NCBI RefSeq assembly: GCF_900109295.1
Contig: NZ_FOIZ01000001.1
Coordinates: 1,612,001-1,676,000, forward strand
Origin: Cognatiyoonia koreensis
GTDB lineage: Bacteria; Pseudomonadota; Alphaproteobacteria; Rhodobacterales; Rhodobacteraceae
Length of the DNA stretch: 64,000 bases
Direction: 5' to 3'
Position 1 is the first letter of the stretch. Each line of letters starts with the position of its first letter. Under the pieces are notes generated by a model. That model was not told where the DNA came from. It ran no database searches and saw only the letters and a list, made by a program, of their open reading frames with translations. This document shows, piece by piece, positions 1 through 64,000 of the stretch. The translations under genes were made by a program, and so were the position numbers.

Positions 1-1171
1 CCTGCACCCGCAACGGACGCCCCAGACGAACCTGCTGGCCCAAAATCTTTGATGCGAGCCCGTCAAGACCCGGGATCTGCGATGCCCCGCCCGTCAGAAC
101 GATCTGCTGACTTGGCAGATGTTCAAAACCGGCAGCATCCAGACGGACACGCACTTCTTCCAGAATCTCTTCCACACGTGGGCGCATGATGCCAATCAAC
201 TCGGCCCGTGAAACCGTGCGGCGGTCATGCTCCCAGTCACCGGTATTGCCACCGATTTCAATCATCTCACGATCATCCATGCCCGTGGCGACGACACCGC
301 CATAAAACGTCTTGATCCGCTCTGCTGTTGCAGTCGGCACTTGCAGCCCCATGGATATATCGCCGGTGACATGCTCACCGCCCATGCGGACGGCATCGGC
401 ATAGATCATGTGCTTTTTCATGAAGACGGAAATGCCCGTGGACCCGCCGCCCATATCGATGCACGCGGCACCCAGTTCCTGCTCGTCCTCGACCAGCGAC
501 GAAATTCCGCTGACGTAGGCAGAAGACGCCAGCCCAGCAAGTTCAAGGTCACATCGCTTGATGCAGAAATAGAGGTTCTGCAACGCAATGGCGTCGACCG
601 TCAGCATATGCATATCAGTGTTCAGCTGGTTGCCGATCTGCCCACGCGGATCAGCCATGCCAGAGCGGTGATCCAGCGCAAAATTGACAGGTTGGGCGTG
701 CAGCACTTCGCGGTCAGCCCCGTAATCCGGCACATCGCAAGCGGCCATGACACGACCGATATCCATATCGGTGACCATACCACCTTCGATATCGACCGAC
801 CCGTCAAGGCCATAGGATTTCGGACGCGCCCCTGACAAGGTGGCAATCACGTGGTCGACACGGACATTTGCCATCTTCTGTGCAGCCTGAACTGCCGTAC
901 GAATGGCGCGTTCGGTTTCCTGCATGGCGTCGACTTCACCGAAACGCACACCACGGGACCGCGTGGTTGCCGCCCCGATCACGCGGAATGTGGATTGCCC
1001 GGCAAGTGAGCCGATGACATCATTATCGCCAAACTTCTCGGGCCCGTCGAACCGCAGGACAAGACAGGCAATCTTGGATGTACCGACATCAAGAATTGCG
1101 ATCACACCGCGCTGCATCGCTGCCTTGCGCATGTTTCGCATCGCCCGTTGGCTTTCGTATAAGTCCCGCAT
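1..1171 (-). CDS. ftsA: Cell division protein FtsA (3' end outside window)
   Basis: Actin-like ATPase that anchors the FtsZ ring to the inner membrane and recruits the divisome. Read on the minus strand from ATG at 1171, it begins MRDLYESQRAMRN. It has the actin-family phosphate-1 segment AILDVGTSKIACLV near residues 25-38 and a later GAACIDMGGGSTGISVF phosphate-2-type segment. About 390 residues lie in the window; the C-terminal membrane-targeting helix is missing because the gene runs off the left edge. The start A overlaps the last base of the ftsQ stop (TGATG), so translation is probably coupled. ftsZ would be expected further left, beyond the window. Confidence 0.95.
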   Translation of the reverse strand, partial: MRDLYESQRAMRNMRKAAMQRGVIAILDVGTSKIACLVLRFDGPEKFGDNDVIGSLAGQSTFRVIGAATTRSRGVRFGEVDAMQETERAIRTAVQAAQKMANVRVDHVIATLSGARPKSYGLDGSVDIEGGMVTDMDIGRVMAACDVPDYGADREVLHAQPVNFALDHRSGMADPRGQIGNQLNTDMHMLTVDAIALQNLYFCIKRCDLELAGLASSAYVSGISSLVEDEQELGAACIDMGGGSTGISVFMKKHMIYADAVRMGGEHVTGDISMGLQVPTATAERIKTFYGGVVATGMDDREMIEIGGNTGDWEHDRRTVSRAELIGIMRPRVEEILEEVRVRLDAAGFEHLPSQQIVLTGGASQIPGLDGLASKILGQQVRLGRPLRVQ

Positions 1172-2055
1172 CAGTTGTCTGCCCCTATTTCACTTACCCG
1201 ACGCAAGGCGTTGGCCGCCTCTGCGCTCATTCTTACAATCGGACGCGTGCTGTTGCGCATGTCGACAGCGGCAACGTCCCGTTCCAGTAAATCGTGCGTC
1301 TGTCCCAGCACGATGACCCGATCCAGCGCCGCAAAGGCGTCTGTTTCGGGCAGCAGAATCCGCTGGTTCCGGTCCAACACCAGATCCCAACGGCGTTCCC
1401 CCATGCGCACCAGACCACGCACACGTGGTGTCAGCGGCCCGGTACTGCGAAAGATTTCAAGCGCCTCGGCGATATGTTCCTCTGCCCCGTCACCCGCGAT
1501 CAACGGCAGGTCAAGCCGGTCGGCACGGGCAGGAATAGTGCCCGAAAAAATGCCCTCGCCATCCAGCAGTTTCAGCGTCGTTCCGGCGCGCCAAACGGCG
1601 ACCGGCTTGCGCGGCGTAACATCCACCAGCAAGGCCCCACCCTCGCCTACGCGGATTTCGGCATCCTTGACGGTGTCAAGCGCGACAACCGTTTCGCGCA
1701 TCGCAACCAGATCAAGATCAAATGATGAAACGGGAAACTCCATTGGGAGTGCCGCCACAATCTGCGTCGTCAGTCCGTGGTTCGCACCATTCACTTTCAT
1801 GTCCTGCACCATGAATTCGGGACGGTGCTGAATCTGTGCCTTTGCATCCGCAATCGACTGGGACATCAACTGGCGGTTTTCCTCTTTGGAAAACCACGTT
1901 CCGGCAATCACGGCGATCAGGACAAGGGGGGTGCCAACGCGGACAAAGCTGCGGAAAAGCGGGGTCAGCATCAGGCGCTGATATTTATAGGTCCACTTGG
2001 ACGGGGCCGGATCACGGATCGGGCGCACCGGGCGTCTGGCGGTCAACGATCGCAT
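1171..2055 (-). CDS. ftsQ: Cell division protein FtsQ
   Basis: Bitopic divisome scaffold that joins early and late division proteins in the inner membrane. The 294-residue product has a basic cytoplasmic N-terminus, one membrane segment around residues 38-54 (PLVLIAVIAGTWF), then a periplasmic POTRA-type region (VNGANHGLTTQIV, about residues 88-100) and the FtsQ beta domain. Length and position between ddl and ftsA match the family. The start codon lies 13 bases inside the 3' end of ddl, and the stop overlaps the ftsA start by one base, so it is translated within the same mRNA. Confidence 0.93.
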   Translation of the reverse strand: MRSLTARRPVRPIRDPAPSKWTYKYQRLMLTPLFRSFVRVGTPLVLIAVIAGTWFSKEENRQLMSQSIADAKAQIQHRPEFMVQDMKVNGANHGLTTQIVAALPMEFPVSSFDLDLVAMRETVVALDTVKDAEIRVGEGGALLVDVTPRKPVAVWRAGTTLKLLDGEGIFSGTIPARADRLDLPLIAGDGAEEHIAEALEIFRSTGPLTPRVRGLVRMGERRWDLVLDRNQRILLPETDAFAALDRVIVLGQTHDLLERDVAAVDMRNSTRPIVRMSAEAANALRRVSEIGADN

Positions 2056-2954
2056 GAGGCGTCCTTTACCATCCAGTCACAGAACTGCGGGAACGACATG
2101 CCGACATGGGCGGCCTGTTCAGGCGTCAGCGATGTCGGGGTCAGACCGGGCTGGGTGTTGGTCTCAAGCAGGATCAACCCGTCCAGACCCTTGGCCTCGT
2201 CCCAGCGGAAATCAGTGCGGCTGGCTCCACGACAGCCAAGGGCCTTGTGCGCACGCAAAGCAAAATCGAGGCACGCATCAAAGATGTCTTTCGGAATGTC
2301 AGCCGGGATCACATGGCGCGACCCACCGGGCTTGTATTTCGCATCATAGTCATACCAGCCATCAGTGATAATGTCTGTGACGGTCAAAGCCTTTTCGCCC
2401 ATAACAGTCGTGGTCAACTCGCGCCCCGGCGCAAAGGCCTCGACCATCACGGTGTCAGGCATGTCGTCCGCCAACTGTGGCGGAGGATCACCGTCATGGA
2501 CAATGTAGATACCAACACTGGACCCTTCATTGAAAGGCTTCACGACATAAGGCGTCGGCAATACGTGGCGGGCGCGCACATCATCAGCAGAGGCAAGTAT
2601 GCTCTCACAGACAGGCAAGGCGTGGGCGCGATAGACGGCCTTCGTGCGCTCCTTGTCCAAGGTCAATGCAGAAGCAAGAATGCCGGAATGCGTATAAGGG
2701 ATGCGTAGCCATTCAAGAATGCCCTGCACAGCCCCGTCTTCACCCCAACGACCGTGCAGCGCATTGAAAACGGCGTCGGGTGCAATGTCTGCAAGGCGCA
2801 CAGCGACATCAGGGCCTGCATCGACCTCGACCACTTCATAGCCTGCTTCCCGCAAAGCTGCTGCACATTCGCGGCCACTGGAAAGCGAAACCTCACGCTC
2901 TGCCGATGGACCACCCATCAAAACAACAACTTTCGGGCTTGTCCCGCTCGACAT
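2043..2954 (-). CDS. ddl: D-alanine--D-alanine ligase
   Basis: ATP-grasp enzyme that makes the D-Ala-D-Ala dipeptide used by MurF for the peptidoglycan stem. The 303 residues show the family N-terminus VVVLMGGPSAEREVSLSSG, the ATP-grasp segment YVVKPFNEGSSVGIYIV and the metal-binding LLETNTQPGLTPTSLTPEQA near the C-terminus. It lies between murB and ftsQ, the usual dcw position of the DdlB type. A gap of 101 bases separates it from murB, longer than the other junctions here, and carries two small hairpins. Confidence 0.95.
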   Translation of the reverse strand: MSSGTSPKVVVLMGGPSAEREVSLSSGRECAAALREAGYEVVEVDAGPDVAVRLADIAPDAVFNALHGRWGEDGAVQGILEWLRIPYTHSGILASALTLDKERTKAVYRAHALPVCESILASADDVRARHVLPTPYVVKPFNEGSSVGIYIVHDGDPPPQLADDMPDTVMVEAFAPGRELTTTVMGEKALTVTDIITDGWYDYDAKYKPGGSRHVIPADIPKDIFDACLDFALRAHKALGCRGASRTDFRWDEAKGLDGLILLETNTQPGLTPTSLTPEQAAHVGMSFPQFCDWMVKDASCDR

Positions 2955-2973
2955 AACCCACCGCCTCTGATCG

Positions 2974-3036
2974 CGGACCTTTTGGTCCGTCTTTTATCGT
3001 CTTGATCCTTGCCTCGGACCTGATCCCTTGGGGATC
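2974..3036 (+). other. Two plus-oriented hairpins with T tails between murB and ddl
   Basis: The first hairpin is CGGACC-TTTT-GGTCCG (2974-2989) followed by TCTTTTAT. The second is GATCCC-TTG-GGGATC (3022-3036) followed by TTATTCTTG. Both have the T-rich side on the plus strand, opposite to the flanking minus-strand genes, so they cannot act as simple terminators of the dcw mRNA. They might stop antisense transcription or form RNA structure in the murB-ddl spacer. The role is unproven. Confidence 0.4.
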
Positions 3037-3055
3037 TTATTCTTGTTGCGACGGG

Positions 3056-3970
3056 CTATCGCTGCCCGATCCGCATAATTTCCCACTCTAGCGTGATACC
3101 ACTGGAATCGTAAACCTTTTTTCGGACCTCTTCGCCCAAATCTTCAAGGTCGGCAGCCGTCGCGCCACCGGCATTGGTCAGAAAGTTCGAATGCATCTGG
3201 TTCATGACGGCACCGCCATAGCGGGCACCGCGCATCCCGGCGTCATCAATGACCTTCCAAGCTTTTAATTCATGGGTATCATCGGCGCGACCAGTCGACG
3301 AAAACCCGGAAGGATTGCGAAAGGTGGACCCTGCTGTGCGGTCCTTCGTCGGCTGGGTCTCATCACGCTTTTGAACTTGCTCGGCCATCTTGGCCTGCAA
3401 GGCGTCAGGATCACCAGCGGGGCCTTCAAACGTCACACTCAAAACAATCGCATCGTCCGGCAATGCGCTTGAACGATAACCGAACCCGGCATCCGTGATC
3501 ACCTCGACCGAACCGTCACGGCGCATAATACGGGCAGAGCGGAACACATCGGCGACATAGCTGCCATAACAGCCCGCGTTCATCTTGACCGCGCCGCCAA
3601 TACTGCCGGGAATGGTGCGTAGAAAGGTCAGATCAACACCGGCATCTGCCGCCTTGCGGGCAACCTGCGCATCCAGCGCGGCTGCACCGGCTGTTACGGT
3701 ATTTCCGTCGATCTCGACCGCATTGAAACCACGCCCCAGACGCACGACAACACCTTTCACACCGCCATCGCGCACAATCAGGTTGGACCCGACGCCCATC
3801 GGAAAAACAGGGACATCGGTCGAAAGCGCACGCAGGAATTCGGACAAATCGTCCACATCGGCAGGCTGGAAAAAGACTTCAGCGGGACCGCCCACGCGCA
3901 GCCACGTGATCTCGGCCAGCTTGCGGTTTGGTGTCAACGTTCCGCGGACAGGTGGTAGGTCTATGGTCAT
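3056..3970 (-). CDS. murB: UDP-N-acetylenolpyruvoylglucosamine reductase MurB
   Basis: FAD enzyme that reduces UDP-GlcNAc-enolpyruvate to UDP-MurNAc with NADPH, the second committed step of peptidoglycan synthesis. The 304-residue protein shows [15 protein letters not shown], the FAD-binding segment [20 protein letters not shown], the [17 protein letters not shown] loop, the catalytic-serine region [11 protein letters not shown] and [13 protein letters not shown]. The absence of the extra loop and tyrosine of the E. coli form, together with the length, suggests type IIa or IIb. It follows the four small membrane proteins in the same orientation after a 136-base gap. Confidence 0.96.
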
Positions 3971-4106
3971 GCGCTTCTCTTAACGCGACATGTTGACGGG
4001 GCCAAGGGGATTAGCGCGCATCACAAAGCCAACGACATTCCTCCACCCAAGTGCGATCTCAATTGCCCCCGACGGGATGACGCCAATATGGAAATGGCCG
4101 GCTCAA

Positions 4107-4397
4107 TTAGCCGCGCCGTTCGCGCCGCCAGCGGATAAGCCAACCCAACAACGTGCCCGCAAGCGCGCCGCACATCGCGGGCAAGACGAACAGCAAGGCA
4201 ATCGTCCAGGCTTGTAACGGATCAATGCCAATCGGCGTGCCTGTCGCAAAGACCAAAATGGCCAGCAATGCACCAAGAAGGCTCAGAACCGTCAAAACCA
4301 GTCCGGCGCGGCCACGGACCATCAAATATGTCATCCAGATCATCGGCAGCAGCCCGCATGCTGTCATCGCCACAATGATCGCGACACCTTCTAGCAA
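4107..4397 (-). CDS. Small membrane protein, unknown function
   Basis: A 96-residue hydrophobic protein with three likely membrane segments (about residues 4-26, 32-52 and 65-88) and a basic C-terminal tail (IRWRRERRG). I do not recognise the family. It is the last of four small membrane-protein genes that follow murC with overlaps or gaps of only a few bases, so it is almost certainly co-transcribed with the dcw genes. There are no cysteine or catalytic motifs. A role in envelope assembly is inferred only from position. Confidence 0.7.
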   Translation of the reverse strand: MLEGVAIIVAMTACGLLPMIWMTYLMVRGRAGLVLTVLSLLGALLAILVFATGTPIGIDPLQAWTIALLFVLPAMCGALAGTLLGWLIRWRRERRG

Positions 4398-4401
4398 GAT
4401 G

Positions 4402-4647
4402 CTAACGGGCGATCTGCCGCTTGAGCCAGCGGGTCAGATAAATCACCGGCCAGCGCAACACGGATGCACCCGCAGCCAGCACGACCAACCCGATCAACGG
4501 CCCGTTCTCCAAGGTTACCCATCCCAGGATCGGCACGCCGCAGGCGATCAGCACATATGCGCGAAACCAGTGGTTGTCCCGCGACGGGATCAACGCCAGC
4601 ACATTGGCAACAACCAACCAGATCAGGGCAAGTATCAACGATATCAT
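4402..4647 (-). CDS. DUF2484 family membrane protein (second copy)
   Basis: An 81-residue protein with two to three membrane segments, starting MISLILALIWLVVANVLALIP. It resembles the upstream neighbour: both have a short LILS/LALIWLV N-terminus, a central P-x-L-x-W stretch and a C-terminal RWPVIYL or RNPLLYF motif followed by basic residues. That suggests tandem duplication of a DUF2484 gene, a family found in Rhodobacteraceae dcw clusters. I chose the internal ATG at 4647 because it overlaps the upstream stop by four bases (ATGA); a longer frame upstream has a non-membrane-like extension. Function is unknown. Confidence 0.75.
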   Translation of the reverse strand: MISLILALIWLVVANVLALIPSRDNHWFRAYVLIACGVPILGWVTLENGPLIGLVVLAAGASVLRWPVIYLTRWLKRQIAR

Positions 4648-4898
4648 TCGGGAGTCCCAAAAGTCTCGCCGCGCGCGCGACGGTAGAAGTAAAGCAAAGG
4701 GTTCCGAAACATGGAGACAAAGGCGAACGTTCCTATGACAGCCAGCCACCAACCATAATCAAAGCCAAGCCAGACGATCAACACCGGAGCCAGCACCAAA
4801 AGGGTGACCCCGGGAACATACTGGCGACGCATCGGAAGAAAAGCAACGATTGCCGACGCGACAACCCAAAGACAGGAGAGGATGAGGGAGAGGGTCAT
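4644..4898 (-). CDS. DUF2484 family membrane protein (first copy)
   Basis: An 84-residue protein, MTLSLILSCLWVVASAIVAFLP, with three hydrophobic segments and a C-terminal RNPLLYFYRRARG motif. Family knowledge places DUF2484 proteins next to murC and murB in Rhodobacterales, but their function is not established. The ATG at 4898 overlaps the stop of the preceding gene (ATGA, 4895-4898), which favours it over an in-frame ATG 54 bases upstream. Its own stop overlaps the start of the second copy in the same way. Confidence 0.82.
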   Translation of the reverse strand: MTLSLILSCLWVVASAIVAFLPMRRQYVPGVTLLVLAPVLIVWLGFDYGWWLAVIGTFAFVSMFRNPLLYFYRRARGETFGTPE

Positions 4899-5224
4899 GT
4901 CATTTTCGCCGTTCGGAATGCAGCACCAATGAACAGGCCAACTGTCCCGCATACAAAGAAAAGTAAGCCTGCAAGAACCATAGCAAAAACAGCAATGACC
5001 GTTGAAGCGTCTCGACCCGCTACGCGCTCGATTTCATTATCTGTGTCAAACAAGTCCAGCGATCGAAGGAAGCCCTCATACAGGCCGAACAGGCCAAGCA
5101 TTGCGACCATGATAAAAACAAGCATTCCGAGAAAGGCCCAGCGTTTCAGCATGAACCTGCCAAGTACGCCACATACGCCAGCAAAAATCACTGGCGAAAG
5201 CATCAATAGTGCTCCGAAACTCAT
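4895..5224 (-). CDS. Small membrane protein after murC, unknown function
   Basis: A 109-residue protein with hydrophobic segments near residues 4-22, 29-50 and 77-103, separated by an acidic periplasmic or cytoplasmic loop (LDLFDTDNEIERVAGRD). It starts one base after the murC stop and overlaps the first DUF2484 gene by four bases. I do not recognise a named family. Context implies co-expression with peptidoglycan synthesis and division genes; its direct role is unknown. Confidence 0.72.
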   Translation of the reverse strand: MSFGALLMLSPVIFAGVCGVLGRFMLKRWAFLGMLVFIMVAMLGLFGLYEGFLRSLDLFDTDNEIERVAGRDASTVIAVFAMVLAGLLFFVCGTVGLFIGAAFRTAKMT

Positions 5225-5225
5225 C

Positions 5226-6644
5226 CTAGCCCTTCAATACCCCCGGCAAATCATTCGCCCACGTGCTGATCGTACCGGCACCCAGACAGACGACCATATC
5301 GCCCGGTCCGGCCTGTTCCTTCACGATCCGCGCGAGATCTTCCAAGCCGTCAACGGCCCGCGCGTGGCGGTGGCCGTGGCGGATCAGCCCTGCAACCAGA
5401 TCGTCGCGGGACGCGCCTTTGATCGGGTCTTCGCCGGCGGCGAAGACCTCGGCGATGCCCACGACATCAGCGTCATTGAAGCAGGCGCAGAATTCATCGA
5501 AATGGTGGCTCAGGCGTGAATAGCGATGCGGCTGATGTACGGCGATCACACGTCCCGTCGTCGCCTGCCGCGCGGCTTTCAGCACGGCGGCGATCTCAAC
5601 GGGATGGTGACCATAGTCGTCGATGATGGTCACGCCATCGACCTCTGCGACCTTCGTAAAGCGCCGGTTCACGCCGCCAAAATTCTTCAGCGCGGTTTTG
5701 ATTTCTTCCTTCTTCATGCCCAGATGGCGCGCCACCGCGACGGCGGACAGCGCGTTCGAGACATTATGATCGCCAGGCATGGGCAATTCGCAGCCTTTGA
5801 TCACGTCATCCTCGGCCTGCAGGGCGATGTCGAAATGGGCGACGCCGTTCTTGTAGGTCAGGTTGGTTGCGCGCACATCGGCCTGCGCGTTGAAGCCAAA
5901 GGTCACAACGCGGCGGTCGGTGATTTTGCCAACCAGCGATTGCACCTCTGGGTGATCGGTGCAGCAAACGGCAAGGCCGTAAAACGGGATGTTGGACACG
6001 AAATCGTAAAAGCCCTGACGCAGGTTCTCGATCGTGCCCCAGTGCTCCATATGTTCGGGGTCGATGTTCGTCACGATGGCGATGGTCGCAGGCAACCGGT
6101 TGAAGGTGCCATCGGACTCGTCGGCCTCGACCACCATCCATTCGCCCTGCCCCATGCGGGCATTTGATCCATAAGCGTGGATGATGCCGCCATTGATGAC
6201 AGTCGGATCGATCCCGCCTTCGTCCAGAAGTGCTGAAACCATTGTCGTGGTCGTTGTTTTGCCGTGCGTCCCTGCGACTGCGACATTGGATTTCAGGCGC
6301 ATCAGTTCGGCCAGCATCTCCGCGCGGCGCACAACGGGCAGGCCCTTGGTGCGGGCGGCATCCAGTTCCGGATTGCCCGGCTTGATAGCCGAGGAAATGA
6401 CGATCACCTCGGCCCCTTCAAGGTTCTCGGCCTTCTGCCCTTCGAAAATAACGGCCCCCAATGATTTCAGACGCTCGGTGATCTTGCTGGCCTTCAGATC
6501 GGATCCTTGCACGGTATAGCCGTGATTAAGCAGCACTTCCGCGATGCCCGACATACCGATCCCACCGATCCCGACAAAGTGGATCGCACCAACATCCAGG
6601 GGCAGTTTCGTCGCAGCATTCATAACCGGGCTTCCATCCATCAT
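5226..6644 (-). CDS. murC: UDP-N-acetylmuramate--L-alanine ligase MurC
   Basis: Cytoplasmic Mur ligase that adds L-Ala to UDP-MurNAc with ATP. The 472 residues show the N-terminal Rossmann motif [19 protein letters not shown], the ATP loop [19 protein letters not shown], the metal-site segment EADESDGTF, and the C-terminal [18 protein letters not shown] and VHQPHRYSR motifs typical of MurC. I keep the start at 6644 because AGGAG lies nine bases upstream inside murG and the ATG overlaps the murG stop (ATGA). A second ATG at 6623 is an alternative. Confidence 0.96.
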
Positions 6645-7735
6645 TGTTGCGGCTCCTCTGCCAGTTCCTCGACCAGCGCCACAAGGCGCTCCGTAGCGTC
6701 AGGGGTGCCGCAGGACAAGGCCGCGTTGGCCATTTGCAGGGCACCTCTTTCATTTGTCAGGATCGTTGTGATCTGTTCGGCAAGACTGTCGACCTGAAAC
6801 TGGCTTTCCGGGATCAGGATCGCAGCACCTGCATCAACCATGCCACGGGCGTTGGCGGTCTGATGATCTCCGGTCGCGGCGGCATAGGGGACGAAAATCG
6901 CGGGCCGTCCGATCACGCTGACATCCGCAACGGTCGACGCGCCGGACCGCGCAATCAGCAACTGGGCATCGACCAGCCGTTCAGGCACGTCGTGGAAAAA
7001 CGGTTGCACGTCGGCATGAATACCTTCTTCGGCATAAAACGCGGTGACGCGGTCGTGGTCTTCGCCGCGGGCCTGATGACTGACACGGATGTTCTTGCGC
7101 ATTTCCATCGGCAGGGCTGCAATTGCAGGGGGCACTACGTCCGACAGGATGCGTGCGCCTTGCGAACCGCCCATCACAAGAACCGACATCGGGTAATCAC
7201 CGGGCGGAATATAGGGTGCACCGGCCCGTTCCAGGACGGACTTGCGCACAGGGTTGCCCGTGTGCACGCCGCTCACGCCTTCTGGCAGCTCGGTGGGCCA
7301 AGTGCCGCAAGCCACCTTGTCGACGCGCTTTGCAAAGACCTGATTGACCCGCCCCAGAACGCCGTTCTGTTCGTGGATCATACGCGGAACACGAAAAACC
7401 CACGCCGCCGCCATTGCAGGGATCGCCGGATACCCGCCAAAGCCGACCACGACGGTCGGACGGTCACGCAGCATCCGCCACTTGGCGGCCACGATCCCCG
7501 CAACAATCCGGAAGGGCGCGGCAAGTTTTGCAAGGACGCCGCCCCGCGCGAACGTCGCGGATCCTACAACGTTGATTTCGACAGCATCAGGAAAGCCACC
7601 TGCATAACGCGCACCACGCGCATCGGTCGACAGCTTCACGCGCCACCCTTTTGCCAGCATCGCCTCGGCCAGCGCCTGCGCGGGGAACATATGCCCTCCG
7701 GTGCCGCCAGCCGCGATGACCAGCAAACGGGTCAT
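6641..7735 (-). CDS. murG: Lipid II synthase MurG (GlcNAc transferase)
   Basis: GT28 glycosyltransferase on the cytoplasmic face of the membrane; it transfers GlcNAc from UDP-GlcNAc to lipid I to give lipid II. The 364-residue protein has the G loop 1 [20 protein letters not shown] loop 2 [17 protein letters not shown], the [11 protein letters not shown] segment and [14 protein letters not shown], all hallmarks of MurG. It overlaps ftsW and murC by four bases each, so the three are translationally linked. Confidence 0.96.
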
Positions 7736-8901
7736 CGTCCGATCCGCCGCATCAGAATATCACCAAGCTCGCCCTGTGGACGCGACCGGGTAAAGGCCAG
7801 CAACATGCCCACCGCAATGCCACCCGCAATCAGGGACGAACCGCCGTAGGACACAAATGGCAAAGTCATGCCCTTTGCAGGCAAAAGACGGACAGCAACG
7901 CCCATATTGATCATAGCCTGAACTCCGAAAGCACAGGCCAGCCCTGTCCCCGCGAGACGGATGAAGGGATCACGCTCTTTCATCAGACGGGTCAGCGAGC
8001 GCACGACAATCACCGTATAAAGAATGATGATGGCAAGGACACAGACCAGCCCGTATTCCTCTGCGGCAACTGCGATGATGAAATCGGTATGGGCATCGGG
8101 CAAGGACCATTTCACCTGCCCTTCACCAACACCGACGCCAAAAAAGCCGCCCTCGCGGATCGCGTTCGTCGCATATCCCAGCTGTGTTGTGGGATCGACA
8201 TCAGGCGACAGAAAACCATCGATCCGACGGGCAAAGTGTTCGGACTTGCTATAGGCAAACGAACCTGCGGCAACGACGCCACCAGCAAGCCCCATCAATA
8301 GGGTCATCGGCGCACCTGCCACGAAATACATGACACCCCACGCGAACAGGATCAGACAGGCCTGGCCAAAATCCGGCTGCAACGCAAGAAATGCCACAAT
8401 GATGATTGTCAGACCAAAGGAATAGGTCTTGCCCGGCGGGCCGCCCACATCCTGACCGGCCGCCATCAGCCATGCAGCCATGACGACAAAACCGGGCTTG
8501 AGAAACTCGGATGGTTGGAGCGAAGCAAAGCCAAGCGAATACCAGCGCGTCGCACCCTTGCCAAAGTCAGTGCCGAAAATTGGAAGAAATATCAGGGCGA
8601 TAAAGGCGACAATGAATCCAAGAACTGCAAGACGGCGCACCATCTTGGGGTCCATCATCGACATGGCAAACATCGCGATCAAGGCCATGCCACCAAAGAC
8701 CGACTGGCGGATCACATAGTGGAACGGCTCTAGTCCATTCTTGGCCGCCAGCGGCGGGGATGATGCAAGACCCAACAGCAACCCGATGGCAAACAAGCCA
8801 AGGATGCAGACCAGTGTCCACTTATCAATCGTACGCCACCACCGTGGTAGAACGGGATCAACCGTTACTACAGGCACCGTCCCATAGACCATTTCCGTCA
8901 T
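7732..8901 (-). CDS. ftsW: Septal peptidoglycan polymerase FtsW
   Basis: SEDS-family glycosyltransferase that polymerises lipid II at the division site with FtsI. The 389-residue protein has about ten membrane segments, the conserved [27 protein letters not shown] region (about residues 138-160), the acidic catalytic region near [10 protein letters not shown], and the C-terminal [19 protein letters not shown] motif. It is the first gene of the ftsW-murG-murC run; about 210 bases separate it from a divergent FAD enzyme, so it probably has its own promoter. Normally murD precedes ftsW directly, but here they are separated by an insertion. Confidence 0.96.
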
Positions 8902-9110
8902 GGATATACCGCCAAAACTGCCTCTGCGCCCGCGTTTTCCGCAGGTCTATCTGGTCAGCTTAACGCCAAGTGGACCATGATTCCACAACTTATTGGCGCT
9001 TTCTGGCGCGTTGATCTGCGCTTAATTCAGGGCGCATCAGGACGTCCGGTCATTTTTCTGTGCCAAATCGCCCCCTTGCCAAATAAAGCTCATCCAAGCA
9101 AACCACCGTT

Positions 9111-10286
9111 ATGAAGCTGAACACATTGATCATTGGTGCCGGAGCAGCCGGCATGATGTGCGCTGCGCACGCTGGGCCGGGCACGCTTTTGGTTGATCAC
9201 GCCAAGGCAGCGGGCGAAAAAATCCGTATTTCCGGTGGCGGGCGGTGCAACTTCACGAACCTGTTCGCAGGGTCGGAAAATTTCATCTCGCAGAACCCGC
9301 ATTTCGCGAAATCCGCGCTGTCACGCTACACCCAGTGGGATTTTATTGACCTCGTCGCGCGGCACGGCATCCCCTATCACGAAAAGACACTGGGACAGCT
9401 GTTCTGCGACACCTCGGCCAAAGACATCATCACCATGCTGCGTGCCGAAATGGGGGATACGCCGCTCTGGCTGCAAACGACCGTCGCTCACATCCGCCAC
9501 GATAGCGCAGTCTTTCACGCGACGCTGCAAAAGGACGGGCGCGAAACAGCAGTGACAGCGCGCAATCTCGTGCTGGCAAGTGGTGGAAAATCAATCCCGA
9601 AGATGGGTGCCACAGGGTTTGCCTATCAGGTCGCATCGGATTTCGGCCTGAACATCATCACACCGCGTCCGGGGCTTGTGCCGCTGACATTCGGGGACCA
9701 GTTCAAATCAATTGCCGGAACGGCACTGCAAGGGCGGGCTACGGCAAACGGGACCAGCTTTGACGAAGCCGTGCTTTTCACCCATCGCGGTCTTTCCGGC
9801 CCTGCCGTTCTGCAGGCTTCCAGCTATTGGAACGAAGGGGACGACGTCACGCTCGACCTGGCACCGACGACGGATCTGTTTGCCGCGCTGAAAAAGGCGC
9901 GTGGTACGGCGGGGCGCAAGGCGTTGAGCACAGTTCTGGCGGACCACCTGCCGAACCGGTTGGTCAACTACCTTGCCGATGGTACCGATCTTGGCGGCAA
10001 CCTTGCGGACTGGTCGGATCAGAAACTTGCGGATCTTGCCCAGCGCCTACATCACTGGCACCTGACACCCGGCGGGTCCGAAGGCTACCGTACAGCAGAA
10101 GTCACGCTGGGTGGCATTGACACAGACGATCTGAATTCCCGCACGATGGAAGCCAAAGCCGTGCCCGGGCTTTACGTGATTGGCGAGGCTGTGGACGTCA
10201 CCGGGTGGCTTGGTGGGTACAACTTCCAGTGGGCGTGGTCATCAGGCTGGGCTGCAGGCACAGCGATCAAAGCCAAACATGCGTAG
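9111..10286 (+). CDS. NAD(P)/FAD-dependent oxidoreductase, HI0933/YhiN type
   Basis: Flavoprotein of the HI0933-like family (TIGR00275/TIGR03862 group), whose physiological substrates are poorly known. The 391 residues begin with the dinucleotide motif LIIGAGAAGMMCAAHAG, followed by the family motif KIRISGGGRCNFTNL (about residues 38-52), a second segment LVLASGGKSIPKMGATGFAY, and a C-terminal FAD-closing motif LYVIGEAVDVTGWLGGYNFQWAWSSG. It is the first of four plus-strand genes inserted between ftsW and murD, and it is divergent from ftsW. Family assignment is firm; the reaction is not. Confidence 0.88.
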   Translation: MKLNTLIIGAGAAGMMCAAHAGPGTLLVDHAKAAGEKIRISGGGRCNFTNLFAGSENFISQNPHFAKSALSRYTQWDFIDLVARHGIPYHEKTLGQLFCDTSAKDIITMLRAEMGDTPLWLQTTVAHIRHDSAVFHATLQKDGRETAVTARNLVLASGGKSIPKMGATGFAYQVASDFGLNIITPRPGLVPLTFGDQFKSIAGTALQGRATANGTSFDEAVLFTHRGLSGPAVLQASSYWNEGDDVTLDLAPTTDLFAALKKARGTAGRKALSTVLADHLPNRLVNYLADGTDLGGNLADWSDQKLADLAQRLHHWHLTPGGSEGYRTAEVTLGGIDTDDLNSRTMEAKAVPGLYVIGEAVDVTGWLGGYNFQWAWSSGWAAGTAIKAKHA

Positions 10287-10334
10287 CAGCACGGGTTTCC
10301 ACGCCCCGCACCATGTGCAAAATACACACGCAGC

Positions 10335-10988
10335 ATGAACGAAATACTTCATTATATCTGGCACCGCAGCCAACGCGATTCCGGCCTACGCTATCTTCAA
10401 AACCGGCTCCGCTACGGCGCGGATGCGCCCCGGCCCCATGAACGCCTCTGGATCAAGCCAAGTCTTATTACAGAGCGGCACAAGCGCGAAAACCGCAACA
10501 TGCATCCATTCGGAAGCCGCTACAGCGGTTGCGTGTTCGGTGGCGATTGGGACCTCAGTCGCAGCCGGCTCTGGGCATCGCAGAAATACAAGGCGTGCCG
10601 CTTGCATTTCAAGAAGGGCCTATCGTGGGAAGAAACGGGCATTATCGACTTCAGCATGCGCCGGATTGCACGCGACGGGGCCATCGACGGATTGCAAACC
10701 AGGGAAGAGATCGTCGCCAGATACGACGCTGTAGATCAGATTATGGCAACGATCAAAGCAGAAGGGCGTTTGCGCTGCGCCGATCCCAGTGCGCGCACCG
10801 AAATCGGTGGGGTCCTTGTTCATATAGCGCGCGACGGGTCGGTTCTGTTCGGCAATGAAGGCTATCACCGCCTTGCTCTCGCACGTATCGCGAGGTTGCC
10901 GATTATGCCGGTGCGCCTTGGCGTCACCCACCCACAGGCACTGAAAACAGATGTGCTGCAACGACTGCGCAAACCGCCTGCTCCTTGA
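10335..10988 (+). CDS. Uncharacterised protein with ParB-like segment
   Basis: A 217-residue soluble, basic protein with no signal peptide or membrane segment. I do not recognise a named family. The C-terminal part (about residues 155-200) reads VLVHIARDGSVLFGNEGYHRLALARI, which resembles the G-x-H-R-x-x-A pattern of ParB/sulfiredoxin-like nuclease folds; this is a weak resemblance only. The start at 10335 is the first ATG; the region before ppk2 continues without a clear promoter, so the two may be co-transcribed. The gene lies 48 bases after the FAD enzyme. Confidence 0.6.
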   Translation: MNEILHYIWHRSQRDSGLRYLQNRLRYGADAPRPHERLWIKPSLITERHKRENRNMHPFGSRYSGCVFGGDWDLSRSRLWASQKYKACRLHFKKGLSWEETGIIDFSMRRIARDGAIDGLQTREEIVARYDAVDQIMATIKAEGRLRCADPSARTEIGGVLVHIARDGSVLFGNEGYHRLALARIARLPIMPVRLGVTHPQALKTDVLQRLRKPPAP

Positions 10989-11055
10989 TTCACATCAACG
11001 CGCACTTCCTCCTGTCGTGTCAGACTTGGGCCAAGCAACAACAATGGGAGCGCGC

Positions 11056-11943
11056 ATGCAAAAGGTTCAAACCAAACCGTCCCCTGAACGGGAAAAGCGT
11101 CAGAACACGATCGTCGGGTTCGAACAAGGCGAATACCCCTACCGCACAAAAATGAACAAGCGGGCCTACGAGGCCGAAAAATCGGCTCTCCAGGTTGAAT
11201 TGCTTAAGGTGCAGCACTGGGTTCAGGAAACGCAGCAAAGATTCATCCTGCTTTTCGAAGGACGCGACGCCGCTGGCAAGGGCGGCACGATCAAACGGTT
11301 CACTGAACATCTCAACCCACGCACGGCAAGGGTGGTGGCCCTGAATAAGCCGACCGATGAAGAGCGCGGGCAATGGTTCTTTCAGCGCTACATCAAGCAC
11401 CTGCCAACAAGCGGCGAAATCGTCCTTTATGACCGGTCTTGGTATAACCGCGCCGGTGTCGAACGGGTGATGGGGTTTTGCGAACCGACGGAATATCTCG
11501 AATTCATGCGTCAGACGCCAGAATTCGAACGGATGCTCGTGCGTTCCGGGATCAAGCTCTTCAAATACTGGTTCTCCGTGACGCAAGAGGAACAGAAACG
11601 ACGGTTCGACTCCCGCGAAACGGACCCGCTCAAGATGTGGAAACTCTCACCTATCGACCGCGCGTCGCTGGACAAGTGGGACGATTACACTGAGGCGAAG
11701 GAAGCGATGTTCTTTTACACGGACACCGCCGATGCGCCCTGGACGGTGATCCGGTCAAACGACAAGAAGCGTGCGCGACTGACCTGCATCAAACATTTCC
11801 TGTCGCAGCTCGACTATCCTGACAAGGATACGTCCGTCGCAACCCCACCAGACCCGAAAATCTACCATCAGGCCGAAGCCGTGCTGAACAACAGCGATCA
11901 CATTCTTGCCGCGTCCCTGCACCCGCAGACACGCAAAAACTGA
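11056..11943 (+). CDS. ppk2: Polyphosphate kinase 2
   Basis: PPK2-family kinase that transfers phosphate between polyphosphate and nucleotides (ADP or GDP in class I enzymes). The 295-residue product has the Walker A motif FEGRDAAGKGGTIKR, the lid or Walker B segment YDRSWYNRAGVERVMGF, and the conserved FKYWFSVTQEEQKRRF and WKLSPIDRASLDKWDDYTEAK segments. Single-domain length fits class I. I chose ATG 11056 because GGGAG sits five bases upstream; ATG 11044 is possible, and a frame reaching back to 10951 overlaps the upstream gene. A YdcH-like gene follows 15 bases later. Confidence 0.93.
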   Translation: MQKVQTKPSPEREKRQNTIVGFEQGEYPYRTKMNKRAYEAEKSALQVELLKVQHWVQETQQRFILLFEGRDAAGKGGTIKRFTEHLNPRTARVVALNKPTDEERGQWFFQRYIKHLPTSGEIVLYDRSWYNRAGVERVMGFCEPTEYLEFMRQTPEFERMLVRSGIKLFKYWFSVTQEEQKRRFDSRETDPLKMWKLSPIDRASLDKWDDYTEAKEAMFFYTDTADAPWTVIRSNDKKRARLTCIKHFLSQLDYPDKDTSVATPPDPKIYHQAEAVLNNSDHILAASLHPQTRKN

Positions 11944-11958
11944 CAACGGAGGAAACAC

Positions 11959-12201
11959 ATGTCCCATACCCCCCACGAACTGCTCGAAGAATTCCCGGAA
12001 TTCGCAGCCGTCATCAGCGAAAAGCGGCTGTCGGACGGGCATTTCGCCAAGTTGTCCGACGAATATCACACGTTGAACCGGGCGATCCACCGCGCCGAAA
12101 CCAACGTGGAACCGACCAGTGACGATCATCTGGTTGAAATGCGACGCAACCGCATGAAGCTCAAGGACGAGATTTACGCGATGTTGCGCGAAACAGCCTA
12201 G
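11959..12201 (+). CDS. YdcH family protein (DUF465)
   Basis: An 80-residue, highly charged, probably helical-hairpin protein, [19 protein letters not shown], with the family pattern HxLxxEFPE...L...F..L...Y..L...I and a C-terminal RRxRxKLKDEI helix. DUF465 members are widespread in proteobacteria without a known biochemical role. A good ribosome site (GGAGG) lies upstream, and the 15-base gap to ppk2 suggests one operon. Its 3' end overlaps the 3' end of the convergent murD gene by four bases. Confidence 0.85.
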
Positions 12202-13595
12202 ATGGCTGCGCGGACGCAGGCCATGAAGTCTTCGCCGCGCAGTTCGAAATTATCGTATTGATCGAATGATGCCGCCGCCGGAGCCAGCAGGACAACATCG
12301 CCCGACTGCGCATCCTTCACCGCAGCAGCGACTGCCGCCTCCATCGTGCCGCAGACCAGCGCATCCGCACCGCTTAACTGACGGGCGAAGGAATCCGCCT
12401 CGCGACCAATCACATAGGCTCTGGCGACATGACCAAGATAGGGCAATAGGCCGTCCAGTCCGCCTTCCTTTTGCAGCCCGCCACAGATCCAGCGGATGTT
12501 GCTGAACGCCTGCAGCGCTTTGGCGGCCGAGTCGACATTGGTCGCCTTGCTGTCATTCACGAACGACACCCCGTCGCGCTCTGCGACATGCTGTGAACGG
12601 TGCGGCAAACCCGGATAGGACTGCATCGCCCGCTCGATCCCCTTGGGGCTTAGACCCAATGTGCGGCAAGCAGCATAGGCGGAACAGGCGTTCTGATGGT
12701 TATGTGCACCGGGCAGTCCGCGGATCTCGCGCAAATCAATCGACGCAACCTGCCGGCCCTTGCGCACTTCCGACAAGAACCCCTTGCGAGCGAAGATATT
12801 CCAGCCTTCGCCGTCCAGCTTCTGACCGGAGGATACGCGCAGCACGCGATCGTCAGCCCTGCCCTCGCTCAACTGGTTCGCCAGATACAGCCCTTCGGGT
12901 TCGTCCACGCCAATCACGGCACGGTCCGGCCCGCCTTCGGCGAACAAACGGCGCTTGGCCGCGAAATAACCGCCCAACCCGGCGTGGCGATCCAGATGAT
13001 CCGGGGTCAAATTGGTCCAGACTGCAACATCAGGGGTCAACGCCCGCGCAAGATCGGTCTGATAAGACGACAGCTCCAGCACCACGACCTCACCGTCATG
13101 GGCAGGCTCGATATCCAGCACACCGACACCGATGTTACCTGCCAGCTGCGCCGGCTTGCCGTTCTCGATCAGGATATGATGGATCAGGGCAGACGTCGTC
13201 GACTTGCCGTTCGATCCGGTCACGGCAATCACCTGCGGGCGGGTATTGAAACCGTCCCAATCGTCCGTCGCGAAAGACCGGAAGAAAAGGCTGATGTCAT
13301 TATCGACAGGAACACCGGCATCCCATGCAGCCGCGATCACGGGATGGGGTGCGGGGTAAAGATGCGGAATACCGGGCGAAACGATCAAGGCTGCAACGCC
13401 TGCAAAAGCACCCAGTTTGGTCAAATCCACAACGTCAAAGCCCGCATCATGCGCTGAATCGCGCGCCGCCTGCCCGTCATCCCAGACCACAGGTGTGGCC
13501 CCGCCTTCGCGCAAAGCCAAAGCACTCGCCCGGCCAGAGCGGCCAAGACCAAGTACAGCCACGGTCTGCCCGGCATAGCCTTGAACTGGAATCAT
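12198..13595 (-). CDS. murD: UDP-N-acetylmuramoylalanine--D-glutamate ligase MurD
   Basis: Mur ligase adding D-Glu to UDP-MurNAc-L-Ala in the cytoplasm. The 465-residue form starting [21 protein letters not shown] has the N-terminal Rossmann loop, the ATP loop [31 protein letters not shown], and the C-terminal [16 protein letters not shown] and [16 protein letters not shown] motifs. An open frame extends to 13709, but only ATG 13595 has a purine-rich upstream stretch and the correct family N-terminus. It is detached from the other dcw genes: paoC lies 162 bases upstream on the same strand and the convergent YdcH gene lies downstream. Confidence 0.95.
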
Positions 13596-13757
13596 GCTGC
13601 CGCCCCCCAAAATCGTGCACGCATTGTTTGGCATGCACAGGGTTTGAAGGGAAGCGGCGGAACAAAGTTGACAACACGCCAGCAAAGCGGGCTCATGAAA
13701 AATCCGCAAATAACAGGCGGAACAGCGGCAGGTCTAAAGCGCAGTCGGAACTGGCCG

Positions 13758-15959
13758 TCAGATATCCGGCAGATCAGGCAACAGCTTGTCCAAGGTGGCC
13801 GGATAATCGCGCACGCGGATGCCTGTCGCATTGAAGATCGCGTTTGTGATCGCTGCACCAGCACCGGAAATACCCAACTCGCCAACACCCTTTGACTGGA
13901 TCGGGTTGGCCCATGCGTCCCGCTCTTCCAGAAACACAACGTCCAGTTGCGGGATGTCGAGATTCACAGGCACATGATATTCCGCGAGATTGTGATTGAC
14001 GATGTGACCGTCACGCGCATCGTGCACCAGTTCTTCGGTCAGGGCAGCACCCACGCCAAAAATCATGCCGCCATGACACTGGGAACGCGCGGTTTGTGCG
14101 TTCAGAATGCGACCGGCCGAAAACACACCTAGCATCCGGCGCACGCGGGTCTCTCCGGTCACGCTGTTCACCGCAACCTCTGCGAAATGTGCCCCGAATC
14201 CTGCGTGCTTTACCGCATCGCTGGCGTCTCCCGGCTCGATATGACCGATGGCAGTCAGATCGGCATGCAGGGCTTCGGACAATTGCTTTTGTACGTTGCC
14301 CGTCGTCGCGACACCGTCCTTCAACGTCAGCTCTACGCTGTCGGTGTTCAGCAAGTCTGCAATCTCAGAACGCAACTTCTGACAGGCCAGAAAAACCGCA
14401 GAGCCGACCGAACTTGCTCCCCATGACCCGCCAGAGCCAGCACCAGTCGGGAAATCAGTATCGCCAAGCTTCACCGCGATGCGGTCAAGCGGCAGGCCCA
14501 GCATCTCGCCTGCGATCTGGGCAAGGATCGTATAGGTACCGGTCCCGATATCGGTCATGTCCGTTTCGACGGTCACGGTCGCGTCCGCGTGCAGGATCAC
14601 GCGCGCCTTGGATTCTTTCAGTATATTGCCGCGGGCGGCGGAGGCCATGCCCAGCCCGATCAGCCATTCGCCATCGCGCGTCTTGCCGGGAATGGGATTG
14701 CGTTTGTCCCAGCCAAAACGTGCAGCACCCTGCGTCAGGCAATCGGCAAAGCGGCGGGACGAATATTCTTTTCCGTTCTCGGGGTGCACGTCCGGGATGT
14801 TGCGCAGGCGCAGCGCAACTGGATCAATTCCTGCCTTGTGGGCAAGCTCGTCCATCGCATTTTCAAGCGCCAGCATGCCGACAGCCTCACCTGGGGCACG
14901 CATGGACCCCGCGCAGGTGCGGTTGACCCTTGCGATGCTGTGCGCATACGCGCGGTTCTTGCCTGCGTAAAGAAAATGGGTCGCCAGTGCGACGGCCTCG
15001 CTGAACGTCTCTCCTGGCAGGTTCGAAACGATAGCGTCATGCCCCATAGCAGTCAGATCGCCCTGATCATCAACCGCAAGGCGCACGCGCTGCAGGGTCG
15101 AACTGCGTCGCATCGTGGCTTCGAATACCTGCGCCCGGGTCAACACAACCCGCACTGGCCGATCAAGCGCCTTCGCCGCAAGTGCCGCCGCCACGACGTC
15201 CGGCGACAAGCCCAGTTTGGACCCGAACCCACCACCGACATAAGGCGCAAGTATGCGTACCTTATCGGGGCTGATGCCAAGGGCATCTGCCAATTCGTTG
15301 CGGTTGTACTTCAGCATCTGAAGCGCACTGTGAACAGTCAAATGCTCATCGTCCCAACTGGCAACGGTCGCATGCGGTTCCATCGCCGCACTGTTTTGGG
15401 ATGGGGTCGTATAAGTCGCATCAACGCTGAACGCGGCCTCGGCCATGGCGGTTTCGATATCGCCTTGTTCCATCTGTTTGCCGTCTGGGCGGTCAATCCG
15501 GGCCGCACCATCCAACGGATCGGTAACGGCATCCGTCGCGGCTTCGTATGCTATGGGAATGTTTTGCGCGGCATGTCTGGCCTGTTCAAAAGTCTCGGCC
15601 ACAACAAGGGCGATGGGCTGACCAAAATAGGCAACCTCGCTCGGGTCTTGAATAGGGGCGGTGTTGGCAGTGCCCTGCGCGGGATTGCGCAGCAGGCGCG
15701 CGTCGGTAATGACAGCCAGAACGCCCGCCATTTTCATGGCATCGGCTTTGTTGACAGATGCAACGCGGCCCTTGGCGATCGTCGCGCGCACAAAGACGCC
15801 GACAGCTTCGGTCCCCTCGCCCGTTTCGCCAGCGTAAGGCGCTTGTCCAGTGACCTTCAGGGGTCCGTCGCTGCGCACCGTTTCGGTGCCGATGACGCCC
15901 TGTACCATATCATCCAGAACGGCATCATGTGTTGTGTCCATTTTCAAATGCGCGGTCAT
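13758..15959 (-). CDS. paoC: Aldehyde/xanthine oxidase-type molybdopterin subunit (PaoC-like)
   Basis: Large catalytic subunit of a xanthine-oxidase-family molybdoenzyme, probably an aldehyde oxidoreductase. The 733 residues match the length of E. coli PaoC. Visible motifs are [11 protein letters not shown] (molybdopterin-binding region), [19 protein letters not shown], and a C-terminal [13 protein letters not shown] segment whose Glu near residue 694 is the expected catalytic base. It overlaps the FAD subunit gene by four bases. The aldehyde specificity is inferred from the PaoABC-like subunit architecture, not from active-site residues. The gene interrupts the dcw cluster between mraY and murD. 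Confidence 0.85.
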
Positions 15960-16939
15960 TGGTTCATCTCCAAAGCGGTGCGCAACACGGCCTTCAGCGT
16001 GCGGCGGGCCAGCGGAATCTTGAAATCGTTCGCGCCGTATCCCTTGGCATCCGCCAGCAGGATGTCGGCGGCCGCATCGAAGAGGGCGGCCGATGGAACC
16101 TTGCCCACCAGTGCGGCCTCAACATCCGCGTTGCGCCAGGGTTTTGGCGCAAGGCCGCCAAAAGCCAAGGCACAATGGGTGATCTTACCACCCTCCTGCC
16201 GCAAGACCGCGGCAACAGAGACAAGCGCAAAAGCATAAGACGCGCGGTCGCGCACTTTGCGGTAAATCTGCGTGCCGGCTTCGGGTTTCGGTAACAGAAC
16301 TGCTGTAATCAAATCGCCATGTGCCAGCGTGGTTTCCACATCAGGTGTCGTTCCGGGCAGACAATAAAGATCATCAAGCGGGACCTGTCGCACAACTCCA
16401 TCAGCCGACTCGATTTCGACCACCGTATCAAGTGCCATCATCGCAACCGCCATGTCGGACGGGTGCGTGGCGATGCAGTGTTCACTGGTGCCCAGAATGG
16501 CAAGGATACGATTGAAGCCGTCCTTGCCCTGACATCCGGACCCCGGTTCCCGTTTGTTGCAGGGCATCGCGGTATCGTAGAAATACGCGCAACGGGTGCG
16601 TTGCAGCAAATTACCGCCTGTTGTCGCCTTGTTGCGTAGCTGTCCGGACGCCCCGGCCAACAAGGCACGCGACAACACCGCATAGTCGCGCCGGACCGTA
16701 TCATGCGCCGCCAGATCGCTGTTGGTCACCAACGCCCCAATCCGCAGACCGCCGTCATCTGTCGCTGTGATGGCATGCAAGTCGAGGCGATTGATATCCA
16801 CCAAACTGCGCGGCGTCATAACCTCAAGTTTCATAAGATCCAGCAGGTTCGTGCCGCCAGCAATGATCGTCGCCCCGTTCTTTGCATGTGCGGTCGCATC
16901 TGCGTGGCTTTGGGCGCGAGCGTAGGCGAATTCCTTCAT
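15956..16939 (-). CDS. paoB: FAD-binding subunit of molybdenum aldehyde oxidase (PaoB-like)
   Basis: Medium subunit that carries FAD and passes electrons between the iron-sulfur subunit and the final acceptor. The 327-residue protein has the FAD motif [11 protein letters not shown] (about residues 27-37) and the segment [13 protein letters not shown]. Four cysteines at about 117, 127, 136 and 155 sit in a loop ([20 protein letters not shown]) that matches the extra [4Fe-4S] insertion of PaoB and is absent from typical xanthine dehydrogenase FAD subunits. I chose the ATG at 16939, which overlaps the upstream stop by four bases. Confidence 0.86.
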
Positions 16940-17451
16940 GTGCCGTCTCCCGTTGCCGCATCGCGGATCGCATTGACGATGCCGGGGTAGGCAGAACACC
17001 GGCACAGGTTTCCACTCATCCGTTCGGCGATCTCTTCGTTCGACAGGGTGATGTCACCGTCAAGGTTCTCGGACACGTTCGATGGCCATCCCTCGCGGAT
17101 CTCCTCAAGCATCGCCGTTGCAGAACAGATCTGACCGGACGTGCAATACCCACACTGAAACCCGTCATGCCGCACAAAAGCCGCTTGCAGCGGCGACAGG
17201 TTATCGGGTGTGCCCAATCCCTCGACGGTCGTGATGTCATCGCCGTCGTGCATACAGGCAAGCGTCAGGCACGCATTGATGCGTCTCCCGTTGACGATCA
17301 CCGTGCAAGCCCCGCATTGGCCGTGATCACATCCTTTTTTGGAACCACACAGGTCAAGGTGGTGGCGCAGCGCGTCCAGCAAAGTGGTGCGGGGATCTGC
17401 ATCCAGCCTGTGGTCAGCCCCGTTGATCGTCAGTGTCGTCTGGATTGTCAT
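16936..17451 (-). CDS. paoA: [2Fe-2S] subunit of molybdenum aldehyde oxidase (PaoA-like)
   Basis: Small electron-transfer subunit with two [2Fe-2S] clusters. The 171-residue product has the plant-type cluster motif [15 protein letters not shown] with the fourth Cys in RRINAC, and the second cluster motifs [10 protein letters not shown] and [12 protein letters not shown]. The ATG at 17451 is preceded by AAGGTGA at good spacing; the frame extends to 17517 but the added residues look non-coding. Unlike E. coli PaoA there is no twin-arginine signal from this start, so the complex is probably cytoplasmic. It is the first gene of the paoABC-like operon. Confidence 0.87.
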
Positions 17452-17898
17452 AACATCACCTTTCGGATGGTGCTCACACAGCGGTTTGGGCCAATGACAG
17501 CTAATCGCAGGTGCCAATCGCGACAGTTAAGTCGACCGCCAGCGATGCGCTGAACGGGGGAGAATTAACAGTGATAGCTAGCTCACCCGCAAAGGTTTGC
17601 CACGCTGCGGCCCGAGAAATGCAGCTCTGGGCTCGCGACGGCCTTGATCAATAGGCGGACCTTCGCCCAACAACCACTGTGCGCGCGCGTGTGGGCGCTG
17701 CTCCGCAGGTTCTGCCAACTTAGCGATAAAGGCAGTCTGAACAGACGATCACCGCTTTTCTTTTCGCTATGCCGGAAAGGGCCTCGTCGCATCGACCCAG
17801 CGACTGCGCCAACCGGCAGGAGCCATGCTCGGACCCGTCATGTGTTGGGCAACAGGCAAACCGGCACACTCACCACGGTTGTCAGCGGCTAAGCGACG
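17452..17898. other. 447-base intergenic stretch between paoA and mraY
   Basis: No gene, RNA or mobile element was recognised here. Short open frames exist on both strands, but they lack ribosome sites, composition and motifs typical of proteins. The stretch probably carries the promoter of the paoABC-like operon at its left end, and it separates mraY from the rest of the cluster. It may mark the insertion boundary of the pao genes. Confidence 0.5.
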
Positions 17899-18981
17899 CT
17901 AGCGAACCTTTAACGTTGCAAGCCCGATCATCGCCAAAATTAATGAAATGATCCAGAAGCGGATGACGATCTGCGGCTCTGCCCAACCCTTTTTCTCATA
18001 GTGATGGTGTATCGGGGCCATCAGGAAGACGCGCTTGCCCGTCCGCTTGAAGTAAAGGACCTGAATAATGACCGACAAGGCCTCGACCACGAATAAACCG
18101 CCGACAATGGCCAGAACGATTTCGTGCTTGGACGCAACAGCAATGGCGCCCAAAGCCCCGCCCAGCGCAAGCGATCCCGTGTCGCCCATGAATACAGCCG
18201 CAGGCGGAGCGTTATACCAAAGAAAGCCAAGTCCGCCGCCGATCAGCCCCGCAACAAACACCAGCAATTCGCCGGTGCCGGGCACATAGTGCAGGCCAAG
18301 GCTTTCGGTAAAGTCCACACGACCGACGAAATAGGCAATGATGCCCAGGGTCCCCGAGGCAATCATGACCGGCATGATCGCAAGCCCATCAAGACCGTCC
18401 GTCAGGTTCACGGCGTTGGCCGCACCAACGATCACGATGATCGCGAAGGGGACGAAAAGTACGCCAAGATTTATCAGAACATCCTTGAAAACAGGCACAG
18501 CCAACTGGTTGGACAGGTCCACCGGATGATACTGTGCTGCCCAATAGCCGGCGAGGCCAGCAATGAGAAAGCCCAGCAGCAAGCGCACCTTGCCAGACAC
18601 GCCAGCGGTATTCTGTTTGGATACTTTGGCGTAATCGTCGGCAAAGCCGATCAGCGCGAACGACATGGTCACGAAAAGCACCATCCAGACATAGGCGTTG
18701 TCCAGCCGCGCCCAAAGCAGGGTGGATGTCAGCAAGGCTCCAACAATCAACAAACCGCCCATCGTCGGCGTGCCCTGCTTGGCAAAATGGCTTTCGGGAC
18801 CATCGGTGCGGATCGGCTGGCCCTTGCCTTGCTTGCGACGCAACACGTTGATCAAAGGCGGGCCGAAGATAAATCCGAACAGCAGCGCGGTCATGAAGGC
18901 ACCACCGGCGCGGAACGTGATATAGCGAAACAGGTTAAAGAAATCCCCGCCGTCCGACAGCTCGGTTAGCCAGTATAACAT
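17899..18981 (-). CDS. mraY: Phospho-N-acetylmuramoyl-pentapeptide-transferase MraY
   Basis: Integral membrane enzyme that transfers phospho-MurNAc-pentapeptide to undecaprenyl phosphate, giving lipid I. The 360-residue protein has ten hydrophobic segments, the segment TPTMGGLLI, the aspartate motif [10 protein letters not shown], the [13 protein letters not shown] motif and the C-terminal [13 protein letters not shown] with the conserved histidines. The start at 18981 follows GAGGGCGAGC; an upstream in-frame extension to 19044 lies within murF coding sequence and is unlikely. It directly follows murF and is the last gene of the mraZ-to-mraY block. Confidence 0.96.
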
Positions 18982-19009
18982 GTCTGCTCGCCCTCTTGTT
19001 CTTTGGGTG

Positions 19010-20419
19010 TTAGCGATGCCCCAGTTTCCGGATGGCGTCAACAATCAGGCTGACTTTACTGCCCTTCGATCCCTTCACCAGAACGATGTCACCGGCGTCA
19101 ACGATCGTGGCAGGATGGCCCGTCAGGCCATCGGCGCTTTCGACCCACTGCCCGCGCAACCGCTCGGGAAGTGCCTCGTAAAGGTGGCGCATACGTGGTC
19201 CGACGCAATGCACGATACTTGCTTTTGCAAGATGAGGATCATCAGCCAAGGCCTTGTGCATGCTCATTTCTTCGGGACCAAGCTCCAGCATGTCTCCGAG
19301 GATGGCAACGCGCCGCCCCTTGACGATGCGCCCGATACCGTCGCGCGGGCGCGCGGCGGCAAGCACCTCAAGTGCGGCGGTCATCGACGTGGGATTGGCG
19401 TTGAACGCATCATCGATCAAATCAAGTGTTTCGTCTTCGTTCGAGATATCCAGCGCGATGATTTCCCGCCCGCCGCGTCCTTCGGGCGGAATCCAGTTCG
19501 CGATATCCAGTGAAGCTTGCATCGGATCGGCCCCCAGTGCGTCGGCCACCGCCAGCACACCGACCGCATTCATCGCGAAATGCCGCCCCGGCACGGACAG
19601 CTTGAACAAGTATTCCTGCCCACCCCCGCTTGCCGCGATGATCGTCGCATTGCCCGAAAGGCGCACATCGCCCAGTGTCCAATCCGCGCCGGTCTCTCCA
19701 AACCAGATCGTCCGGCGATCCTTTGCATAATCTCGCAGCACTTGGGCCGTGGCGATATCCGCGTTCAACACGGCACAGCCATCGTCAACAAGCCCGTCCA
19801 TGATCGACGCTTTTTCGCGCGCGATACCTTCAAGGTCGTCGAAGGCTTCCAGATGCGCCGCCGCGACGGTCGTGATCATGACGACATGCGGCTGCGCCAT
19901 TTTGGCAAGCGGGGCGATTTCACCTGGATGGTTCATCCCGATCTCGATCACCGCGAATTCCGTGTCGGCGGGCATGCGGGCAAGTGTCAGCGGCACGCCC
20001 CAATGATTGTTATAGGACGCTTCAGCCGCGTGGGTCTTGCCCTGCCCTGACAGCACTGCGCGCAGCATTTCCTTGGTCGAGGTCTTGCCGACCGAACCGG
20101 TGACAGCAACAATCCGCGCCGATGTGCGGGCACGGGCCGCCCGCCCCAGATCTTCCAGGGCGGCCAGGACATCAGGAACAATCAATAGCGGTGCATCATT
20201 GGCCAAGTCGTCAGGGCGATGACTGACCAAAGCGGCCCCTGCCCCTTTGTCCAGCGCCTGCGCAACGAAATCATGCCCGTCTCGCGCTGCCTTCAACGCC
20301 ACGAACAGATCACCGGGCTGCAAGGTGCGGGTGTCGATGGACACACCATCAACGGCCCAGTCACCGACGACCTGCCCGCCGGTTGCCCGCGCCGCATCCC
20401 GCGCAGTCCAGAGCGTCAT
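19010..20419 (-). CDS. murF: UDP-MurNAc-tripeptide--D-Ala-D-Ala ligase MurF
   Basis: Mur ligase that adds the D-Ala-D-Ala made by Ddl to the UDP-MurNAc tripeptide. The 469 residues contain the substrate domain [20 protein letters not shown], the ATP loop [20 protein letters not shown], the [14 protein letters not shown] segment and [13 protein letters not shown] with GDMLELG near the C-terminus. It overlaps murE by four bases. mraY follows after 28 bases. Confidence 0.96.
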
Positions 20420-21906
20420 ATCTTGCCCTCAAGTGCGGCCACCGCGACGCTGGCCTGTTCGACATCATCAAATGGCAGGACTGTATCACCAACGGTCTGC
20501 CCGCTCTCATGACCCTTGCCCGCAATCAGCAAGGCGTCACCCGCTTCCAGCAGGTCGATACCGCGCAGGATGGCTTCGGCGCGATCGCCCACTTCGGTGA
20601 CGGTCTTGCCCTTGTCAATCGCACCGGACAGAACAGCTGCGCGAATGGATGCAGGATCTTCCGAGCGCGGGTTATCATCCGTCACAATCACGATATCGGC
20701 GTTCTCGGCGGCTGCGGCCCCCATCAGGGGACGCTTCGTGGCATCACGGTCGCCGCCCGCCCCGACAATCACCACGATCCGGCCCATGACATGCGGGCGC
20801 ATCGCCTTCAGCGCCGTTTGAACGGCATCCGGCGTATGCGCGTAGTCAACAAAAACAGCTGCACCGTTTTCGCGCGTCGCCGCAAGCTCCATGCGGCCCC
20901 GCACCGTGCCAAGCTTCGGGAAGGTCGCGAAAACATCGCCGGGCAATGCGCCCGACGCAATCAAAAGACCCGCGGCCAGCAGCACGTTTTCGGCCTGAAA
21001 GCCGCCCATAAGATCAAGTCGCGCCTGATAGGGCCTGCCCTGCCAGCTGAAACGGATATCCTGCCCCGTAGCGTCAAAGCGTTGGCTGATCAAACGCAAA
21101 CGGGCGTCCGACGCTTTGCCAACGCCGATCACCTCTTGGCCGCGCGCGGCGCAGATCGCGGACACCTCGTGGCCTTTGGGATCGTCAAGATTGACGACCG
21201 CGATCCCGTCTTCGGACAGCACGCGCGCAAACAGCCCCATCTTCGCGTCGAAATAGGCGTCAAAGGTTTCGTGATAATCCAGATGGTCCTGCGAAAAATT
21301 CGTGAATCCGGCCGCCGTTAAGATCACCCCGTCAAGGCGGCGCTGGTCCAGCCCGTGCGATGACGCCTCCATCGCGACATGCGTCACGTCATGGGCATCC
21401 GCCTCTGCCAATACGCGGTGCAGGGTGATGGGTTCAGGCGTCGTGTGCTTGAGCGGATAAGACCAAGCCCCTTCAACGCCGGTGGTGCCAAGATTAACGC
21501 CAGCCAAGCCCATCAGTTCCCACATCTGGCGGCAGAATGTCGAAACGGATGTTTTCCCGTTCGTTCCGGTAACAGCGACGACGGTACCCGGATGACTGCC
21601 AAACCAAAGCGATGCGGTCTGCGCCAGAGTCTGGCGCGGATCCTGCGCGACGATCAGCGCGACGTTGGCGGTCGCAAGCGCGTCCTTGGCCAGTGCGGCC
21701 CCTTCAGCGTCTGTCAGGATCGCAGCGGCCCCACTTTCGAGGGCTGCAAGAATGAAGTTCGCTCCGTGCACCCGGCTGCCCGGCAACGCCGCGAAAAGCG
21801 TGCCCGGCCGGACCGCGCGGCTGTCCACAGTGATGTCGCTGATCTGCGCTTGCCGCCCGCCTTGGGCCGTCAGCCCCAGTTCGAACAAGGATTTCGTTTC
21901 TGCCAT
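20416..21906 (-). CDS. murE: UDP-MurNAc-L-Ala-D-Glu--meso-diaminopimelate ligase MurE
   Basis: Mur ligase that adds the third stem residue. The 496 residues include ISDITVDSRAVRPGTLFAALPG, the ATP loop VAVTGTNGKTSVSTFCRQMW, FTNFSQDHLDYH and the C-terminal VTDDNPRSEDPASIR. The DNPR box is the signature for meso-diaminopimelate selection rather than lysine. I chose ATG 21906 (MAETKSLFELG), preceded by GGGGGCGAC; the frame continues to 21972 without family similarity. A 93-base gap separates it from ftsI. Confidence 0.96.
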   Translation of the reverse strand: MAETKSLFELGLTAQGGRQAQISDITVDSRAVRPGTLFAALPGSRVHGANFILAALESGAAAILTDAEGAALAKDALATANVALIVAQDPRQTLAQTASLWFGSHPGTVVAVTGTNGKTSVSTFCRQMWELMGLAGVNLGTTGVEGAWSYPLKHTTPEPITLHRVLAEADAHDVTHVAMEASSHGLDQRRLDGVILTAAGFTNFSQDHLDYHETFDAYFDAKMGLFARVLSEDGIAVVNLDDPKGHEVSAICAARGQEVIGVGKASDARLRLISQRFDATGQDIRFSWQGRPYQARLDLMGGFQAENVLLAAGLLIASGALPGDVFATFPKLGTVRGRMELAATRENGAAVFVDYAHTPDAVQTALKAMRPHVMGRIVVIVGAGGDRDATKRPLMGAAAAENADIVIVTDDNPRSEDPASIRAAVLSGAIDKGKTVTEVGDRAEAILRGIDLLEAGDALLIAGKGHESGQTVGDTVLPFDDVEQASVAVAALEGKI

Positions 21907-21999
21907 GTCGCCCCCGCCACTGGTTTTACCAGCTTTTGTGGCAAAATGCGCCGGAATCAGACCCGGGTTCAAGCTGTTTTGTCACAACCCGGCCGGTGT

Positions 22000-23784
22000 T
22001 CAGCCGTTTGACGTCAGCGTGACCCCGACCGGTTCAAGCACTTCAACATCCGGACGCAGCCCAAGAAGCGGGGCAACGCGGCGGATCATTTCGGCAGCGA
22101 CAGGTACGGCCGTCCAGCCTGCGGTACGGCGCGGCTTGTCGCCGGAATTCTCCGATGGTTCGTCCAAGGTCACGATCAGAACATACTGCGGATCATCGGC
22201 GGGAAAGACGCTGGCAAAGGTGGAAATGACCTTGTCATCGTAATAACCGCCGCGTGGCTTTGGCTTGTCAGCCGTGCCGGTTTTGCCGCCGACTGCATAG
22301 CCCTCGACCTCGCCAAAGGACGCGGTGCCGCGCACAACTACCTGACGCAGCATATTGCGCGCCCGGGTGCTGACGCTTTCGCTGACAACGCGGGGTCCGT
22401 TCTGCGGACCATCCTGCTTGATCAGGGTCGGCGTGACCTGCGTGCCACCGTTCAAAAGCGATGCATAGCCTGCAGCAAGGTGAAGCGGTGAAGACGACAG
22501 ACCGTGGCCGTAGGAAATCGTCATGGTCGAAATCTCGGACCAGTTACGCGGCAACAGCGGCGCGCCGGTCGGAGCTTCGACCATTTCAACAGGCGTCGCC
22601 TCAAGAAAACCAAGCGAGCGCAGGAAACCACGTTGCCGCTCTGCCCCGATCATCAGCGCCACACGTGCGGTGCCGATGTTGGAGGATTTGACGATCACGT
22701 CTGTCGCACTCAGGCTCGGGCCATAATTGTGGAAATCACGGATGCGAAAGCGGCCCCATTGCAGCGGCCCTTTCGTGTCGATCATCGTGTTCTGGTTGAT
22801 CAGCCCCAGTTCCATGCCTTGCGCGACCGTGAATATCTTGAAGACGGAACCAAGTTCGTAAACGCCCTGCACAGCGCGGTTGAATAGGGGGCTGTCGGAC
22901 TGGTCGCCATCGGTCAGAACGCGGGGGCGGTTGTTGGGGTCAAAGTCAGGCAGGCTGACCATCGAAATGATTTCGCCAGTGTGTACGTCCATCAGGACAG
23001 AGGCCGCGCCCTTGGCATTCATGATCGACATGCCACCGGCAAGCACCTGTTCAGAGGCCGCCTGCACGGTCAGATCAAGCGACAGCTGAAGTGGCGCACC
23101 CTCATTTGCGGGATCACGCAGGTAGGCATCAAAGTGGCGCTCGACACCGGCAACACCGATGACTTCGGCACTGGATACACCCTCACGCCCATAGGACGCG
23201 CCACCAAGGATATGGGCAGCGACGGGACCATTGGGATAGAGGCGCATTTCGCGCGGCCCGAACAGCAGGCCCGGCGATCCGATGTCATGAACCTGTTGCA
23301 TCTGTTCGGGCGACAACTGCTTGCGCACCCAGACAAATTTGCGCGTTCCGGTGAAACGCTTGATCAGGTCTTCTTCTTCAAGCTCGGGAAAGATGCTTGC
23401 CAGCTGACGGGCCGCACTCTCCGGATCAATCATATCCTGCGGATGGGCATACAGGCTGTGGGTTTCCAGATTGGTCGCCAGAATACGCCCGTTGCGATCC
23501 ACGATATCAGAACGCTGCCCGATGATCGGATTGCCCACGGCAGTGGCGCGCGGCTCTTCGGGAACGGTATTGGCCAGCGTGCCCATGCGCGCGCCGATAA
23601 CGACAAACGCGCAAAAGAACATGGCACCCAAAACCAGCAGGCGACCTTCGGCGCGATCACGCATCGCGTCATGGTTCGCCTCATTGCGCTGGCGGCGATT
23701 CTCGGCCTCGATGATGTCGGGATTCTCGCCCTTTTCGCGGGCGCGCAGCACCCGTGCCAATGGACGCAGCGGCGTGCGGATCAT
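22000..23784 (-). CDS. ftsI: Septal transpeptidase FtsI (PBP3)
   Basis: Class B penicillin-binding protein that cross-links septal peptidoglycan with FtsW. The 594-residue protein has a cytoplasmic basic tail, one membrane segment around residues 49-68, a pedestal domain (RSDIVDRNGRILATNLE), and a transpeptidase domain with SVFK (Ser313), SSN (residues 367-369) and KTG (501-503). The four-base overlap with ftsL couples their synthesis. Length and motifs are complete. Confidence 0.96.
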   Translation of the reverse strand: MIRTPLRPLARVLRAREKGENPDIIEAENRRQRNEANHDAMRDRAEGRLLVLGAMFFCAFVVIGARMGTLANTVPEEPRATAVGNPIIGQRSDIVDRNGRILATNLETHSLYAHPQDMIDPESAARQLASIFPELEEEDLIKRFTGTRKFVWVRKQLSPEQMQQVHDIGSPGLLFGPREMRLYPNGPVAAHILGGASYGREGVSSAEVIGVAGVERHFDAYLRDPANEGAPLQLSLDLTVQAASEQVLAGGMSIMNAKGAASVLMDVHTGEIISMVSLPDFDPNNRPRVLTDGDQSDSPLFNRAVQGVYELGSVFKIFTVAQGMELGLINQNTMIDTKGPLQWGRFRIRDFHNYGPSLSATDVIVKSSNIGTARVALMIGAERQRGFLRSLGFLEATPVEMVEAPTGAPLLPRNWSEISTMTISYGHGLSSSPLHLAAGYASLLNGGTQVTPTLIKQDGPQNGPRVVSESVSTRARNMLRQVVVRGTASFGEVEGYAVGGKTGTADKPKPRGGYYDDKVISTFASVFPADDPQYVLIVTLDEPSENSGDKPRRTAGWTAVPVAAEMIRRVAPLLGLRPDVEVLEPVGVTLTSNG

Positions 23785-24140
23785 AGCGGATCCTCCTCTG
23801 TCGACGGGCCAATGGAATTCACGTCGATCGGGTTGGTGATCGGCAGTATATCGGGAAGCGGATAGATGATGTTTTCGACATCGCCAAAGGCATCCGGCAT
23901 CAGCGGCAAGAGACCCAGACGGTCAAAGTTCAGCTCTGCCAGATCAGCGAGCCGGTCGGGGCGGTTCAGATAGGCCCATTCCGCGTTCAACACCTTCAGG
24001 CGTTCGTGCGCGCCGCCGATCTGGGCATGCAGGACACGCACATCGCGGATTGCCTGCTGCGTCTTGTAGTTTTCCTGATAGGCCCAAAAGCCCAACCCCA
24101 TGACCGCCATGGCCGATAGCACAAATAATAAACCGCGCAC
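23781..24140 (-). CDS. ftsL: Cell division protein FtsL
   Basis: Short bitopic protein of the FtsQLB complex that activates FtsWI. The 119 residues have an N-terminal membrane segment (RGLLFVLSAMAVMGLGFWAYQ), then a coiled-coil-like stretch (about residues 30-62), and a C-terminal NRPDRLADLAELNFDRLGL motif seen in alphaproteobacterial FtsL. The start codon is GTG, immediately after the rsmH stop (TAA then GTG), so translation probably depends on reinitiation. The stop overlaps the ftsI start. Confidence 0.88.
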   Translation of the reverse strand: MRGLLFVLSAMAVMGLGFWAYQENYKTQQAIRDVRVLHAQIGGAHERLKVLNAEWAYLNRPDRLADLAELNFDRLGLLPLMPDAFGDVENIIYPLPDILPITNPIDVNSIGPSTEEDPL

Positions 24141-25109
24141 TTACCTTGCCCCTTTTTGCATCGGCATACCGATGTCTTTTGGCGCGACTGTTCCCGCCGC
24201 TGCCCCCGTCCGTGTTGCGACCCGCAGCTTGGCCGACCGGCTGCGCGGGTTCATTTGTAATTCGTCTTTATCCGCCGATATCGCCTTGCGCGATGCCAGC
24301 GACCAGGCGGCCTCTTCCTGTTCGACCTCTGGTGCATAGCGGTTGGCATTGGCCATGCCCCCGCCACGCTTCTGGAAGAAGCGTTTGACCATGCGATCCT
24401 CAACCGAATGAAAGGTGACGACAGCCAGTTTCCCGCCTTCCTTCAACGCGCGCTCAGACGCCATCAGGGCGGCATGCAGTTCGCCGTATTCGTTGTTCAC
24501 CGCAATCCGCAGCGCCTGAAAGGTGCGTGTGGCAGGGTGCGACTGGTTCGGCTTGTGACGGGGCAAACAGCCTTCGACAATCTTGGCCAGCTGCAATGTG
24601 GTCGTCAGGGGGCGTGCGGCGACAATGGCTTTCGCGATGCGGCGTGATGCACGCTCTTCCCCGTAAAGATAAATAATATCAGCCAGTTCCGCTTCAGTGC
24701 TCGTGTTGCAAAGGTCCGCGGCAGACGGGCCATCCTGCGACATGCGCATATCAAGCGGCCCGTCACGCATGAACGAGAACCCGCGCTCTGCAATATCAAG
24801 CTGCATGGACGAAACACCAAGGTCGAGGACAATGCCATCAAGGTCCGACCCGTAATGATCTAGCTTGGAAAAGGTGCCTTGCACCGGTTCGATCGGATAG
24901 TCGCCGATCCAGTCAGCGGCCATTTCAAAGGCAAGCGGATCGCGATCCACGGCAATGACAGTCTCCGCCCCTGCAGCCAAAAGCGCCCGCGTGTAACCGC
25001 CGTTGCCAAACGTGCCATCCAGCCAGACACCGGAAACAGGTGAAACCGCCTTGATCAGCGGCCCGATAAGAACAGGAATGTGGGGAATGTCGTCTGCGGC
25101 AGCTGACAT
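24141..25109 (-). CDS. rsmH: 16S rRNA (cytosine-N4)-methyltransferase RsmH
   Basis: SAM-dependent enzyme (MraW) that methylates N4 of C1402 in 16S rRNA. The 322 residues begin [15 protein letters not shown], followed by [16 protein letters not shown] (SAM site), [49 protein letters not shown] and [13 protein letters not shown], all family signatures. It starts nine bases after the mraZ stop and abuts ftsL, so it belongs to the mraZ-led transcript. Confidence 0.96.
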
Positions 25110-25118
25110 GACTGGTTC

Positions 25119-25613
25119 CTATCCCCCCAACAGGCTGAGAGGGTCGAAATCGTCAGGCTGTTCGGCCAGCCAGTCGGCCGTGGATTCAGAAACGGTCGTC
25201 TCGTAGACGTCATCTTTCCAGATCTCGAAATGGTCAACCATGCCACGGAAGGACAATGCGCCCTCGTCCAGGCCAAGCTTCTTGCGGTGCTTGAGCGGCA
25301 GGACGATGCGGCCGTCCTTATCAACGCTCATACGTTCGGATTGCACGATCACAAGCTGCGTCAACATCTTGCGCGACTTGTCGCCCTTCGGCATGGCCTG
25401 AATGTCGGTCATGATGTTGGCGTGTTCTTTTGCGGTGCGCACCTGCAAACGGTCTTTCAGGTGATCGCCGTAATTCAGATAAAGCGTAACGGGGCTGCCG
25501 GGTGTCCAGTTCGGGTCGCCGGATTCGAGCACACGACGAAAATCAGCCGGAATCGACATACGACCCTTGCTGTCGACCTTACCGTCGAATTCGCCTGAAA
25601 ACCCTGTGTCCAA
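25119..25613 (-). CDS. mraZ: Transcriptional regulator MraZ
   Basis: DNA-binding protein of the AbrB-like fold, known in E. coli to repress the dcw operon by binding TGGGN repeats with a 10-base period. The 164 residues contain two MraZ domains, DSKGRMSIPADFRRVL near the N-terminus and VDKDGRIVLPLKHRKKLGL around residues 97-115. It is the first gene of the dcw cluster and sits behind a long leader with a GGG array, consistent with autoregulation. The C-terminal extension beyond residue 140 is typical of alphaproteobacterial forms. Confidence 0.95.
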   Translation of the reverse strand: MDTGFSGEFDGKVDSKGRMSIPADFRRVLESGDPNWTPGSPVTLYLNYGDHLKDRLQVRTAKEHANIMTDIQAMPKGDKSRKMLTQLVIVQSERMSVDKDGRIVLPLKHRKKLGLDEGALSFRGMVDHFEIWKDDVYETTVSESTADWLAEQPDDFDPLSLLGG

Positions 25614-25650
25614 CTGCCCTTCTTTCGCCTTTGTTCAAGCCCCGGATGTG

Positions 25651-25933
25651 AAGACGGCGGATTGAGCTGCTGCCACTGCTCAATCCGCCGCTCCTGCCCT
25701 CTCGGGCTAGTCCAGCTGCGCGCGCCACCTGGGGGGATGTCTGCTCGCTCGCGCGCCGGATCTCTTCGTTCGGTAATGGCGAGGCCTGTATGAAACCTGA
25801 CTTTTTGCCGGTGGGGTTCTTGAGTGCCCCGGTTTGTTTTTTGTGCTCGTCGTTACCGTGAGGAGTTTGTGACATGAGGCACCAAATCGATCAACCGCAA
25901 ATTTGGGAATTCATGGAACAAAGCGGGATATTG
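25651..25933 (-). ncRNA. upsM: dcw 5' leader / UpsM-like sRNA candidate
   Basis: The 290 or so bases between the putative promoter and mraZ contain no convincing gene and end in a strong hairpin. Established knowledge: in R. sphaeroides the dcw cluster has an unusually long 5' leader whose prematurely terminated product is the abundant sRNA UpsM. Position (directly upstream of mraZ), strand and the terminal hairpin agree. I cannot compare primary sequence, and the 5' end is set from a weak promoter guess. A 98-codon frame crosses this region but has no ribosome site and an atypical composition. Confidence 0.6.
25655..25690 (-). terminator. Hairpin in the mraZ leader, partial terminator (UpsM 3' end candidate)
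   Basis: A perfect 13-base-pair stem pairs CGGCGGATTGAGC (25655-25667) with GCTCAATCCGCCG (25678-25690) around a 10-base loop. Read on the minus strand it is followed by TCTTCACATCC, a weak U tract. It lies 41 bases before the mraZ start. In Rhodobacter sphaeroides the dcw leader is prematurely terminated to give the sRNA UpsM; this hairpin is in the matching place. Confidence 0.75.
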
Positions 25934-25948
25934 CGGGGTTTCATAGGG
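25904..25948 (+). promoter_or_regulatory. Candidate MraZ-box array
   Basis: GG or GGG tracts start at 25905, 25915, 25925, 25935 and about 25946, a 10-base period: TGGGA, TGGAA, CGGGA, CGGGG and TAGGG separated by five-base spacers. E. coli MraZ binds TGGGN repeats with exactly this spacing. The array overlaps the proposed -10 and start region of the dcw promoter, where repression would be effective. It reads in the plus orientation, opposite to mraZ. Confidence 0.5.
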
Positions 25949-25969
25949 GTTGGATGTGCAAAACGGCAA
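25940..25969 (-). promoter_or_regulatory. Candidate dcw promoter
   Basis: On the minus strand TTGCCG (25969-25964) is followed after 18 bases by TATGAA (25945-25940), a moderate sigma-70-like match, giving a start near 25933. It would produce a leader of about 320 bases before mraZ. Other weaker pairs exist nearby, so this is a guess supported mainly by its overlap with the GGG array. Confidence 0.35.
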
Positions 25970-25982
25970 CAGTTCAAGGGAT

Positions 25983-26021
25983 CAATATGGTGTAATTCAC
26001 AATCGGGATTACTACATATTG
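25983..26021. promoter_or_regulatory. Long AT-rich dyad upstream of the dcw promoter
   Basis: CAATATGGTGTAAT (25983-25996) and ATTACTACATATTG (26008-26021) form an inverted repeat matching at 12 of 14 positions with an 11-base spacer. It lies just upstream of the proposed promoter, in a GC-rich genome where such an AT-rich palindrome is conspicuous. It looks like an operator for a dimeric or tetrameric regulator; the regulator is unknown. Confidence 0.5.
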
Positions 26022-26044
26022 TGTCTCTTAAGGGAAAATCAGCC

Positions 26045-26196
26045 GACTCCAGAAAATCCCGAACTTTTTTGATTTCCCCCTCACTCAGACGTTCCTGATG
26101 ACAGTATCACAGCCGATCACGGCCCCGTGACACACAGAATCCAGAGAATCCCAACGCTGGTCAGGGCAGATTCCATGATTTCCCAGATACTGATTC
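26045..26196. promoter_or_regulatory. Cluster of five GANTC (CcrM methylation) sites
   Basis: GANTC occurs at 26045, 26137, 26146, 26169 and 26192, four of them within 60 bases, whereas chance would give about one per 256. In many alphaproteobacteria CcrM methylates GANTC, and GcrA uses methylated sites in cell-cycle promoters. The cluster lies between the GNAT gene and the dcw promoter region. Confidence 0.45.
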
Positions 26197-26203
26197 CCGT
26201 CGC

Positions 26204-26698
26204 CTACGCGCCGGCGTCCAACCACTTGAACATGACAAGCGCATCAATCAGGCCCGCTGTCGGATGATCGAAGGCGTGTGGCAACCGTCCGACAGTCTCA
26301 AAGCCCGCCCGCTCCCACAGCCGGATCGCCCCGGTATTGGTCGCAAGCACGAAGTTGAATTGCATTGCGCGATAGCCAAGCCCGCGCGCGGCGTCCTGCG
26401 AATGTGCACACATTGCAGAGGCCACGCCCCTGCCTTGTGCCGCACTGTCCGTTACATAGCCGCAGTTGCAGACATGCGCGCCGCCGCCTTGCTGGTTGGT
26501 CTTGATATAGTAAGTGCCGATAATCCGACCTGCGTCTTCAACGACGAAGGTCGCCTTTGGTAACTCACACCACATCGTCAGCGCATCATCCCGCGTGATG
26601 TCCCGCGCGACAGCATAGGTATCACCCGCGCGAAACACCGGCTCCAGCAGGCACCAGATCGCATCGTGATCCTGCGGTGTGGCCGCGCGGATTTGCAT
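26204..26698 (-). CDS. GNAT family N-acetyltransferase
   Basis: Acetyl-CoA-dependent transferase of unknown substrate. The 164-residue protein shows the GNAT acetyl-CoA loop YVTDSAAQGRGVASAMCAHS (about residues 80-100), an N-terminal IRAATPQDHDAIW segment and the C-terminal NTGAIRLWERAGFETVGRLPHAF typical of GNAT motif B. Its start is one base before the stop of the mrp gene, so the pair is co-transcribed. There is no linked toxin-antitoxin partner or resistance gene that would suggest a substrate. Confidence 0.88.
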   Translation of the reverse strand: MQIRAATPQDHDAIWCLLEPVFRAGDTYAVARDITRDDALTMWCELPKATFVVEDAGRIIGTYYIKTNQQGGGAHVCNCGYVTDSAAQGRGVASAMCAHSQDAARGLGYRAMQFNFVLATNTGAIRLWERAGFETVGRLPHAFDHPTAGLIDALVMFKWLDAGA

Positions 26699-27781
26699 TC
26701 AGGCCATCCCACCTTCGATGAAACGGCGTGCAAGCTGGCGATAGGCCTCTGCCATTGGGCTGTCAGTGGCGGCGATGGGGGTGCCGCCATCCCCTGCAAG
26801 GCGCGTATCCAGATCAATCGGCAGGCTGCCAAGGAACGGCGCACCAATGGCCTCTGCCTCTTTCCTGACGCCGCCTTCGCCAAAGATATGCGCCTCATGT
26901 CCGCAATTCGGGCAATGGAACGTCGACATATTCTCGATCAGTCCAAGGATCGGCGTGTGCAGCGTGTTGAACATATCAATCGCCTTGCGCGCATCGATCA
27001 AGGCCACGTCCTGCGGGGTGCTCACTACGATTGCACCGGTTAACTGCGTTTTCTGGCACAGCGTCAGTTGCACATCGCCCGTGCCGGGCGGCAGGTCGAC
27101 GATCAGAATATCCAGTTCACCCCATTGCACCTGCCCCAGCATCTGCTGCAGCGCGCCCATTAACATCGGGCCACGCCAGACAATTGCCTTGTTGGGATCC
27201 ATCATCAGACCGATCGACATCATCGTCACGCCGTGGGCCTGCAAAGGGATGATGGTCTTGCCATCGGGGCTGCCGGGACGCTTGCTGACACCCATCATGC
27301 GCGGCTGCGAGGGGCCATAGATATCGGCATCCAGCAGACCGACACGGCGGCCTTCGCGCGCCAGCGCCACGGCAAGGTTCGAGGACACGGTCGATTTGCC
27401 CACGCCGCCCTTACCCGATCCCACAGCGATGATGCGATCTACACCCGCGGGTTTGGTGGGACCGGCCTGCGGCTTGGGGTGGCCCCCGATTTTCAACGAT
27501 GGCGGTGCCGGGGATTGGGCCGGCGGCGCGGACGGACCATGCGCCGTCAGAATAACCGATACGCCGGAGACACCTTCAAGCGCCTGGACTGCGGTTTCAG
27601 CCGCGCGGCGCACAGGTTCCATCTGGGCGGCAACTTCGGCGCTTTCCGCCTCGATAACGAACCGGACCTTGTCGCCGTCGACAGTCAGCGCGCGGATCAT
27701 ATCCTTTTCGACAAGATTGCTGCCGTTGGGCAAGGTGATCCGGGCAAGCGTTGCAAGGATGCTGTCGCGATCTGCAGGCAT
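26699..27781 (-). CDS. mrp: Mrp/ApbC family iron-sulfur cluster carrier ATPase
   Basis: P-loop ATPase thought to bind and deliver [4Fe-4S] clusters to apoproteins. The 360 residues have an N-terminal MIP18/DUF59-like domain (about 1-85), a proline-rich linker, then the deviant Walker A IAVGSGKGGVGKSTVSSNLAVAL, the DADIYGPSQPRMMG segment, LIVDLPPGTGDVQLTL and the C-terminal NMSTFHCPNCGHEAHIFGEGG with the CxxC that bridges the cluster. I chose ATG 27781 (MPADRDSIL), preceded by GGAAGGAACG. The next gene on the right is divergent. Confidence 0.94.
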   Translation of the reverse strand: MPADRDSILATLARITLPNGSNLVEKDMIRALTVDGDKVRFVIEAESAEVAAQMEPVRRAAETAVQALEGVSGVSVILTAHGPSAPPAQSPAPPSLKIGGHPKPQAGPTKPAGVDRIIAVGSGKGGVGKSTVSSNLAVALAREGRRVGLLDADIYGPSQPRMMGVSKRPGSPDGKTIIPLQAHGVTMMSIGLMMDPNKAIVWRGPMLMGALQQMLGQVQWGELDILIVDLPPGTGDVQLTLCQKTQLTGAIVVSTPQDVALIDARKAIDMFNTLHTPILGLIENMSTFHCPNCGHEAHIFGEGGVRKEAEAIGAPFLGSLPIDLDTRLAGDGGTPIAATDSPMAEAYRQLARRFIEGGMA

Positions 27782-27944
27782 TGGGCGTTCCTTCCGAGTG
27801 AACACATTCGATGAATGCCGCAACATTTAGCATGGCACAACAAATCGCAAGATGAGCGGGCAAATTGCCTGCGAAAGCAGCAGCGCGAAAATTTACCCTT
27901 CGTAAACTTGCACTTGCTGCATAGCCGCAATGCAGAAAGACCCA

Positions 27945-27972
27945 TTGTGCAACTGCAGCATGGGGCTAAATA
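27945..27972 (+). promoter_or_regulatory. Candidate promoter of the DUF1127/sRNA transcript
   Basis: TTGTGC (27945-27950), a 16-base spacer and TAAATA (27967-27972) lie about 58 bases before the DUF1127 start. In R. sphaeroides the homologous transcript is driven by the alternative heat-shock factors RpoHI/RpoHII; the match here does not discriminate between sigma factors. Confidence 0.4.
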
Positions 27973-28030
27973 TGGATCACAAGACGCTCTGGTAGGGGGC
28001 GGAACCCAAAGAAAAGACGAGACGAGTACA

Positions 28031-28243
28031 ATGGCATTTACGACACAATCACACGCAGGCATCTCTTTTGCGGAACGCTGGGCCGCTTTCCGGTCCGATA
28101 TGGCCGAAGCCCACGTACGGCGCAAGACATACCGCATCACAAGAAACGAACTGTCCAACCTGTCGGACCGTGAACTCAACGACCTCGGCATCAGCCGGGC
28201 GATGATCAAGCGGATCGCAATGGAAGCGGCCGGTTACGTCTAG
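28031..28243 (+). CDS. ccaF1: DUF1127 small protein (CcaF1-like)
   Basis: A 70-residue basic protein with the DUF1127 core RNELSNLSDRELNDLGISRAMIKRIAMEA at its C-terminus (about residues 37-65). In R. sphaeroides the DUF1127 gene ccaF1 (RSP_6037) heads the transcript from which the CcsR1-4 stress sRNAs are processed, and its product is an RNA-binding regulator of sRNA processing. Here the same order is seen: DUF1127, then a run of CCTCCTCCC hairpins beginning about 10 bases after the stop. The name is given by synteny and domain; the biochemical role is inferred. Confidence 0.85.
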   Translation: MAFTTQSHAGISFAERWAAFRSDMAEAHVRRKTYRITRNELSNLSDRELNDLGISRAMIKRIAMEAAGYV

Positions 28244-28251
28244 GAACAGAA

Positions 28252-28545
28252 TACGGGCCGATCTTCTCCTCCCCTTTGGGTCAGGCCCGCCGGACGCGAT
28301 ATGCACCTCCTCCCGCGTATCGCATCCAAACTCAAGGTGGCGGCATCACCTCCTCCCGATGTCGCCACCTTCAAGGAATACAGGCTCTCACCTCCTCCCG
28401 AGGGTCTGCATCAAAGCGATAGCCCACCTCCTCCCGGGTGATGCGCTTTGCACGATGCGGAATGCGCCACCTCCTCCCGGCGCGGACCGCGACGAATGAG
28501 CGGCGATGTCCACCTCCTCCCGGGCATCGCCGTTATCGTTTCTAA
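28252..28545 (+). ncRNA. ccsR: CcsR/cuckoo-type sRNA array, six CCTCCTCCC hairpins plus one degenerate
   Basis: The exact 9-mer CCTCCTCCC occurs at 28306, 28349, 28391, 28427, 28470 and 28513, each in the loop of a hairpin. Stems are 28296-28304/28315-28323, 28334-28347/28358-28371 (14 pairs), 28381-28389/28400-28408, 28412-28425/28436-28450 (interrupted), 28457-28468/28479-28490 and 28501-28511/28522-28532. A degenerate first copy (CTCCTCCCC near 28266) sits between CGGGCC and GGCCCG arms. The stems differ in sequence, yet pairing is kept by compensating bases, with several G-U pairs. Known cuckoo RNAs carry two such loops each, so this would be about three RNAs plus one half. The last hairpin is followed by TTATCGTTTCT, a possible terminator. 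The loop motif mimics the 16S anti-Shine-Dalgarno. Confidence 0.88.
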
Positions 28546-28557
28546 AGGGTCAGTAGA

Positions 28558-29772
28558 TCAGTCGAGCGTAAACGCCGCCTGCCGCGACATGCGCAGCACC
28601 AGCGGAACAATGGCCAGGATCAGCACCGCCGACAGTATGAAGGGCGCGCCGGGAAAATAGACCGCCGCGTTCGGGCCGGAAAACCAGCCGAACACACCCG
28701 TCATGATCAGCGGCGCGACAATGGCTGCCACTGACGACAGTGACGCGATTACACCCTGCAACATGCCCTGCCGCTGCTCGTCAACCATATTGGACGACAT
28801 CGCCGTCATCAGCGGCGGCGTCAGATCGGACAGGGCCGCCAGCACCAGAAACAGACCAAGCCCGAACAACGTATTTGTAAAGCCGAACCCGATCATCCCC
28901 ACCACCGCAGATGTCAGGCCCATCCAAAGCACGGTCATCTCGCCGAACCGCTTGATCAGCACTGGCATCAGCCCGCCCTGCACGCCCGCCAGCATTACGC
29001 CATAGATCGCAAGCGACATCCCGATCAACGCGGTGCCCCAGCCGAACACTTCGCGCGTCCAGAACGCCCAAAGCGTAGGATAGACCATATTGGCAAATTC
29101 AAAGGTGAACAGGCAGACCAGCGGGATCGCAAGTCCGGGCATCCGGAACGCCGCAAAGATCGCCGTGAACGGGTTGATATCGCGCTTGACCATCTTGCGG
29201 CGTTTTTCAGACGGCAGGCTTTCGGGCAGCACGAAGATCCCGAAAAGAACGTTCAGCCCGGCCAGCATCGCCGCGATCCAGAACGGGGCGGTAATGTGCC
29301 AGGTCGCAGCGATCCCGCCCAGCGCCGGGCCGATGACGAACCCGATCCCGAAGGCCGCCCCGATCATGCCAAAGCGTGCGGCCTTGTCTTCGGGACTCGA
29401 GATATCGGCGATAAATGCTGTGGCCGTGATATAGGTGGACCCGGCCATGCCGGCGACCAGCCGCCCGACCAGCAACAGCCAGAAAGTGCCGGCCAGTGCC
29501 ATGATGACATAGTCGATCGCCAGCAAGGCAAGGGCGGCAAGCAGCACGGGCTTGCGCCCGATGGCATCAGAAAGCGATCCAACGGCAGGTCCGCACAGAA
29601 ACATCATCCCCGCATAGGCCGACATCATCAGACCCGCCCAGACCGACCCTTCCGCCGTCGATCCCGCCCCGACTCGGTCCATCAGATCGGGCATGATCGG
29701 AAACACGATCCCGATCCCGATGGCATCAATCAGCAACGTCGCCAGAATGAAAAGAAACGCACGGTTCTGCAT
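28558..29772 (-). CDS. MFS transporter, TCR/Tet family
   Basis: Twelve-helix drug:H+ antiporter-like exporter in the inner membrane. The 404 residues begin FLFILATLLIDAIGIGIVFPIMPDL, with the motif A-like loop GSLSDAIGRKPVLLAALALLAID (about residues 65-87), the motif C-like GAAFGIGFVIGPALGG, and symmetric features in the C-terminal half. This is the TetA-like subgroup often found in housekeeping form in Rhodobacteraceae; tetracycline export cannot be claimed. It is convergent with the sRNA array, ending 13 bases after it. No regulator lies next to it. Confidence 0.88.
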   Translation of the reverse strand: MQNRAFLFILATLLIDAIGIGIVFPIMPDLMDRVGAGSTAEGSVWAGLMMSAYAGMMFLCGPAVGSLSDAIGRKPVLLAALALLAIDYVIMALAGTFWLLLVGRLVAGMAGSTYITATAFIADISSPEDKAARFGMIGAAFGIGFVIGPALGGIAATWHITAPFWIAAMLAGLNVLFGIFVLPESLPSEKRRKMVKRDINPFTAIFAAFRMPGLAIPLVCLFTFEFANMVYPTLWAFWTREVFGWGTALIGMSLAIYGVMLAGVQGGLMPVLIKRFGEMTVLWMGLTSAVVGMIGFGFTNTLFGLGLFLVLAALSDLTPPLMTAMSSNMVDEQRQGMLQGVIASLSSVAAIVAPLIMTGVFGWFSGPNAAVYFPGAPFILSAVLILAIVPLVLRMSRQAAFTLD

Positions 29773-29996
29773 AGGTCAGTGATGCACGGCCAACAGGCGG
29801 GTCGGCAAGGGAAATGCATGTTGAGAGAGGGAATGGCTGCTTGGAGCCCATATTTCCGCCATTCTACATCGCAGCAGATGTCTGCTTTGGAGAAAGAACG
29901 AAGGGCCTCGAATTTCTAGTCTATTGCGCCAGAGTTCGTATCACCTTGTCAGCTACAATGGTGCCTGAGCAGGATCCTTGGAACGTCGTTGGTCAA

Positions 29997-31010
29997 TCAT
30001 CCCTCATTTGTGTCGCCAACGATGAACCATTGCCCCTTCACACCGCCCGCGCTGCGGCCAGCAGCTTTTCGATATGCCCAAGTCCCTGTGGGACGAATGC
30101 CGAGCGGATTCAGCGCTTTGATCGAATAGTAGCCGTGGGTGATATGGTCCATGTTCACCGTATCGATAACGCCGGGCAAGTTCAGGATGCGCTCCATATA
30201 GGCGGACAGTTTGGGATAGTCCGCGATGCGCAGACGGTTGGTCTTGAACAGCCCGTGATAGGCCGCATCAAAGCGGATCAAGGTCACGAACACGCGGATA
30301 TCTGTCTCGGTCAAACGATCGCCAAACAGATAGTCGCCTTGCAACAGGGACTCGAGCATGTCGAGCGTGTCGAAAATGCCAGTGATCGCCTCGTCATAGG
30401 CCTCCTGCGAGGATGCGAAACCGGCGCGGTAGACGCCGTTGTTCAGTTTATCGTAGATCGGGGCGTTCAAGGTGTCGATCTGGTCGGCAAGGTCATCCGG
30501 ATACAAGCGCAGATCGGACGGGACCAGCCCTTCAAACGCTGTGTCCAACATGCGCAGGATGTCTGCGCTTTCGTTGTTCACCATGACGTTTTGTTTCATG
30601 TCCCACAGCACGGGCACCGTCGCGCGCCCGGTGAAGTTTGGATCGGCCTGCGTGTAAACCTGGTGCATATAGCTGGCCCCAAACAGCGGGTCATCATCGG
30701 CGCCGGGATATCCGCCAAAGCTCCAGCCTTGGTCGGTCAAGGTCGGGTTCACCACGGTGATGGGCAGGATGTCCTCAAGCCTTTTTAGTTTACGCGCGAT
30801 CAAGGTGCGCGACGCCCATGGGCAGATCAGCGCCACATAAAGGCGATAGCGCCCCGCCTCGGCCTTAAAGCCACCCGTGCCCGTGGGGCCGGCGCGGCCA
30901 TCCGGAGTGATCCAATTGCGAAAGGACGAGACCTGACGCAAGAAGCGCCCGTGTTCATCCGCGTTCTGCACCGGCTGCCAATTCTCAACCCATTTACCGC
31001 TCACAAGCAT
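29997..31010 (-). CDS. yqjG: Glutathionyl-hydroquinone reductase (Xi-class GST)
   Basis: Enzyme that removes glutathione from glutathionyl-hydroquinones using a second GSH, giving the free hydroquinone. The 337-residue protein has the catalytic CPWASRT motif (Cys near residue 64), the family W at the start (GKWVENWQP), FSFGGYPGADDDP-like and YMHQVYTQADPNFTGRATVPVLWD segments, VNNESADILRML, and the C-terminal HGYYSIKALNPLGIRPTG. It is the last gene of the doxX-ygiD-yqjG run (12-base gap to the dioxygenase), which points to a quinone/catechol response. Confidence 0.92.
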   Translation of the reverse strand: MLVSGKWVENWQPVQNADEHGRFLRQVSSFRNWITPDGRAGPTGTGGFKAEAGRYRLYVALICPWASRTLIARKLKRLEDILPITVVNPTLTDQGWSFGGYPGADDDPLFGASYMHQVYTQADPNFTGRATVPVLWDMKQNVMVNNESADILRMLDTAFEGLVPSDLRLYPDDLADQIDTLNAPIYDKLNNGVYRAGFASSQEAYDEAITGIFDTLDMLESLLQGDYLFGDRLTETDIRVFVTLIRFDAAYHGLFKTNRLRIADYPKLSAYMERILNLPGVIDTVNMDHITHGYYSIKALNPLGIRPTGTWAYRKAAGRSAGGVKGQWFIVGDTNEG

Positions 31011-31022
31011 CGCATCATTCCT

Positions 31023-31850
31023 TCACATCGCGTGAAAAACAAAGGAGCGCATCGACAGCGTTCCCAGATCAAAACTGTCATTCATAAACGTCAGCTGGTC
31101 GCGCGTATCCGAGGCCCCAGCAATGGTCAGCGTCGGGATATAGTGATCCAGCGTCGGGTGTGCCTTGTTCAAAAGCGCGCCTAGCTGCGGGCGGTTTGTC
31201 AGGGCGGCGAAATCGCGGTCGGCCAGTCGGTCAGCAAATAGTGTGTCAAACTCGGTCGCCCAATCTTGTGGCTGACCATGGACCCAATCCAGCGCGCGTA
31301 GGTTATGCACCACATTGCCAGAGCCAAGGATCAGCACACCGCGATCCCGCAAGTCTGACAGCAGCTTTCCGGTCTCAAGATGCCAGTTCAGGTCTTTGGT
31401 CATGTCGATGGACAGCTGAAACACCGGCACATCCGCATCCGGATACATGAACTTCAAAACCGTCCATGCGCCGTGATCAAGCCCCCAAGTGTCGTCCTCT
31501 TGAGAACGATGGCTGGCCAACAGCGTCACCACTTCACGTGCCAAATCGGGGTTGCCTTTTGCGGGGTAGCTTTCCTTGAACAGCTCATGGGGAAAGCCCA
31601 CAAAATCATGGATCGTTTGTGGCATGGCCGACACGTCCACCAGCGTTGTGCCGCGCGTCATCCAATGGGCCGAGACCACCAAAATCGCCTGCGGACGCGG
31701 CAGGGCGCAGCCCAGATCGGTCCAGCTGCGGCTATAGGCGGTATCCTCGATGGCGTTCATGGGCGATCCGTGCCCTAGAAAAACCAACGGCATGCGGTCG
31801 GACGCGTTTAGGCTGTCTTTCAACTGCCGAAGGGATTGGGTGGCGCTCAT
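31023..31850 (-). CDS. ygiD: Class III extradiol dioxygenase, YgiD/4,5-DOPA type
   Basis: LigB-superfamily dioxygenase that opens catechol rings such as DOPA in homologues. The 275-residue protein has the metal-site histidine in VFLGHGSPMNAIED, a second in VVSAHWMTRG, and LDHGAWTVLKFMYPDADVPV and LGSGNVVHNLR segments characteristic of YgiD/plant DODA proteins. I chose ATG 31850 (MSATQSL), preceded by AGGAGATGG; the frame continues ten codons further. The gene lies between doxX and yqjG on the same strand. Confidence 0.9.
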   Translation of the reverse strand: MSATQSLRQLKDSLNASDRMPLVFLGHGSPMNAIEDTAYSRSWTDLGCALPRPQAILVVSAHWMTRGTTLVDVSAMPQTIHDFVGFPHELFKESYPAKGNPDLAREVVTLLASHRSQEDDTWGLDHGAWTVLKFMYPDADVPVFQLSIDMTKDLNWHLETGKLLSDLRDRGVLILGSGNVVHNLRALDWVHGQPQDWATEFDTLFADRLADRDFAALTNRPQLGALLNKAHPTLDHYIPTLTIAGASDTRDQLTFMNDSFDLGTLSMRSFVFHAM

Positions 31851-31916
31851 CGTCCATCTCCTTGAAAAGACAAAGGCCACCGAAGCGGCCCTTGCGTGGT
31901 CATGTGCTCAGGCTGT

Positions 31917-32339
31917 TCAAGCGTACTGACCCAGCACTTTTTCGACGACGGGAAGTTTCAGCGCGTAGGCACCGCTGCCCAGCAAGGCCACTGCGCCTTG
32001 TGCGACGGCCCAGAACAGTGGGAATTCCCAGCCGCCACCAGCGCCGCTGAACATCCAGCCATTGCCGGAATGCACCCAAACAGCGCCCAAAAGAACGGGC
32101 AGGACAGCCAAAGAAATCACGCGTGTTGCGACGCCAAGGATCAATGCGGTGCCACCTGCCAGCTCGGCAAGAATGGTCAGATAGGCGACGATGGCGGGCA
32201 GGCCAAGGCTTTCGAAATAGCCGACCGTGCCGGGCACGGTGAAGACCAAAACTTTGGTCAAGCCATGGGCGATAAACATGATGCCGGTTGCGATACGCAG
32301 AACAGTCGCGGCATAGGGAGCGGTTTTTTGGTCAATCAT
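31917..32339 (-). CDS. DoxX family membrane protein
   Basis: A 140-residue protein with four membrane helices (RIATGIMFIAHGLTKVLVF near the start; LAGGTALILGVATRVISLAVLPVLLGAVWVH in the middle is typical of DoxX). DoxX-like proteins are often linked to quinone or thiol-stress modules; their reaction is unsettled. It is the first gene of the run leading to the dioxygenase and the hydroquinone reductase, and it is divergent from a LysR regulator across 153 bases, so it probably carries the regulated promoter. Confidence 0.88.
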   Translation of the reverse strand: MIDQKTAPYAATVLRIATGIMFIAHGLTKVLVFTVPGTVGYFESLGLPAIVAYLTILAELAGGTALILGVATRVISLAVLPVLLGAVWVHSGNGWMFSGAGGGWEFPLFWAVAQGAVALLGSGAYALKLPVVEKVLGQYA

Positions 32340-32444
32340 TTCAAGTCTCCTTCTCGGGGTTTAGGCTGGCAGCTCGGTTTGAGCCGTCTCGTCCTCTTGA
32401 AATGACTTTAGGTCTTGCGGACCATCAACAAAATGGCGACTTTA

Positions 32445-32459
32445 TGGAATGACCTTCCA
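32445..32459. promoter_or_regulatory. Palindrome in the doxX-lysR intergenic region
   Basis: TGGAA-TGACC-TTCCA is a perfect inverted repeat, and a further TTCCA lies 12 bases on (32467-32471), about one helical turn away. Its place between divergent lysR and doxX makes it the best candidate for the LysR binding site. Confidence 0.5.
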
Positions 32460-32492
32460 CATATTGTTCCAAATCGAAAGGGGACGTCTTTC

Positions 32493-33389
32493 ATGGATAT
32501 CGTCGACGGACTCCGCGCCTTTGTGGCCACGGTGCAGACCGGTTCCTTTACCGCAGCCGCAGACCAAATGGGCATTTCAAACCGGCTGACATCAAAATAC
32601 GTCGCCGAGCTTGAGACCCGCCTTGGCGTTCGCCTGTTGCAACGCACCACCCGTAAAGTGGGGCTGACCCCCGCTGGCGAAGACCTTTTGGCGCGCGCGC
32701 CGGCCCTGCTGGACGAGCTTGACGATCTGTTGACCGAAGCGGGCGAAGGGTCGCGCGGATTCAAAGGCACCATCCGGGTGTCTGCCCCCGTGACCTTTGG
32801 CGAAATTTATGTGGCCGGGATGCTGGGCCGGTTTGGCGCAGAACACCCCGACCTGCGGATCGACCTGCGCCTGAGCGATCGTTATGTCGACTTGGCGCGT
32901 GACGGGATTGATCTGGCGTTTCGCATTGGCGTCACACAGACTTTATCCGTCAAGGCACGCAAGCTGGGGATGTTGGAAATCATGGCCGCGGCCTCGCCCA
33001 GCTATCTGGCGGACCATGGCGAGCCAATCCAGCCGCACGAGCTGAGCGACCATGCGTGCATCGTGGACACCAACCGCCACGCCACACACAAATGGGGGTT
33101 CTTTAAGGGCGGGGAAGACCACAGCGTCTCGACCGCCGGGCGGTATATGGTGAACTCGGCCCATGCCGCTTGCGAGCTGGCCATGGACGGGCATGGCATT
33201 GTGTACGTGCCGAAATTCTCTCTGTCAGCGGCGATTGAAGCGAGACGTCTAAAACGCGTTTTCCCAGGGTTTGAGGGCGAAACGCTGCCCGTCAGCGCCG
33301 TCTATCTTGAGGGCCGGACCCTGCCGCGCAAACTGCGCGCACTGATCGACTTTGCGCAAAGCGACATCCGCCGTTCAGGGCTTTTGTAG
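32493..33389 (+). CDS. LysR family transcriptional regulator
   Basis: A 298-residue LysR-type regulator: an N-terminal winged helix-turn-helix (DGLRAFVATVQTGSFTAAADQMGISNRLTSKYVAELETRLG, about residues 4-44) followed by a periplasmic-binding-protein-like effector domain starting near FKGTIRVSAPVTFGEIYV. The ATG at 32493 lies 11 bases after AAAGGGGA. It is divergent from the doxX-ygiD-yqjG run, so it very likely controls it; quinones or catechols are plausible effectors, inferred from the target genes only. The subgroup resembles DmlR/PtxR-type aromatic regulators. Confidence 0.92.
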   Translation: MDIVDGLRAFVATVQTGSFTAAADQMGISNRLTSKYVAELETRLGVRLLQRTTRKVGLTPAGEDLLARAPALLDELDDLLTEAGEGSRGFKGTIRVSAPVTFGEIYVAGMLGRFGAEHPDLRIDLRLSDRYVDLARDGIDLAFRIGVTQTLSVKARKLGMLEIMAAASPSYLADHGEPIQPHELSDHACIVDTNRHATHKWGFFKGGEDHSVSTAGRYMVNSAHAACELAMDGHGIVYVPKFSLSAAIEARRLKRVFPGFEGETLPVSAVYLEGRTLPRKLRALIDFAQSDIRRSGLL

Positions 33390-33515
33390 GGCACCATATT
33401 AAGAACAGTATGACGACAGTCATTCGTTATAAAGATCATCTTATGCTTAAATTTAGGGTGCCATGTTCAGGACATCGAAACACAACGATGACCTTAAACA
33501 GGAAAGATCCCTATC

Positions 33516-34127
33516 ATGAAACTGCTTACATTGACTGCCGTGACTGCCCTTGCAACTGGTCTTGTCGCACCGCTTTTGGCCGATGACAACGCCGCAATGA
33601 CGGCCGCGCTGGCTGAACTGGCACAGCACCAAGCTGAAGACGCGAAGATCGCTGAACATTTGAACACGTTCGATGTTCTGGACTTCGAAGTCTTCTCAAA
33701 TCAACAATGGGACCGGCTGCATGAAAGCCACGCCGATGACGTGATTGTGCACTGGCCCGACGGGCGCACCACGACCGGAATTGACGTTTATATCGAAGAC
33801 CTGAAAGCTTTCTTCGTCTTTGCCCCGGACACCAAAATCGAAACCCATCCAATCCGTATTGGCCAAGGAGAATGGACAGGTGTCGTTGGTGAAATTAAAG
33901 GTACGTTTACAGAGCCTATGCCCATCGGTGATGGTCAATTCATTCAACCCACCGGCAACTCCTATTCCCTGACCATGGCCACAATCGGCCACTGGACCGC
34001 AGCAGGGAATATGAGCGAAGAATATCTGTTTTGGGACAATGACAGCTTCTATAAACAGATGGCCTGCGGGACTAACTGCGGGCTCGATACAGATCCATGC
34101 CCTCCCAGACGCCGGGGGGGCATTTAA
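33516..34127 (+). CDS. Secreted SnoaL-like / ester cyclase family protein
   Basis: A 203-residue protein with a signal peptide (MKLLTLTAVTALATGLVAP, cleavage likely after LLA) and a SnoaL-like cone fold pattern: FDVLDFEVFSNQQWDRLHESHADDVIVHWPDG followed by IDVYIEDLKAFF and a late WTAAGNMSEEYLFWDN. Homologues are called nuclear transport factor 2-like or ester cyclases; the substrate is unknown. The C-terminus contains three cysteines (CGTNCGLDTDPCPP), possibly a disulfide region. An AGGAAAG ribosome site precedes the ATG. Upstream bases 33389-33407 and 33456-33474 are an imperfect direct repeat. Confidence 0.72.
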   Translation: MKLLTLTAVTALATGLVAPLLADDNAAMTAALAELAQHQAEDAKIAEHLNTFDVLDFEVFSNQQWDRLHESHADDVIVHWPDGRTTTGIDVYIEDLKAFFVFAPDTKIETHPIRIGQGEWTGVVGEIKGTFTEPMPIGDGQFIQPTGNSYSLTMATIGHWTAAGNMSEEYLFWDNDSFYKQMACGTNCGLDTDPCPPRRRGGI

Positions 34128-34617
34128 TGCGTTAACCCGCAAGTCTTCACGAAACAAATCACTGATCCTATGTCAGACATGCGAAAGGTTGGTGGCCAAA
34201 CTCTGATCTGGCACCGCAGTTACCGCTCTAAACCTTGGCATCACATCCAGACGTTTAGGCTTGATTTGGATCACGTAAATCAAGGAAGGGTTGAACGCGC
34301 GTGCGAAACGCGAGGGCCGTATATCAATTTTGGTCCCATTCTGGCCAAAACCGCGAGCCAACTCGGTTCATGTTTCGTATTTTTTCCTGCCCCAATCACA
34401 TACTAAAAAAGCTAACGTGCATCGCACCGTCATCTCAAAGGCAACCGTGCTTCAATCCGTCGTTCGCGCTCGATAGTATAAATTCGACAGTCCTGTTTTC
34501 ACATGACATTTTTGGGCATGTGCGGTTGTGCAATTTTGGAAATGTAGACATTTAAAGCTCTCGTCAGAACGGCCGCTTTGTCCCGCAAAGCTGACCTATT
34601 CCCCCGGGGCGCACCCC
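34128..34617. other. 490-base gene-poor, AT-richer stretch
   Basis: No gene is supported here; short frames on both strands lack ribosome sites and family motifs. The base composition is visibly more AT-rich than the neighbours. It includes an 8-base dyad CTTGATTT (34260-34267) / AAATCAAG (34277-34284) with a nine-base spacer. The 3' part ends in GCTTTGTCCCGCAAAGC-like short repeats of the sort seen in Rhodobacteraceae intergenic DNA. It may be a remnant of a lost gene. Confidence 0.5.
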
Positions 34618-35070
34618 CTACCCCCGCACATCCTTTGGTGATCCCATCACCATGTAGCTTGTGATCGAGCGCACGTGCGGGACGGTGCCGAGTTTGTCGG
34701 TGTGGAACGCCTTGTAGGCGGGCAGGTCCGCGACCTCGACCCGCAACATGTATTCAAACGCGCCGGCGACGTTGTGGCACTCGGTCACTTCCTCGGCCCG
34801 CTGCATGGCCCGTTCAAAGGTTTCCTGCGCCACCTTGGTATGCTCTGCCAGACCGACGGCGACATAAACCACATAGGCCCGCCCCGTCTGCGCAGGATCA
34901 AGACGCGCGCGGTAGCCTTTGATGACGCCAGTGCGTTCAAGTTCCTGCACCCGCCGCAGACAAGCAGAGGGTGACAGGCCAACCCGCTCGGCAAGGATCA
35001 GGTTGCTGATACGTCCATCGCGGGACAGCTCGCGCAATATGGATGCGTTTATTCGGTCAATTTTCGTCAT
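34618..35070 (-). CDS. Lrp/AsnC family transcriptional regulator
   Basis: A 150-residue feast/famine regulator with an N-terminal helix-turn-helix (KIDRINASILRELSRDGRISNLILAERVGLSPSACLRRVQELE, about 3-45) and a C-terminal RAM effector domain (VTECHNVAGAFEYMLRVEVADLPAYKAF). I chose ATG 35070 because the extra N-terminal residues of the longer frame are not family-like. It is divergent from a LysE exporter, a pairing that usually means amino-acid-controlled export of the LysG/LysE or Lrp/BrnFE kind. Confidence 0.93.
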   Translation of the reverse strand: MTKIDRINASILRELSRDGRISNLILAERVGLSPSACLRRVQELERTGVIKGYRARLDPAQTGRAYVVYVAVGLAEHTKVAQETFERAMQRAEEVTECHNVAGAFEYMLRVEVADLPAYKAFHTDKLGTVPHVRSITSYMVMGSPKDVRG

Positions 35071-35104
35071 GAATTGCAGAAATACACCCGGCATGCACGG
35101 TTTG

Positions 35105-35117
35105 GCAATTTCATTGC
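35105..35117. promoter_or_regulatory. Candidate Lrp operator between lrp and lysE
   Basis: GCAAT-TTC-ATTGC is a perfect inverted repeat; another GCAATT lies 18 bases further on. Lrp/AsnC proteins bind such AT-centred half-sites. It is in the 72-base divergent region, so it could control both genes. Confidence 0.45.
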
Positions 35118-35142
35118 GCCTGAATGCAATTAGAGTGCGGCA

Positions 35143-35736
35143 ATGACGACGACACTTTTCCTTGGCCTCATCGGATTTGCGATTGCCAGTTCGATTACGC
35201 CCGGCCCCAACAACCTGATGCTGATGGCGTCAGGTGCAAACTTTGGCCTGCGCCGCACGGTTCCCCACATGCTGGGCATTTCACTGGGGCACATGTTCAT
35301 GGTGTTTCTGGTCGGGATCGGGCTGGGCCAGCTGCTCGACACTTATCCGGTACTTAAAATAGCCCTTCTGATCCTTTCGACAGGGTATTTGCTATTTCTG
35401 GCCTACAAGATCGCCAACGCTGCGCCGCCAGAAGCGCGCGAAGCGACTGGCAAGCCATTCACGTTCCTGCAAGCCGCCGCCTTTCAGTGGGTCAACCCAA
35501 AGGCATGGTACATGGCGATCTATGCGGTCGGAAATTTTGCACCTGACGGGTCCGGCTGGCGCGGCGCGCTTCTTGTTTCAGGCGTGTTCGCCATGACAAA
35601 CCTGCCGTCTATCACGGTCTGGGCAACCATCGGGACGCAGGTCAAGCGCCTGCTGACCCGCCCCCGCGCATTGCGCAGCTTCAATTACCTGATGGCCGCA
35701 CTGCTGGTGCTGACACTCTATCCGATCTGGGCCTGA
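35143..35736 (+). CDS. LysE/RhtB family amino-acid exporter
   Basis: A 197-residue inner-membrane exporter with about six helices. It shows the family N-terminus IASSITPGPNNLMLMASGANFGLRRTVPHMLGI and the middle segment FQWVNPKAWYMAIYA. Proteins of this family export lysine, arginine, homoserine or threonine; the substrate cannot be read from sequence. The adjacent divergent Lrp-type regulator supports amino-acid-responsive expression. The stop codon lies within a short hairpin shared with the convergent gene on the right. Confidence 0.92.
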   Translation: MTTTLFLGLIGFAIASSITPGPNNLMLMASGANFGLRRTVPHMLGISLGHMFMVFLVGIGLGQLLDTYPVLKIALLILSTGYLLFLAYKIANAAPPEAREATGKPFTFLQAAAFQWVNPKAWYMAIYAVGNFAPDGSGWRGALLVSGVFAMTNLPSITVWATIGTQVKRLLTRPRALRSFNYLMAALLVLTLYPIWA

Positions 35737-35746
35737 CGATCAGGCC
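35730..35746. terminator. Short hairpin between convergent lysE-like and sorting-signal genes
   Basis: GGCCTGA-CGA-TCAGGCC (7 base pairs) overlaps both stop codons. The T tail is weak in either direction, so it is only a possible bidirectional terminator. Confidence 0.45.
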
Positions 35747-36366
35747 TTGCGACGCTTGACAAGTCCAAGTCCGCCCAGCCCGGCAAGCAGCAACCAACCA
35801 GCCGCTGGCAGTGGCACCGCCGTTGGGGACGCTGTGAACTCTGCCAACGTAAAGCTATCGTTGCCAATCCAGAAATCATCTGCATTGAACTCGCCAAGCG
35901 CCGTGATGGAAAAGCTGCTGACGGTCTGGTTGACCATGAACGGATTGCCGTCGGTGATATCCAGCTGCTGCGCCGTTCCGCCATCAATCGACAGGGCATA
36001 ATCATCGCCGCCGGCACATCCGAGAAAGCCGCAGATAGGCGCATTCAAATTACCCAACCGGAAGCTTTCAAGGAAATAGGATCCGTTGAACGTAACAATC
36101 AGCGTTTCAGAACTGGCGATTGGAAATCCGTCGATTGATGACGGGTCGGTATCCGGATTACCGGCAATGCCCAGACCATCCGCATTTTGTGTAATCGCGC
36201 CGCCGGCGAAGTTGAAAATCCCGTCGATCGCGTAGCTGATCGTGAAATCCGATGTGACGATCTGCTGGACGCTTGGACCTGCGCTCTCAAAATTGAAGGT
36301 TGCGGCTTCGGCCTGACCAACACCCACTGCTGCGACCAATGCAGCACCCAATACAGCATATTTCAT
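35740..36366 (-). CDS. Exoprotein with VPLPA-type C-terminal sorting signal
   Basis: A 208-residue secreted protein with a signal peptide (MKYAVLGAALVAAVGVGQAEA), a beta-rich middle (FNFESAGPSVQQ..., Asp/Asn/Gly-rich) and a C-terminal AVPLPAAGWLLLAGLGGLG followed by KRRKA. This is the tripartite PEP-CTERM-like arrangement with the VPLPA motif of Rhodobacteraceae, expected to be processed by an exosortase. The single conserved Cys pair (APICGFLGCAGG) may form a disulfide. The body of the protein belongs to no family I recognise; it may be a matrix or surface protein. Confidence 0.85.
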   Translation of the reverse strand: MKYAVLGAALVAAVGVGQAEAATFNFESAGPSVQQIVTSDFTISYAIDGIFNFAGGAITQNADGLGIAGNPDTDPSSIDGFPIASSETLIVTFNGSYFLESFRLGNLNAPICGFLGCAGGDDYALSIDGGTAQQLDITDGNPFMVNQTVSSFSITALGEFNADDFWIGNDSFTLAEFTASPTAVPLPAAGWLLLAGLGGLGLVKRRKA

Positions 36367-36459
36367 GACGAATCATCCTTTATCAAACTCATTACCCTGA
36401 AAAGGCTAATATGCTTTTCTCGTCTGCACAATTCCAAGTCTGGGACATTCCTGAACCCC

Positions 36460-36490
36460 GGTGCACGCGCTGTGCACGCCCGGTGCACGC
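36460..36490. repeat. Three GTGCACGC repeats at 11-base period
   Basis: GTGCAC begins at 36461, 36472 and 36483, each followed by GC, exactly 11 bases apart (one helical turn). GTGCAC is itself palindromic. The array lies between the 3' end of uvrD and the start of the sorted exoprotein gene, 95-125 bases upstream of that gene, so it could be its operator. Confidence 0.65.
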
Positions 36491-36502
36491 AAATCACAGC
36501 CG

Positions 36503-38896
36503 CTAAAACGGCACATCATCCGCTGCGTCCGCGTTCACGATGAACTTGGCGATCACGTTTTTCGTACCGGCTTTGTCGAACTCGATCAGCAGCTTCTCAC
36601 CTTCGATTCCCATGACTTCGCCATAGCCGAATTTCTGGTGAAACACGCGGTCCCCTTCGGTAAAAGCGCTGACCGCATCCAGATCAATCGTCATGTTGCG
36701 CGCCTCTGACGGTTGCGCCATACCACGCTGCTGGCTGCGCGATTGCAGGCGCTTCCAGCCTGGGGAATTGTAGACATTCGCCTCTGCAGCCTTCTGATGC
36801 AAGTCGCTGCCCATCATTTCCTGAACGCGCGGATTGGCTGAGGCCGCCATGCCCGCCGCACCGTATCCGCCACCGTACAAACCGGGGGGTGTCAGCACCT
36901 CCACATGATCTTCTGGCAGTTCGTCGATGAACCGCGACGGCATGGACGATTGCCACTGCCCGTAAACGCGCCGGTTTGCAGCAAAGGAGATCGTGCAGAT
37001 TTCTTCGGCACGGGTGATACCGACATAAGCCAAACGACGTTCTTCCTCGAGGCCCTTCATCCCGCTTTCATCCATGGACCGCTGCGACGGGAACAACCCG
37101 TCTTCCCAACCGGGTAGAAAGACGCACGGAAACTCCAACCCCTTGGCAGCGTGCAGGGTCATGATGCTGACCTTCTCGCCTTCCTGTTCGGTTTCGTTGT
37201 CCATGATCAGGCTGACGTGTTCGAGGAATCCTTGCAGGTTCTCGAAATTCTCCAGCGCCTTGACGAGTTCCTTGAGGTTTTCCAGCCGCCCCGGCGCTTC
37301 GGGCGTTTTGTCATTCTGCCAAAAGCCGGTGTAGCCGCTTTCATCCAGGATCATCTCGGCGAGTTCGACGTGTGTGTCCTCTTCGGCACGCACCTGTGCG
37401 TGCCACCGATCAAGACCGTCCACCAACAGCGCCAGTTCCTTCAGCCCCTTCCCGCCAAGCAGCTTGCCCTGCACGACCAGACGCGCCCCTTCCACAAGGG
37501 ACACACCATTCGATCGCGCCGTACGCTGGATCGTTTGCACTGCCTTGTCACCAAGGCCGCGTTTGGGGGTGTTCACGATCCGCTCGAACGCGAGATCATC
37601 GTCCTGGCTGACCGCGAGCCTGAAATAGGCCATGGCATCGCGGATTTCCATGCGTTCATAAAACCGCGGCCCCCCGATCACGCGGTATGGCAGACCGATC
37701 GTCAGAAAACGGTCTTCGAAGGCGCGCATCTGATGCGAGGCGCGGACAAGAATGGCCATATGATCCAACGAATAGGGTGACAACCCGCGCGTGCCGCGCT
37801 GGAGGGCCTCGACCTCCTCGCCGATCCAGCGGGCCTCTTCCTCGCCGTCCCAATGGCCGATCAAACGGACTTTTTCGCCATCATCGCCTTCGGTGAAAAG
37901 CGTCTTGCCAAGCCGCCCCTTATTGGCAGAGATCACGCCGCCCGCCGCACCAAGGATATGACCCGTCGAGCGGTAGTTCTGCTCCAGCCGGACGACATGG
38001 GCACCCGGAAAATCCTTTTCAAAGCGCAGGATATTGCCAACTTCGGCACCCCGCCATCCATAGATCGACTGATCGTCATCGCCGACGCAGCAGATGTTCT
38101 TGTGCCCGCCCGCCAGCAGGCGCAGCCAGAGATACTGGGCAACGTTTGTATCCTGATACTCGTCCACCAGAATATAGCGGAACCAGCGCTGGTACTGTTC
38201 CAGCACGTCAGGATGGGTCTGGAAGATCGTCACGACGTGCAACAGCAGATCGCCGAAATCGCAGGCGTTCAGGTCCAGCAGACGCCGCTGATAGGCCGCA
38301 TAGAGATCGATGCCCTTGTGATCGAAGGCCCCGCTTTCAGCGACTGGCACCTTGTCGGGTGTCAACGCCTTGTTTTTCCAGCCGTCAATGATCCCCGCCA
38401 GCATGCGCGGCGGCCAGCGTTTTTCATCGATGTCGTCAGCAACGACCAACTGCTTGAGCAACCGCAACTGGTCATCTGTATCCAAAATCGTGAAGTTCGA
38501 CTTCAGCCCGACAAGTTCCGCATGACGGCGCAGCAGCTTCACACTGATCGCATGGAATGTGCCAAGCCAGGGCATCCCCTCCACCGCTTCGCCCAGCAGG
38601 CGACCCACGCGCATCTTCATCTCGCGTGCGGCCTTGTTGGTAAAGGTCACAGCAAGGATTTCATGCGGGCGGGCGGTGCCGGTCGTCAGCAGATGGGCGA
38701 TGCGCGATGTCAGCGCCTTGGTCTTGCCCGTGCCAGCCCCCGCCAACATCAACACAGGTCCGTCAAGTGTTTGCACCGCTTCGCGCTGGGCAGGGTTCAA
38801 TTCATCAAGGTAGGGCGCGCCCCGCCCGACCATGGCGCGTTGGGACAAGGGGACACTCGCGGCCTCAAAGGCGTCTTCTTCGGAAAAACTGCTCAT
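36503..38896 (-). CDS. uvrD: DNA helicase II (UvrD/PcrA/Rep type)
   Basis: SF1A 3'-to-5' DNA helicase for nucleotide excision and mismatch repair. The 797-residue form from ATG 38896 (MSSFSEEDAF) has LNPAQREAVQTLDGPVLMLAGAGTGKTKALTSRI (Q motif and Walker A, about 34-64), VDEYQDTN (motif II), GDDDQSIYGWRGA (motif III), NYRSTGHIL (motif IV), VSIMTLHAAKGLEFPCVFLPG (motif V) and EERRLAYVGITRAEE (motif VI), plus a C-terminal Tudor-like segment ending GTKNVIAKFIVNADAADDVPF. The upstream frame to 39172 is not family-like. It is divergent from the alpha-hydroxy-acid dehydrogenase gene. Confidence 0.95.
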   Translation of the reverse strand: MSSFSEEDAFEAASVPLSQRAMVGRGAPYLDELNPAQREAVQTLDGPVLMLAGAGTGKTKALTSRIAHLLTTGTARPHEILAVTFTNKAAREMKMRVGRLLGEAVEGMPWLGTFHAISVKLLRRHAELVGLKSNFTILDTDDQLRLLKQLVVADDIDEKRWPPRMLAGIIDGWKNKALTPDKVPVAESGAFDHKGIDLYAAYQRRLLDLNACDFGDLLLHVVTIFQTHPDVLEQYQRWFRYILVDEYQDTNVAQYLWLRLLAGGHKNICCVGDDDQSIYGWRGAEVGNILRFEKDFPGAHVVRLEQNYRSTGHILGAAGGVISANKGRLGKTLFTEGDDGEKVRLIGHWDGEEEARWIGEEVEALQRGTRGLSPYSLDHMAILVRASHQMRAFEDRFLTIGLPYRVIGGPRFYERMEIRDAMAYFRLAVSQDDDLAFERIVNTPKRGLGDKAVQTIQRTARSNGVSLVEGARLVVQGKLLGGKGLKELALLVDGLDRWHAQVRAEEDTHVELAEMILDESGYTGFWQNDKTPEAPGRLENLKELVKALENFENLQGFLEHVSLIMDNETEQEGEKVSIMTLHAAKGLEFPCVFLPGWEDGLFPSQRSMDESGMKGLEEERRLAYVGITRAEEICTISFAANRRVYGQWQSSMPSRFIDELPEDHVEVLTPPGLYGGGYGAAGMAASANPRVQEMMGSDLHQKAAEANVYNSPGWKRLQSRSQQRGMAQPSEARNMTIDLDAVSAFTEGDRVFHQKFGYGEVMGIEGEKLLIEFDKAGTKNVIAKFIVNADAADDVPF

Positions 38897-39029
38897 GGCG
38901 CGAAATATAGCTGGCAATCGGGCAAGAGGAAAGCATGTTCGCGAAACGTTCTTCTTTCTTTGTCCAATCAAACTTCCGCCGGAGGCTCGACACTTGCAAG
39001 CGGCACAGGTTCCGCCATAGCGTCCGACT

Positions 39030-40166
39030 ATGAGCCACGCGAAATATCCTGCCATTTCAGACCTGAAGGACCGCGCCCGCCGCAGGATCCCGCATTTCGT
39101 GTGGGAATACCTCGACAGCGCGACAGGGGACGAGGCGACCATGCATCGCAATCGCGCGGCACTGGAGTCCATTCTTCTTCAGCCGTCGATCCTGCACGGT
39201 GAATTCACGCCTGATCTGTCAACCAGCCTGCTCGGGCGCAGCTATCCCCTGCCGATAGGGATCGCACCTGTCGGCATGTCCGGGCTGATCTGGCCCGGCG
39301 CAGAGAAAATGCTGGCGCGGACAGCCGCAAAGGAAGGCATCCCCTACACCATTTCAACCGTCGCAACGCAGGCACCCGAGGATGTGGGCCCGCATATGGG
39401 CGATCAGGGCTGGTTCCAGATCTACCCGCCGCGTGACAAGTCGATCCGCGAAGATATGCTCCGGCGTGCGCGGGACGCCGGCTTTCACACGCTTGTTCTT
39501 ACGGTGGATGTGCCGGTCGCGTCGCGTCGCGAACGCCAGACGCGCGGCGGCCTGACGCAGCCGCCGAAACTGTCGGGTCGTCTGGCCTTGCAAGCAGCGA
39601 TATGCCCCGCTTGGCTGATGGGAATCTACCAGACCGGCATGCCACGCATGAAGCTGATGGACAGCTACGCCGAACAGAAGACCAAACTGCCATCCAACCA
39701 GCATGTCGGCTACCTGCTGCGCACGTCGCCGGACTGGACCTATCTGGCCGCCTTGCGCGATGAATGGGATGGCCCTTTGATCGTGAAGGGTGTTCTGGAC
39801 GCGCGCGATTGCGACCGGCTCAAGTCTGACGGAGCCGACGCCATCTGGATCAGCAATCACGCCGGCCGCCAATTCGCCGCGGCCCCGGCGACAATTGACG
39901 TCCTCGCGCAGGTCCGCGCCGCGACAGATTTGCCTGTTATCATTGACAGTGGTTTCACGGGCGGACTTGACGTGCTGCGCGCACTCGCTCTTGGCGCGGA
40001 TTTCGTGATGATGGGGCGTCCGTTTCACTATGGCATTGCCGCGATGGGTGAACCCGGTGCCGCCCATGTCATCGATATCATCCGCCAGGATATGATCGCG
40101 AACATGGGGCAACTAGGCACCAGAACGCTGTCCGAATTGCCAAACCGCCTCATTTCTACGCAATAA
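39030..40166 (+). CDS. lldD: FMN-dependent alpha-hydroxy-acid dehydrogenase (LldD-like)
   Basis: TIM-barrel flavoenzyme that oxidises an L-2-hydroxy acid such as lactate to the 2-oxo acid. The 378 residues show ISDLKDRARRRIPHFVWEYLDSATGDE, PIGIAPVGMSGLIWPGAE, LVLTVDVPVASRRERQTR and the active-site SNHAGRQ (His277), with DSGFTGGLDVLRALALGADFVMMGRPF as phosphate site. The usual glycine after the catalytic His is alanine here. It lies 60 bases before pyruvate carboxylase on the same strand, so lactate oxidation and anaplerosis may be co-expressed. L-lactate is the most likely but not the only possible substrate. Confidence 0.88.
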   Translation: MSHAKYPAISDLKDRARRRIPHFVWEYLDSATGDEATMHRNRAALESILLQPSILHGEFTPDLSTSLLGRSYPLPIGIAPVGMSGLIWPGAEKMLARTAAKEGIPYTISTVATQAPEDVGPHMGDQGWFQIYPPRDKSIREDMLRRARDAGFHTLVLTVDVPVASRRERQTRGGLTQPPKLSGRLALQAAICPAWLMGIYQTGMPRMKLMDSYAEQKTKLPSNQHVGYLLRTSPDWTYLAALRDEWDGPLIVKGVLDARDCDRLKSDGADAIWISNHAGRQFAAAPATIDVLAQVRAATDLPVIIDSGFTGGLDVLRALALGADFVMMGRPFHYGIAAMGEPGAAHVIDIIRQDMIANMGQLGTRTLSELPNRLISTQ

Positions 40167-40226
40167 CCCGTATAGACGCCCTGCATTTCACGCCATAGAA
40201 ATGCTGCAACTGCAAAAGGGACTGCC

Positions 40227-43200
40227 ATGGCCGACTTCAAGAAAATCCTCATTGCCAACCGCGGTGAAATCGCAATCCGCATCATGCGCGCCGCCAACGA
40301 GATGGGAAAGAAAACCGTCGCGGTCTTTGCAGAAGAGGACAAGCTGGGTTTGCACCGCTTCAAGGCCGATGAAGCCTACCGCATCGGCGAGGGCATGGGA
40401 CCTGTCGCCGCGTATCTGTCGATTGAGGAAATCATCCGTGTCGCCAAGATGTCCGGGGCCGATGCAATCCACCCGGGCTATGGTCTTTTGTCCGAGAACC
40501 CTGATTTCGTGGATGCCTGCACCGACAACGGCATCACCTTCATTGGTCCCAAAGCCAAGACGATGCGCCAGTTGGGTGACAAGGCCAGCGCCCGCCGGGT
40601 GGCAATCGAGGCCGGCGTGCCCGTCATTCCTGCCACCGAAGTGCTGGGCGAGGATATGGCCGCGATCAAGAAAGAGGCCAAGAAGGTCGGCTATCCCCTG
40701 ATGCTCAAGGCATCATGGGGTGGTGGTGGTCGCGGGATGCGCCCCATCATGTCCGAGGACGAACTGGAAGAAAAAGTGCGCGAGGGCCGTCGCGAGGCCG
40801 AAGCCGCATTCGGCAACGGTGAAGGGTATCTTGAAAAGATGATCATGCGCGCCCGCCACGTCGAGGTGCAGATCCTTGGCGACAGCCATGGTGCGATCTA
40901 CCATTTGTGGGAGCGTGATTGTTCGGTGCAGCGCCGCAACCAGAAGGTCGTTGAGCGCGCCCCTGCCCCCTATCTGTCCGGCACGCAACGCGAACAGCTT
41001 TGCCAATTGGGCAAGAAGATCTGCCAGCACGTGAACTATGAATGCGCGGGTACCGTCGAATTCCTGATGGATATGGACAGTGGTGAATTCTACTTTATCG
41101 AGGTGAACCCGCGCGTGCAGGTCGAACACACTGTCACCGAGGAAGTCACAGGCATCGACATCGTGCGCGCCCAGATCCTGATTGCCGAAGGCAAATCGCT
41201 GGTCGAGGCCACGGGCTGTGCGTCCCAGTATGACGTCAAACTTGACGGGCACGCCTTGCAATGTCGTGTCACGACCGAAGACCCGCAGAACAATTTCATC
41301 CCCGACTATGGTCGCATCCAGATGTATCGCAGCGCCACAGGTCCGGGTATCCGCCTTGACGGTGGCACGGCCTATTCCGGTGCGGTCATCACACGTTATT
41401 ACGACTCGCTTTTGACCAAGGTCACCGCCCGCGCCCCGACGCCCGAAATGGCTATTGCCCGGATGGATCGTGCCTTGCGCGAATTCCGGATACGCGGGGT
41501 GTCCACCAACATCGCTTTTGTCGAAAATCTGCTGAAGCATCCGACGTTCCTGAACAATGAATACCACACGAAGTTCATCGACGAGACGCCTGATCTGATG
41601 AAGTTTTCCAAGCGTCGGGATCGGGCGACAAAGATCCTGACCTACATCGCGGATATTACCGTGAACGGGCATCCGGAAACCGCAGGTCGCGCCTTGCCAG
41701 CGGCCGATGTGAAGCCGCCCAGACCTGTTGTCAAGCCGACCAAGGACATTCCGCATGGCACACGCAACATTCTGGACGATCTCGGCCCGGAGGCTGTCGC
41801 CGACTGGATGCGCGATCAGAAACAGCTGCTGATCACGGACACGACGATGCGTGATGGCCATCAGTCCTTGCTGGCCACACGGATGCGGTCGATCGACATG
41901 ATCAACGCGGCACCCGCCTACGCGACAAAGATGAACCAGCTTTTCAGCGTGGAATGCTGGGGTGGTGCGACGTTCGATGTAGCCTATCGTTTCTTGCAGG
42001 AATGCCCCTGGCAACGTCTGCGCGATATACGTGCGCACATGCCCAATATCATGACGCAGATGCTGCTGCGCGCCTCGAACGGCGTCGGCTACACCAACTA
42101 TCCCGACAACGTGGTGCAGGAATTCGTGCGGCAGGCCGCCGTTTCCGGTGTCGATGTGTTCCGTGTGTTCGACAGCCTGAACTGGGTCGAAAACATGCGG
42201 ATTGCGATGGACGCTGTGATCAAGGCCAACAAGGTCTGCGAAGGCACCATCTGCTACACAGGCGATATGATGGACCCGGACCGGTCCAAGTATGATCTGA
42301 AATATTATGTCGGTATGGCCAAGGATCTTGAGGCAGCCGGTGCCCATGTGCTGGGCCTGAAGGATATGGCCGGATTGCTCAAACCCGCCGCCGCGACAGC
42401 GCTTGTCACGGCATTAAAGGAAGAAGTCGGCTTGCCGATCCACTTCCACACGCATGACACATCCGGTGCGGCCATTGCCACGGTACTGGCTGCCTCTGCC
42501 GCTGGCGTTGACTGCGTCGATGGGGCGATGGATGCGCTGTCGGGCAATACGTCTCAGCCGACGCTGGGGTCGATTGTCGAGGCGTTGAAAGGCACGGATC
42601 GTGATACCGGCCTTGATATCAAGGCGATCCGCGAGATTTCCAACTATTGGGAACAGGTGCGCGAACACTACAAGGCGTTTGAAAGCGGGCTGCAGGCCCC
42701 TGCATCCGAAGTCTATTTGCACGAAATGCCGGGCGGGCAGTTCACCAACCTCAAGGCGCAGGCGCGCAGTCTGGGTCTGGAAGAACGCTGGCACGAGGTC
42801 GCGCAGACCTATGCCGATGTTAACCAGATGTTCGGCGATATCGTCAAAGTGACGCCATCCTCCAAGGTTGTCGGTGATATGGCTCTGATGATGGTCAGCC
42901 AGAACCTGACCCGCGCGGATGTCGAAGACCCCAAGACCGACGTTGTTTTCCCCGACTCGGTTGTCGAAATGATGCGCGGCGCGCTGGGCCAACCCCCTGG
43001 TGGCTGGCCGAAAGCGATCCAGAAGAAAGTGCTGAAAAGCGAGACGCCGATCACGGAACGCCCCGGCAAATCGTTGCCGCCCGTCGATCTGGACGCCAAG
43101 CGTACGGAGTTGACCGACCTTCTGGAAGGCAAGGCGATCGATGACGAGGACCTCAATGGCTATCTGATGTATCCCAAGGTTTTTCTTGATTACATGGGGC

Positions 43201-43670
43201 GTCACCGCATTTACGGCCCCGTACGTACCCTGCCCACGCGCACGTTCTTTTATGGGATGGAACCGGGCGAGGAAATCGTTGCGGAAATCGACCCCGGCAA
43301 GACGCTGGAAATTCGCCTGCAGGCTGTTTCCGACATGAACGAGGACGGCGAGGTCAAGGTCTTTTTCGAGTTGAACGGCCAGCCCCGTGCAATCCGTGTC
43401 AAGAACCGCCTCGCCGCCGCTGACAAGGTCACACGGCCGAAGGCGGAACCGGGCAACGAAAACCACATTGGTGCGCCGATGCCGGGCGTTGTTGCTACGG
43501 TCGGCGTGCAGGCCGGGCAGAAGGTCAAGGAAGGCGATCTGCTGTTGACCATCGAAGCGATGAAGATGGAAACCGGCATTCATGCCGAACGGGACGCAAC
43601 AGTGAAGGCTGTCCATATCACGGCGGGTGGTCAAATCGACGCCAAAGATTTGCTGGTCGAATTCGAATGA
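40227..43670 (+). CDS. pyc: Pyruvate carboxylase
   Basis: Biotin enzyme that carboxylates pyruvate to oxaloacetate. The 1147 residues carry all domains in one chain: biotin carboxylase (ILIANRGEIAIRIMRAANE at the start; KASWGGGGRGMRPI ATP-grasp loop; EVNPRVQVEHTVTEE), carboxyltransferase (LITDTTMRDGHQSLLATRMR; LGLKDMAGLLKPAAA), allosteric linker, and the C-terminal biotinyl domain with EAMKMET (Lys1113 as biotin site). The length matches single-chain bacterial pyruvate carboxylases. The next gene overlaps its stop by four bases. Confidence 0.97.
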   Translation: MADFKKILIANRGEIAIRIMRAANEMGKKTVAVFAEEDKLGLHRFKADEAYRIGEGMGPVAAYLSIEEIIRVAKMSGADAIHPGYGLLSENPDFVDACTDNGITFIGPKAKTMRQLGDKASARRVAIEAGVPVIPATEVLGEDMAAIKKEAKKVGYPLMLKASWGGGGRGMRPIMSEDELEEKVREGRREAEAAFGNGEGYLEKMIMRARHVEVQILGDSHGAIYHLWERDCSVQRRNQKVVERAPAPYLSGTQREQLCQLGKKICQHVNYECAGTVEFLMDMDSGEFYFIEVNPRVQVEHTVTEEVTGIDIVRAQILIAEGKSLVEATGCASQYDVKLDGHALQCRVTTEDPQNNFIPDYGRIQMYRSATGPGIRLDGGTAYSGAVITRYYDSLLTKVTARAPTPEMAIARMDRALREFRIRGVSTNIAFVENLLKHPTFLNNEYHTKFIDETPDLMKFSKRRDRATKILTYIADITVNGHPETAGRALPAADVKPPRPVVKPTKDIPHGTRNILDDLGPEAVADWMRDQKQLLITDTTMRDGHQSLLATRMRSIDMINAAPAYATKMNQLFSVECWGGATFDVAYRFLQECPWQRLRDIRAHMPNIMTQMLLRASNGVGYTNYPDNVVQEFVRQAAVSGVDVFRVFDSLNWVENMRIAMDAVIKANKVCEGTICYTGDMMDPDRSKYDLKYYVGMAKDLEAAGAHVLGLKDMAGLLKPAAATALVTALKEEVGLPIHFHTHDTSGAAIATVLAASAAGVDCVDGAMDALSGNTSQPTLGSIVEALKGTDRDTGLDIKAIREISNYWEQVREHYKAFESGLQAPASEVYLHEMPGGQFTNLKAQARSLGLEERWHEVAQTYADVNQMFGDIVKVTPSSKVVGDMALMMVSQNLTRADVEDPKTDVVFPDSVVEMMRGALGQPPGGWPKAIQKKVLKSETPITERPGKSLPPVDLDAKRTELTDLLEGKAIDDEDLNGYLMYPKVFLDYMGRHRIYGPVRTLPTRTFFYGMEPGEEIVAEIDPGKTLEIRLQAVSDMNEDGEVKVFFELNGQPRAIRVKNRLAAADKVTRPKAEPGNENHIGAPMPGVVATVGVQAGQKVKEGDLLLTIEAMKMETGIHAERDATVKAVHITAGGQIDAKDLLVEFE

Positions 43671-44191
43671 TTGCACGTGCGTTGGTCCTTGGGTTGGCTC
43701 TTGCCTTGCCTGTTGCGGCTGGCGCGGAGGTCCTGCCGGAACCCGATCCCACCGTTCTGTTTGACGCCAATGATCCGGAAATGAACTCGGCCATCACGGC
43801 GGCACGCAAGTCATTGCCGTTGTTTTTGAACAACGCGCTGGATGCCGACGGTTTTGGCCCGCGAGGCGCATACGTGAAAGTGCGGTTCCCTGTCAGCGGC
43901 GGGAATTTCGACAACGAGAATATCTGGGTCGGCCCGTTCCTGAGGCTGGATCGGGCCGATTTCGTTGGTCTGTTGGCCAATCAGCCCGAAGCCATGCCGG
44001 GCCTGAATGCCGGCGATCAGGTGACGTTTGACTACGACATGATCGTGGACTGGAACCTCGACGCGGGTGCCGGGCGTTTCTACGGAGATTACACGACGCG
44101 GGTCGTAATCAGCAGGCTGAGCCAGAGCGAGCAGAATCACTACAAGGCGCGGTTCATCGACCCGCCCGTCCCGACGGACTGGTTGCGCTGA
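43667..44191 (+). CDS. DUF2314 (YegJ-like) secreted protein
   Basis: A 174-residue protein with a signal peptide (MIARALVLGLALALPVAAGA) and the DUF2314 pattern: MNSAITAARKSLPLFLNNAL, then VKVRFPVSGGNFDNENIWVGPF and FVGLLANQPEAMPGLNAGDQVTFDYDMIVDW. The start overlaps the pyc stop (ATGA). Function is unknown; DUF2314 proteins occur in many bacteria as small stress- or envelope-linked proteins. No domain links it to biotin or pyruvate, so co-transcription may be incidental. Confidence 0.8.
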   Translation: MIARALVLGLALALPVAAGAEVLPEPDPTVLFDANDPEMNSAITAARKSLPLFLNNALDADGFGPRGAYVKVRFPVSGGNFDNENIWVGPFLRLDRADFVGLLANQPEAMPGLNAGDQVTFDYDMIVDWNLDAGAGRFYGDYTTRVVISRLSQSEQNHYKARFIDPPVPTDWLR

Positions 44192-44265
44192 AGAAACTTT
44201 GCCGGACGGGTTGCATCGCGACCTGTGCATGACATGGTCGCCCTGCACGCTTTACAGGATTGACC

Positions 44266-44652
44266 ATGCTTCCCATCACATCCGTTTTCGCCGCGCTGAT
44301 CGCGCTTTTATTTCTCGCACTCAGCTTTCATGTGATCGCCTATCGGCGCGCCAAGTTGATTTCGCTAGGTGATCATGGTGACAAGGCGCTTGAGACCCGC
44401 GTGCGCGCGCAGGCCAATTGTGCCGAATACGCCCCGCTTGGGCTGATCCTTTTGGCCCTTGTCGAAATGGCCGGTGCCCCCGCTGTCGCGACGATTGTGC
44501 TGGGAATGGCGCTGCTTGCCGGACGTCTTTTGCATGCGGTCGGGTTTTGGGGAGAGCGTCCAGTGATGGCTTTCCGCGTCTACGGCATGTTGCTGACGAC
44601 GGGGATGATTTTTGTCGCTGCAATTGGCCTACTGCTCCACCGCTTGTTCTAA
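44266..44652 (+). CDS. MAPEG family membrane protein
   Basis: A 128-residue protein with four membrane helices and the MAPEG core: SFHVIAYRRAKLISLGDHGDKALETRVRAQANCAEYAPLGLILLALVE. MAPEG proteins (eicosanoid and glutathione metabolism relatives) bind glutathione-like ligands; the bacterial YecN-like group, to which this one is closest, is uncharacterised. I chose the ATG at 44266; a TTG six bases upstream is possible. The gene is the last before tRNA-Gly. Confidence 0.85.
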   Translation: MLPITSVFAALIALLFLALSFHVIAYRRAKLISLGDHGDKALETRVRAQANCAEYAPLGLILLALVEMAGAPAVATIVLGMALLAGRLLHAVGFWGERPVMAFRVYGMLLTTGMIFVAAIGLLLHRLF

Positions 44653-44754
44653 GTGATTGGCGGGATCGCGCGGGCCGCGGCCACAAAATGAACATTCAGC
44701 GCAATTTTGCACTTGCGCGGCGGCGGAACACTTTATAGATCAGCCTTCACGGAT

Positions 44755-44829
44755 GCGGGCGTAGCTCAGGGGTAGAGCATAACCTTGCCAAGGTTAGGGT
44801 CGTGAGTTCGAATCTCATCGCCCGCTCCA
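44755..44829 (+). tRNA. tRNA-Gly (anticodon GCC)
   Basis: A 75-base cloverleaf including encoded CCA: acceptor GCGGGCG/CGCCCGC, D arm GCTC...GAGC, anticodon arm TAACC-TTGCCAA-GGTTA with GCC at 44787-44789, T arm GTGAG-TTCGAAT-CTCAT, discriminator T. U8 and the T loop are canonical. A terminator hairpin follows at 44861. Confidence 0.97.
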
Positions 44830-44860
44830 ATCAGACGGACATACCCGGTTCGTCAGCAAG

Positions 44861-44892
44861 AAAAGGTCGCCCTTGGGCGGCCTTTTGCTTTT
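44861..44892 (+). terminator. Rho-independent terminator after tRNA-Gly
   Basis: AAAAGGTCGCCC and GGGCGGCCTTTT form a 12-position stem with one G-T pair around a tiny loop, followed by TTTTGCTTTT on the plus strand. Confidence 0.85.
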
Positions 44893-44979
44893 CCGACCCT
44901 GTTTCTATGCGGTTTGCCCGTTTCATGCTAAGCTGGCGGTATTCATTGAATCCATTTTTTCATTTCAAGGAGAAGGCCC

Positions 44980-46068
44980 ATGTGTATGTGCCATAACCCG
45001 ATTAATTGTATCGTACCGCCCCATATGCTTGACGTGATGATGCTGCGTGGCGACAAATCTGTCCGCAAGATGGCGGAAAGCCTCATGAAGGTGTCCGACT
45101 CGGTCCGCGAGGATCGCGCCGCCCACAGCGGGTCTGGCGTCGTGCCGACCGCAGCCGGTGCGGGAACTTTCGTATCACGCGCGCTTGCGTTGGGCGCAGC
45201 GGATGCCCACACCTGTGACCGGCGTGTTCATGACGGCGACGAGAAAGCTGCACTGCCGGGTAATCTGGTCCGCGGCGAAGGCGACGCTGCAACTGGCGAT
45301 GAGGAGGTTGACCGCGCCTATGACGGGGCCGGTGATGTGTTCAACCTTTATTCCGAAGAATTCGACCGCAATTCCATCGACGGTTTCGGCATGCCCATCG
45401 TGCAGACCGTCCACCACCGGCGCAATTACAACAACGCGTTCTGGAATGGCGAGCAGATGGCTTATGGCGATGGCGACGGGGAAATCTTCCAGACCTTCAC
45501 AGAGCTTTCGGTGATCGCCCATGAAATTTCGCACGGTGTTGTCCAGCATTCGGGCGGCCTGATTTATCAGGGCCAGTCGGGCGCATTGAACGAAAGTTAC
45601 GCCGATGTGTTCGGCGCGATGACCCAGCAGCGCAGTCAGGGGCAGGACGTTTATCAGGCCGACTGGCTGGTCGGCAAAGGTATCCTTGGCCCCAATATAA
45701 ATGGTGTTGCCTTGCGGTCCATGAAAGCACCGGGCACCGCTTATTCGGACGCGTTGCTGGGACAGGATCCGCAGCCCTATCACATGGATTTCTACGTCAA
45801 CACGACGTCTGATAACGGTGGCGTCCACATTAATTCGGGCATCCCCAACCACGCCTTTTACCTTTACTGCATGTATCTGGGTGGCAATGCGTGGGAACGC
45901 CCCGGACAGATCTGGTACAAGGCCTTGCAGAAGATCAACAATCCCCATGCGACCTTTGGCGATTGGGCTGCGCAGACGCTTGACGCCTCTATCGAACTTT
46001 ATGGTGCGGGCAGCTATGAGATGATGATGCTGCGGCGTGCCTGGAACCTTGTTGGCATTGATATCTGA
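44980..46068 (+). CDS. Protealysin-like M4 metallopeptidase
   Basis: Zinc endopeptidase of the thermolysin family, protealysin subgroup. The 362 residues have a short propeptide without signal peptide (CIVPPHMLDVM motif at about 10-20) rather than the long FTP/PepSY propeptide of thermolysin, then the catalytic domain with HEISH (181-185), third zinc ligand Glu205 in GALNESYADVFG, and the proton-donor His283 in NGGVHINSGIPNHAFY. The N-terminus has Cys2, Cys4 and Cys10, seen in some family members. An inhibitor-like gene follows 51 bases later; related protealysins are intracellular and inhibitor-controlled. Confidence 0.93.
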   Translation: MCMCHNPINCIVPPHMLDVMMLRGDKSVRKMAESLMKVSDSVREDRAAHSGSGVVPTAAGAGTFVSRALALGAADAHTCDRRVHDGDEKAALPGNLVRGEGDAATGDEEVDRAYDGAGDVFNLYSEEFDRNSIDGFGMPIVQTVHHRRNYNNAFWNGEQMAYGDGDGEIFQTFTELSVIAHEISHGVVQHSGGLIYQGQSGALNESYADVFGAMTQQRSQGQDVYQADWLVGKGILGPNINGVALRSMKAPGTAYSDALLGQDPQPYHMDFYVNTTSDNGGVHINSGIPNHAFYLYCMYLGGNAWERPGQIWYKALQKINNPHATFGDWAAQTLDASIELYGAGSYEMMMLRRAWNLVGIDI

Positions 46069-46119
46069 CAGTAGGGTTTTGACATGGGATGCGGTCTGAC
46101 AGTAGCGGGGTGTCTTGCG

Positions 46120-46416
46120 ATGATGATAGAAATTAGCACAAGCGGCGGTTTTGGCGGGCTTCAGGCTGCGGGCATGACAAAGCTGGCCACCGTCGAAGAT
46201 CTGCCGCAACCGGAACATGATCGCATATGTGCGGCTTTCGCCCCGAGCGCCCTGGCAGAGATCGCCGGAAAGGCCCCGCCTGCGGGCCGTGCCGATACGA
46301 TCACCTATGACATCACTGTTACCGATGACTCCGGTGCCCATCATTTCAAGCTGGATGAAACACAGATACCGCCCACGATGCTGGACATGATCGACGCCCT
46401 GCCCCGCAAGCGATAG
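46120..46416 (+). CDS. Emfourin-like protealysin inhibitor
   Basis: A small protein of about 98 residues starting MMIEISTSGGFGGLQAAG, with the pattern of emfourins: an IxxSGGFxG N-terminus followed by a mid-segment TITYDITVTDDSGAHHFKLDETQIPPTMLDMID. Emfourin genes form two-gene operons with M4 protealysin genes and encode slow tight-binding inhibitors; exactly that arrangement is seen here. I set the start at 46120 because the upstream in-frame extension (from 46084) lacks family sequence; the first codons are two adjacent ATGs, so the exact one is uncertain. Confidence 0.8.
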   Translation: MMIEISTSGGFGGLQAAGMTKLATVEDLPQPEHDRICAAFAPSALAEIAGKAPPAGRADTITYDITVTDDSGAHHFKLDETQIPPTMLDMIDALPRKR

Positions 46417-46524
46417 CCGCGCTCAACGTGGCGCGGAAGCCTCTGACCACGCCCACCTGTGCGCGGCCACTTGGCGTGTGCGCTGCTGCTGCCTATAAGG
46501 CCGCAACACAAGCCGGAGTTTCCC

Positions 46525-47112
46525 ATGCGCACCGCCACGATTACCCGCAAGACCGCCGAGACGGATATTTCCGTGACCATTAATCTTGATGGCACAGGCG
46601 TCTATGACAACCAGACCGGTGTCGGCTTCTTCGATCACATGCTGGATCAACTGTCGCGCCATGCGCTGATTGATATGGAGGTGCGTGCCACGGGTGATCT
46701 GCACATCGACGATCACCACACGGTGGAGGATGTGGGAATTGCGCTAGGCCAGGCATTGTCGACCGCGTTGGGCGACAAGAAGGGCATCCGGCGTTATGGA
46801 TCGTGTCAACTTGCGATGGATGACGCGCAGGTCCGATGTGCGCTGGATCTGTCTGCGCGGCCCTACCTGATCTGCAACCTTGATCTGCCTTACGGCAAGA
46901 TCGGCACGTTCGACACAGAGCTGGTGCGCGAATTCTTTCAGGCGTTCAGCACCCATGGCGGGATTACCTTGCACATCGACAAGCTGCACGGTTTCAACGC
47001 CCACCACATCACCGAGGCAGCGTTCAAGGCGGTCGCCCGTGCTTTGCGCGAAGCCGTTGAGACTGACCCGCGCAAGGCGGATGCGATACCGTCCACCAAA
47101 GGCAGCCTATGA
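46525..47112 (+). CDS. hisB: Imidazoleglycerol-phosphate dehydratase HisB
   Basis: Histidine-pathway dehydratase (single-function form, 195 residues). It shows [62 protein letters not shown] and [22 protein letters not shown], with the paired histidine motifs that bind manganese. ATG 46525 is preceded by a GGAG sequence; a longer frame from 46459 is not family-like. It overlaps hisH by four bases. Confidence 0.96.
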
Positions 47113-47741
47113 CCACTGTCCTGATCGACTATGACAGCGGCAATCTGCATTCGGCGCAAAAGGCGTTTGAACGCATGGCCGTCGAGGTGGATGCGGGGCC
47201 CGTCGTCGTAACGTCTGACGCCGATGTGGTAGCCAAGGCCGACCGTATCGTGTTGCCTGGTGACGGGGCCTTTCCACACTGCCGCGACGCGCTTTTCAGC
47301 CGGTCCGCACTGGCCGAAGCAATCATCGATTCGGTAGAGAGACGCGGTGTACCGTTCTTCGGCATCTGCGTCGGTATGCAGATGCTAGCCACGACGGGCC
47401 ACGAGTATGAACCGACCCCCGGGTTTGGCTGGATCGCAGGCGATATTCTGCCGATCGCGGCCCCCAATCTGAAGGTGCCTCACATGGGTTGGAATGACCT
47501 TGTGATTGACCGCCCGCACCCGGTTCTGGACGGCGTCAAAACTGGCGATCATGCCTATTTCGTGCACAGCTTTGCCTTGCAAGCCACTGATCCGGCTGAT
47601 GTTCTGGCACATGCGGCTTATGGCGGCGCCGTGACCGCGATGGTGGCCCGTGACAATATCGTTGGTGCGCAGTTTCACCCGGAAAAAAGCCAGTCCGCCG
47701 GTTTGCGCATGATCGGCAATTTCCTGCGTTGGGCCCCTTAG
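47109..47741 (+). CDS. hisH: Imidazole glycerol phosphate synthase subunit HisH
   Basis: Glutaminase subunit that supplies ammonia to HisF. The 210 residues start [21 protein letters not shown] and contain the nucleophile Cys87 in [11 protein letters not shown], the [10 protein letters not shown] segment and the His-Glu pair in [18 protein letters not shown]. It is translationally coupled to hisB. A short lytic transglycosylase gene follows 42 bases later. Confidence 0.97.
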
Positions 47742-47783
47742 GGACTCGCCTTTTTCGCCCTTTTTGGCCAGCTTGCGGCCACC

Positions 47784-48260
47784 ATGAAAAAACACATCCT
47801 TATTACAGTTCTCGTCGCCCTTGCTGCGTGTAGTCCACGGGCCGAGGTCGTTGAAGCATCCGCGCCGGCGGCGGTTGCCCTTAATCCCGGCGAAACGCCT
47901 CAGATGCGGGCGTTGGTCAAGAAATACGCCAAGGTCCATGACATACCCGAAAGCCTGCTGCATCGCGTCATTCAACGCGAAAGCGACTATCGCCCCGGTG
48001 CCCGCAACGGACCCTATTACGGACTGATGCAAATCCTGCCAGCGACGGCGCGGTCGATGGGTTTTACCGGCAGCCCGCGCGAGTTGCTGGATGCCGAAAC
48101 CAACCTGCTTTACGCCGGGCGCTATCTGCGTGGTGCCTATCTGGTGGCGGATGGTGACGAAGCCGAGGCCGTGCAGTGGTATGCCCGTGGCTATTACTAT
48201 GCCGCGCGCGACAAATGCCTGCTGGTCGCCACCGGCCTTGCAGATCGCGAACGCTGCTGA
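47784..48260 (+). CDS. Lytic transglycosylase (SLT domain) lipoprotein
   Basis: A 158-residue peptidoglycan-cleaving enzyme of the soluble lytic transglycosylase fold. It begins with a lipoprotein signal (MKKHILITVLVALAAC, lipobox LAAC), then an SLT domain: IPESLLHRVIQRESDYRPGARN with the catalytic Glu in RES, GPYYGLMQILPATARSMGF, and ETNLLYAGRYLRGAYL. It sits inside the split his region between hisH and hisA, on the same strand. It is the shortest family form, without extra domains. A strong terminator follows directly. Confidence 0.9.
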   Translation: MKKHILITVLVALAACSPRAEVVEASAPAAVALNPGETPQMRALVKKYAKVHDIPESLLHRVIQRESDYRPGARNGPYYGLMQILPATARSMGFTGSPRELLDAETNLLYAGRYLRGAYLVADGDEAEAVQWYARGYYYAARDKCLLVATGLADRERC

Positions 48261-48267
48261 AAACGAA

Positions 48268-48296
48268 AAAGGGCCGTGCGATCTGCACGGCCCTTT
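48268..48296. terminator. Bidirectional terminator hairpin
   Basis: AAAGGGCCGTGC (48268-48279) and GCACGGCCCTTT (48285-48296) form a perfect 12-base-pair stem with a 5-base loop between convergent genes. A-rich bases on the left and T-rich bases on the right allow function in both directions. Confidence 0.92.
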
Positions 48297-48318
48297 GCGT
48301 TGTCAATCTGGGGAATGC

Positions 48319-48711
48319 TTAGCCCGCACGCACCCAGTTCTGGCTGGCGCAGATCAGGCCGCCGGCAACACAGCCCTGCAGACGCAGGGAATTGCCGGAT
48401 ACTGTCATCTTGCCGATGTATGTCTTGCCGTTGGACGGGCGGAACACCTGACCGTCATAGGATCCGTCACCGTTCGGCACCATATTGATCACAATCTGCT
48501 TGCCGATATTAGGCGACTGGTATTCGGACCCATCAGCGTTGAACGTGCGCTGGATCTTACCGCAAACCGCGCTGCCGCAAGGCTGCATCTGGATGTGGGC
48601 GAACGACCCGTCGTCGACCTCTGTCTGCCAGATGCCGACTGCGGCATCCTGTGCTGTCGCTGCACCTGCAAATCCGATGATGGCGACCAAGGCCAGTAGA
48701 ATCTTCTTCAT
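48319..48711 (-). CDS. DUF2147 secreted protein
   Basis: A 130-residue protein with a signal peptide (MKKILLALVAIIGFAGAATA) and a DUF2147 domain: VGIWQTEVDDGSFAHIQMQPCGSAVCGKIQRTF, YDGQVFRPSNGKTYIGKMTVSGNSLRLQGCVAGGLICASQNWVR. The four cysteines likely form two disulfides in the periplasm. DUF2147 proteins have a lipocalin-like barrel and no assigned activity. It is convergent with the transglycosylase and divergent from hisA. Confidence 0.9.
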   Translation of the reverse strand: MKKILLALVAIIGFAGAATAQDAAVGIWQTEVDDGSFAHIQMQPCGSAVCGKIQRTFNADGSEYQSPNIGKQIVINMVPNGDGSYDGQVFRPSNGKTYIGKMTVSGNSLRLQGCVAGGLICASQNWVRAG

Positions 48712-48842
48712 CTCTTACTCCTCCCTAGAGTGATGGAAAATCTTTGCCCTCGCGCCTCGCGTCAGGCAACCGTAACGTTGGGTCGGTTGCATCCGATCCG
48801 GTGTCGGGGCAAAAGATGGCGAACACACGAAAGGCCTGACCG

Positions 48843-49559
48843 ATGATCCTTTATCCCGCCATTGACCTCAAAGACGGGAAGGCTGTGCGCCTTGTGCATG
48901 GTGACATGGATCAGACCACCGTTTTCAATGACGATCCCGCTGCGCAGGCCAAGGAATTCGTTGCCGCTGGTTGCTCGTGGTTGCATCTTGTCGATCTGAA
49001 CGGTGCCTTTGCCGGTGAGCCCGTAAACGCCGCCCCTGTCGAGGCTATTCTGAAGGCGTGCCCTGTTCCCGCCCAGTTGGGGGGTGGTATCCGTGACATG
49101 GCCACAATCGCCCGCTGGATCGATAAAGGGCTGGCACGGGTCATCCTTGGCACCGTCGCGGTCGAAAACCCCGACCTTGTCCGCGAGGCAGCCCGCGAGT
49201 TTCCCGGCAAGGTTGCTGTCGGCCTGGATGCGCGCAACGGGTTTGTTGCCACTCGTGGATGGGCGGAAGAAACCGATGTGCAGGTGACGGACCTTGCAAG
49301 ATCGTTCGAGGATGCAGGCATCGCGGCCATCATCTATACCGATATTCTGCGTGATGGTGCGATGAAAGGCCCGAATATTGCCGCGACCGAAGCGCTGGCG
49401 CGGGCCGTTGATATTCCGGTCATTGCCTCGGGCGGCGTGTCGTCGATGGATGATCTGAAGGCGCTGAAAGACACCGGCGTGATTGCTGGCGCGATTTCGG
49501 GCCGTGCGCTTTATGACGGTGCGATTGATCTGTCAGAGGCGCTGTCATTATTGAAATGA
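48843..49559 (+). CDS. hisA: ProFAR isomerase HisA
   Basis: Histidine biosynthesis isomerase, (beta-alpha)8 barrel of 238 residues. It begins [22 protein letters not shown] with catalytic Asp8, and has [26 protein letters not shown] and [18 protein letters not shown] with the second catalytic Asp region, then [36 protein letters not shown]. The next gene overlaps its stop by four bases. Confidence 0.97.
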
Positions 49560-49921
49560 GTGGTGTCGCGCAGGCCTTTTTCTTTGTCTATGGACCCGTG
49601 ATTCTGGTCTGCGGTTTGGCCTATCTCTGGTCACGGCTAACGATGATTGGCTGGCTGTCAAAGCTTCTGCGCCGCAGTGCTGTCTTCTGGGGGGCCTGGC
49701 TGCTCATCGTGCTGGTTGTCGCTGTCCTTCCGCCTTACTTTTGCGAAGGGAGCGCGCTTTACAGCTACAATCAGTGCAGGGTGATCTCGGACGGCGTCGC
49801 AAACCTCGTCAACGGGTTGGCAATCCTGAGTTATCTGGTGGGCATCATCTATGGCGTGATCCTGTTTTCGGCCGCAGGGCTGACATCGCTGCTTGCCCTG
49901 CCGCCGGACCCGGACGCCTAG
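49556..49921 (+). CDS. Small membrane protein after hisA
   Basis: A 121-residue protein with three or more hydrophobic segments ([72 protein letters not shown]). I do not recognise the family. It overlaps hisA by four bases and ends four bases into the convergent DUF302 gene. Its function is unknown; a histidine link is not implied. Confidence 0.68.
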
Positions 49922-50361
49922 TTCGCGCCCAGTGCCTTGTCGGTCAACCCGTTCAGCGCGCCGTTGACCTTGGCGATGACGTCATCCGAAACATCGAGGC
50001 CTGCGAACATGTCCTCTGCCGGTGTCCAACGCATTTGCGTGTTCCCGTCTGCATCGGCGTAGGCCAGTACCCGCAAGGGCAGCACCAGCCCGGCGCGCAG
50101 ATCTTCTTCCATCGCAAGCGTGCCAAGCGCGGGATTTCCGAAAATCAGGAGCTGTGCGTCGGGGATCGACTTATCAACCGAGGCGGCACCAGCCGTGTGG
50201 TCGACGCGGGCAAAGACTGTGGCACCGGCCCCTTCGACCGCAGCAACAAGCCCGTCGATCGTTTCGGACACGGACATTGGGGATGGTTTCATCATATCTT
50301 CGGCCATAACAGGGGTGGAAAATGCCAATAGCGCGGCGGTCAGGACGTATTTCATAGACAC
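49918..50361 (-). CDS. DUF302 family protein, secreted
   Basis: A 147-residue protein with a signal peptide (about [20 protein letters not shown]) and a DUF302 core: [70 protein letters not shown]302 proteins have a small alpha/beta fold, sometimes with a copper or redox association; function is unknown. It lies between hisA and hisF on the opposite strand, sharing overlapping stops with the membrane-protein gene. Confidence 0.88.
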
Positions 50362-50438
50362 GGACTCCTTTGTGTTCAGATCAAACGCATAGCACAGCCC
50401 CCTTCCCCTTTCGCGGCAATCCGCCTAAACCTCACGCC

Positions 50439-51200
50439 ATGTTGAAGACCCGGATCATCCCCTGCCTTGATGTTGCCGAAGGGCGCACCGTGAAAGGCGT
50501 GAATTTCGTCGATCTGATCGACGCTGGCGATCCGGTCGAGCAGGCTATCGCCTATAACGCCGCCGGCGCGGACGAGCTTTGCTTTCTGGACATCAAAGCC
50601 ACCCATGAAAACCGTGGCACAATGTTTGATCTGGCCACGCGCACGGCTGAACAATGTTTCATGCCGCTGACCATCGGCGGCGGCGTGCGCACGCATCATG
50701 ATGTGCGAGATCTCTTGCTGGCGGGTGCCGACAAGGTCAGTTTCAATTCCGCCGCCGTCGCCAACCCCGACGTCGTGGCAGAAGCCGCGATGCGCTTTGG
50801 CAGCCAATGTATCGTGGTGGCGATCGATGCGAAAACCGTCAGCCCCGGCAAGTGGGAGATTTTCACCCATGGCGGCCGCAAACCGACGGGAATCGACGCC
50901 GTCGCGTTTGCGCGCACGGTCGTGGCAAAAGGGGCCGGAGAGATCCTGCTGACCTCGATGGATCGTGACGGCACCAAGACCGGGTTCAACCTGCCGTTGA
51001 CCAAGGCCGTCAGCGATGCCGTCAATGTGCCGGTCATTGCATCAGGCGGCGTGGGCACACTTGATCATCTTGTCGAAGGTGTCACCGAAGGCGGTGCATC
51101 AGCGGTGCTGGCTGCGTCGATCTTTCACTTTGGCACCTACACCATCGCAGAGGCCAAGCAGCATATGGCTAACGCCGGAATTCCTGTGAGGTTGCAATGA
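50439..51200 (+). CDS. hisF: Imidazole glycerol phosphate synthase subunit HisF
   Basis: Cyclase subunit that uses ammonia from HisH to form imidazole glycerol phosphate and AICAR. The 253 residues start [26 protein letters not shown] (Asp11 catalytic), with [62 protein letters not shown] and [16 protein letters not shown] 50439 was chosen over a frame start at 50370 because the family N-terminus begins there. It overlaps hisE by four bases. Confidence 0.97.
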
Positions 51201-51502
51201 CGCTGAACGAACTTGCCGCGACGATTCAATCCCGTAAGACGGCCGATCCCGAGAGCAGCTGGACAGCCAAGTTGCTTTCACAGGGTGTAGAGAAATGTGC
51301 CGAGAAATTCGGTGAAGAATCCATCGAAGCAATCATCGAAGCTGTCAAGGGCGACCGTGAACGGCTTACATCAGAAGCGGCGGATGTGCTTTACCATCTG
51401 CTTGTCATGCTGAGCGCCTGTGATGTCGATCTGGCAGATGTGTTGGACGTGCTGGCCAAGCGGCAAGGCACATCTGGACTTGTGGAAAAGGCGAACCGGT
51501 AG
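51197..51502 (+). CDS. hisE: Phosphoribosyl-ATP pyrophosphatase HisE
   Basis: Second enzyme of histidine synthesis, all-alpha NTP-PPase type, 101 residues. It shows [34 protein letters not shown] with the acidic metal-binding helix and the [31 protein letters not shown] segment. Its start overlaps the hisF stop (ATGA), and it is the last gene of the hisFE pair. hisI is not adjacent, so HisE is a separate protein rather than a HisIE fusion. Confidence 0.96.
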
Positions 51503-51518
51503 CGCCCAGCCTGTCTGA

Positions 51519-51986
51519 TCAGAGTTTGGACGAAATCACACCTGTCGCGAAACCGCCCATGCGCAACTCTCCGAACAGGCGCTGATATTCGATCTTTGGG
51601 CAGCGGTCCTGAATGACGGTCACCCCCTTAGCTTCTGCAATTGCTGCCGACTCTGCGTGCATGACACCGATCTGCATCCAGATTGTCTGCAGGTCCGGCC
51701 AGCGTGCCAAAGCAGCGTCGACAATCGGTGGCACGGCGTCAGAACGGCGAAAGATATCAACCATATCGACACGATCCGGCACCTCGCCAAGGTCGCCATA
51801 GACCGTTTCACCCAAGAGCGTCTGTCCCGCAATGCCGGGATTCACCGGAATCACCCGGTATCCGCGCAGCCCCAGATAGCGGGCGACAAAATAGCTGGGG
51901 CGCACGGGATTGGCCGAAACGCCTACGACAGCAACGGTTTTGGCCCGCTGCAGCACATCTTTGAGGAAAGCATCCGAATAGGTCAT
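51519..51986 (-). CDS. CoA-binding domain protein (YccU-like)
   Basis: A 155-residue protein with a Rossmann-like CoA-binding domain: AKTVAVVGVSANPVRPSYFVARYLGLRGYRVIPVNPGIAG, then YGDLGEVPDRVDMVDIFRRSDAVPPIVDAAL and WMQIGVMHAESAAIAEAKGVTVIQDRCPKIEYQRL. This is the small YccU/CoA_binding_2 family, of unknown role. It is convergent with hisE. A strong minus-strand terminator lies upstream, so it has its own promoter within 51987-52002 or overlapping the terminator. Confidence 0.9.
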   Translation of the reverse strand: MTYSDAFLKDVLQRAKTVAVVGVSANPVRPSYFVARYLGLRGYRVIPVNPGIAGQTLLGETVYGDLGEVPDRVDMVDIFRRSDAVPPIVDAALARWPDLQTIWMQIGVMHAESAAIAEAKGVTVIQDRCPKIEYQRLFGELRMGGFATGVISSKL

Positions 51987-52002
51987 GACACGAGCTTAGC
52001 TG

Positions 52003-52042
52003 ATAAGAAAAAACGCGCCCAGAGGGGGGAACTCTGGACGCG
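52003..52042 (-). terminator. Rho-independent terminator after the zinc-ribbon gene
   Basis: CGCGCCCAGAG (52014-52024) pairs with CTCTGGACGCG (52032-52042), one mismatch, loop of seven. Read on the minus strand the stem is followed by TTTTTTCTTATC. It ends the rlmB/zinc-ribbon transcript before the CoA-binding gene. Confidence 0.88.
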
Positions 52043-52178
52043 TAGTGTTGGAACGAGGGACAGTGTCAAAGCGGATCAGTTCCAATGAACCCGCTTCCAT
52101 GAATAACAGATAAGAACGATATGTGTTCCCGGAAGACTTCATCAGGAAAATGTGAACAGGCCGTTAACTAGAACCCGG

Positions 52179-52478
52179 TCAGTCGATGATATCTTCTATC
52201 AGGTCGAGCACTTCGCTGAAAAGCCGCCGTTTCAGCGACTTTCGTTTCTTCTTGCGTGATCCCGACCAGCGGTCATGAGAATCATAAGGAACAACACGTT
52301 GTCTTTGCACTGGGCGTGCAGGCGTCGTTGCTGACGGGCGCGTGGGATGCAGCTGCTTCATTTCGCTTAGTGGTGCACCACAGGAGTTGCAGGCCAACTC
52401 GTGGCGCTCGCGTCCGCGCAAGACAAGCGCAGCGCGGGTGCCGCAAAAACAACAGGTTGCAACTTTGGTCGCCGGCAT
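52179..52478 (-). CDS. Small zinc-ribbon protein with basic tail
   Basis: A 99-residue protein with two CxxC pairs (CCFCG near residue 10 and CNSCG near 31) forming a likely zinc ribbon, then a disordered middle and a very basic stretch GSRKKKRKSLKRRLF before an acidic C-terminal helix (EVLDLIEDIID). I do not recognise a named family. It follows rlmB by 15 bases on the same strand, so a role in RNA or ribosome metabolism is possible but only inferred from context and charge. Confidence 0.75.
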   Translation of the reverse strand: MPATKVATCCFCGTRAALVLRGRERHELACNSCGAPLSEMKQLHPTRPSATTPARPVQRQRVVPYDSHDRWSGSRKKKRKSLKRRLFSEVLDLIEDIID

Positions 52479-52493
52479 GAATCTCTCGTCTCT

Positions 52494-53270
52494 TTAACTT
52501 TGAGATGCATATAGGGCGACTGCCGCCGCATTTGAAACGTTGAGTGACCCGAATTGCCCGACTACGTCGATTTTCACCAGTTGATCGCAGGTTTCGCGTG
52601 TCTTTTCGCGCAATCCCGGCCCCTCGGCCCCCATTACCAGTGCAACAGCGCGGTCCTTCTTGCCCTCAAGTGCGGTGGCGATCGACATCTCGGCCTCACC
52701 ATCAAGGCCTAGCACCATATAGCCCAGCTTTTGCAATTCAGCGATGGCGTCGGCCAGATTGCGCACCCGCAGATAGGGTTGCCGTTCCAGCGCACCGGAC
52801 GCGGTTTTTGCCAAGGCCCCGGTTTCTGGCGCTGCGTGCCGGCTCATTGCGACGACGGCGCGGGCACCGAACACTTCGGCAGAGCGCAGCACAGCCCCCA
52901 CATTATGCGGATCGGTGACGCGGTCCAGCATGACGATGCGCGGCGGCATCGCGCCGTCGCCAAGGGCGATGTCCTGCAGTGATCCCCAATCCAGCGCCTT
53001 GACCTCAAGTGCTGCCCCTTGATGGACCGATTGCGGATCAAGCGGGGCAGCGAATTTGCGCGGGTCGGACATTTCAGGTTCGATTCCGGCTATCGCTACC
53101 GCATCGGCCAGCTTGTCCAACGCGTTCTTGGTGATGACCAGACGCAGTTTTTCGCGCTTGGGGTTTTGCAGCGCGTCGCGCACCGCATGCAAACCAAACA
53201 GCCAGACCGTTTCGGCTGCCGATTTCCGTTTGGCCTGTTCCTTGGCCACAACCCACTTTGGCTTTTTCAT
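52494..53270 (-). CDS. rlmB: 23S rRNA (guanosine-2'-O)-methyltransferase RlmB
   Basis: SPOUT-class (TrmH/SpoU) methyltransferase, 258 residues. It begins with a substrate-binding domain (WLFGLHAVRDALQNPKREKLRLVIT) and ends with the knotted SAM-binding domain: VMLDRVTDPHNVGAVLRSAEVFGARAVV, ALVMGAEGPGLREKTRE and GSLNVSNAAAVALY, the three SpoU motifs. The target G2251 is assigned by family. It is flanked by tRNA-Tyr, a usual Roseobacter arrangement. Confidence 0.93.
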   Translation of the reverse strand: MKKPKWVVAKEQAKRKSAAETVWLFGLHAVRDALQNPKREKLRLVITKNALDKLADAVAIAGIEPEMSDPRKFAAPLDPQSVHQGAALEVKALDWGSLQDIALGDGAMPPRIVMLDRVTDPHNVGAVLRSAEVFGARAVVAMSRHAAPETGALAKTASGALERQPYLRVRNLADAIAELQKLGYMVLGLDGEAEMSIATALEGKKDRAVALVMGAEGPGLREKTRETCDQLVKIDVVGQFGSLNVSNAAAVALYASQS

Positions 53271-53274
53271 GCCG

Positions 53275-53484
53275 TCACCATCCTGTCAGGCGCATTAAGC
53301 GCGCGTACACGTTCGCGATACCGGACACCATCGCCAGTGTGAAGGCCAGCGGGATCATCAAGAGGACGATACTTGTCGAAAAGTGGGTAGGAATGCGTGA
53401 TCTTATATCTCTTGGCCAGTCCCGGAATGAGACTGTGGTTGGTCCTGCTTGGTCCGTCGGGATTGCAGCCGATCTTGCGGACAT
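53275..53484 (-). CDS. Putative small membrane protein upstream of rlmB
   Basis: A frame of about 69 residues ending five bases before rlmB on the same strand. It contains one clear membrane segment (FSTSIVLLMIPLAFTLAMVSGIANVYARL) preceded by a short basic stretch (DWPRDIRSRIPTH). The start is uncertain (53484 or 53523, both without strong ribosome sites). I do not recognise it; the membrane segment and tight spacing make it more than a chance frame. Confidence 0.45.
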   Translation of the reverse strand: MSARSAAIPTDQAGPTTVSFRDWPRDIRSRIPTHFSTSIVLLMIPLAFTLAMVSGIANVYARLMRLTGW

Positions 53485-53529
53485 TTCCAGTTGACGCCCC
53501 CTGCCCCCGCCGCTAATCAGCACGCCAGT

Positions 53530-53613
53530 GGGCGACAGGCCGCAAGGTGTGGCAGGGGACTGTAACTCCCTCGCGGAGACGCACGCCTGGTTCGATTCCA
53601 GGGTCGCCCACCA
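53530..53613 (+). tRNA. tRNA-Tyr (anticodon GTA)
   Basis: An 84-base type II tRNA with encoded CCA. Acceptor GGGCGAC/GTCGCCC, D arm GCC...GGC, anticodon arm GGGGA-CTGTAAC-TCCCT with GTA, long variable arm (GCG-GAGA-CGC), T arm CCTGG-TTCGATT-CCAGG, discriminator A. Position 8, normally U, reads A in this alignment. It is beside rlmB. Confidence 0.93.
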
Positions 53614-53641
53614 CTTTCACACATCAGCGAAACATGCGCTG

Positions 53642-54154
53642 TCAGGGGATCGCGATGTCGTTGCGATTGAACCGCGCAAAATCCGTTGTGCCGTCGTCAT
53701 AGGTGATTTCCACATAGACAGACTCTACTGATCCTGCAGGCAGCGTGACGTAGGGCAGATAGTCTTCGATTTCGACAAGAGAATTCGGCGCGGCGAGGTC
53801 TTCGTGACAGGGCTCCATCGGCACGGTTTGCGTCGCGTCCTCTCCGTTCAGGCCATACTTGATGTCCCACATCCCGCAGCGCCATGCCAGAAGATGCGTA
53901 AAGTAGAGCAAGTCCTGCCCGTTGAAATCACGCACGGCCACCCAGTTCGATTTCGTCATGCCAAGGATCGGCTTAACCTCAAGCGCTGTGGTGTATTTGC
54001 CCAGCGGAATCTGTTCTTCCGGCACGCGGGTGGCTGCGTCGTTGTTTGATCCTTCCATGACCACAATGGCCGCTGGTTCCGCCACAGATGCCGCTTCTTC
54101 CGGCGAGATGCCCATGGCGGTTCCGATCAGAAATGGCACATAAAGATCAAACAT
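53642..54154 (-). CDS. Uncharacterised protein
   Basis: A soluble protein of about 170 residues from ATG 54154 (MFDLYVPFLIGTAMG), which follows GGAGCAGAT. It is acidic, with several Trp/Tyr residues and a C-terminal beta-rich stretch (VYVEITYDDGTTDFARFNRNDI). No family motif is recognised. It is divergent from the GT-like gene across 82 bases and lies 28 bases from tRNA-Tyr. The cysteines at CGMWD and EPCHED are not arranged as a known motif. Confidence 0.6.
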   Translation of the reverse strand: MFDLYVPFLIGTAMGISPEEAASVAEPAAIVVMEGSNNDAATRVPEEQIPLGKYTTALEVKPILGMTKSNWVAVRDFNGQDLLYFTHLLAWRCGMWDIKYGLNGEDATQTVPMEPCHEDLAAPNSLVEIEDYLPYVTLPAGSVESVYVEITYDDGTTDFARFNRNDIAIP

Positions 54155-54236
54155 ATCTGCTCCTGCAAATGCGGTGTCGTCAACAAGTTGCGGCCCCCTT
54201 ATACTCTGCCCAAAATATCCGTGGGGCAGTGAAACT

Positions 54237-55238
54237 ATGGCGGGAAAAAAGGCATCACGCCAGCCTTTCAACATCATGATCGTCGGTCAGGGCGGACGGT
54301 TGCAGTACGAAGCCGTGCTGTTTGTGGCCTCTTTGCGCGAAATGTCACCGACGTTCGACGGCCGTTTGATCGTGGCCGAACCCCAGCCCGGCCCGCTGTG
54401 GCGCAAGGACCCACGCATGTCGTCGGACATCCGCGCCTTGCTGGAAAGCATGGGCGCGGAAGTCGTTGGTTTTGAAAGCAAGCACTTTGGTGAGAGCTAT
54501 CCCTACGGTAACAAAATCGAAGGGTTGACTACCTTACCGCCCGGCGAACCCTTCGTCTTTTTTGATACGGACACTGTCATCGTTGGTGACATCATGTCAG
54601 TAACATTCGATTTCGAGCAACCTGCCGCATCGATGAAACGCGAAGGGACCTGGCCCGTCGAAGAGCTTTATTGGCCCGGCTACACCGCGATCTGGAAATC
54701 GCTCTATGACAAGTTCGGGCTCGAATTCGAAAGCACGCTCGACCTGTCGCAGCCTGACGAATACTGGAAACGTTATCTTTACTTCAACGCCGGGTGGTTT
54801 TTCGGGGCTGATCCGGCTGTCTTTGGCGCGCTGTTCCTTGATTACGCACTTTCCGTGCGCGACAGTCCGACCCCGGAAATGGTAATCCAACCGCTTGATC
54901 CGTGGCTTGACCAAATCGTTCTACCGCTGGTGATTCACGCGCTTGGCGGCGGGCGTCCGGGGCCTGAACTGTCGGGTCTTGATGGTGACGTGACCTGCCA
55001 TTACAGGCTTTTGCCCCTGTTTTACGCTCGCGAGGCAGATCACCCCGTCAATACGATGGAAGCTGTCGCCGCGCCCAACAAGATCAAGAAGCACCTCAAG
55101 CAATACGAGCCGTTCAAGCGCATGATCTATCAGGCGCGCGGCCGCAAGGTGCGTGATATGTTCGACCGTGACAACCTGCCGGTGAAGGAACAGCAAATCC
55201 GGAACAAGATCAAATCTGCCGGTTTCTGGATGCGCTAG
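54237..55238 (+). CDS. Glycosyltransferase-like protein (nucleotide-sugar transferase fold)
   Basis: A 333-residue cytoplasmic protein with an N-terminal Rossmann-like part (FNIMIVGQGGRLQYEAVLFVASLRE) and a DTD motif in EPFVFFDTDTVIVGD at about residues 103-117, the position of the metal-binding DxD of GT-A glycosyltransferases. Further segments (YFNAGWFFGADPAVFG; LPLFYAREADHPVNTMEA) resemble the acceptor-side of GT8-like proteins. No sugar or acceptor can be named. I chose ATG 54237 (MAGKKASRQP), which precedes the conserved part. Confidence 0.65.
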   Translation: MAGKKASRQPFNIMIVGQGGRLQYEAVLFVASLREMSPTFDGRLIVAEPQPGPLWRKDPRMSSDIRALLESMGAEVVGFESKHFGESYPYGNKIEGLTTLPPGEPFVFFDTDTVIVGDIMSVTFDFEQPAASMKREGTWPVEELYWPGYTAIWKSLYDKFGLEFESTLDLSQPDEYWKRYLYFNAGWFFGADPAVFGALFLDYALSVRDSPTPEMVIQPLDPWLDQIVLPLVIHALGGGRPGPELSGLDGDVTCHYRLLPLFYAREADHPVNTMEAVAAPNKIKKHLKQYEPFKRMIYQARGRKVRDMFDRDNLPVKEQQIRNKIKSAGFWMR

Positions 55239-55241
55239 GCG

Positions 55242-55655
55242 CTATTGCGCGAAAATTCCGGCGCTGTCCGCAAAGCCTTTCACTTCGATCGGATTCCCTG
55301 ACGGGTCGCGGAAGAACATCGTCCATTGTTCACCCGGTTCCCCCTTGAAACGCACAGAGGGGGCGATGATGAAATCTGTCTGGCGCTCTTCCAGCCGACC
55401 TGCGAGGGAATTCCAGTCCGACAGGGGCAGCACGACCCCGAAGTGCGGCATCGGCACCATGTGGTCCCCCACCTTGCCGGTCGGCGCGTTCGCGAACGGC
55501 TCTCCCAGATGGAGGCTGAGCTGGTGACCAAAAAAATCAAAATCAACCCATGTGTCGGACGACCGACCTTCTGCCGCGCCGAGCCCGTCGGAATAGAATT
55601 CCCGTGCTTCGTCCAAATCCCGAACGTGGAAAGCGAAATGGAACGGGTGTGGCAT
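55242..55655 (-). CDS. VOC family (glyoxalase/bleomycin-resistance fold) protein
   Basis: A 137-residue protein with paired beta-alpha-beta-beta-beta units: HPFHFAFHVRDLDEAREFYSDGLG at the start (metal-ligand His) and a C-terminal WTMFFRDPSGNPIEVKGFAD (DPSGNPIE motif with the metal-ligand Glu). The substrate is unknown; in the family it may be a dioxygenase, lyase or resistance protein. It is divergent from metY, 88 bases away, and convergent with the GT-like gene. Confidence 0.9.
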   Translation of the reverse strand: MPHPFHFAFHVRDLDEAREFYSDGLGAAEGRSSDTWVDFDFFGHQLSLHLGEPFANAPTGKVGDHMVPMPHFGVVLPLSDWNSLAGRLEERQTDFIIAPSVRFKGEPGEQWTMFFRDPSGNPIEVKGFADSAGIFAQ

Positions 55656-55670
55656 GTTGTTTCCTCATTT

Positions 55671-55721
55671 GCAGGTCAGCCGTTGAGGCTGCATTCGAAA
55701 CCATCTAGACCTGCGCTCAAC
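55671..55721 (+). promoter_or_regulatory. Pseudoknot-capable leader of metY, riboswitch candidate
   Basis: GCAGGT (55671-55676) pairs with ACCTGC (55709-55714). Inside, CAGCC (55677-55681) and GGCTG (55687-55691) form a hairpin with loop GTTGA, and GTTGAG (55682-55687) can pair with CTCAAC (55716-55721), ten bases before the AGGGGGA ribosome site. Nested stem plus loop-to-downstream pairing is the H-type pseudoknot layout of SAM-II/SAM-V riboswitches, which precede methionine genes in alphaproteobacteria. The GAGG...CTGCA...GCTC order is also reminiscent of SAH riboswitches. I cannot assign the class. Confidence 0.5.
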
Positions 55722-55743
55722 AACTTTCCAAGGGGGAACTACC

Positions 55744-57036
55744 ATGACCGACGGACCATCCTACGGTTTTGATACATTGCAAATCCACGCGGGCGCACGC
55801 CCCGATCCAGCGACTGGCGCGCGCCAGGTGCCGATCTATCAAAGCACGGCTTATGTGTTTCGTGATGCCGATCACGCCGCCGCTTTGTTCAATCTGCAAG
55901 AGGTCGGCTATATCTATTCGCGCCTGACCAATCCGACTGTTGCAGCGCTTCAGGAACGCATTGCAACATTGGAAGGTGGCGTCGGCGGCGTCTGCTGTTC
56001 GTCCGGCCATGCCGCGCAGATCATGGCACTGTTTCCCTTGATGCAACCGGGGATGAATATCGTGGCCTCGTCGCGCCTTTACGGCGGGACGATCACGCAG
56101 TTCAGCCAGACGATCAAGCGCTTTGGCTGGTCGGCCAAGTTCGTGGATATGGACGATCACAAGGCTGTCGCGAATGCCATCGACGACAACACCCGCGCGA
56201 TTTTCTGCGAGGCCATTGCGAATCCGGGCGGCCATATCACCGATCTTGATGCCATCAGCGCAATTTCTGACGAGGCGGGTATCCCCCTGATCGTCGATAA
56301 CACGACAGCGACCCCCTATCTTGTCCGCCCGATCGAACATGGTGCGACGCTGGTCGTTCACTCGACTACGAAATATCTGACCGGCAATGGCACCGTGACA
56401 GGTGGCTGTGTCGTTGACAGCGGCAAATTCGATTGGGCCGCGAACGATAAGTTTCCGTCCCTGTCCCAGCCAGAACCTGCCTATCACGGCATGAAATTTG
56501 CCGAGACCTTTGGCCCATTGGCCTTCACCTTCCATGGTATCGCAATCGGTCTTCGCGATCTGGGCATGACTCTGAACCCGCAGGCGGCACACTATACGCT
56601 GATGGGCATCGAGACACTGTCGCTGCGGATGGATCGCCATGTCGAGAACGCCGAAAAGATCGCCAAGTGGCTGGAGGCGGATGACCGCATCGATTACGTC
56701 ACCTATGCCGGGCTGGAAAGTTCGCCTTACTACAAGCTTGGCAAGAAACTTTGCCCGCGCGGTGCTGGCGCGCTGTTCACTGTGGCGGTCAAGGGTGGCT
56801 ATGACGCTTGTATCAAACTCGTTGATAGTCTTGAGATTTTCAGCCACGTCGCCAACCTTGGCGATGCGCGGTCGCTGATTATCCACTCGGCCTCGACGAC
56901 CCATCGCCAGTTGACGGCTGAACAGCAAGAGGCCGCAGGAGCCGGTCCGAATATCGTGCGTCTGTCCATTGGAATCGAAGACGCCGACGATCTTATCGCC
57001 GATCTTGATCAGGCGCTGTCCAAGGCGACAGCCTGA
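55744..57036 (+). CDS. metY: O-acetylhomoserine sulfhydrylase MetY
   Basis: PLP enzyme that makes homocysteine (or methionine) from O-acetylhomoserine and sulfide or methanethiol. The 430 residues include FDTLQIHAGARPDPATGARQVPIYQSTAYVF, YSRLTNPTVAALQERIATLEGG, and the Schiff-base lysine in VVHSTTKYLTGNGTVTGG (Lys210), with the longer O-acetylhomoserine-type insertions around PEPAYHGMKFAETFG. The length (about 430) separates it from MetB/MetC (about 390). A strong ribosome site precedes ATG 55744, within reach of a structured leader. Confidence 0.95.
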   Translation: MTDGPSYGFDTLQIHAGARPDPATGARQVPIYQSTAYVFRDADHAAALFNLQEVGYIYSRLTNPTVAALQERIATLEGGVGGVCCSSGHAAQIMALFPLMQPGMNIVASSRLYGGTITQFSQTIKRFGWSAKFVDMDDHKAVANAIDDNTRAIFCEAIANPGGHITDLDAISAISDEAGIPLIVDNTTATPYLVRPIEHGATLVVHSTTKYLTGNGTVTGGCVVDSGKFDWAANDKFPSLSQPEPAYHGMKFAETFGPLAFTFHGIAIGLRDLGMTLNPQAAHYTLMGIETLSLRMDRHVENAEKIAKWLEADDRIDYVTYAGLESSPYYKLGKKLCPRGAGALFTVAVKGGYDACIKLVDSLEIFSHVANLGDARSLIIHSASTTHRQLTAEQQEAAGAGPNIVRLSIGIEDADDLIADLDQALSKATA

Positions 57037-57043
57037 TAGTGCC

Positions 57044-57070
57044 TTGCCCGCCGGTTGATCCGGCGGGCAA
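57044..57070 (+). terminator. Hairpin after metY
   Basis: TTGCCCGCCGG-TTGAT-CCGGCGGGCAA is a perfect 11-base-pair stem starting eight bases after the metY stop. The downstream tail (ACTCCTTGG) is T-poor, so termination may be only partial, but the place and strength fit a terminator. Confidence 0.75.
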
Positions 57071-57160
57071 ACTCCTTGGCCTGCGCGGGAAACTGCGCTA
57101 GTTAGTGACGAGCGGAAATTAGCAGTTTTTCGCCACAGGTTTCGATGCTAAGGCCATCAT

Positions 57161-60073
57161 ATGACGCCTAATTTTGCCCTATCGCTTTCGTTTGAAGGCA
57201 TCCGTCTGTTGCATCGGGTGACGGGCGGGTGGCATTTGGTCGGCGAAGTTGCGCTGGATAACACCGATTTATCAGGTGCTTTGAAGGTACTGCGCAAGAC
57301 TGCGCTAGAGCTTGACCCCGCTGGATTGCGCACAAAACTGCTGATCCCGAACGAACAAATCAAGTATACCGCGATCGACAGCACGCAGACCGATCTGGAC
57401 GATGTCCACCACGCGCTGGACGGGCAGACCCCCTATAGCATCCACGATCTTGCGATTGATTTTGACCGCACCGGCGGGCGCACCCATATCGCCGCTGTCG
57501 CCCGCGAGACCCTGGACGAAGCCGAGGCCTTTGCCACCGAACATGCGTTTGCGCCGGTTTGTTTCGCTGCGGTCGCGCCCCCGTTCACGTTTAGCACAGA
57601 GGTCTTTTTCGGACCGACGAAGGCGTCCAAGGGCATTCTTGGCAATAGCACTCCAGTCGCGCGCGATGACAATCCGGTCGTTGTCATCGGCTCGGTTGCC
57701 ATGCCCGCCCCCGGAATTGTCGGTAATGATGAACCCACCAGCGAAGTGTCGGCCGTTGAGAGCGATGACACGTCCGAAAGTACGCCTGTCACGCCTTTGA
57801 TGCTTGAACCCGATGACGCCCCGGCAGAGAACGCGGACGTCGTTTTCAGTTCGCGCCATCGCAGTTCAGAACCCGATGACATTGCCGGCGAACAGGACGA
57901 CGCAGCGCAAATTAAAGACACTGAAGTAGACGAAGACGAGGCACTGCAGGAAACTGCTCTCACGTCAAAGCCAGAGCCAGAGCCAGAACCAGAGCCAGAG
58001 CCAGAGCCAGAGCCAGAGATTGAACCGCTCTTCACGCGCCGTAAAGAGCCGCCGGTTCTTTCGGCAAAACCGTCCGAACCGCCGGTCATGTCTGCTGCCC
58101 CCAAGACCGCACCATTCACATCCATTCGTGCGTCCGAAGGCACTGACGTTGCCCCTGCCCCCACGATTGGTGCCGCCGTCGTGCCGGATGCTCCGGGTGA
58201 GGCGACCGAATTCAGTTCCATCCGTGCCACAGACGGTGCGGATACGCCGGTTGTCACGCCGCGCATCACCATCGACCGCGCCGAGCGTCGCCCGTTGACA
58301 GCCCCGCCGCGTGAAGCGGAAGCGCCCGTCAAGGAAAGTCGCAAGACAGCCGCCAAGAAAGAATCCGAAAACATGACCGTTTTCGGGGCCCGCCCGAAAA
58401 GCGAGATCGGTGGCAAGCCGAAGTATCTTGTGCTGATCTTGATGTCAGCCCTGCTGGTCTTCATGCTGCTTGTGGCGTTGTGGGCGAACACGCTGACCGA
58501 GGACGGCATTGCGGGTTGGTTCAAGCGTGAACCGCAGTTGATCGAAACTGCGGACGTACCGACACCTGTCATTCAGGCTCCAGAGGTGACCGCGCCGGCC
58601 CCGACGACGCAAGAAACCGCCGCCGTTCAGGAACAGGAAGTCGCCCCTGCGCCACCGGTGCTGCGCCAGCCAGCCGGACGTGTCCTTAGCCCTGCAGAAG
58701 CAGACCGTATCTATGCGGCGACGGGCGTCTACCAACGCGCGCCCCGTCTGCCGCTGACACCGGAAGAAACCACGCTTGATGGGCTTTCAGAGGCCACGGC
58801 GATTGTCGCGGCTGACAGGATTGTGCAGCCAGCGATGCCCGACTCCCATGTCGTGTTCTCGGACGCGCCCCTGACGACACCTTCCAATCCACCGCCCCTT
58901 GGCGTTGAGTTTGCGCGTGATTTGCGTGGCTTCATTCTAGCCACACCAGAAGGCACGGTTACACCGGACGGAGCAATTGTGATTGCAGGACGTCCTGAGG
59001 CGGTGCCGCCATTGCGGCCGGGCACCCCAGTGACCGCACCTGCGCCAGCGGCCGAGCCAGCCGTCGCGGCCCCGGCTGCCCGTAATGGCCTGATCCTGAT
59101 TGCCGGCCGTCCACCTATCGTGCCCCCCTTGCGCCCTGATGACCTTGCGCCTGAGGACGAAGCCGCGGTCGAAGAGTTACCTGCGCCTCAAGTCAACGAA
59201 ACGGATGTCGCGGAAGCGATTGAGGAACCTGATCAGTCCGACGCCACTGCAGAAGACGTGATCCTTGTGACGGGCCGCCCACAACTGGTGCCGCCGGTGC
59301 GTCCGACGGCCTTTGCAGCACTCGCACCGCCGTCGGTTGAAAATGCCGTCGTCAACGTAAACCCGACCGACATCCTGTCTGCCTCCGGTCTTTCGCTGGC
59401 CACCTTCCGGCCCAGCGTTCGGCCCGGTGATCTGGCACCGGCGCAAGAGGAAGTGGTCGCAACGATCATCTCTGACCCGACACTTGCCGGTTTCCGGCCT
59501 TCCGTGCGTCCTGATGGCTTGGCCCCTGAAGACGTGCCGGAAGAAGCTGAAGAGCCCGCCGAAGAAACGCCGAGCAACGATATCAACAGCGTGATTGCCG
59601 CGATTGCCCAATCTGCCCCGCCCAGCCCGATTGTGAATGCAACGGCGCAGGCGATTGCCACGTCACCGCGCCCCGGATCACGGCCTAGTAATTTCAGCCG
59701 CACTGTTGCGCGTGCCACGGCAGTTGCACAACAACAACAGCAGCAGCCTGCACCACAGCAAGCGGCTCCGGCTGCGACTGCCCCCACGACACAAGTTTCA
59801 TCTGCACCGGCGCAGCCAACAGGTGCCGTCCCCGGCGGTGTGGCACGTGCCGCAACAGTCGACAATGCGATCCGCCTGCGCGACATCAACCTGATTGGTG
59901 TTTACGGCCGCCCGAACGACCGTCGCGCACTGATCCGGCTTGGCAATGGGCGCTACGTTAAGGTTGAGGTCGGCAGTAGCCTTGACGGCGGTCGCGTGAC
60001 TGCGATTGGCGACAGCGCACTCAATTACGTCAAACGTGGACGTACTTACGCGCTGCAGCTGCCATCTGGCTAG
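57161..60073 (+). CDS. Large bitopic protein with weak PilM/GspL- and PilP/GspC-like ends
   Basis: A 970-residue protein. Residues 1-155 resemble the N-terminal cytoplasmic part of PilM/GspL-like pilus or secretion ATPase-fold proteins (FALSLSFEGIRLLHRVTGGWHLVG; LLIPNEQIKYTAIDS). Then follows a long acidic, low-complexity stretch with eight PE dipeptides (271-286), one membrane segment (about 421-442, YLVLILMSALLVFMLLVALW), a Pro/Ala-rich periplasmic region with repeated GRP-x-x-VPPLRP and FRPSVRPG units, and a C-terminal domain (about 905-970, INLIGVYGRPNDRRALIRLGNGRYVKVEVG...) like PilP/GspC. That would join an inner-membrane platform protein and a periplasmic linker. The resemblance is weak; no pilus genes lie nearby. 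Confidence 0.75.
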   Translation: MTPNFALSLSFEGIRLLHRVTGGWHLVGEVALDNTDLSGALKVLRKTALELDPAGLRTKLLIPNEQIKYTAIDSTQTDLDDVHHALDGQTPYSIHDLAIDFDRTGGRTHIAAVARETLDEAEAFATEHAFAPVCFAAVAPPFTFSTEVFFGPTKASKGILGNSTPVARDDNPVVVIGSVAMPAPGIVGNDEPTSEVSAVESDDTSESTPVTPLMLEPDDAPAENADVVFSSRHRSSEPDDIAGEQDDAAQIKDTEVDEDEALQETALTSKPEPEPEPEPEPEPEPEIEPLFTRRKEPPVLSAKPSEPPVMSAAPKTAPFTSIRASEGTDVAPAPTIGAAVVPDAPGEATEFSSIRATDGADTPVVTPRITIDRAERRPLTAPPREAEAPVKESRKTAAKKESENMTVFGARPKSEIGGKPKYLVLILMSALLVFMLLVALWANTLTEDGIAGWFKREPQLIETADVPTPVIQAPEVTAPAPTTQETAAVQEQEVAPAPPVLRQPAGRVLSPAEADRIYAATGVYQRAPRLPLTPEETTLDGLSEATAIVAADRIVQPAMPDSHVVFSDAPLTTPSNPPPLGVEFARDLRGFILATPEGTVTPDGAIVIAGRPEAVPPLRPGTPVTAPAPAAEPAVAAPAARNGLILIAGRPPIVPPLRPDDLAPEDEAAVEELPAPQVNETDVAEAIEEPDQSDATAEDVILVTGRPQLVPPVRPTAFAALAPPSVENAVVNVNPTDILSASGLSLATFRPSVRPGDLAPAQEEVVATIISDPTLAGFRPSVRPDGLAPEDVPEEAEEPAEETPSNDINSVIAAIAQSAPPSPIVNATAQAIATSPRPGSRPSNFSRTVARATAVAQQQQQQPAPQQAAPAATAPTTQVSSAPAQPTGAVPGGVARAATVDNAIRLRDINLIGVYGRPNDRRALIRLGNGRYVKVEVGSSLDGGRVTAIGDSALNYVKRGRTYALQLPSG
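57971..58018 (+). repeat. In-frame CCAGAG microsatellite, eight units
   Basis: Eight hexamers CCAGAG (third unit CCAGAA) encode Pro-Glu repeated eight times at residues 271-286 of the large protein. Because the unit is six bases, slippage changes length by two residues without a frameshift. Confidence 0.95.
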
Positions 60074-60115
60074 TTCTGCATTGCTGTTGTCTGAACTGAG
60101 CGGCATAGAAGAACT

Positions 60116-61990
60116 ATGGAAACCTTTCTTTTTCAAGCCGCAATCTATCTGGGTGCCGCCGTCATTGCGGTGCCGCTGGCGGCCCGTCTGGGACTTGGTT
60201 CGGTTCTTGGATATCTGCTTGCCGGGATCGTTATTGGTCCGCTGACCGGTCTGGTCGGGACAGAGGCCAAGGACATCCAGCATTTCGCCGAATTCGGCGT
60301 CGTCGTCATGCTTTTCCTGATTGGGCTCGAACTGGAACCGCGTGCACTTTGGGATATGCGCCACAAGCTGCTTGGGCTTGGTGGCCTGCAGATCACCATC
60401 ACGATGGTCCTGATCACCACGGGTGCCATGGCTTTGGGATATGAATGGGAAGTCGGGATCGCCATCGGCATGATCTTCGCCCTTTCGTCTACTGCCATCG
60501 TCCTGCAAACCCTGTCCGAGAAAGGCCTGATGCAGACCAGCGGCGGACGTTCGACATTCTCTGTCCTGTTGTCGCAGGATATTGCTGTTATCCCGATGCT
60601 GGCCTTGCTGCCATTGCTGGTCGTCACATCACCGATGCGCATTACTGCTGATGGATCACTAGAGCGCGCGGCCGAAGACGAAGCCCACCATACCATGAGC
60701 CTCGTTGAAGGTCTGCCCGGTTGGGGTGTGACGCTTGTGACGGTAGGCGCGGTTGCGGCGATCATTCTGGTCGGCGTCTATCTGACGCGCCCAGTCTTTC
60801 GCTATATCCACCATGCACGCCTGCGGGAGATGTATACGGCACTGGCCCTTTTGATGGTTGTGTCGATTGCGGTGCTGATGTCTTTGGTCGGCTTGTCGCC
60901 GGCGCTTGGCACCTTTCTTGCCGGTGTGGTGCTTGCGAACTCTGAATTCCGGCATGAGCTGGAAAGCGACCTTGAGCCGTTCAAGGGTTTACTGCTTGGC
61001 TTGTTCTTTATCACCGTGGGAGCAGGCATCAATTTCGGCCTGTTGTTCAATGAACCCGGGCGTATCCTCGGGCTGACCGTCGGGATGATGCTGATCAAGG
61101 GCGTCATCCTGTTTGCGCTTGCCGTGATCTTCAAGATCAAGGGCAAGGATCGCTGGCTGTTCACGCTTGGTCTGGCGCAGGCCGGTGAATTCGGTTTCGT
61201 GCTGGTGTCCTTTTCGTCGCAACAGGGCGTGCTGAATGCGGGGCTGTCAAATATACTGCTTCTCGTCATCGCCCTGTCGATGTTGATTACGCCGTTGCTG
61301 TTCATCGCATACGACTGGCTAAGCCGTCGCATGACAGATGATCCGGACGCGGAAGAGGACGAGATTGACGAGGTCGGCCCCGTCATCATCGCTGGAATCG
61401 GGCGCTTTGGTCAGATCGTGAACCGGTTGGTGCAAAGTGCCGGGTTCAAGACCGTGGTGATCGACAACGATCTGCCGACCGTGCAGATGATGCGCAAATT
61501 CGGTTTCCGTGGCTTCTTTGGCGATCCATCCCGTCCTGATCTATTGAATGCAGCAGGCTTGCAGGATGCGCGTGTGCTTGTCGTTGCACTTGATGATCGG
61601 GCGGCCGCGAACCGGCTTGTCGCCTATGCCCGAAAGCAGCGACCGAATATGCACATCGTCGCACGTGCGCATGACCGCGTGCATGTCTATGAACTTTACA
61701 GTGCTGGCGCAGACGACATCGTACGCGAGATGTTTGATAGCTCGCTGCGTGCGGGACGTTACGTTCTTGAGAACATGGGTTTGACGGAATACGAAGCGGC
61801 AGAGGCGGAAACGACCTTTTACCACCACGACCGTGAAGGGCTGAAGGAACTTGCGGCCCTTTGGAAGCCGGGGGTGCCGGTCACGGATAATCCGGAATAT
61901 GTCGCCCGCGCGAAAGAGTTGAACAACGAACTTGAAACGGCCCTTGCGGCAAACGTCCAAGCGAATAGCAACAAGAAGGCGGCAGAGTAA
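60116..61990 (+). CDS. CPA2-type K+/H+ antiporter with RCK domain (KefB/KefC-like)
   Basis: A 624-residue inner-membrane antiporter. The N-terminal part has about twelve helices with the CPA2 segments GSVLGYLLAGIVIGP, GVVVMLFLIGLEL and ALSSTAIVLQTLSEKG, and GLSPALGTFLAGVVLANSEFRHELESDLEPFKGLLLGLFFITVGAGINF. The C-terminal TrkA-N domain begins PVIIAGIGRFGQIVNRLVQSAGFKTVVIDND (about residue 422). KefB/KefC use glutathione adducts as ligands; whether this one does is not visible. It follows the large protein by 42 bases on the same strand. Confidence 0.92.
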   Translation: METFLFQAAIYLGAAVIAVPLAARLGLGSVLGYLLAGIVIGPLTGLVGTEAKDIQHFAEFGVVVMLFLIGLELEPRALWDMRHKLLGLGGLQITITMVLITTGAMALGYEWEVGIAIGMIFALSSTAIVLQTLSEKGLMQTSGGRSTFSVLLSQDIAVIPMLALLPLLVVTSPMRITADGSLERAAEDEAHHTMSLVEGLPGWGVTLVTVGAVAAIILVGVYLTRPVFRYIHHARLREMYTALALLMVVSIAVLMSLVGLSPALGTFLAGVVLANSEFRHELESDLEPFKGLLLGLFFITVGAGINFGLLFNEPGRILGLTVGMMLIKGVILFALAVIFKIKGKDRWLFTLGLAQAGEFGFVLVSFSSQQGVLNAGLSNILLLVIALSMLITPLLFIAYDWLSRRMTDDPDAEEDEIDEVGPVIIAGIGRFGQIVNRLVQSAGFKTVVIDNDLPTVQMMRKFGFRGFFGDPSRPDLLNAAGLQDARVLVVALDDRAAANRLVAYARKQRPNMHIVARAHDRVHVYELYSAGADDIVREMFDSSLRAGRYVLENMGLTEYEAAEAETTFYHHDREGLKELAALWKPGVPVTDNPEYVARAKELNNELETALAANVQANSNKKAAE

Positions 61991-62006
61991 GCCGAACGCT
62001 GACGCT

Positions 62007-63017
62007 TTATCCGTCGCTGACCCCTGCTTCGGCGAAGGTTGCCATGCCGGAATGGCACGCGACCGCAGCTTGCAGAATTCCAATCGCCAAAGCTGCACCG
62101 GACCCCTCGCCAAGGCGCAGGCCGAAGTTCAGCAGTGGTTCCTTGCCCAGCTCTTTCAACAGACGCCTGTGCGCGCCTTCTGCGGAAAGATGCCCCGCGA
62201 CCGTATGATCAAGCGCACCATCGCAGGCCTTGAACAGGACAGCGGCAGCGGATGTGCAGATGAAGCCATCCAAGATGACGGGGATGCGATGCGTTCGCGC
62301 CGCAGCAATCGCACCGACGATCCCGGCAAGCTCGCGACCGCCGACGCAGCGCAAAGCTTCGAGTGGGTCAGACGTGTCATGCAGCATAAGCGCCTTGGCG
62401 ACCGCCTCTGTCTTGCGGGCCAGGCCAGCGTCATCAACGCCAGTGCCACGCCCCGTCCAATCCGCCGCGTTGCCGCCAAGAAGGGCGCAGGCCAACGCAG
62501 CAGCGGCTGTCGTGTTGCCGATACCCATTTCGCCGGCAACAAGCAGATCTGACTCAGGATCAACCGCGTTCCAGCCGGTTTGCAGAGCCGTGACAACCTC
62601 TGCCTCGGTCATGGCGGGGGCGGTCGTGAAATCGGCGGTGGGCGTATCAAGCGCCATTGCGTAGACGGTCATCTTCGCGCCAAAGGTTTTGGACAGCTGA
62701 TTGATCGCGGCACCGCCATGTTCGAAATTGGCAACCATCTGTGCTGTGACTTCTGCAGGAAATGCGGAAACGCCTTGCGCACAAACGCCGTGGTTGCCTG
62801 CAAAAATGACGACCTGCGGATGTTCAAGGGTCGGCTTCGGATTGCCGCGCCAGCCCGCATACCATATCGCGAGATCCTCAAGGCGTCCAAGTGCCCCCGG
62901 CGGTTTGGTCAGTTGGCCATTGCGCTGGTTCGCACCGGCGATTGCGTCGCTGTCTACCACCGTCTGCGCGGCAAGGATGGTGCGAAATGAATCAAGGGTA
63001 TCGAAAGCGGCCGTCAT
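62007..63017 (-). CDS. cobT: Nicotinate-nucleotide--dimethylbenzimidazole phosphoribosyltransferase CobT
   Basis: Cobalamin lower-ligand enzyme: it makes alpha-ribazole phosphate from DMB and NaMN. The 336-residue protein shows [94 protein letters not shown] and the C-terminal catalytic [12 protein letters not shown]. It is convergent with the antiporter gene and divergent from cobS (75 bases). No B12 riboswitch is visible in that short gap. Confidence 0.96.
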
Positions 63018-63091
63018 CTATGTCCTCGTTGCAGAAGTCCTTGCACCTGTCTAACGATGAAGTTTGGGAAGAAAAGGACAACAACGACCAC

Positions 63092-63877
63092 ATGGGACAA
63101 AAACCCGCAACGCCCGTTTGGGTCCACGATATCGCGACTGCCTTCGGTCTTCTGACCCGCGTTCCCGTCGCCTTGGATCCCGATGTCGCCATGGCGCGCA
63201 GTGCCGTGTCGGCCTGGGCCTATCCTGTCGTCGGCTTGATCCTTGGTGGTCTTGGCCTGCTTCTGTTCACGCTTTGCCAAGTTATCGGCTTGCCGCCACT
63301 GGTCGCGTTGATTTTCATGTTGGCTTTCAACGTTGTCGTGACCGGCGCCATGCACGAAGACGGGCTCGCCGATGCCGTTGATGGCCTTTGGGGTGGTTGG
63401 ACAATCGAGCGGCGTCTGGAAATCATGAAAGACAGTCGCATCGGCGTCTACGGTGTTTGCGCGTTACTCTTGGCATTCCTTATCAAGGTTGCGGCTTTGG
63501 CCGAACTTGCCCTGACCCCACTATTTGCGCTGGCGGTTGTTGGTGCAGCAGGATTGTCGCGCGCTGCAATGGTGACGCTGATGCATCATCTGCCCAACGC
63601 GCGCGGTCGCGGGCTAAGCAGAAGCGTCGGACACGTACCGGTCAAATCAATGTGGTTTGCCTTGGCGATTGCGATCAGTGCCACGCTTTTGTTCGGGTTG
63701 CTGGTCGGTCATCCCGCAGCAGCCATCCTTATGGTCATCAGCGTGACTATTGCCGCTGCACTATGTGGCATGATTGCCCGTCGCAAGATCAACGGGCAGA
63801 CCGGCGATATCCTTGGGGCCACACAACAGGTTTGCGAAATTGTCGCGTTGGTCGTCGCAAGCGCGTTTGCTTACTGA
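63092..63877 (+). CDS. cobS: Cobalamin synthase CobS (adenosylcobinamide-GDP ribazoletransferase)
   Basis: Membrane enzyme of the last nucleotide-loop step, joining adenosylcobinamide-GDP with alpha-ribazole (5-phosphate). The 261 residues show PVWVHDIATAFGLLTRVPV, AWAYPVVGLILGGLG, HEDGLADAVDGLWGGWTIERRLEIMKDSRIGVYG (the acidic metal motif) and a C-terminal GQTGDILGATQQVCEIV. The start at 63092 (MGQKPATPVWV) gives the usual length; ATG 63020 would add 24 residues without family sequence. It overlaps a partial gene on the opposite strand by seven bases. Confidence 0.94.
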   Translation: MGQKPATPVWVHDIATAFGLLTRVPVALDPDVAMARSAVSAWAYPVVGLILGGLGLLLFTLCQVIGLPPLVALIFMLAFNVVVTGAMHEDGLADAVDGLWGGWTIERRLEIMKDSRIGVYGVCALLLAFLIKVAALAELALTPLFALAVVGAAGLSRAAMVTLMHHLPNARGRGLSRSVGHVPVKSMWFALAIAISATLLFGLLVGHPAAAILMVISVTIAAALCGMIARRKINGQTGDILGATQQVCEIVALVVASAFAY

Positions 63878-64000
63878 CAAGCAATCGCGGCAACAAAGGC
63901 AGAGCGGCTGGTGTCCGTTCCAATCTGGCGCGTTTGAAAGCTGCCGTCATAAGTAACCGCGAGAAGTTGGGACCAGTCTGCGCTGGCCACGATCATTTCC
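63871..64000 (-). CDS. C-terminal fragment of an unrecognised gene (runs off right edge)
   Basis: Minus-strand frame open to the window edge, 42 residues ending AFVAAIACQ and TAA at 63873-63871. The visible part (EMIVASADWSQLLAVTYDGSF) is coding-like and the tail overlaps cobS by seven bases, a normal convergent layout. Too little is seen to name a family. Confidence 0.55.
   Translation of the reverse strand, partial: EMIVASADWSQLLAVTYDGSFQTRQIGTDTSRSAFVAAIACQ

Follow-up and report, generated by a model that had tools for sequence, protein, structure and literature searches.

What is encoded by the DNA that follows a small DUF1127 gene of Cognatiyoonia koreensis, where one loop sequence recurs in hairpin after hairpin, and on which messages might it act? 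In the window, by which is meant the whole stretch of 64,000 nucleotides analysed here, the DUF1127 gene lies on the + strand at 28031..28243 and encodes 70 amino acids that match PF06568 (46.6 bits, cut-off 23.3); the protein has no NCBIfam match at 0.001. Seven tandem hairpins follow 3' of this gene between 28254 and 28534, all on the + strand and evenly packed at a spacing of 36-43 bases. As folded, these are hairpin 0 (28254..28289), hairpin 1 (28292..28327), hairpin 2 (28334..28371), hairpin 3 (28381..28408), hairpin 4 (28412..28450), hairpin 5 (28453..28494) and hairpin 6 (28499..28534). The 9-mer CCTCCTCCC occurs six times in the window, always on the + strand (28306-28521), as against a mean of 0.30 and a maximum of 2 in 100 shuffles, which bears out the description, in the first-pass annotation, of six tandem hairpins with one loop word behind a DUF1127 gene. 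Common to these six is a longer, 12-base word, CACCTCCTCCCG, which is found 6 times in the whole 3.65 Mb genome, each time in the array, and each of the six folds with a 10-base loop. Hairpin 0, with a fold of -16.9 kcal/mol, carries a variant loop, beginning CUUCUCCUCCCC, that retains CUCCUCCC.

The arms of different copies in the window show a mean identity of 0.24 and 0.30 over 10 bases. When arms were swapped between copies, the mean folding energy was -6.5 kcal/mol as compared with -16.6 for the native pairs, and 0/42 swaps reached the native mean, the best of them giving -13.6; some single native stems are themselves weaker than that mean (-10.1, -12.4 and -11.7 with 15-base arms). The same test over 38 arrays gave a similar result (native -18.0, swapped -8.1). 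Since swapping abolishes most of the pairing, it appears that pairing has been retained while the stem sequence was free, as had been proposed from the low identity of the stems. Recent copying of units within the window was considered and is ruled out, the arms of different copies being only 24-30% alike. Near-identical repeated units, representing recent growth, are found in two other genomes of the family (G051 and G025), and none such is present in the window; the arrays with near-identical repeated units at L026, L051/L034 and L052/L011 would suit a study of recent growth.

A fixed loop on variable stems, in several adjacent hairpins, is reportedly the mark of the cuckoo RNAs, which Reinkensmeier and Giegerich are said to have described in 2015 with 2-4 hairpins per RNA. 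The array resembles this family in its fixed loop and in stems of free sequence that keep their pairing under the arm-swap test, and departs from the figure of 2-4 hairpins per RNA in having seven. The Rfam model ar14 (RF02344) matches 28249-28373, comprising hairpins 0-2, at 64.4 bits, above the gathering cut-off of 58.8, and this fit of a covariance model supports the original assignment to a cuckoo/CcsR-type array behind DUF1127. In other registers of the array ar14 remains below 58.8, at 43.6 bits (28374-28494, comprising hairpins 3-5), 49.4 bits and 48.5 bits, and the best match of CcsR1 (RF02791) reaches 34.6 bits at 28454-28538, on hairpins 5-6, under its cut-off of 65.3. Only part of the array exceeds an Rfam cut-off. 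Sub-threshold matches to P6, ar7 and BjrC80 were set aside.

Comparison with known systems places the locus further. A CIN1 locus is described as a DUF1127 gene with CcsR-like RNAs, and CcaF1 as a participant in CcsR maturation (PMC10253847). As in ccaF1-CcsR1-4 of R. sphaeroides, DUF1127 is followed here by same-strand hairpins with CCUCCUCCC loops (PMC10253847, PMC8307010); this loop is exact in 6/7 window hairpins, the seventh retaining 8/9 bases, and by position and domain the DUF1127 gene is the ccaF1 counterpart. The R. sphaeroides locus has four RNAs, however, whereas seven evenly packed hairpins are found here, and the window array falls under the Rfam CcsR1 cut-off. The related RNA RS0680a differs as well, with two stem loops (PMC3927594). 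A fixed loop on variable stems has been described previously (PMC3927594, PMC10746234). The rhizobial ar14 RNA NfeR1 (RF02344; PMC10746234) likewise has three adjacent hairpins with the loop and a TGCA-N6-GCAT motif in its promoter, and it represses transporter and ntrB mRNAs via its loop motifs; yet NfeR1 is described as an independent sRNA gene, driven by a sigma-70 promoter of its own (CTTAGAC-N17-CTATAT), whereas the hairpins here follow a protein gene. A further likeness is to AbcR1/AbcR2 and the VtlR/LsrB regulon (PMC12595884, PMC7486931, PMC7143759), in which anti-Shine-Dalgarno motifs are directed against transporter mRNAs and LysR-type activation extends to DUF1127 genes, although AbcR1 and AbcR2 belong to another RNA family with another loop and are separate sRNA genes. 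The targets named for R. sphaeroides in the accessible text are flhR, the glutathione pool and pyruvate dehydrogenase, not uptake genes. The locus is a CIN1/cuckoo locus of normal size, of a kind already known.

That its size is normal is apparent from the loci of related DUF1127 proteins, the best 80 of 153 being taken. Arrays are present in 38/80 of these named loci, with 3-14 hairpins and a median of 7.5, as counted by a finder anchored on CTCCTCC that misses variants (59/441 TCCTCC words in the 38 array spans lack the preceding C). With seven hairpins the window array is close to the median, and the term 'expanded', which had been applied to it, is not warranted. Examples are the arrays of Palleronia marisminoris (L133; 14 hairpins), Marivivens donghaensis (L100; 9) and Roseivivax lentus (L096; 8). 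Within a draw of 61 genomes of the family, C. koreensis included, one or more exact loop pairs occur in 42 and 49/61 have an ar14-like match, which lies above the cut-off in 12/61. Hairpins come in pairs in many relatives, with gaps near 40 and then 60-80, and are evenly packed in the window, in G006, in G018 and in others. The exact two-loop pattern was found in 8/142 genomes of a class-wide survey, with 5 pairs in C. koreensis, 3 in a genome of the same family and 1-3 in six further genomes; this survey demands exact loops, and rhizobial RNAs may escape it.

Hairpin 0 had been taken for a half unit, a sign of growth or decay of the array. However, the exact 9-mer is missing from the first hairpin in 12/38 arrays, as compared with 10/223 later hairpins (p 3.9e-6, a value that, like the others from this set, overstates independence, the 38 arrays including near-relatives and at least one locus, L102, that is truncated at the end of its contig), and by eye the first hairpin lacks it in both genus-mates (L042, L043). 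Given this recurrence a decaying half unit is not favoured, and hairpin 0 is better read as a recurrent positional variant than as a single decaying copy, so that decay is not needed. A candidate for true decay is an in-array hairpin of one genus-mate, at ~800-830 of L042, in which the CCTCC motif appears by eye to be wholly gone.

The position of the array relative to its neighbours is also conserved. In hairpin 0 the first loop word begins 23 bases after the DUF1127 stop codon. A DUF1127 ORF was found in 29/36 loci, in every one of which the array sits 3' of it, and the first loop word is 19-33 bases past the stop in 25/29. The next upstream neighbour, on the opposite strand, is an Mrp gene in 32/38 array loci, which fits vertical inheritance.

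From hairpin 0 to hairpin 6 the folding energies are -17, -18 and -24, and then -12, -15, -19 and -24 kcal/mol. Strengths that rise twice, as they likewise do at L097, suggest cleavage between hairpin 2 and hairpin 3, and our guess is that processing would yield one RNA of hairpins 0-2 and another of hairpins 3-6. Hairpin 6 is probably also the terminator stem. The 14 bases that follow it contain T at just 5/14, and a terminator scan limited to loops of 3-8 reported none on the + strand. Over the 38 arrays, T occupies 5.8 of the 14 following bases for 37 last hairpins versus 2.2 for 223 inner ones, and the last hairpin is the strongest, or within 1 kcal of it, in only 21/38.

The loop had further been equated with the end of 16S rRNA, and this holds only in part. 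The 16S rRNA of C. koreensis ends in GGATCACCTCCTTTCT, and CACCTCCT is common to this tail and to the six loops. Yet the near-invariant part of the loop, CUCCUCCC, ends in CCC, which the tail does not have, and CTCCTCCC is absent from the tail while present in 260/261 hairpins of the 38 arrays, a conservation that is partly built in, CTCCTCC being the search word and only two positions, the final C of CTCCTCCC and the C in front of CTCCTCCC, being free. That preceding C occurs in 239/261 hairpins, and the 16S-like A before CCTCCT in only 53/261. As CTCCTCCC is absent from the 16S tail and the A is rare, the conserved part complements GGGAGGA rather than copying 16S; the proposal that the loop can pair with ribosome-binding sites is upheld in this form. 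In computed duplexes with one GGGAGGA site, the loop gives -15.7 and the 16S tail -11.0, and with AAGGAGG the order reverses, to -11.8 for the loop and -12.6 for the tail.

GGGAGGA-N4-11-ATG occurs at 62 sites in the genome, as compared with 4 for the reversed pattern. Of these sites 54/62 were scanned, the other 8 being left aside for want of an ORF worth scanning; one of these 8 lies on the antisense strand of the array itself. Solute-binding proteins of ABC, TRAP and tricarboxylate types account for 21/54 scanned ORFs, including one (L183; NMT1-like by Pfam) that we take to be such a protein. The others include two malic enzymes, an FGGY sugar kinase, an acetyl-CoA-synthetase-like enzyme, CO-dehydrogenase-type subunits and PufQ. 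The PufQ gene with its GGGAGGA site (G000:C2:463232-463246; L363) suggests that this genome has a photosynthesis gene cluster. Behind AAGGAGG sites, solute-binding proteins account for 0/20 scanned ORFs versus the 21/54 above (p 0.0004), although three of the 20 are ABC permeases. This control is noisy, with 12 reversed-control matches; there are 35 such sites, 30 of which were retrieved, and the 20 ORFs scanned were those at least 109 aa long. GGGAGGA precedes 5/9 DctP genes of C. koreensis versus 2/436 sampled background genes, or perhaps 4, since the crude ORF caller used for this background, drawn from C. koreensis only, returned 2 GGGAGGA genes from 464 kb that contain 4 ORF-bearing sites; of these 2 genes, one encodes a solute-binding protein.

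Two TGCA-N6-GCAT boxes start at 27909 and 27948 in the window, and two sites at such spacing fit a LysR-type activator. The upstream block found by motif scans (27909..27932, + strand) consists of the first box (27909-27922) running into a VtlR-box-like stretch at 27918-27932, TGCATAGCCGCAATG, which has 3 mismatches to the reported 15-base VtlR box; the block resembles the reverse complement of that box. The second block (27944..27961, + strand), which is aligned in related loci, is ATTGTGCA overlapping the second box (27948-27961). It is possible that this block provides a -35 region, with CTAAAT at 27966-27971, read by eye, as the putative -10; a sigma-70 consensus scan of the window's + strand found no promoter at the array locus. 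Most of sixteen upstream regions align on the two blocks, and TTGTGC and CTANNT-like elements are conserved upstream of array loci. The first block, as TGCA-N6-GCAT running into RGCNGCAWTG, is present in 23/38 array loci and 0 in shuffles. At least one TGCA-N6-GCAT, sometimes the second box, lies upstream of 35/38 array loci (0.85 in shuffles), with ATTGTG 35-36 bases after the box start in 24/35 loci that have the box. ATTGTGCA is found in 35/38 array loci versus 1/42 other DUF1127 loci, and a VtlR-like box with at most 3 mismatches in 28/38 array loci, 3/38 shuffles and 4/42 other DUF1127 loci. TGCA-N6-GCAT itself also occurs at 28/42 other DUF1127 loci (0.65 in shuffles), which agrees with the reported activation of DUF1127 genes by VtlR (PMC12595884). 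TGCA-N6-GCAT is the LsrB motif reported at the NfeR1 promoter (PMC10746234), and the VtlR box (PMC12595884) is also given in the form GCAT-N3-TG-N3-T (PMC7486931). In R. sphaeroides the CIN1 promoter is reported to depend on RpoHI/RpoHII (PMC10253847), and LysR-type control and such a promoter could both act. For the LysR gene at 32415-33389, no cut-off was reached among the 25 of 49 NCBIfam matches listed.

Together, these observations make it fairly probable, in our judgment, that the locus is a CIN1 operon whose DUF1127 3' UTR contains a chain of seven hairpins, that the loops hinder translation from GGGAGGA sites, and that the operon is LysR-activated. The chain would probably be cut into a few small RNAs, RNase E being the enzyme expected at a CIN1 locus, and each loop of these RNAs would present UCCUCCC and pair with GGGAGGA ribosome-binding sites, hindering translation chiefly of periplasmic solute-binding proteins. 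The operon is probably switched on by a putative LysR-type regulator resembling VtlR/LsrB, and a stress sigma factor may take part. The anatomy, the pairing, the conservation of the loop and of the neighbour gene, the family match, the association of GGGAGGA with uptake genes and the upstream boxes are computed here; transcription, cutting, repression and the regulator are what the sequence would predict. A more far-reaching form, in which the cuckoo arrays of this bacterial family restrain nutrient uptake under LysR control and GGGAGGA is a dedicated ribosome-binding site, common to solute-binding protein genes, that fits the loop better than the 16S tail, is offered tentatively and given slightly less than even weight.

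Were the array instead a 16S mimic, its loops would indiscriminately sequester mRNAs, or proteins that associate with ribosomes, and copy number would set the dose, as the first-pass annotation supposed. Such a role would account for CACCTCCT being common to the 16S tail and six window loops and for copy number ranging as widely as 3-14, but it is very improbable given that the near-invariant CUCCUCCC is absent from the tail, that the 16S-like A is so infrequent, and that hairpin 0 retains CUCCUCCC without CACCUCCU. We give almost no credence to a role confined mostly to the processing or stability of the DUF1127 mRNA, other messages being left untouched: the constant location of the array 3' of DUF1127, wherever the ORF was found, and the role of CcaF1 in CcsR maturation (PMC10253847) would suit it, yet the loop is conserved beyond the needs of pairing, and in NfeR1 the same loop acts in trans (PMC10746234).

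More serious, if still unlikely, is the reading in which the CIN1 array is real and acts on a few other mRNAs, GGGAGGA being an unrelated ribosome-binding site typical of strongly expressed transport genes in the family. GGGAGGA sites are present in all 61 family genomes, and their genome-wide density does not track whether a genome has an array (p 0.14; 0.17 with G055 moved), so that the array as a cause of this density is unsupported. Furthermore, the association persists where no array was detected: GGGAGGA precedes 13/30 DctP genes of six array-negative genomes (11/25 without G055), a share still far above background. Nevertheless, the share is higher in six array-bearing genomes, at 23/30 (p 0.017, or 0.025 without G055, kinship ignored), where the samples are 30 of 59 matches (array-bearing) and 30 of 104 (array-negative), any start upstream of the domain was accepted, alike in all groups, and array-negative means having no ar14 match, one of the six, G055, having one exact loop pair. 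The base before GGAG points in the same direction. By the pairing rule, G in this position fits the 16S tail less well than A, as computed energies also indicate, and yet G is dominant in DctP, being found in 31/34 DctP genes of array-bearing genomes versus 14/71 background genes. Its dominance over A is greater in array-bearing than in array-negative genomes (31:1 versus 19:6, p 0.036; 16:5 without G055, p 0.031; kinship ignored in both). Moreover, transporter genes are indeed targets of NfeR1 (PMC10746234). The link of the array to GGGAGGA and uptake genes is suggestive, the association of GGGAGGA with these genes being weaker but present in relatives without a detected array.

If the more far-reaching form is true, one loop, repeated many times, would act together on all mRNAs of a functional class, and the switch controlling it would be of the same kind as that of rhizobial NfeR1, AbcR and DUF1127 genes. 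A code common to the ribosome-binding sites of uptake genes as a class could explain an invariant loop on free stems, and one LysR-type switch could be common to the cuckoo RNAs of two bacterial orders. The uptake-gene code and the LysR-type control exceed what the accessible parts of the cited literature contain, and the novelty of these links is uncertain: a literature search found neither CcsR with LysR nor CcsR with TRAP transporter and sRNA, the founding cuckoo, CcsR and CcaF1 papers being outside its reach.

Two minor observations concern the surroundings of such arrays. The genome G013 (G013:C1:699641-709549; L049, L050) has extra hairpin sites beyond its main array, one of them with its own DUF1127 ORF. 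In the window, an mraZ cluster (Pfam MraZ) lies at 23781-25613, on the opposite strand and 2.4 kb from the DUF1127 gene, and contains beside mraZ ORFs that are presumably rsmH-like and ftsL-like. The R. sphaeroides sRNA UpsM is reported to arise from the 5' UTR of the mraZ cluster (PMC8625941).
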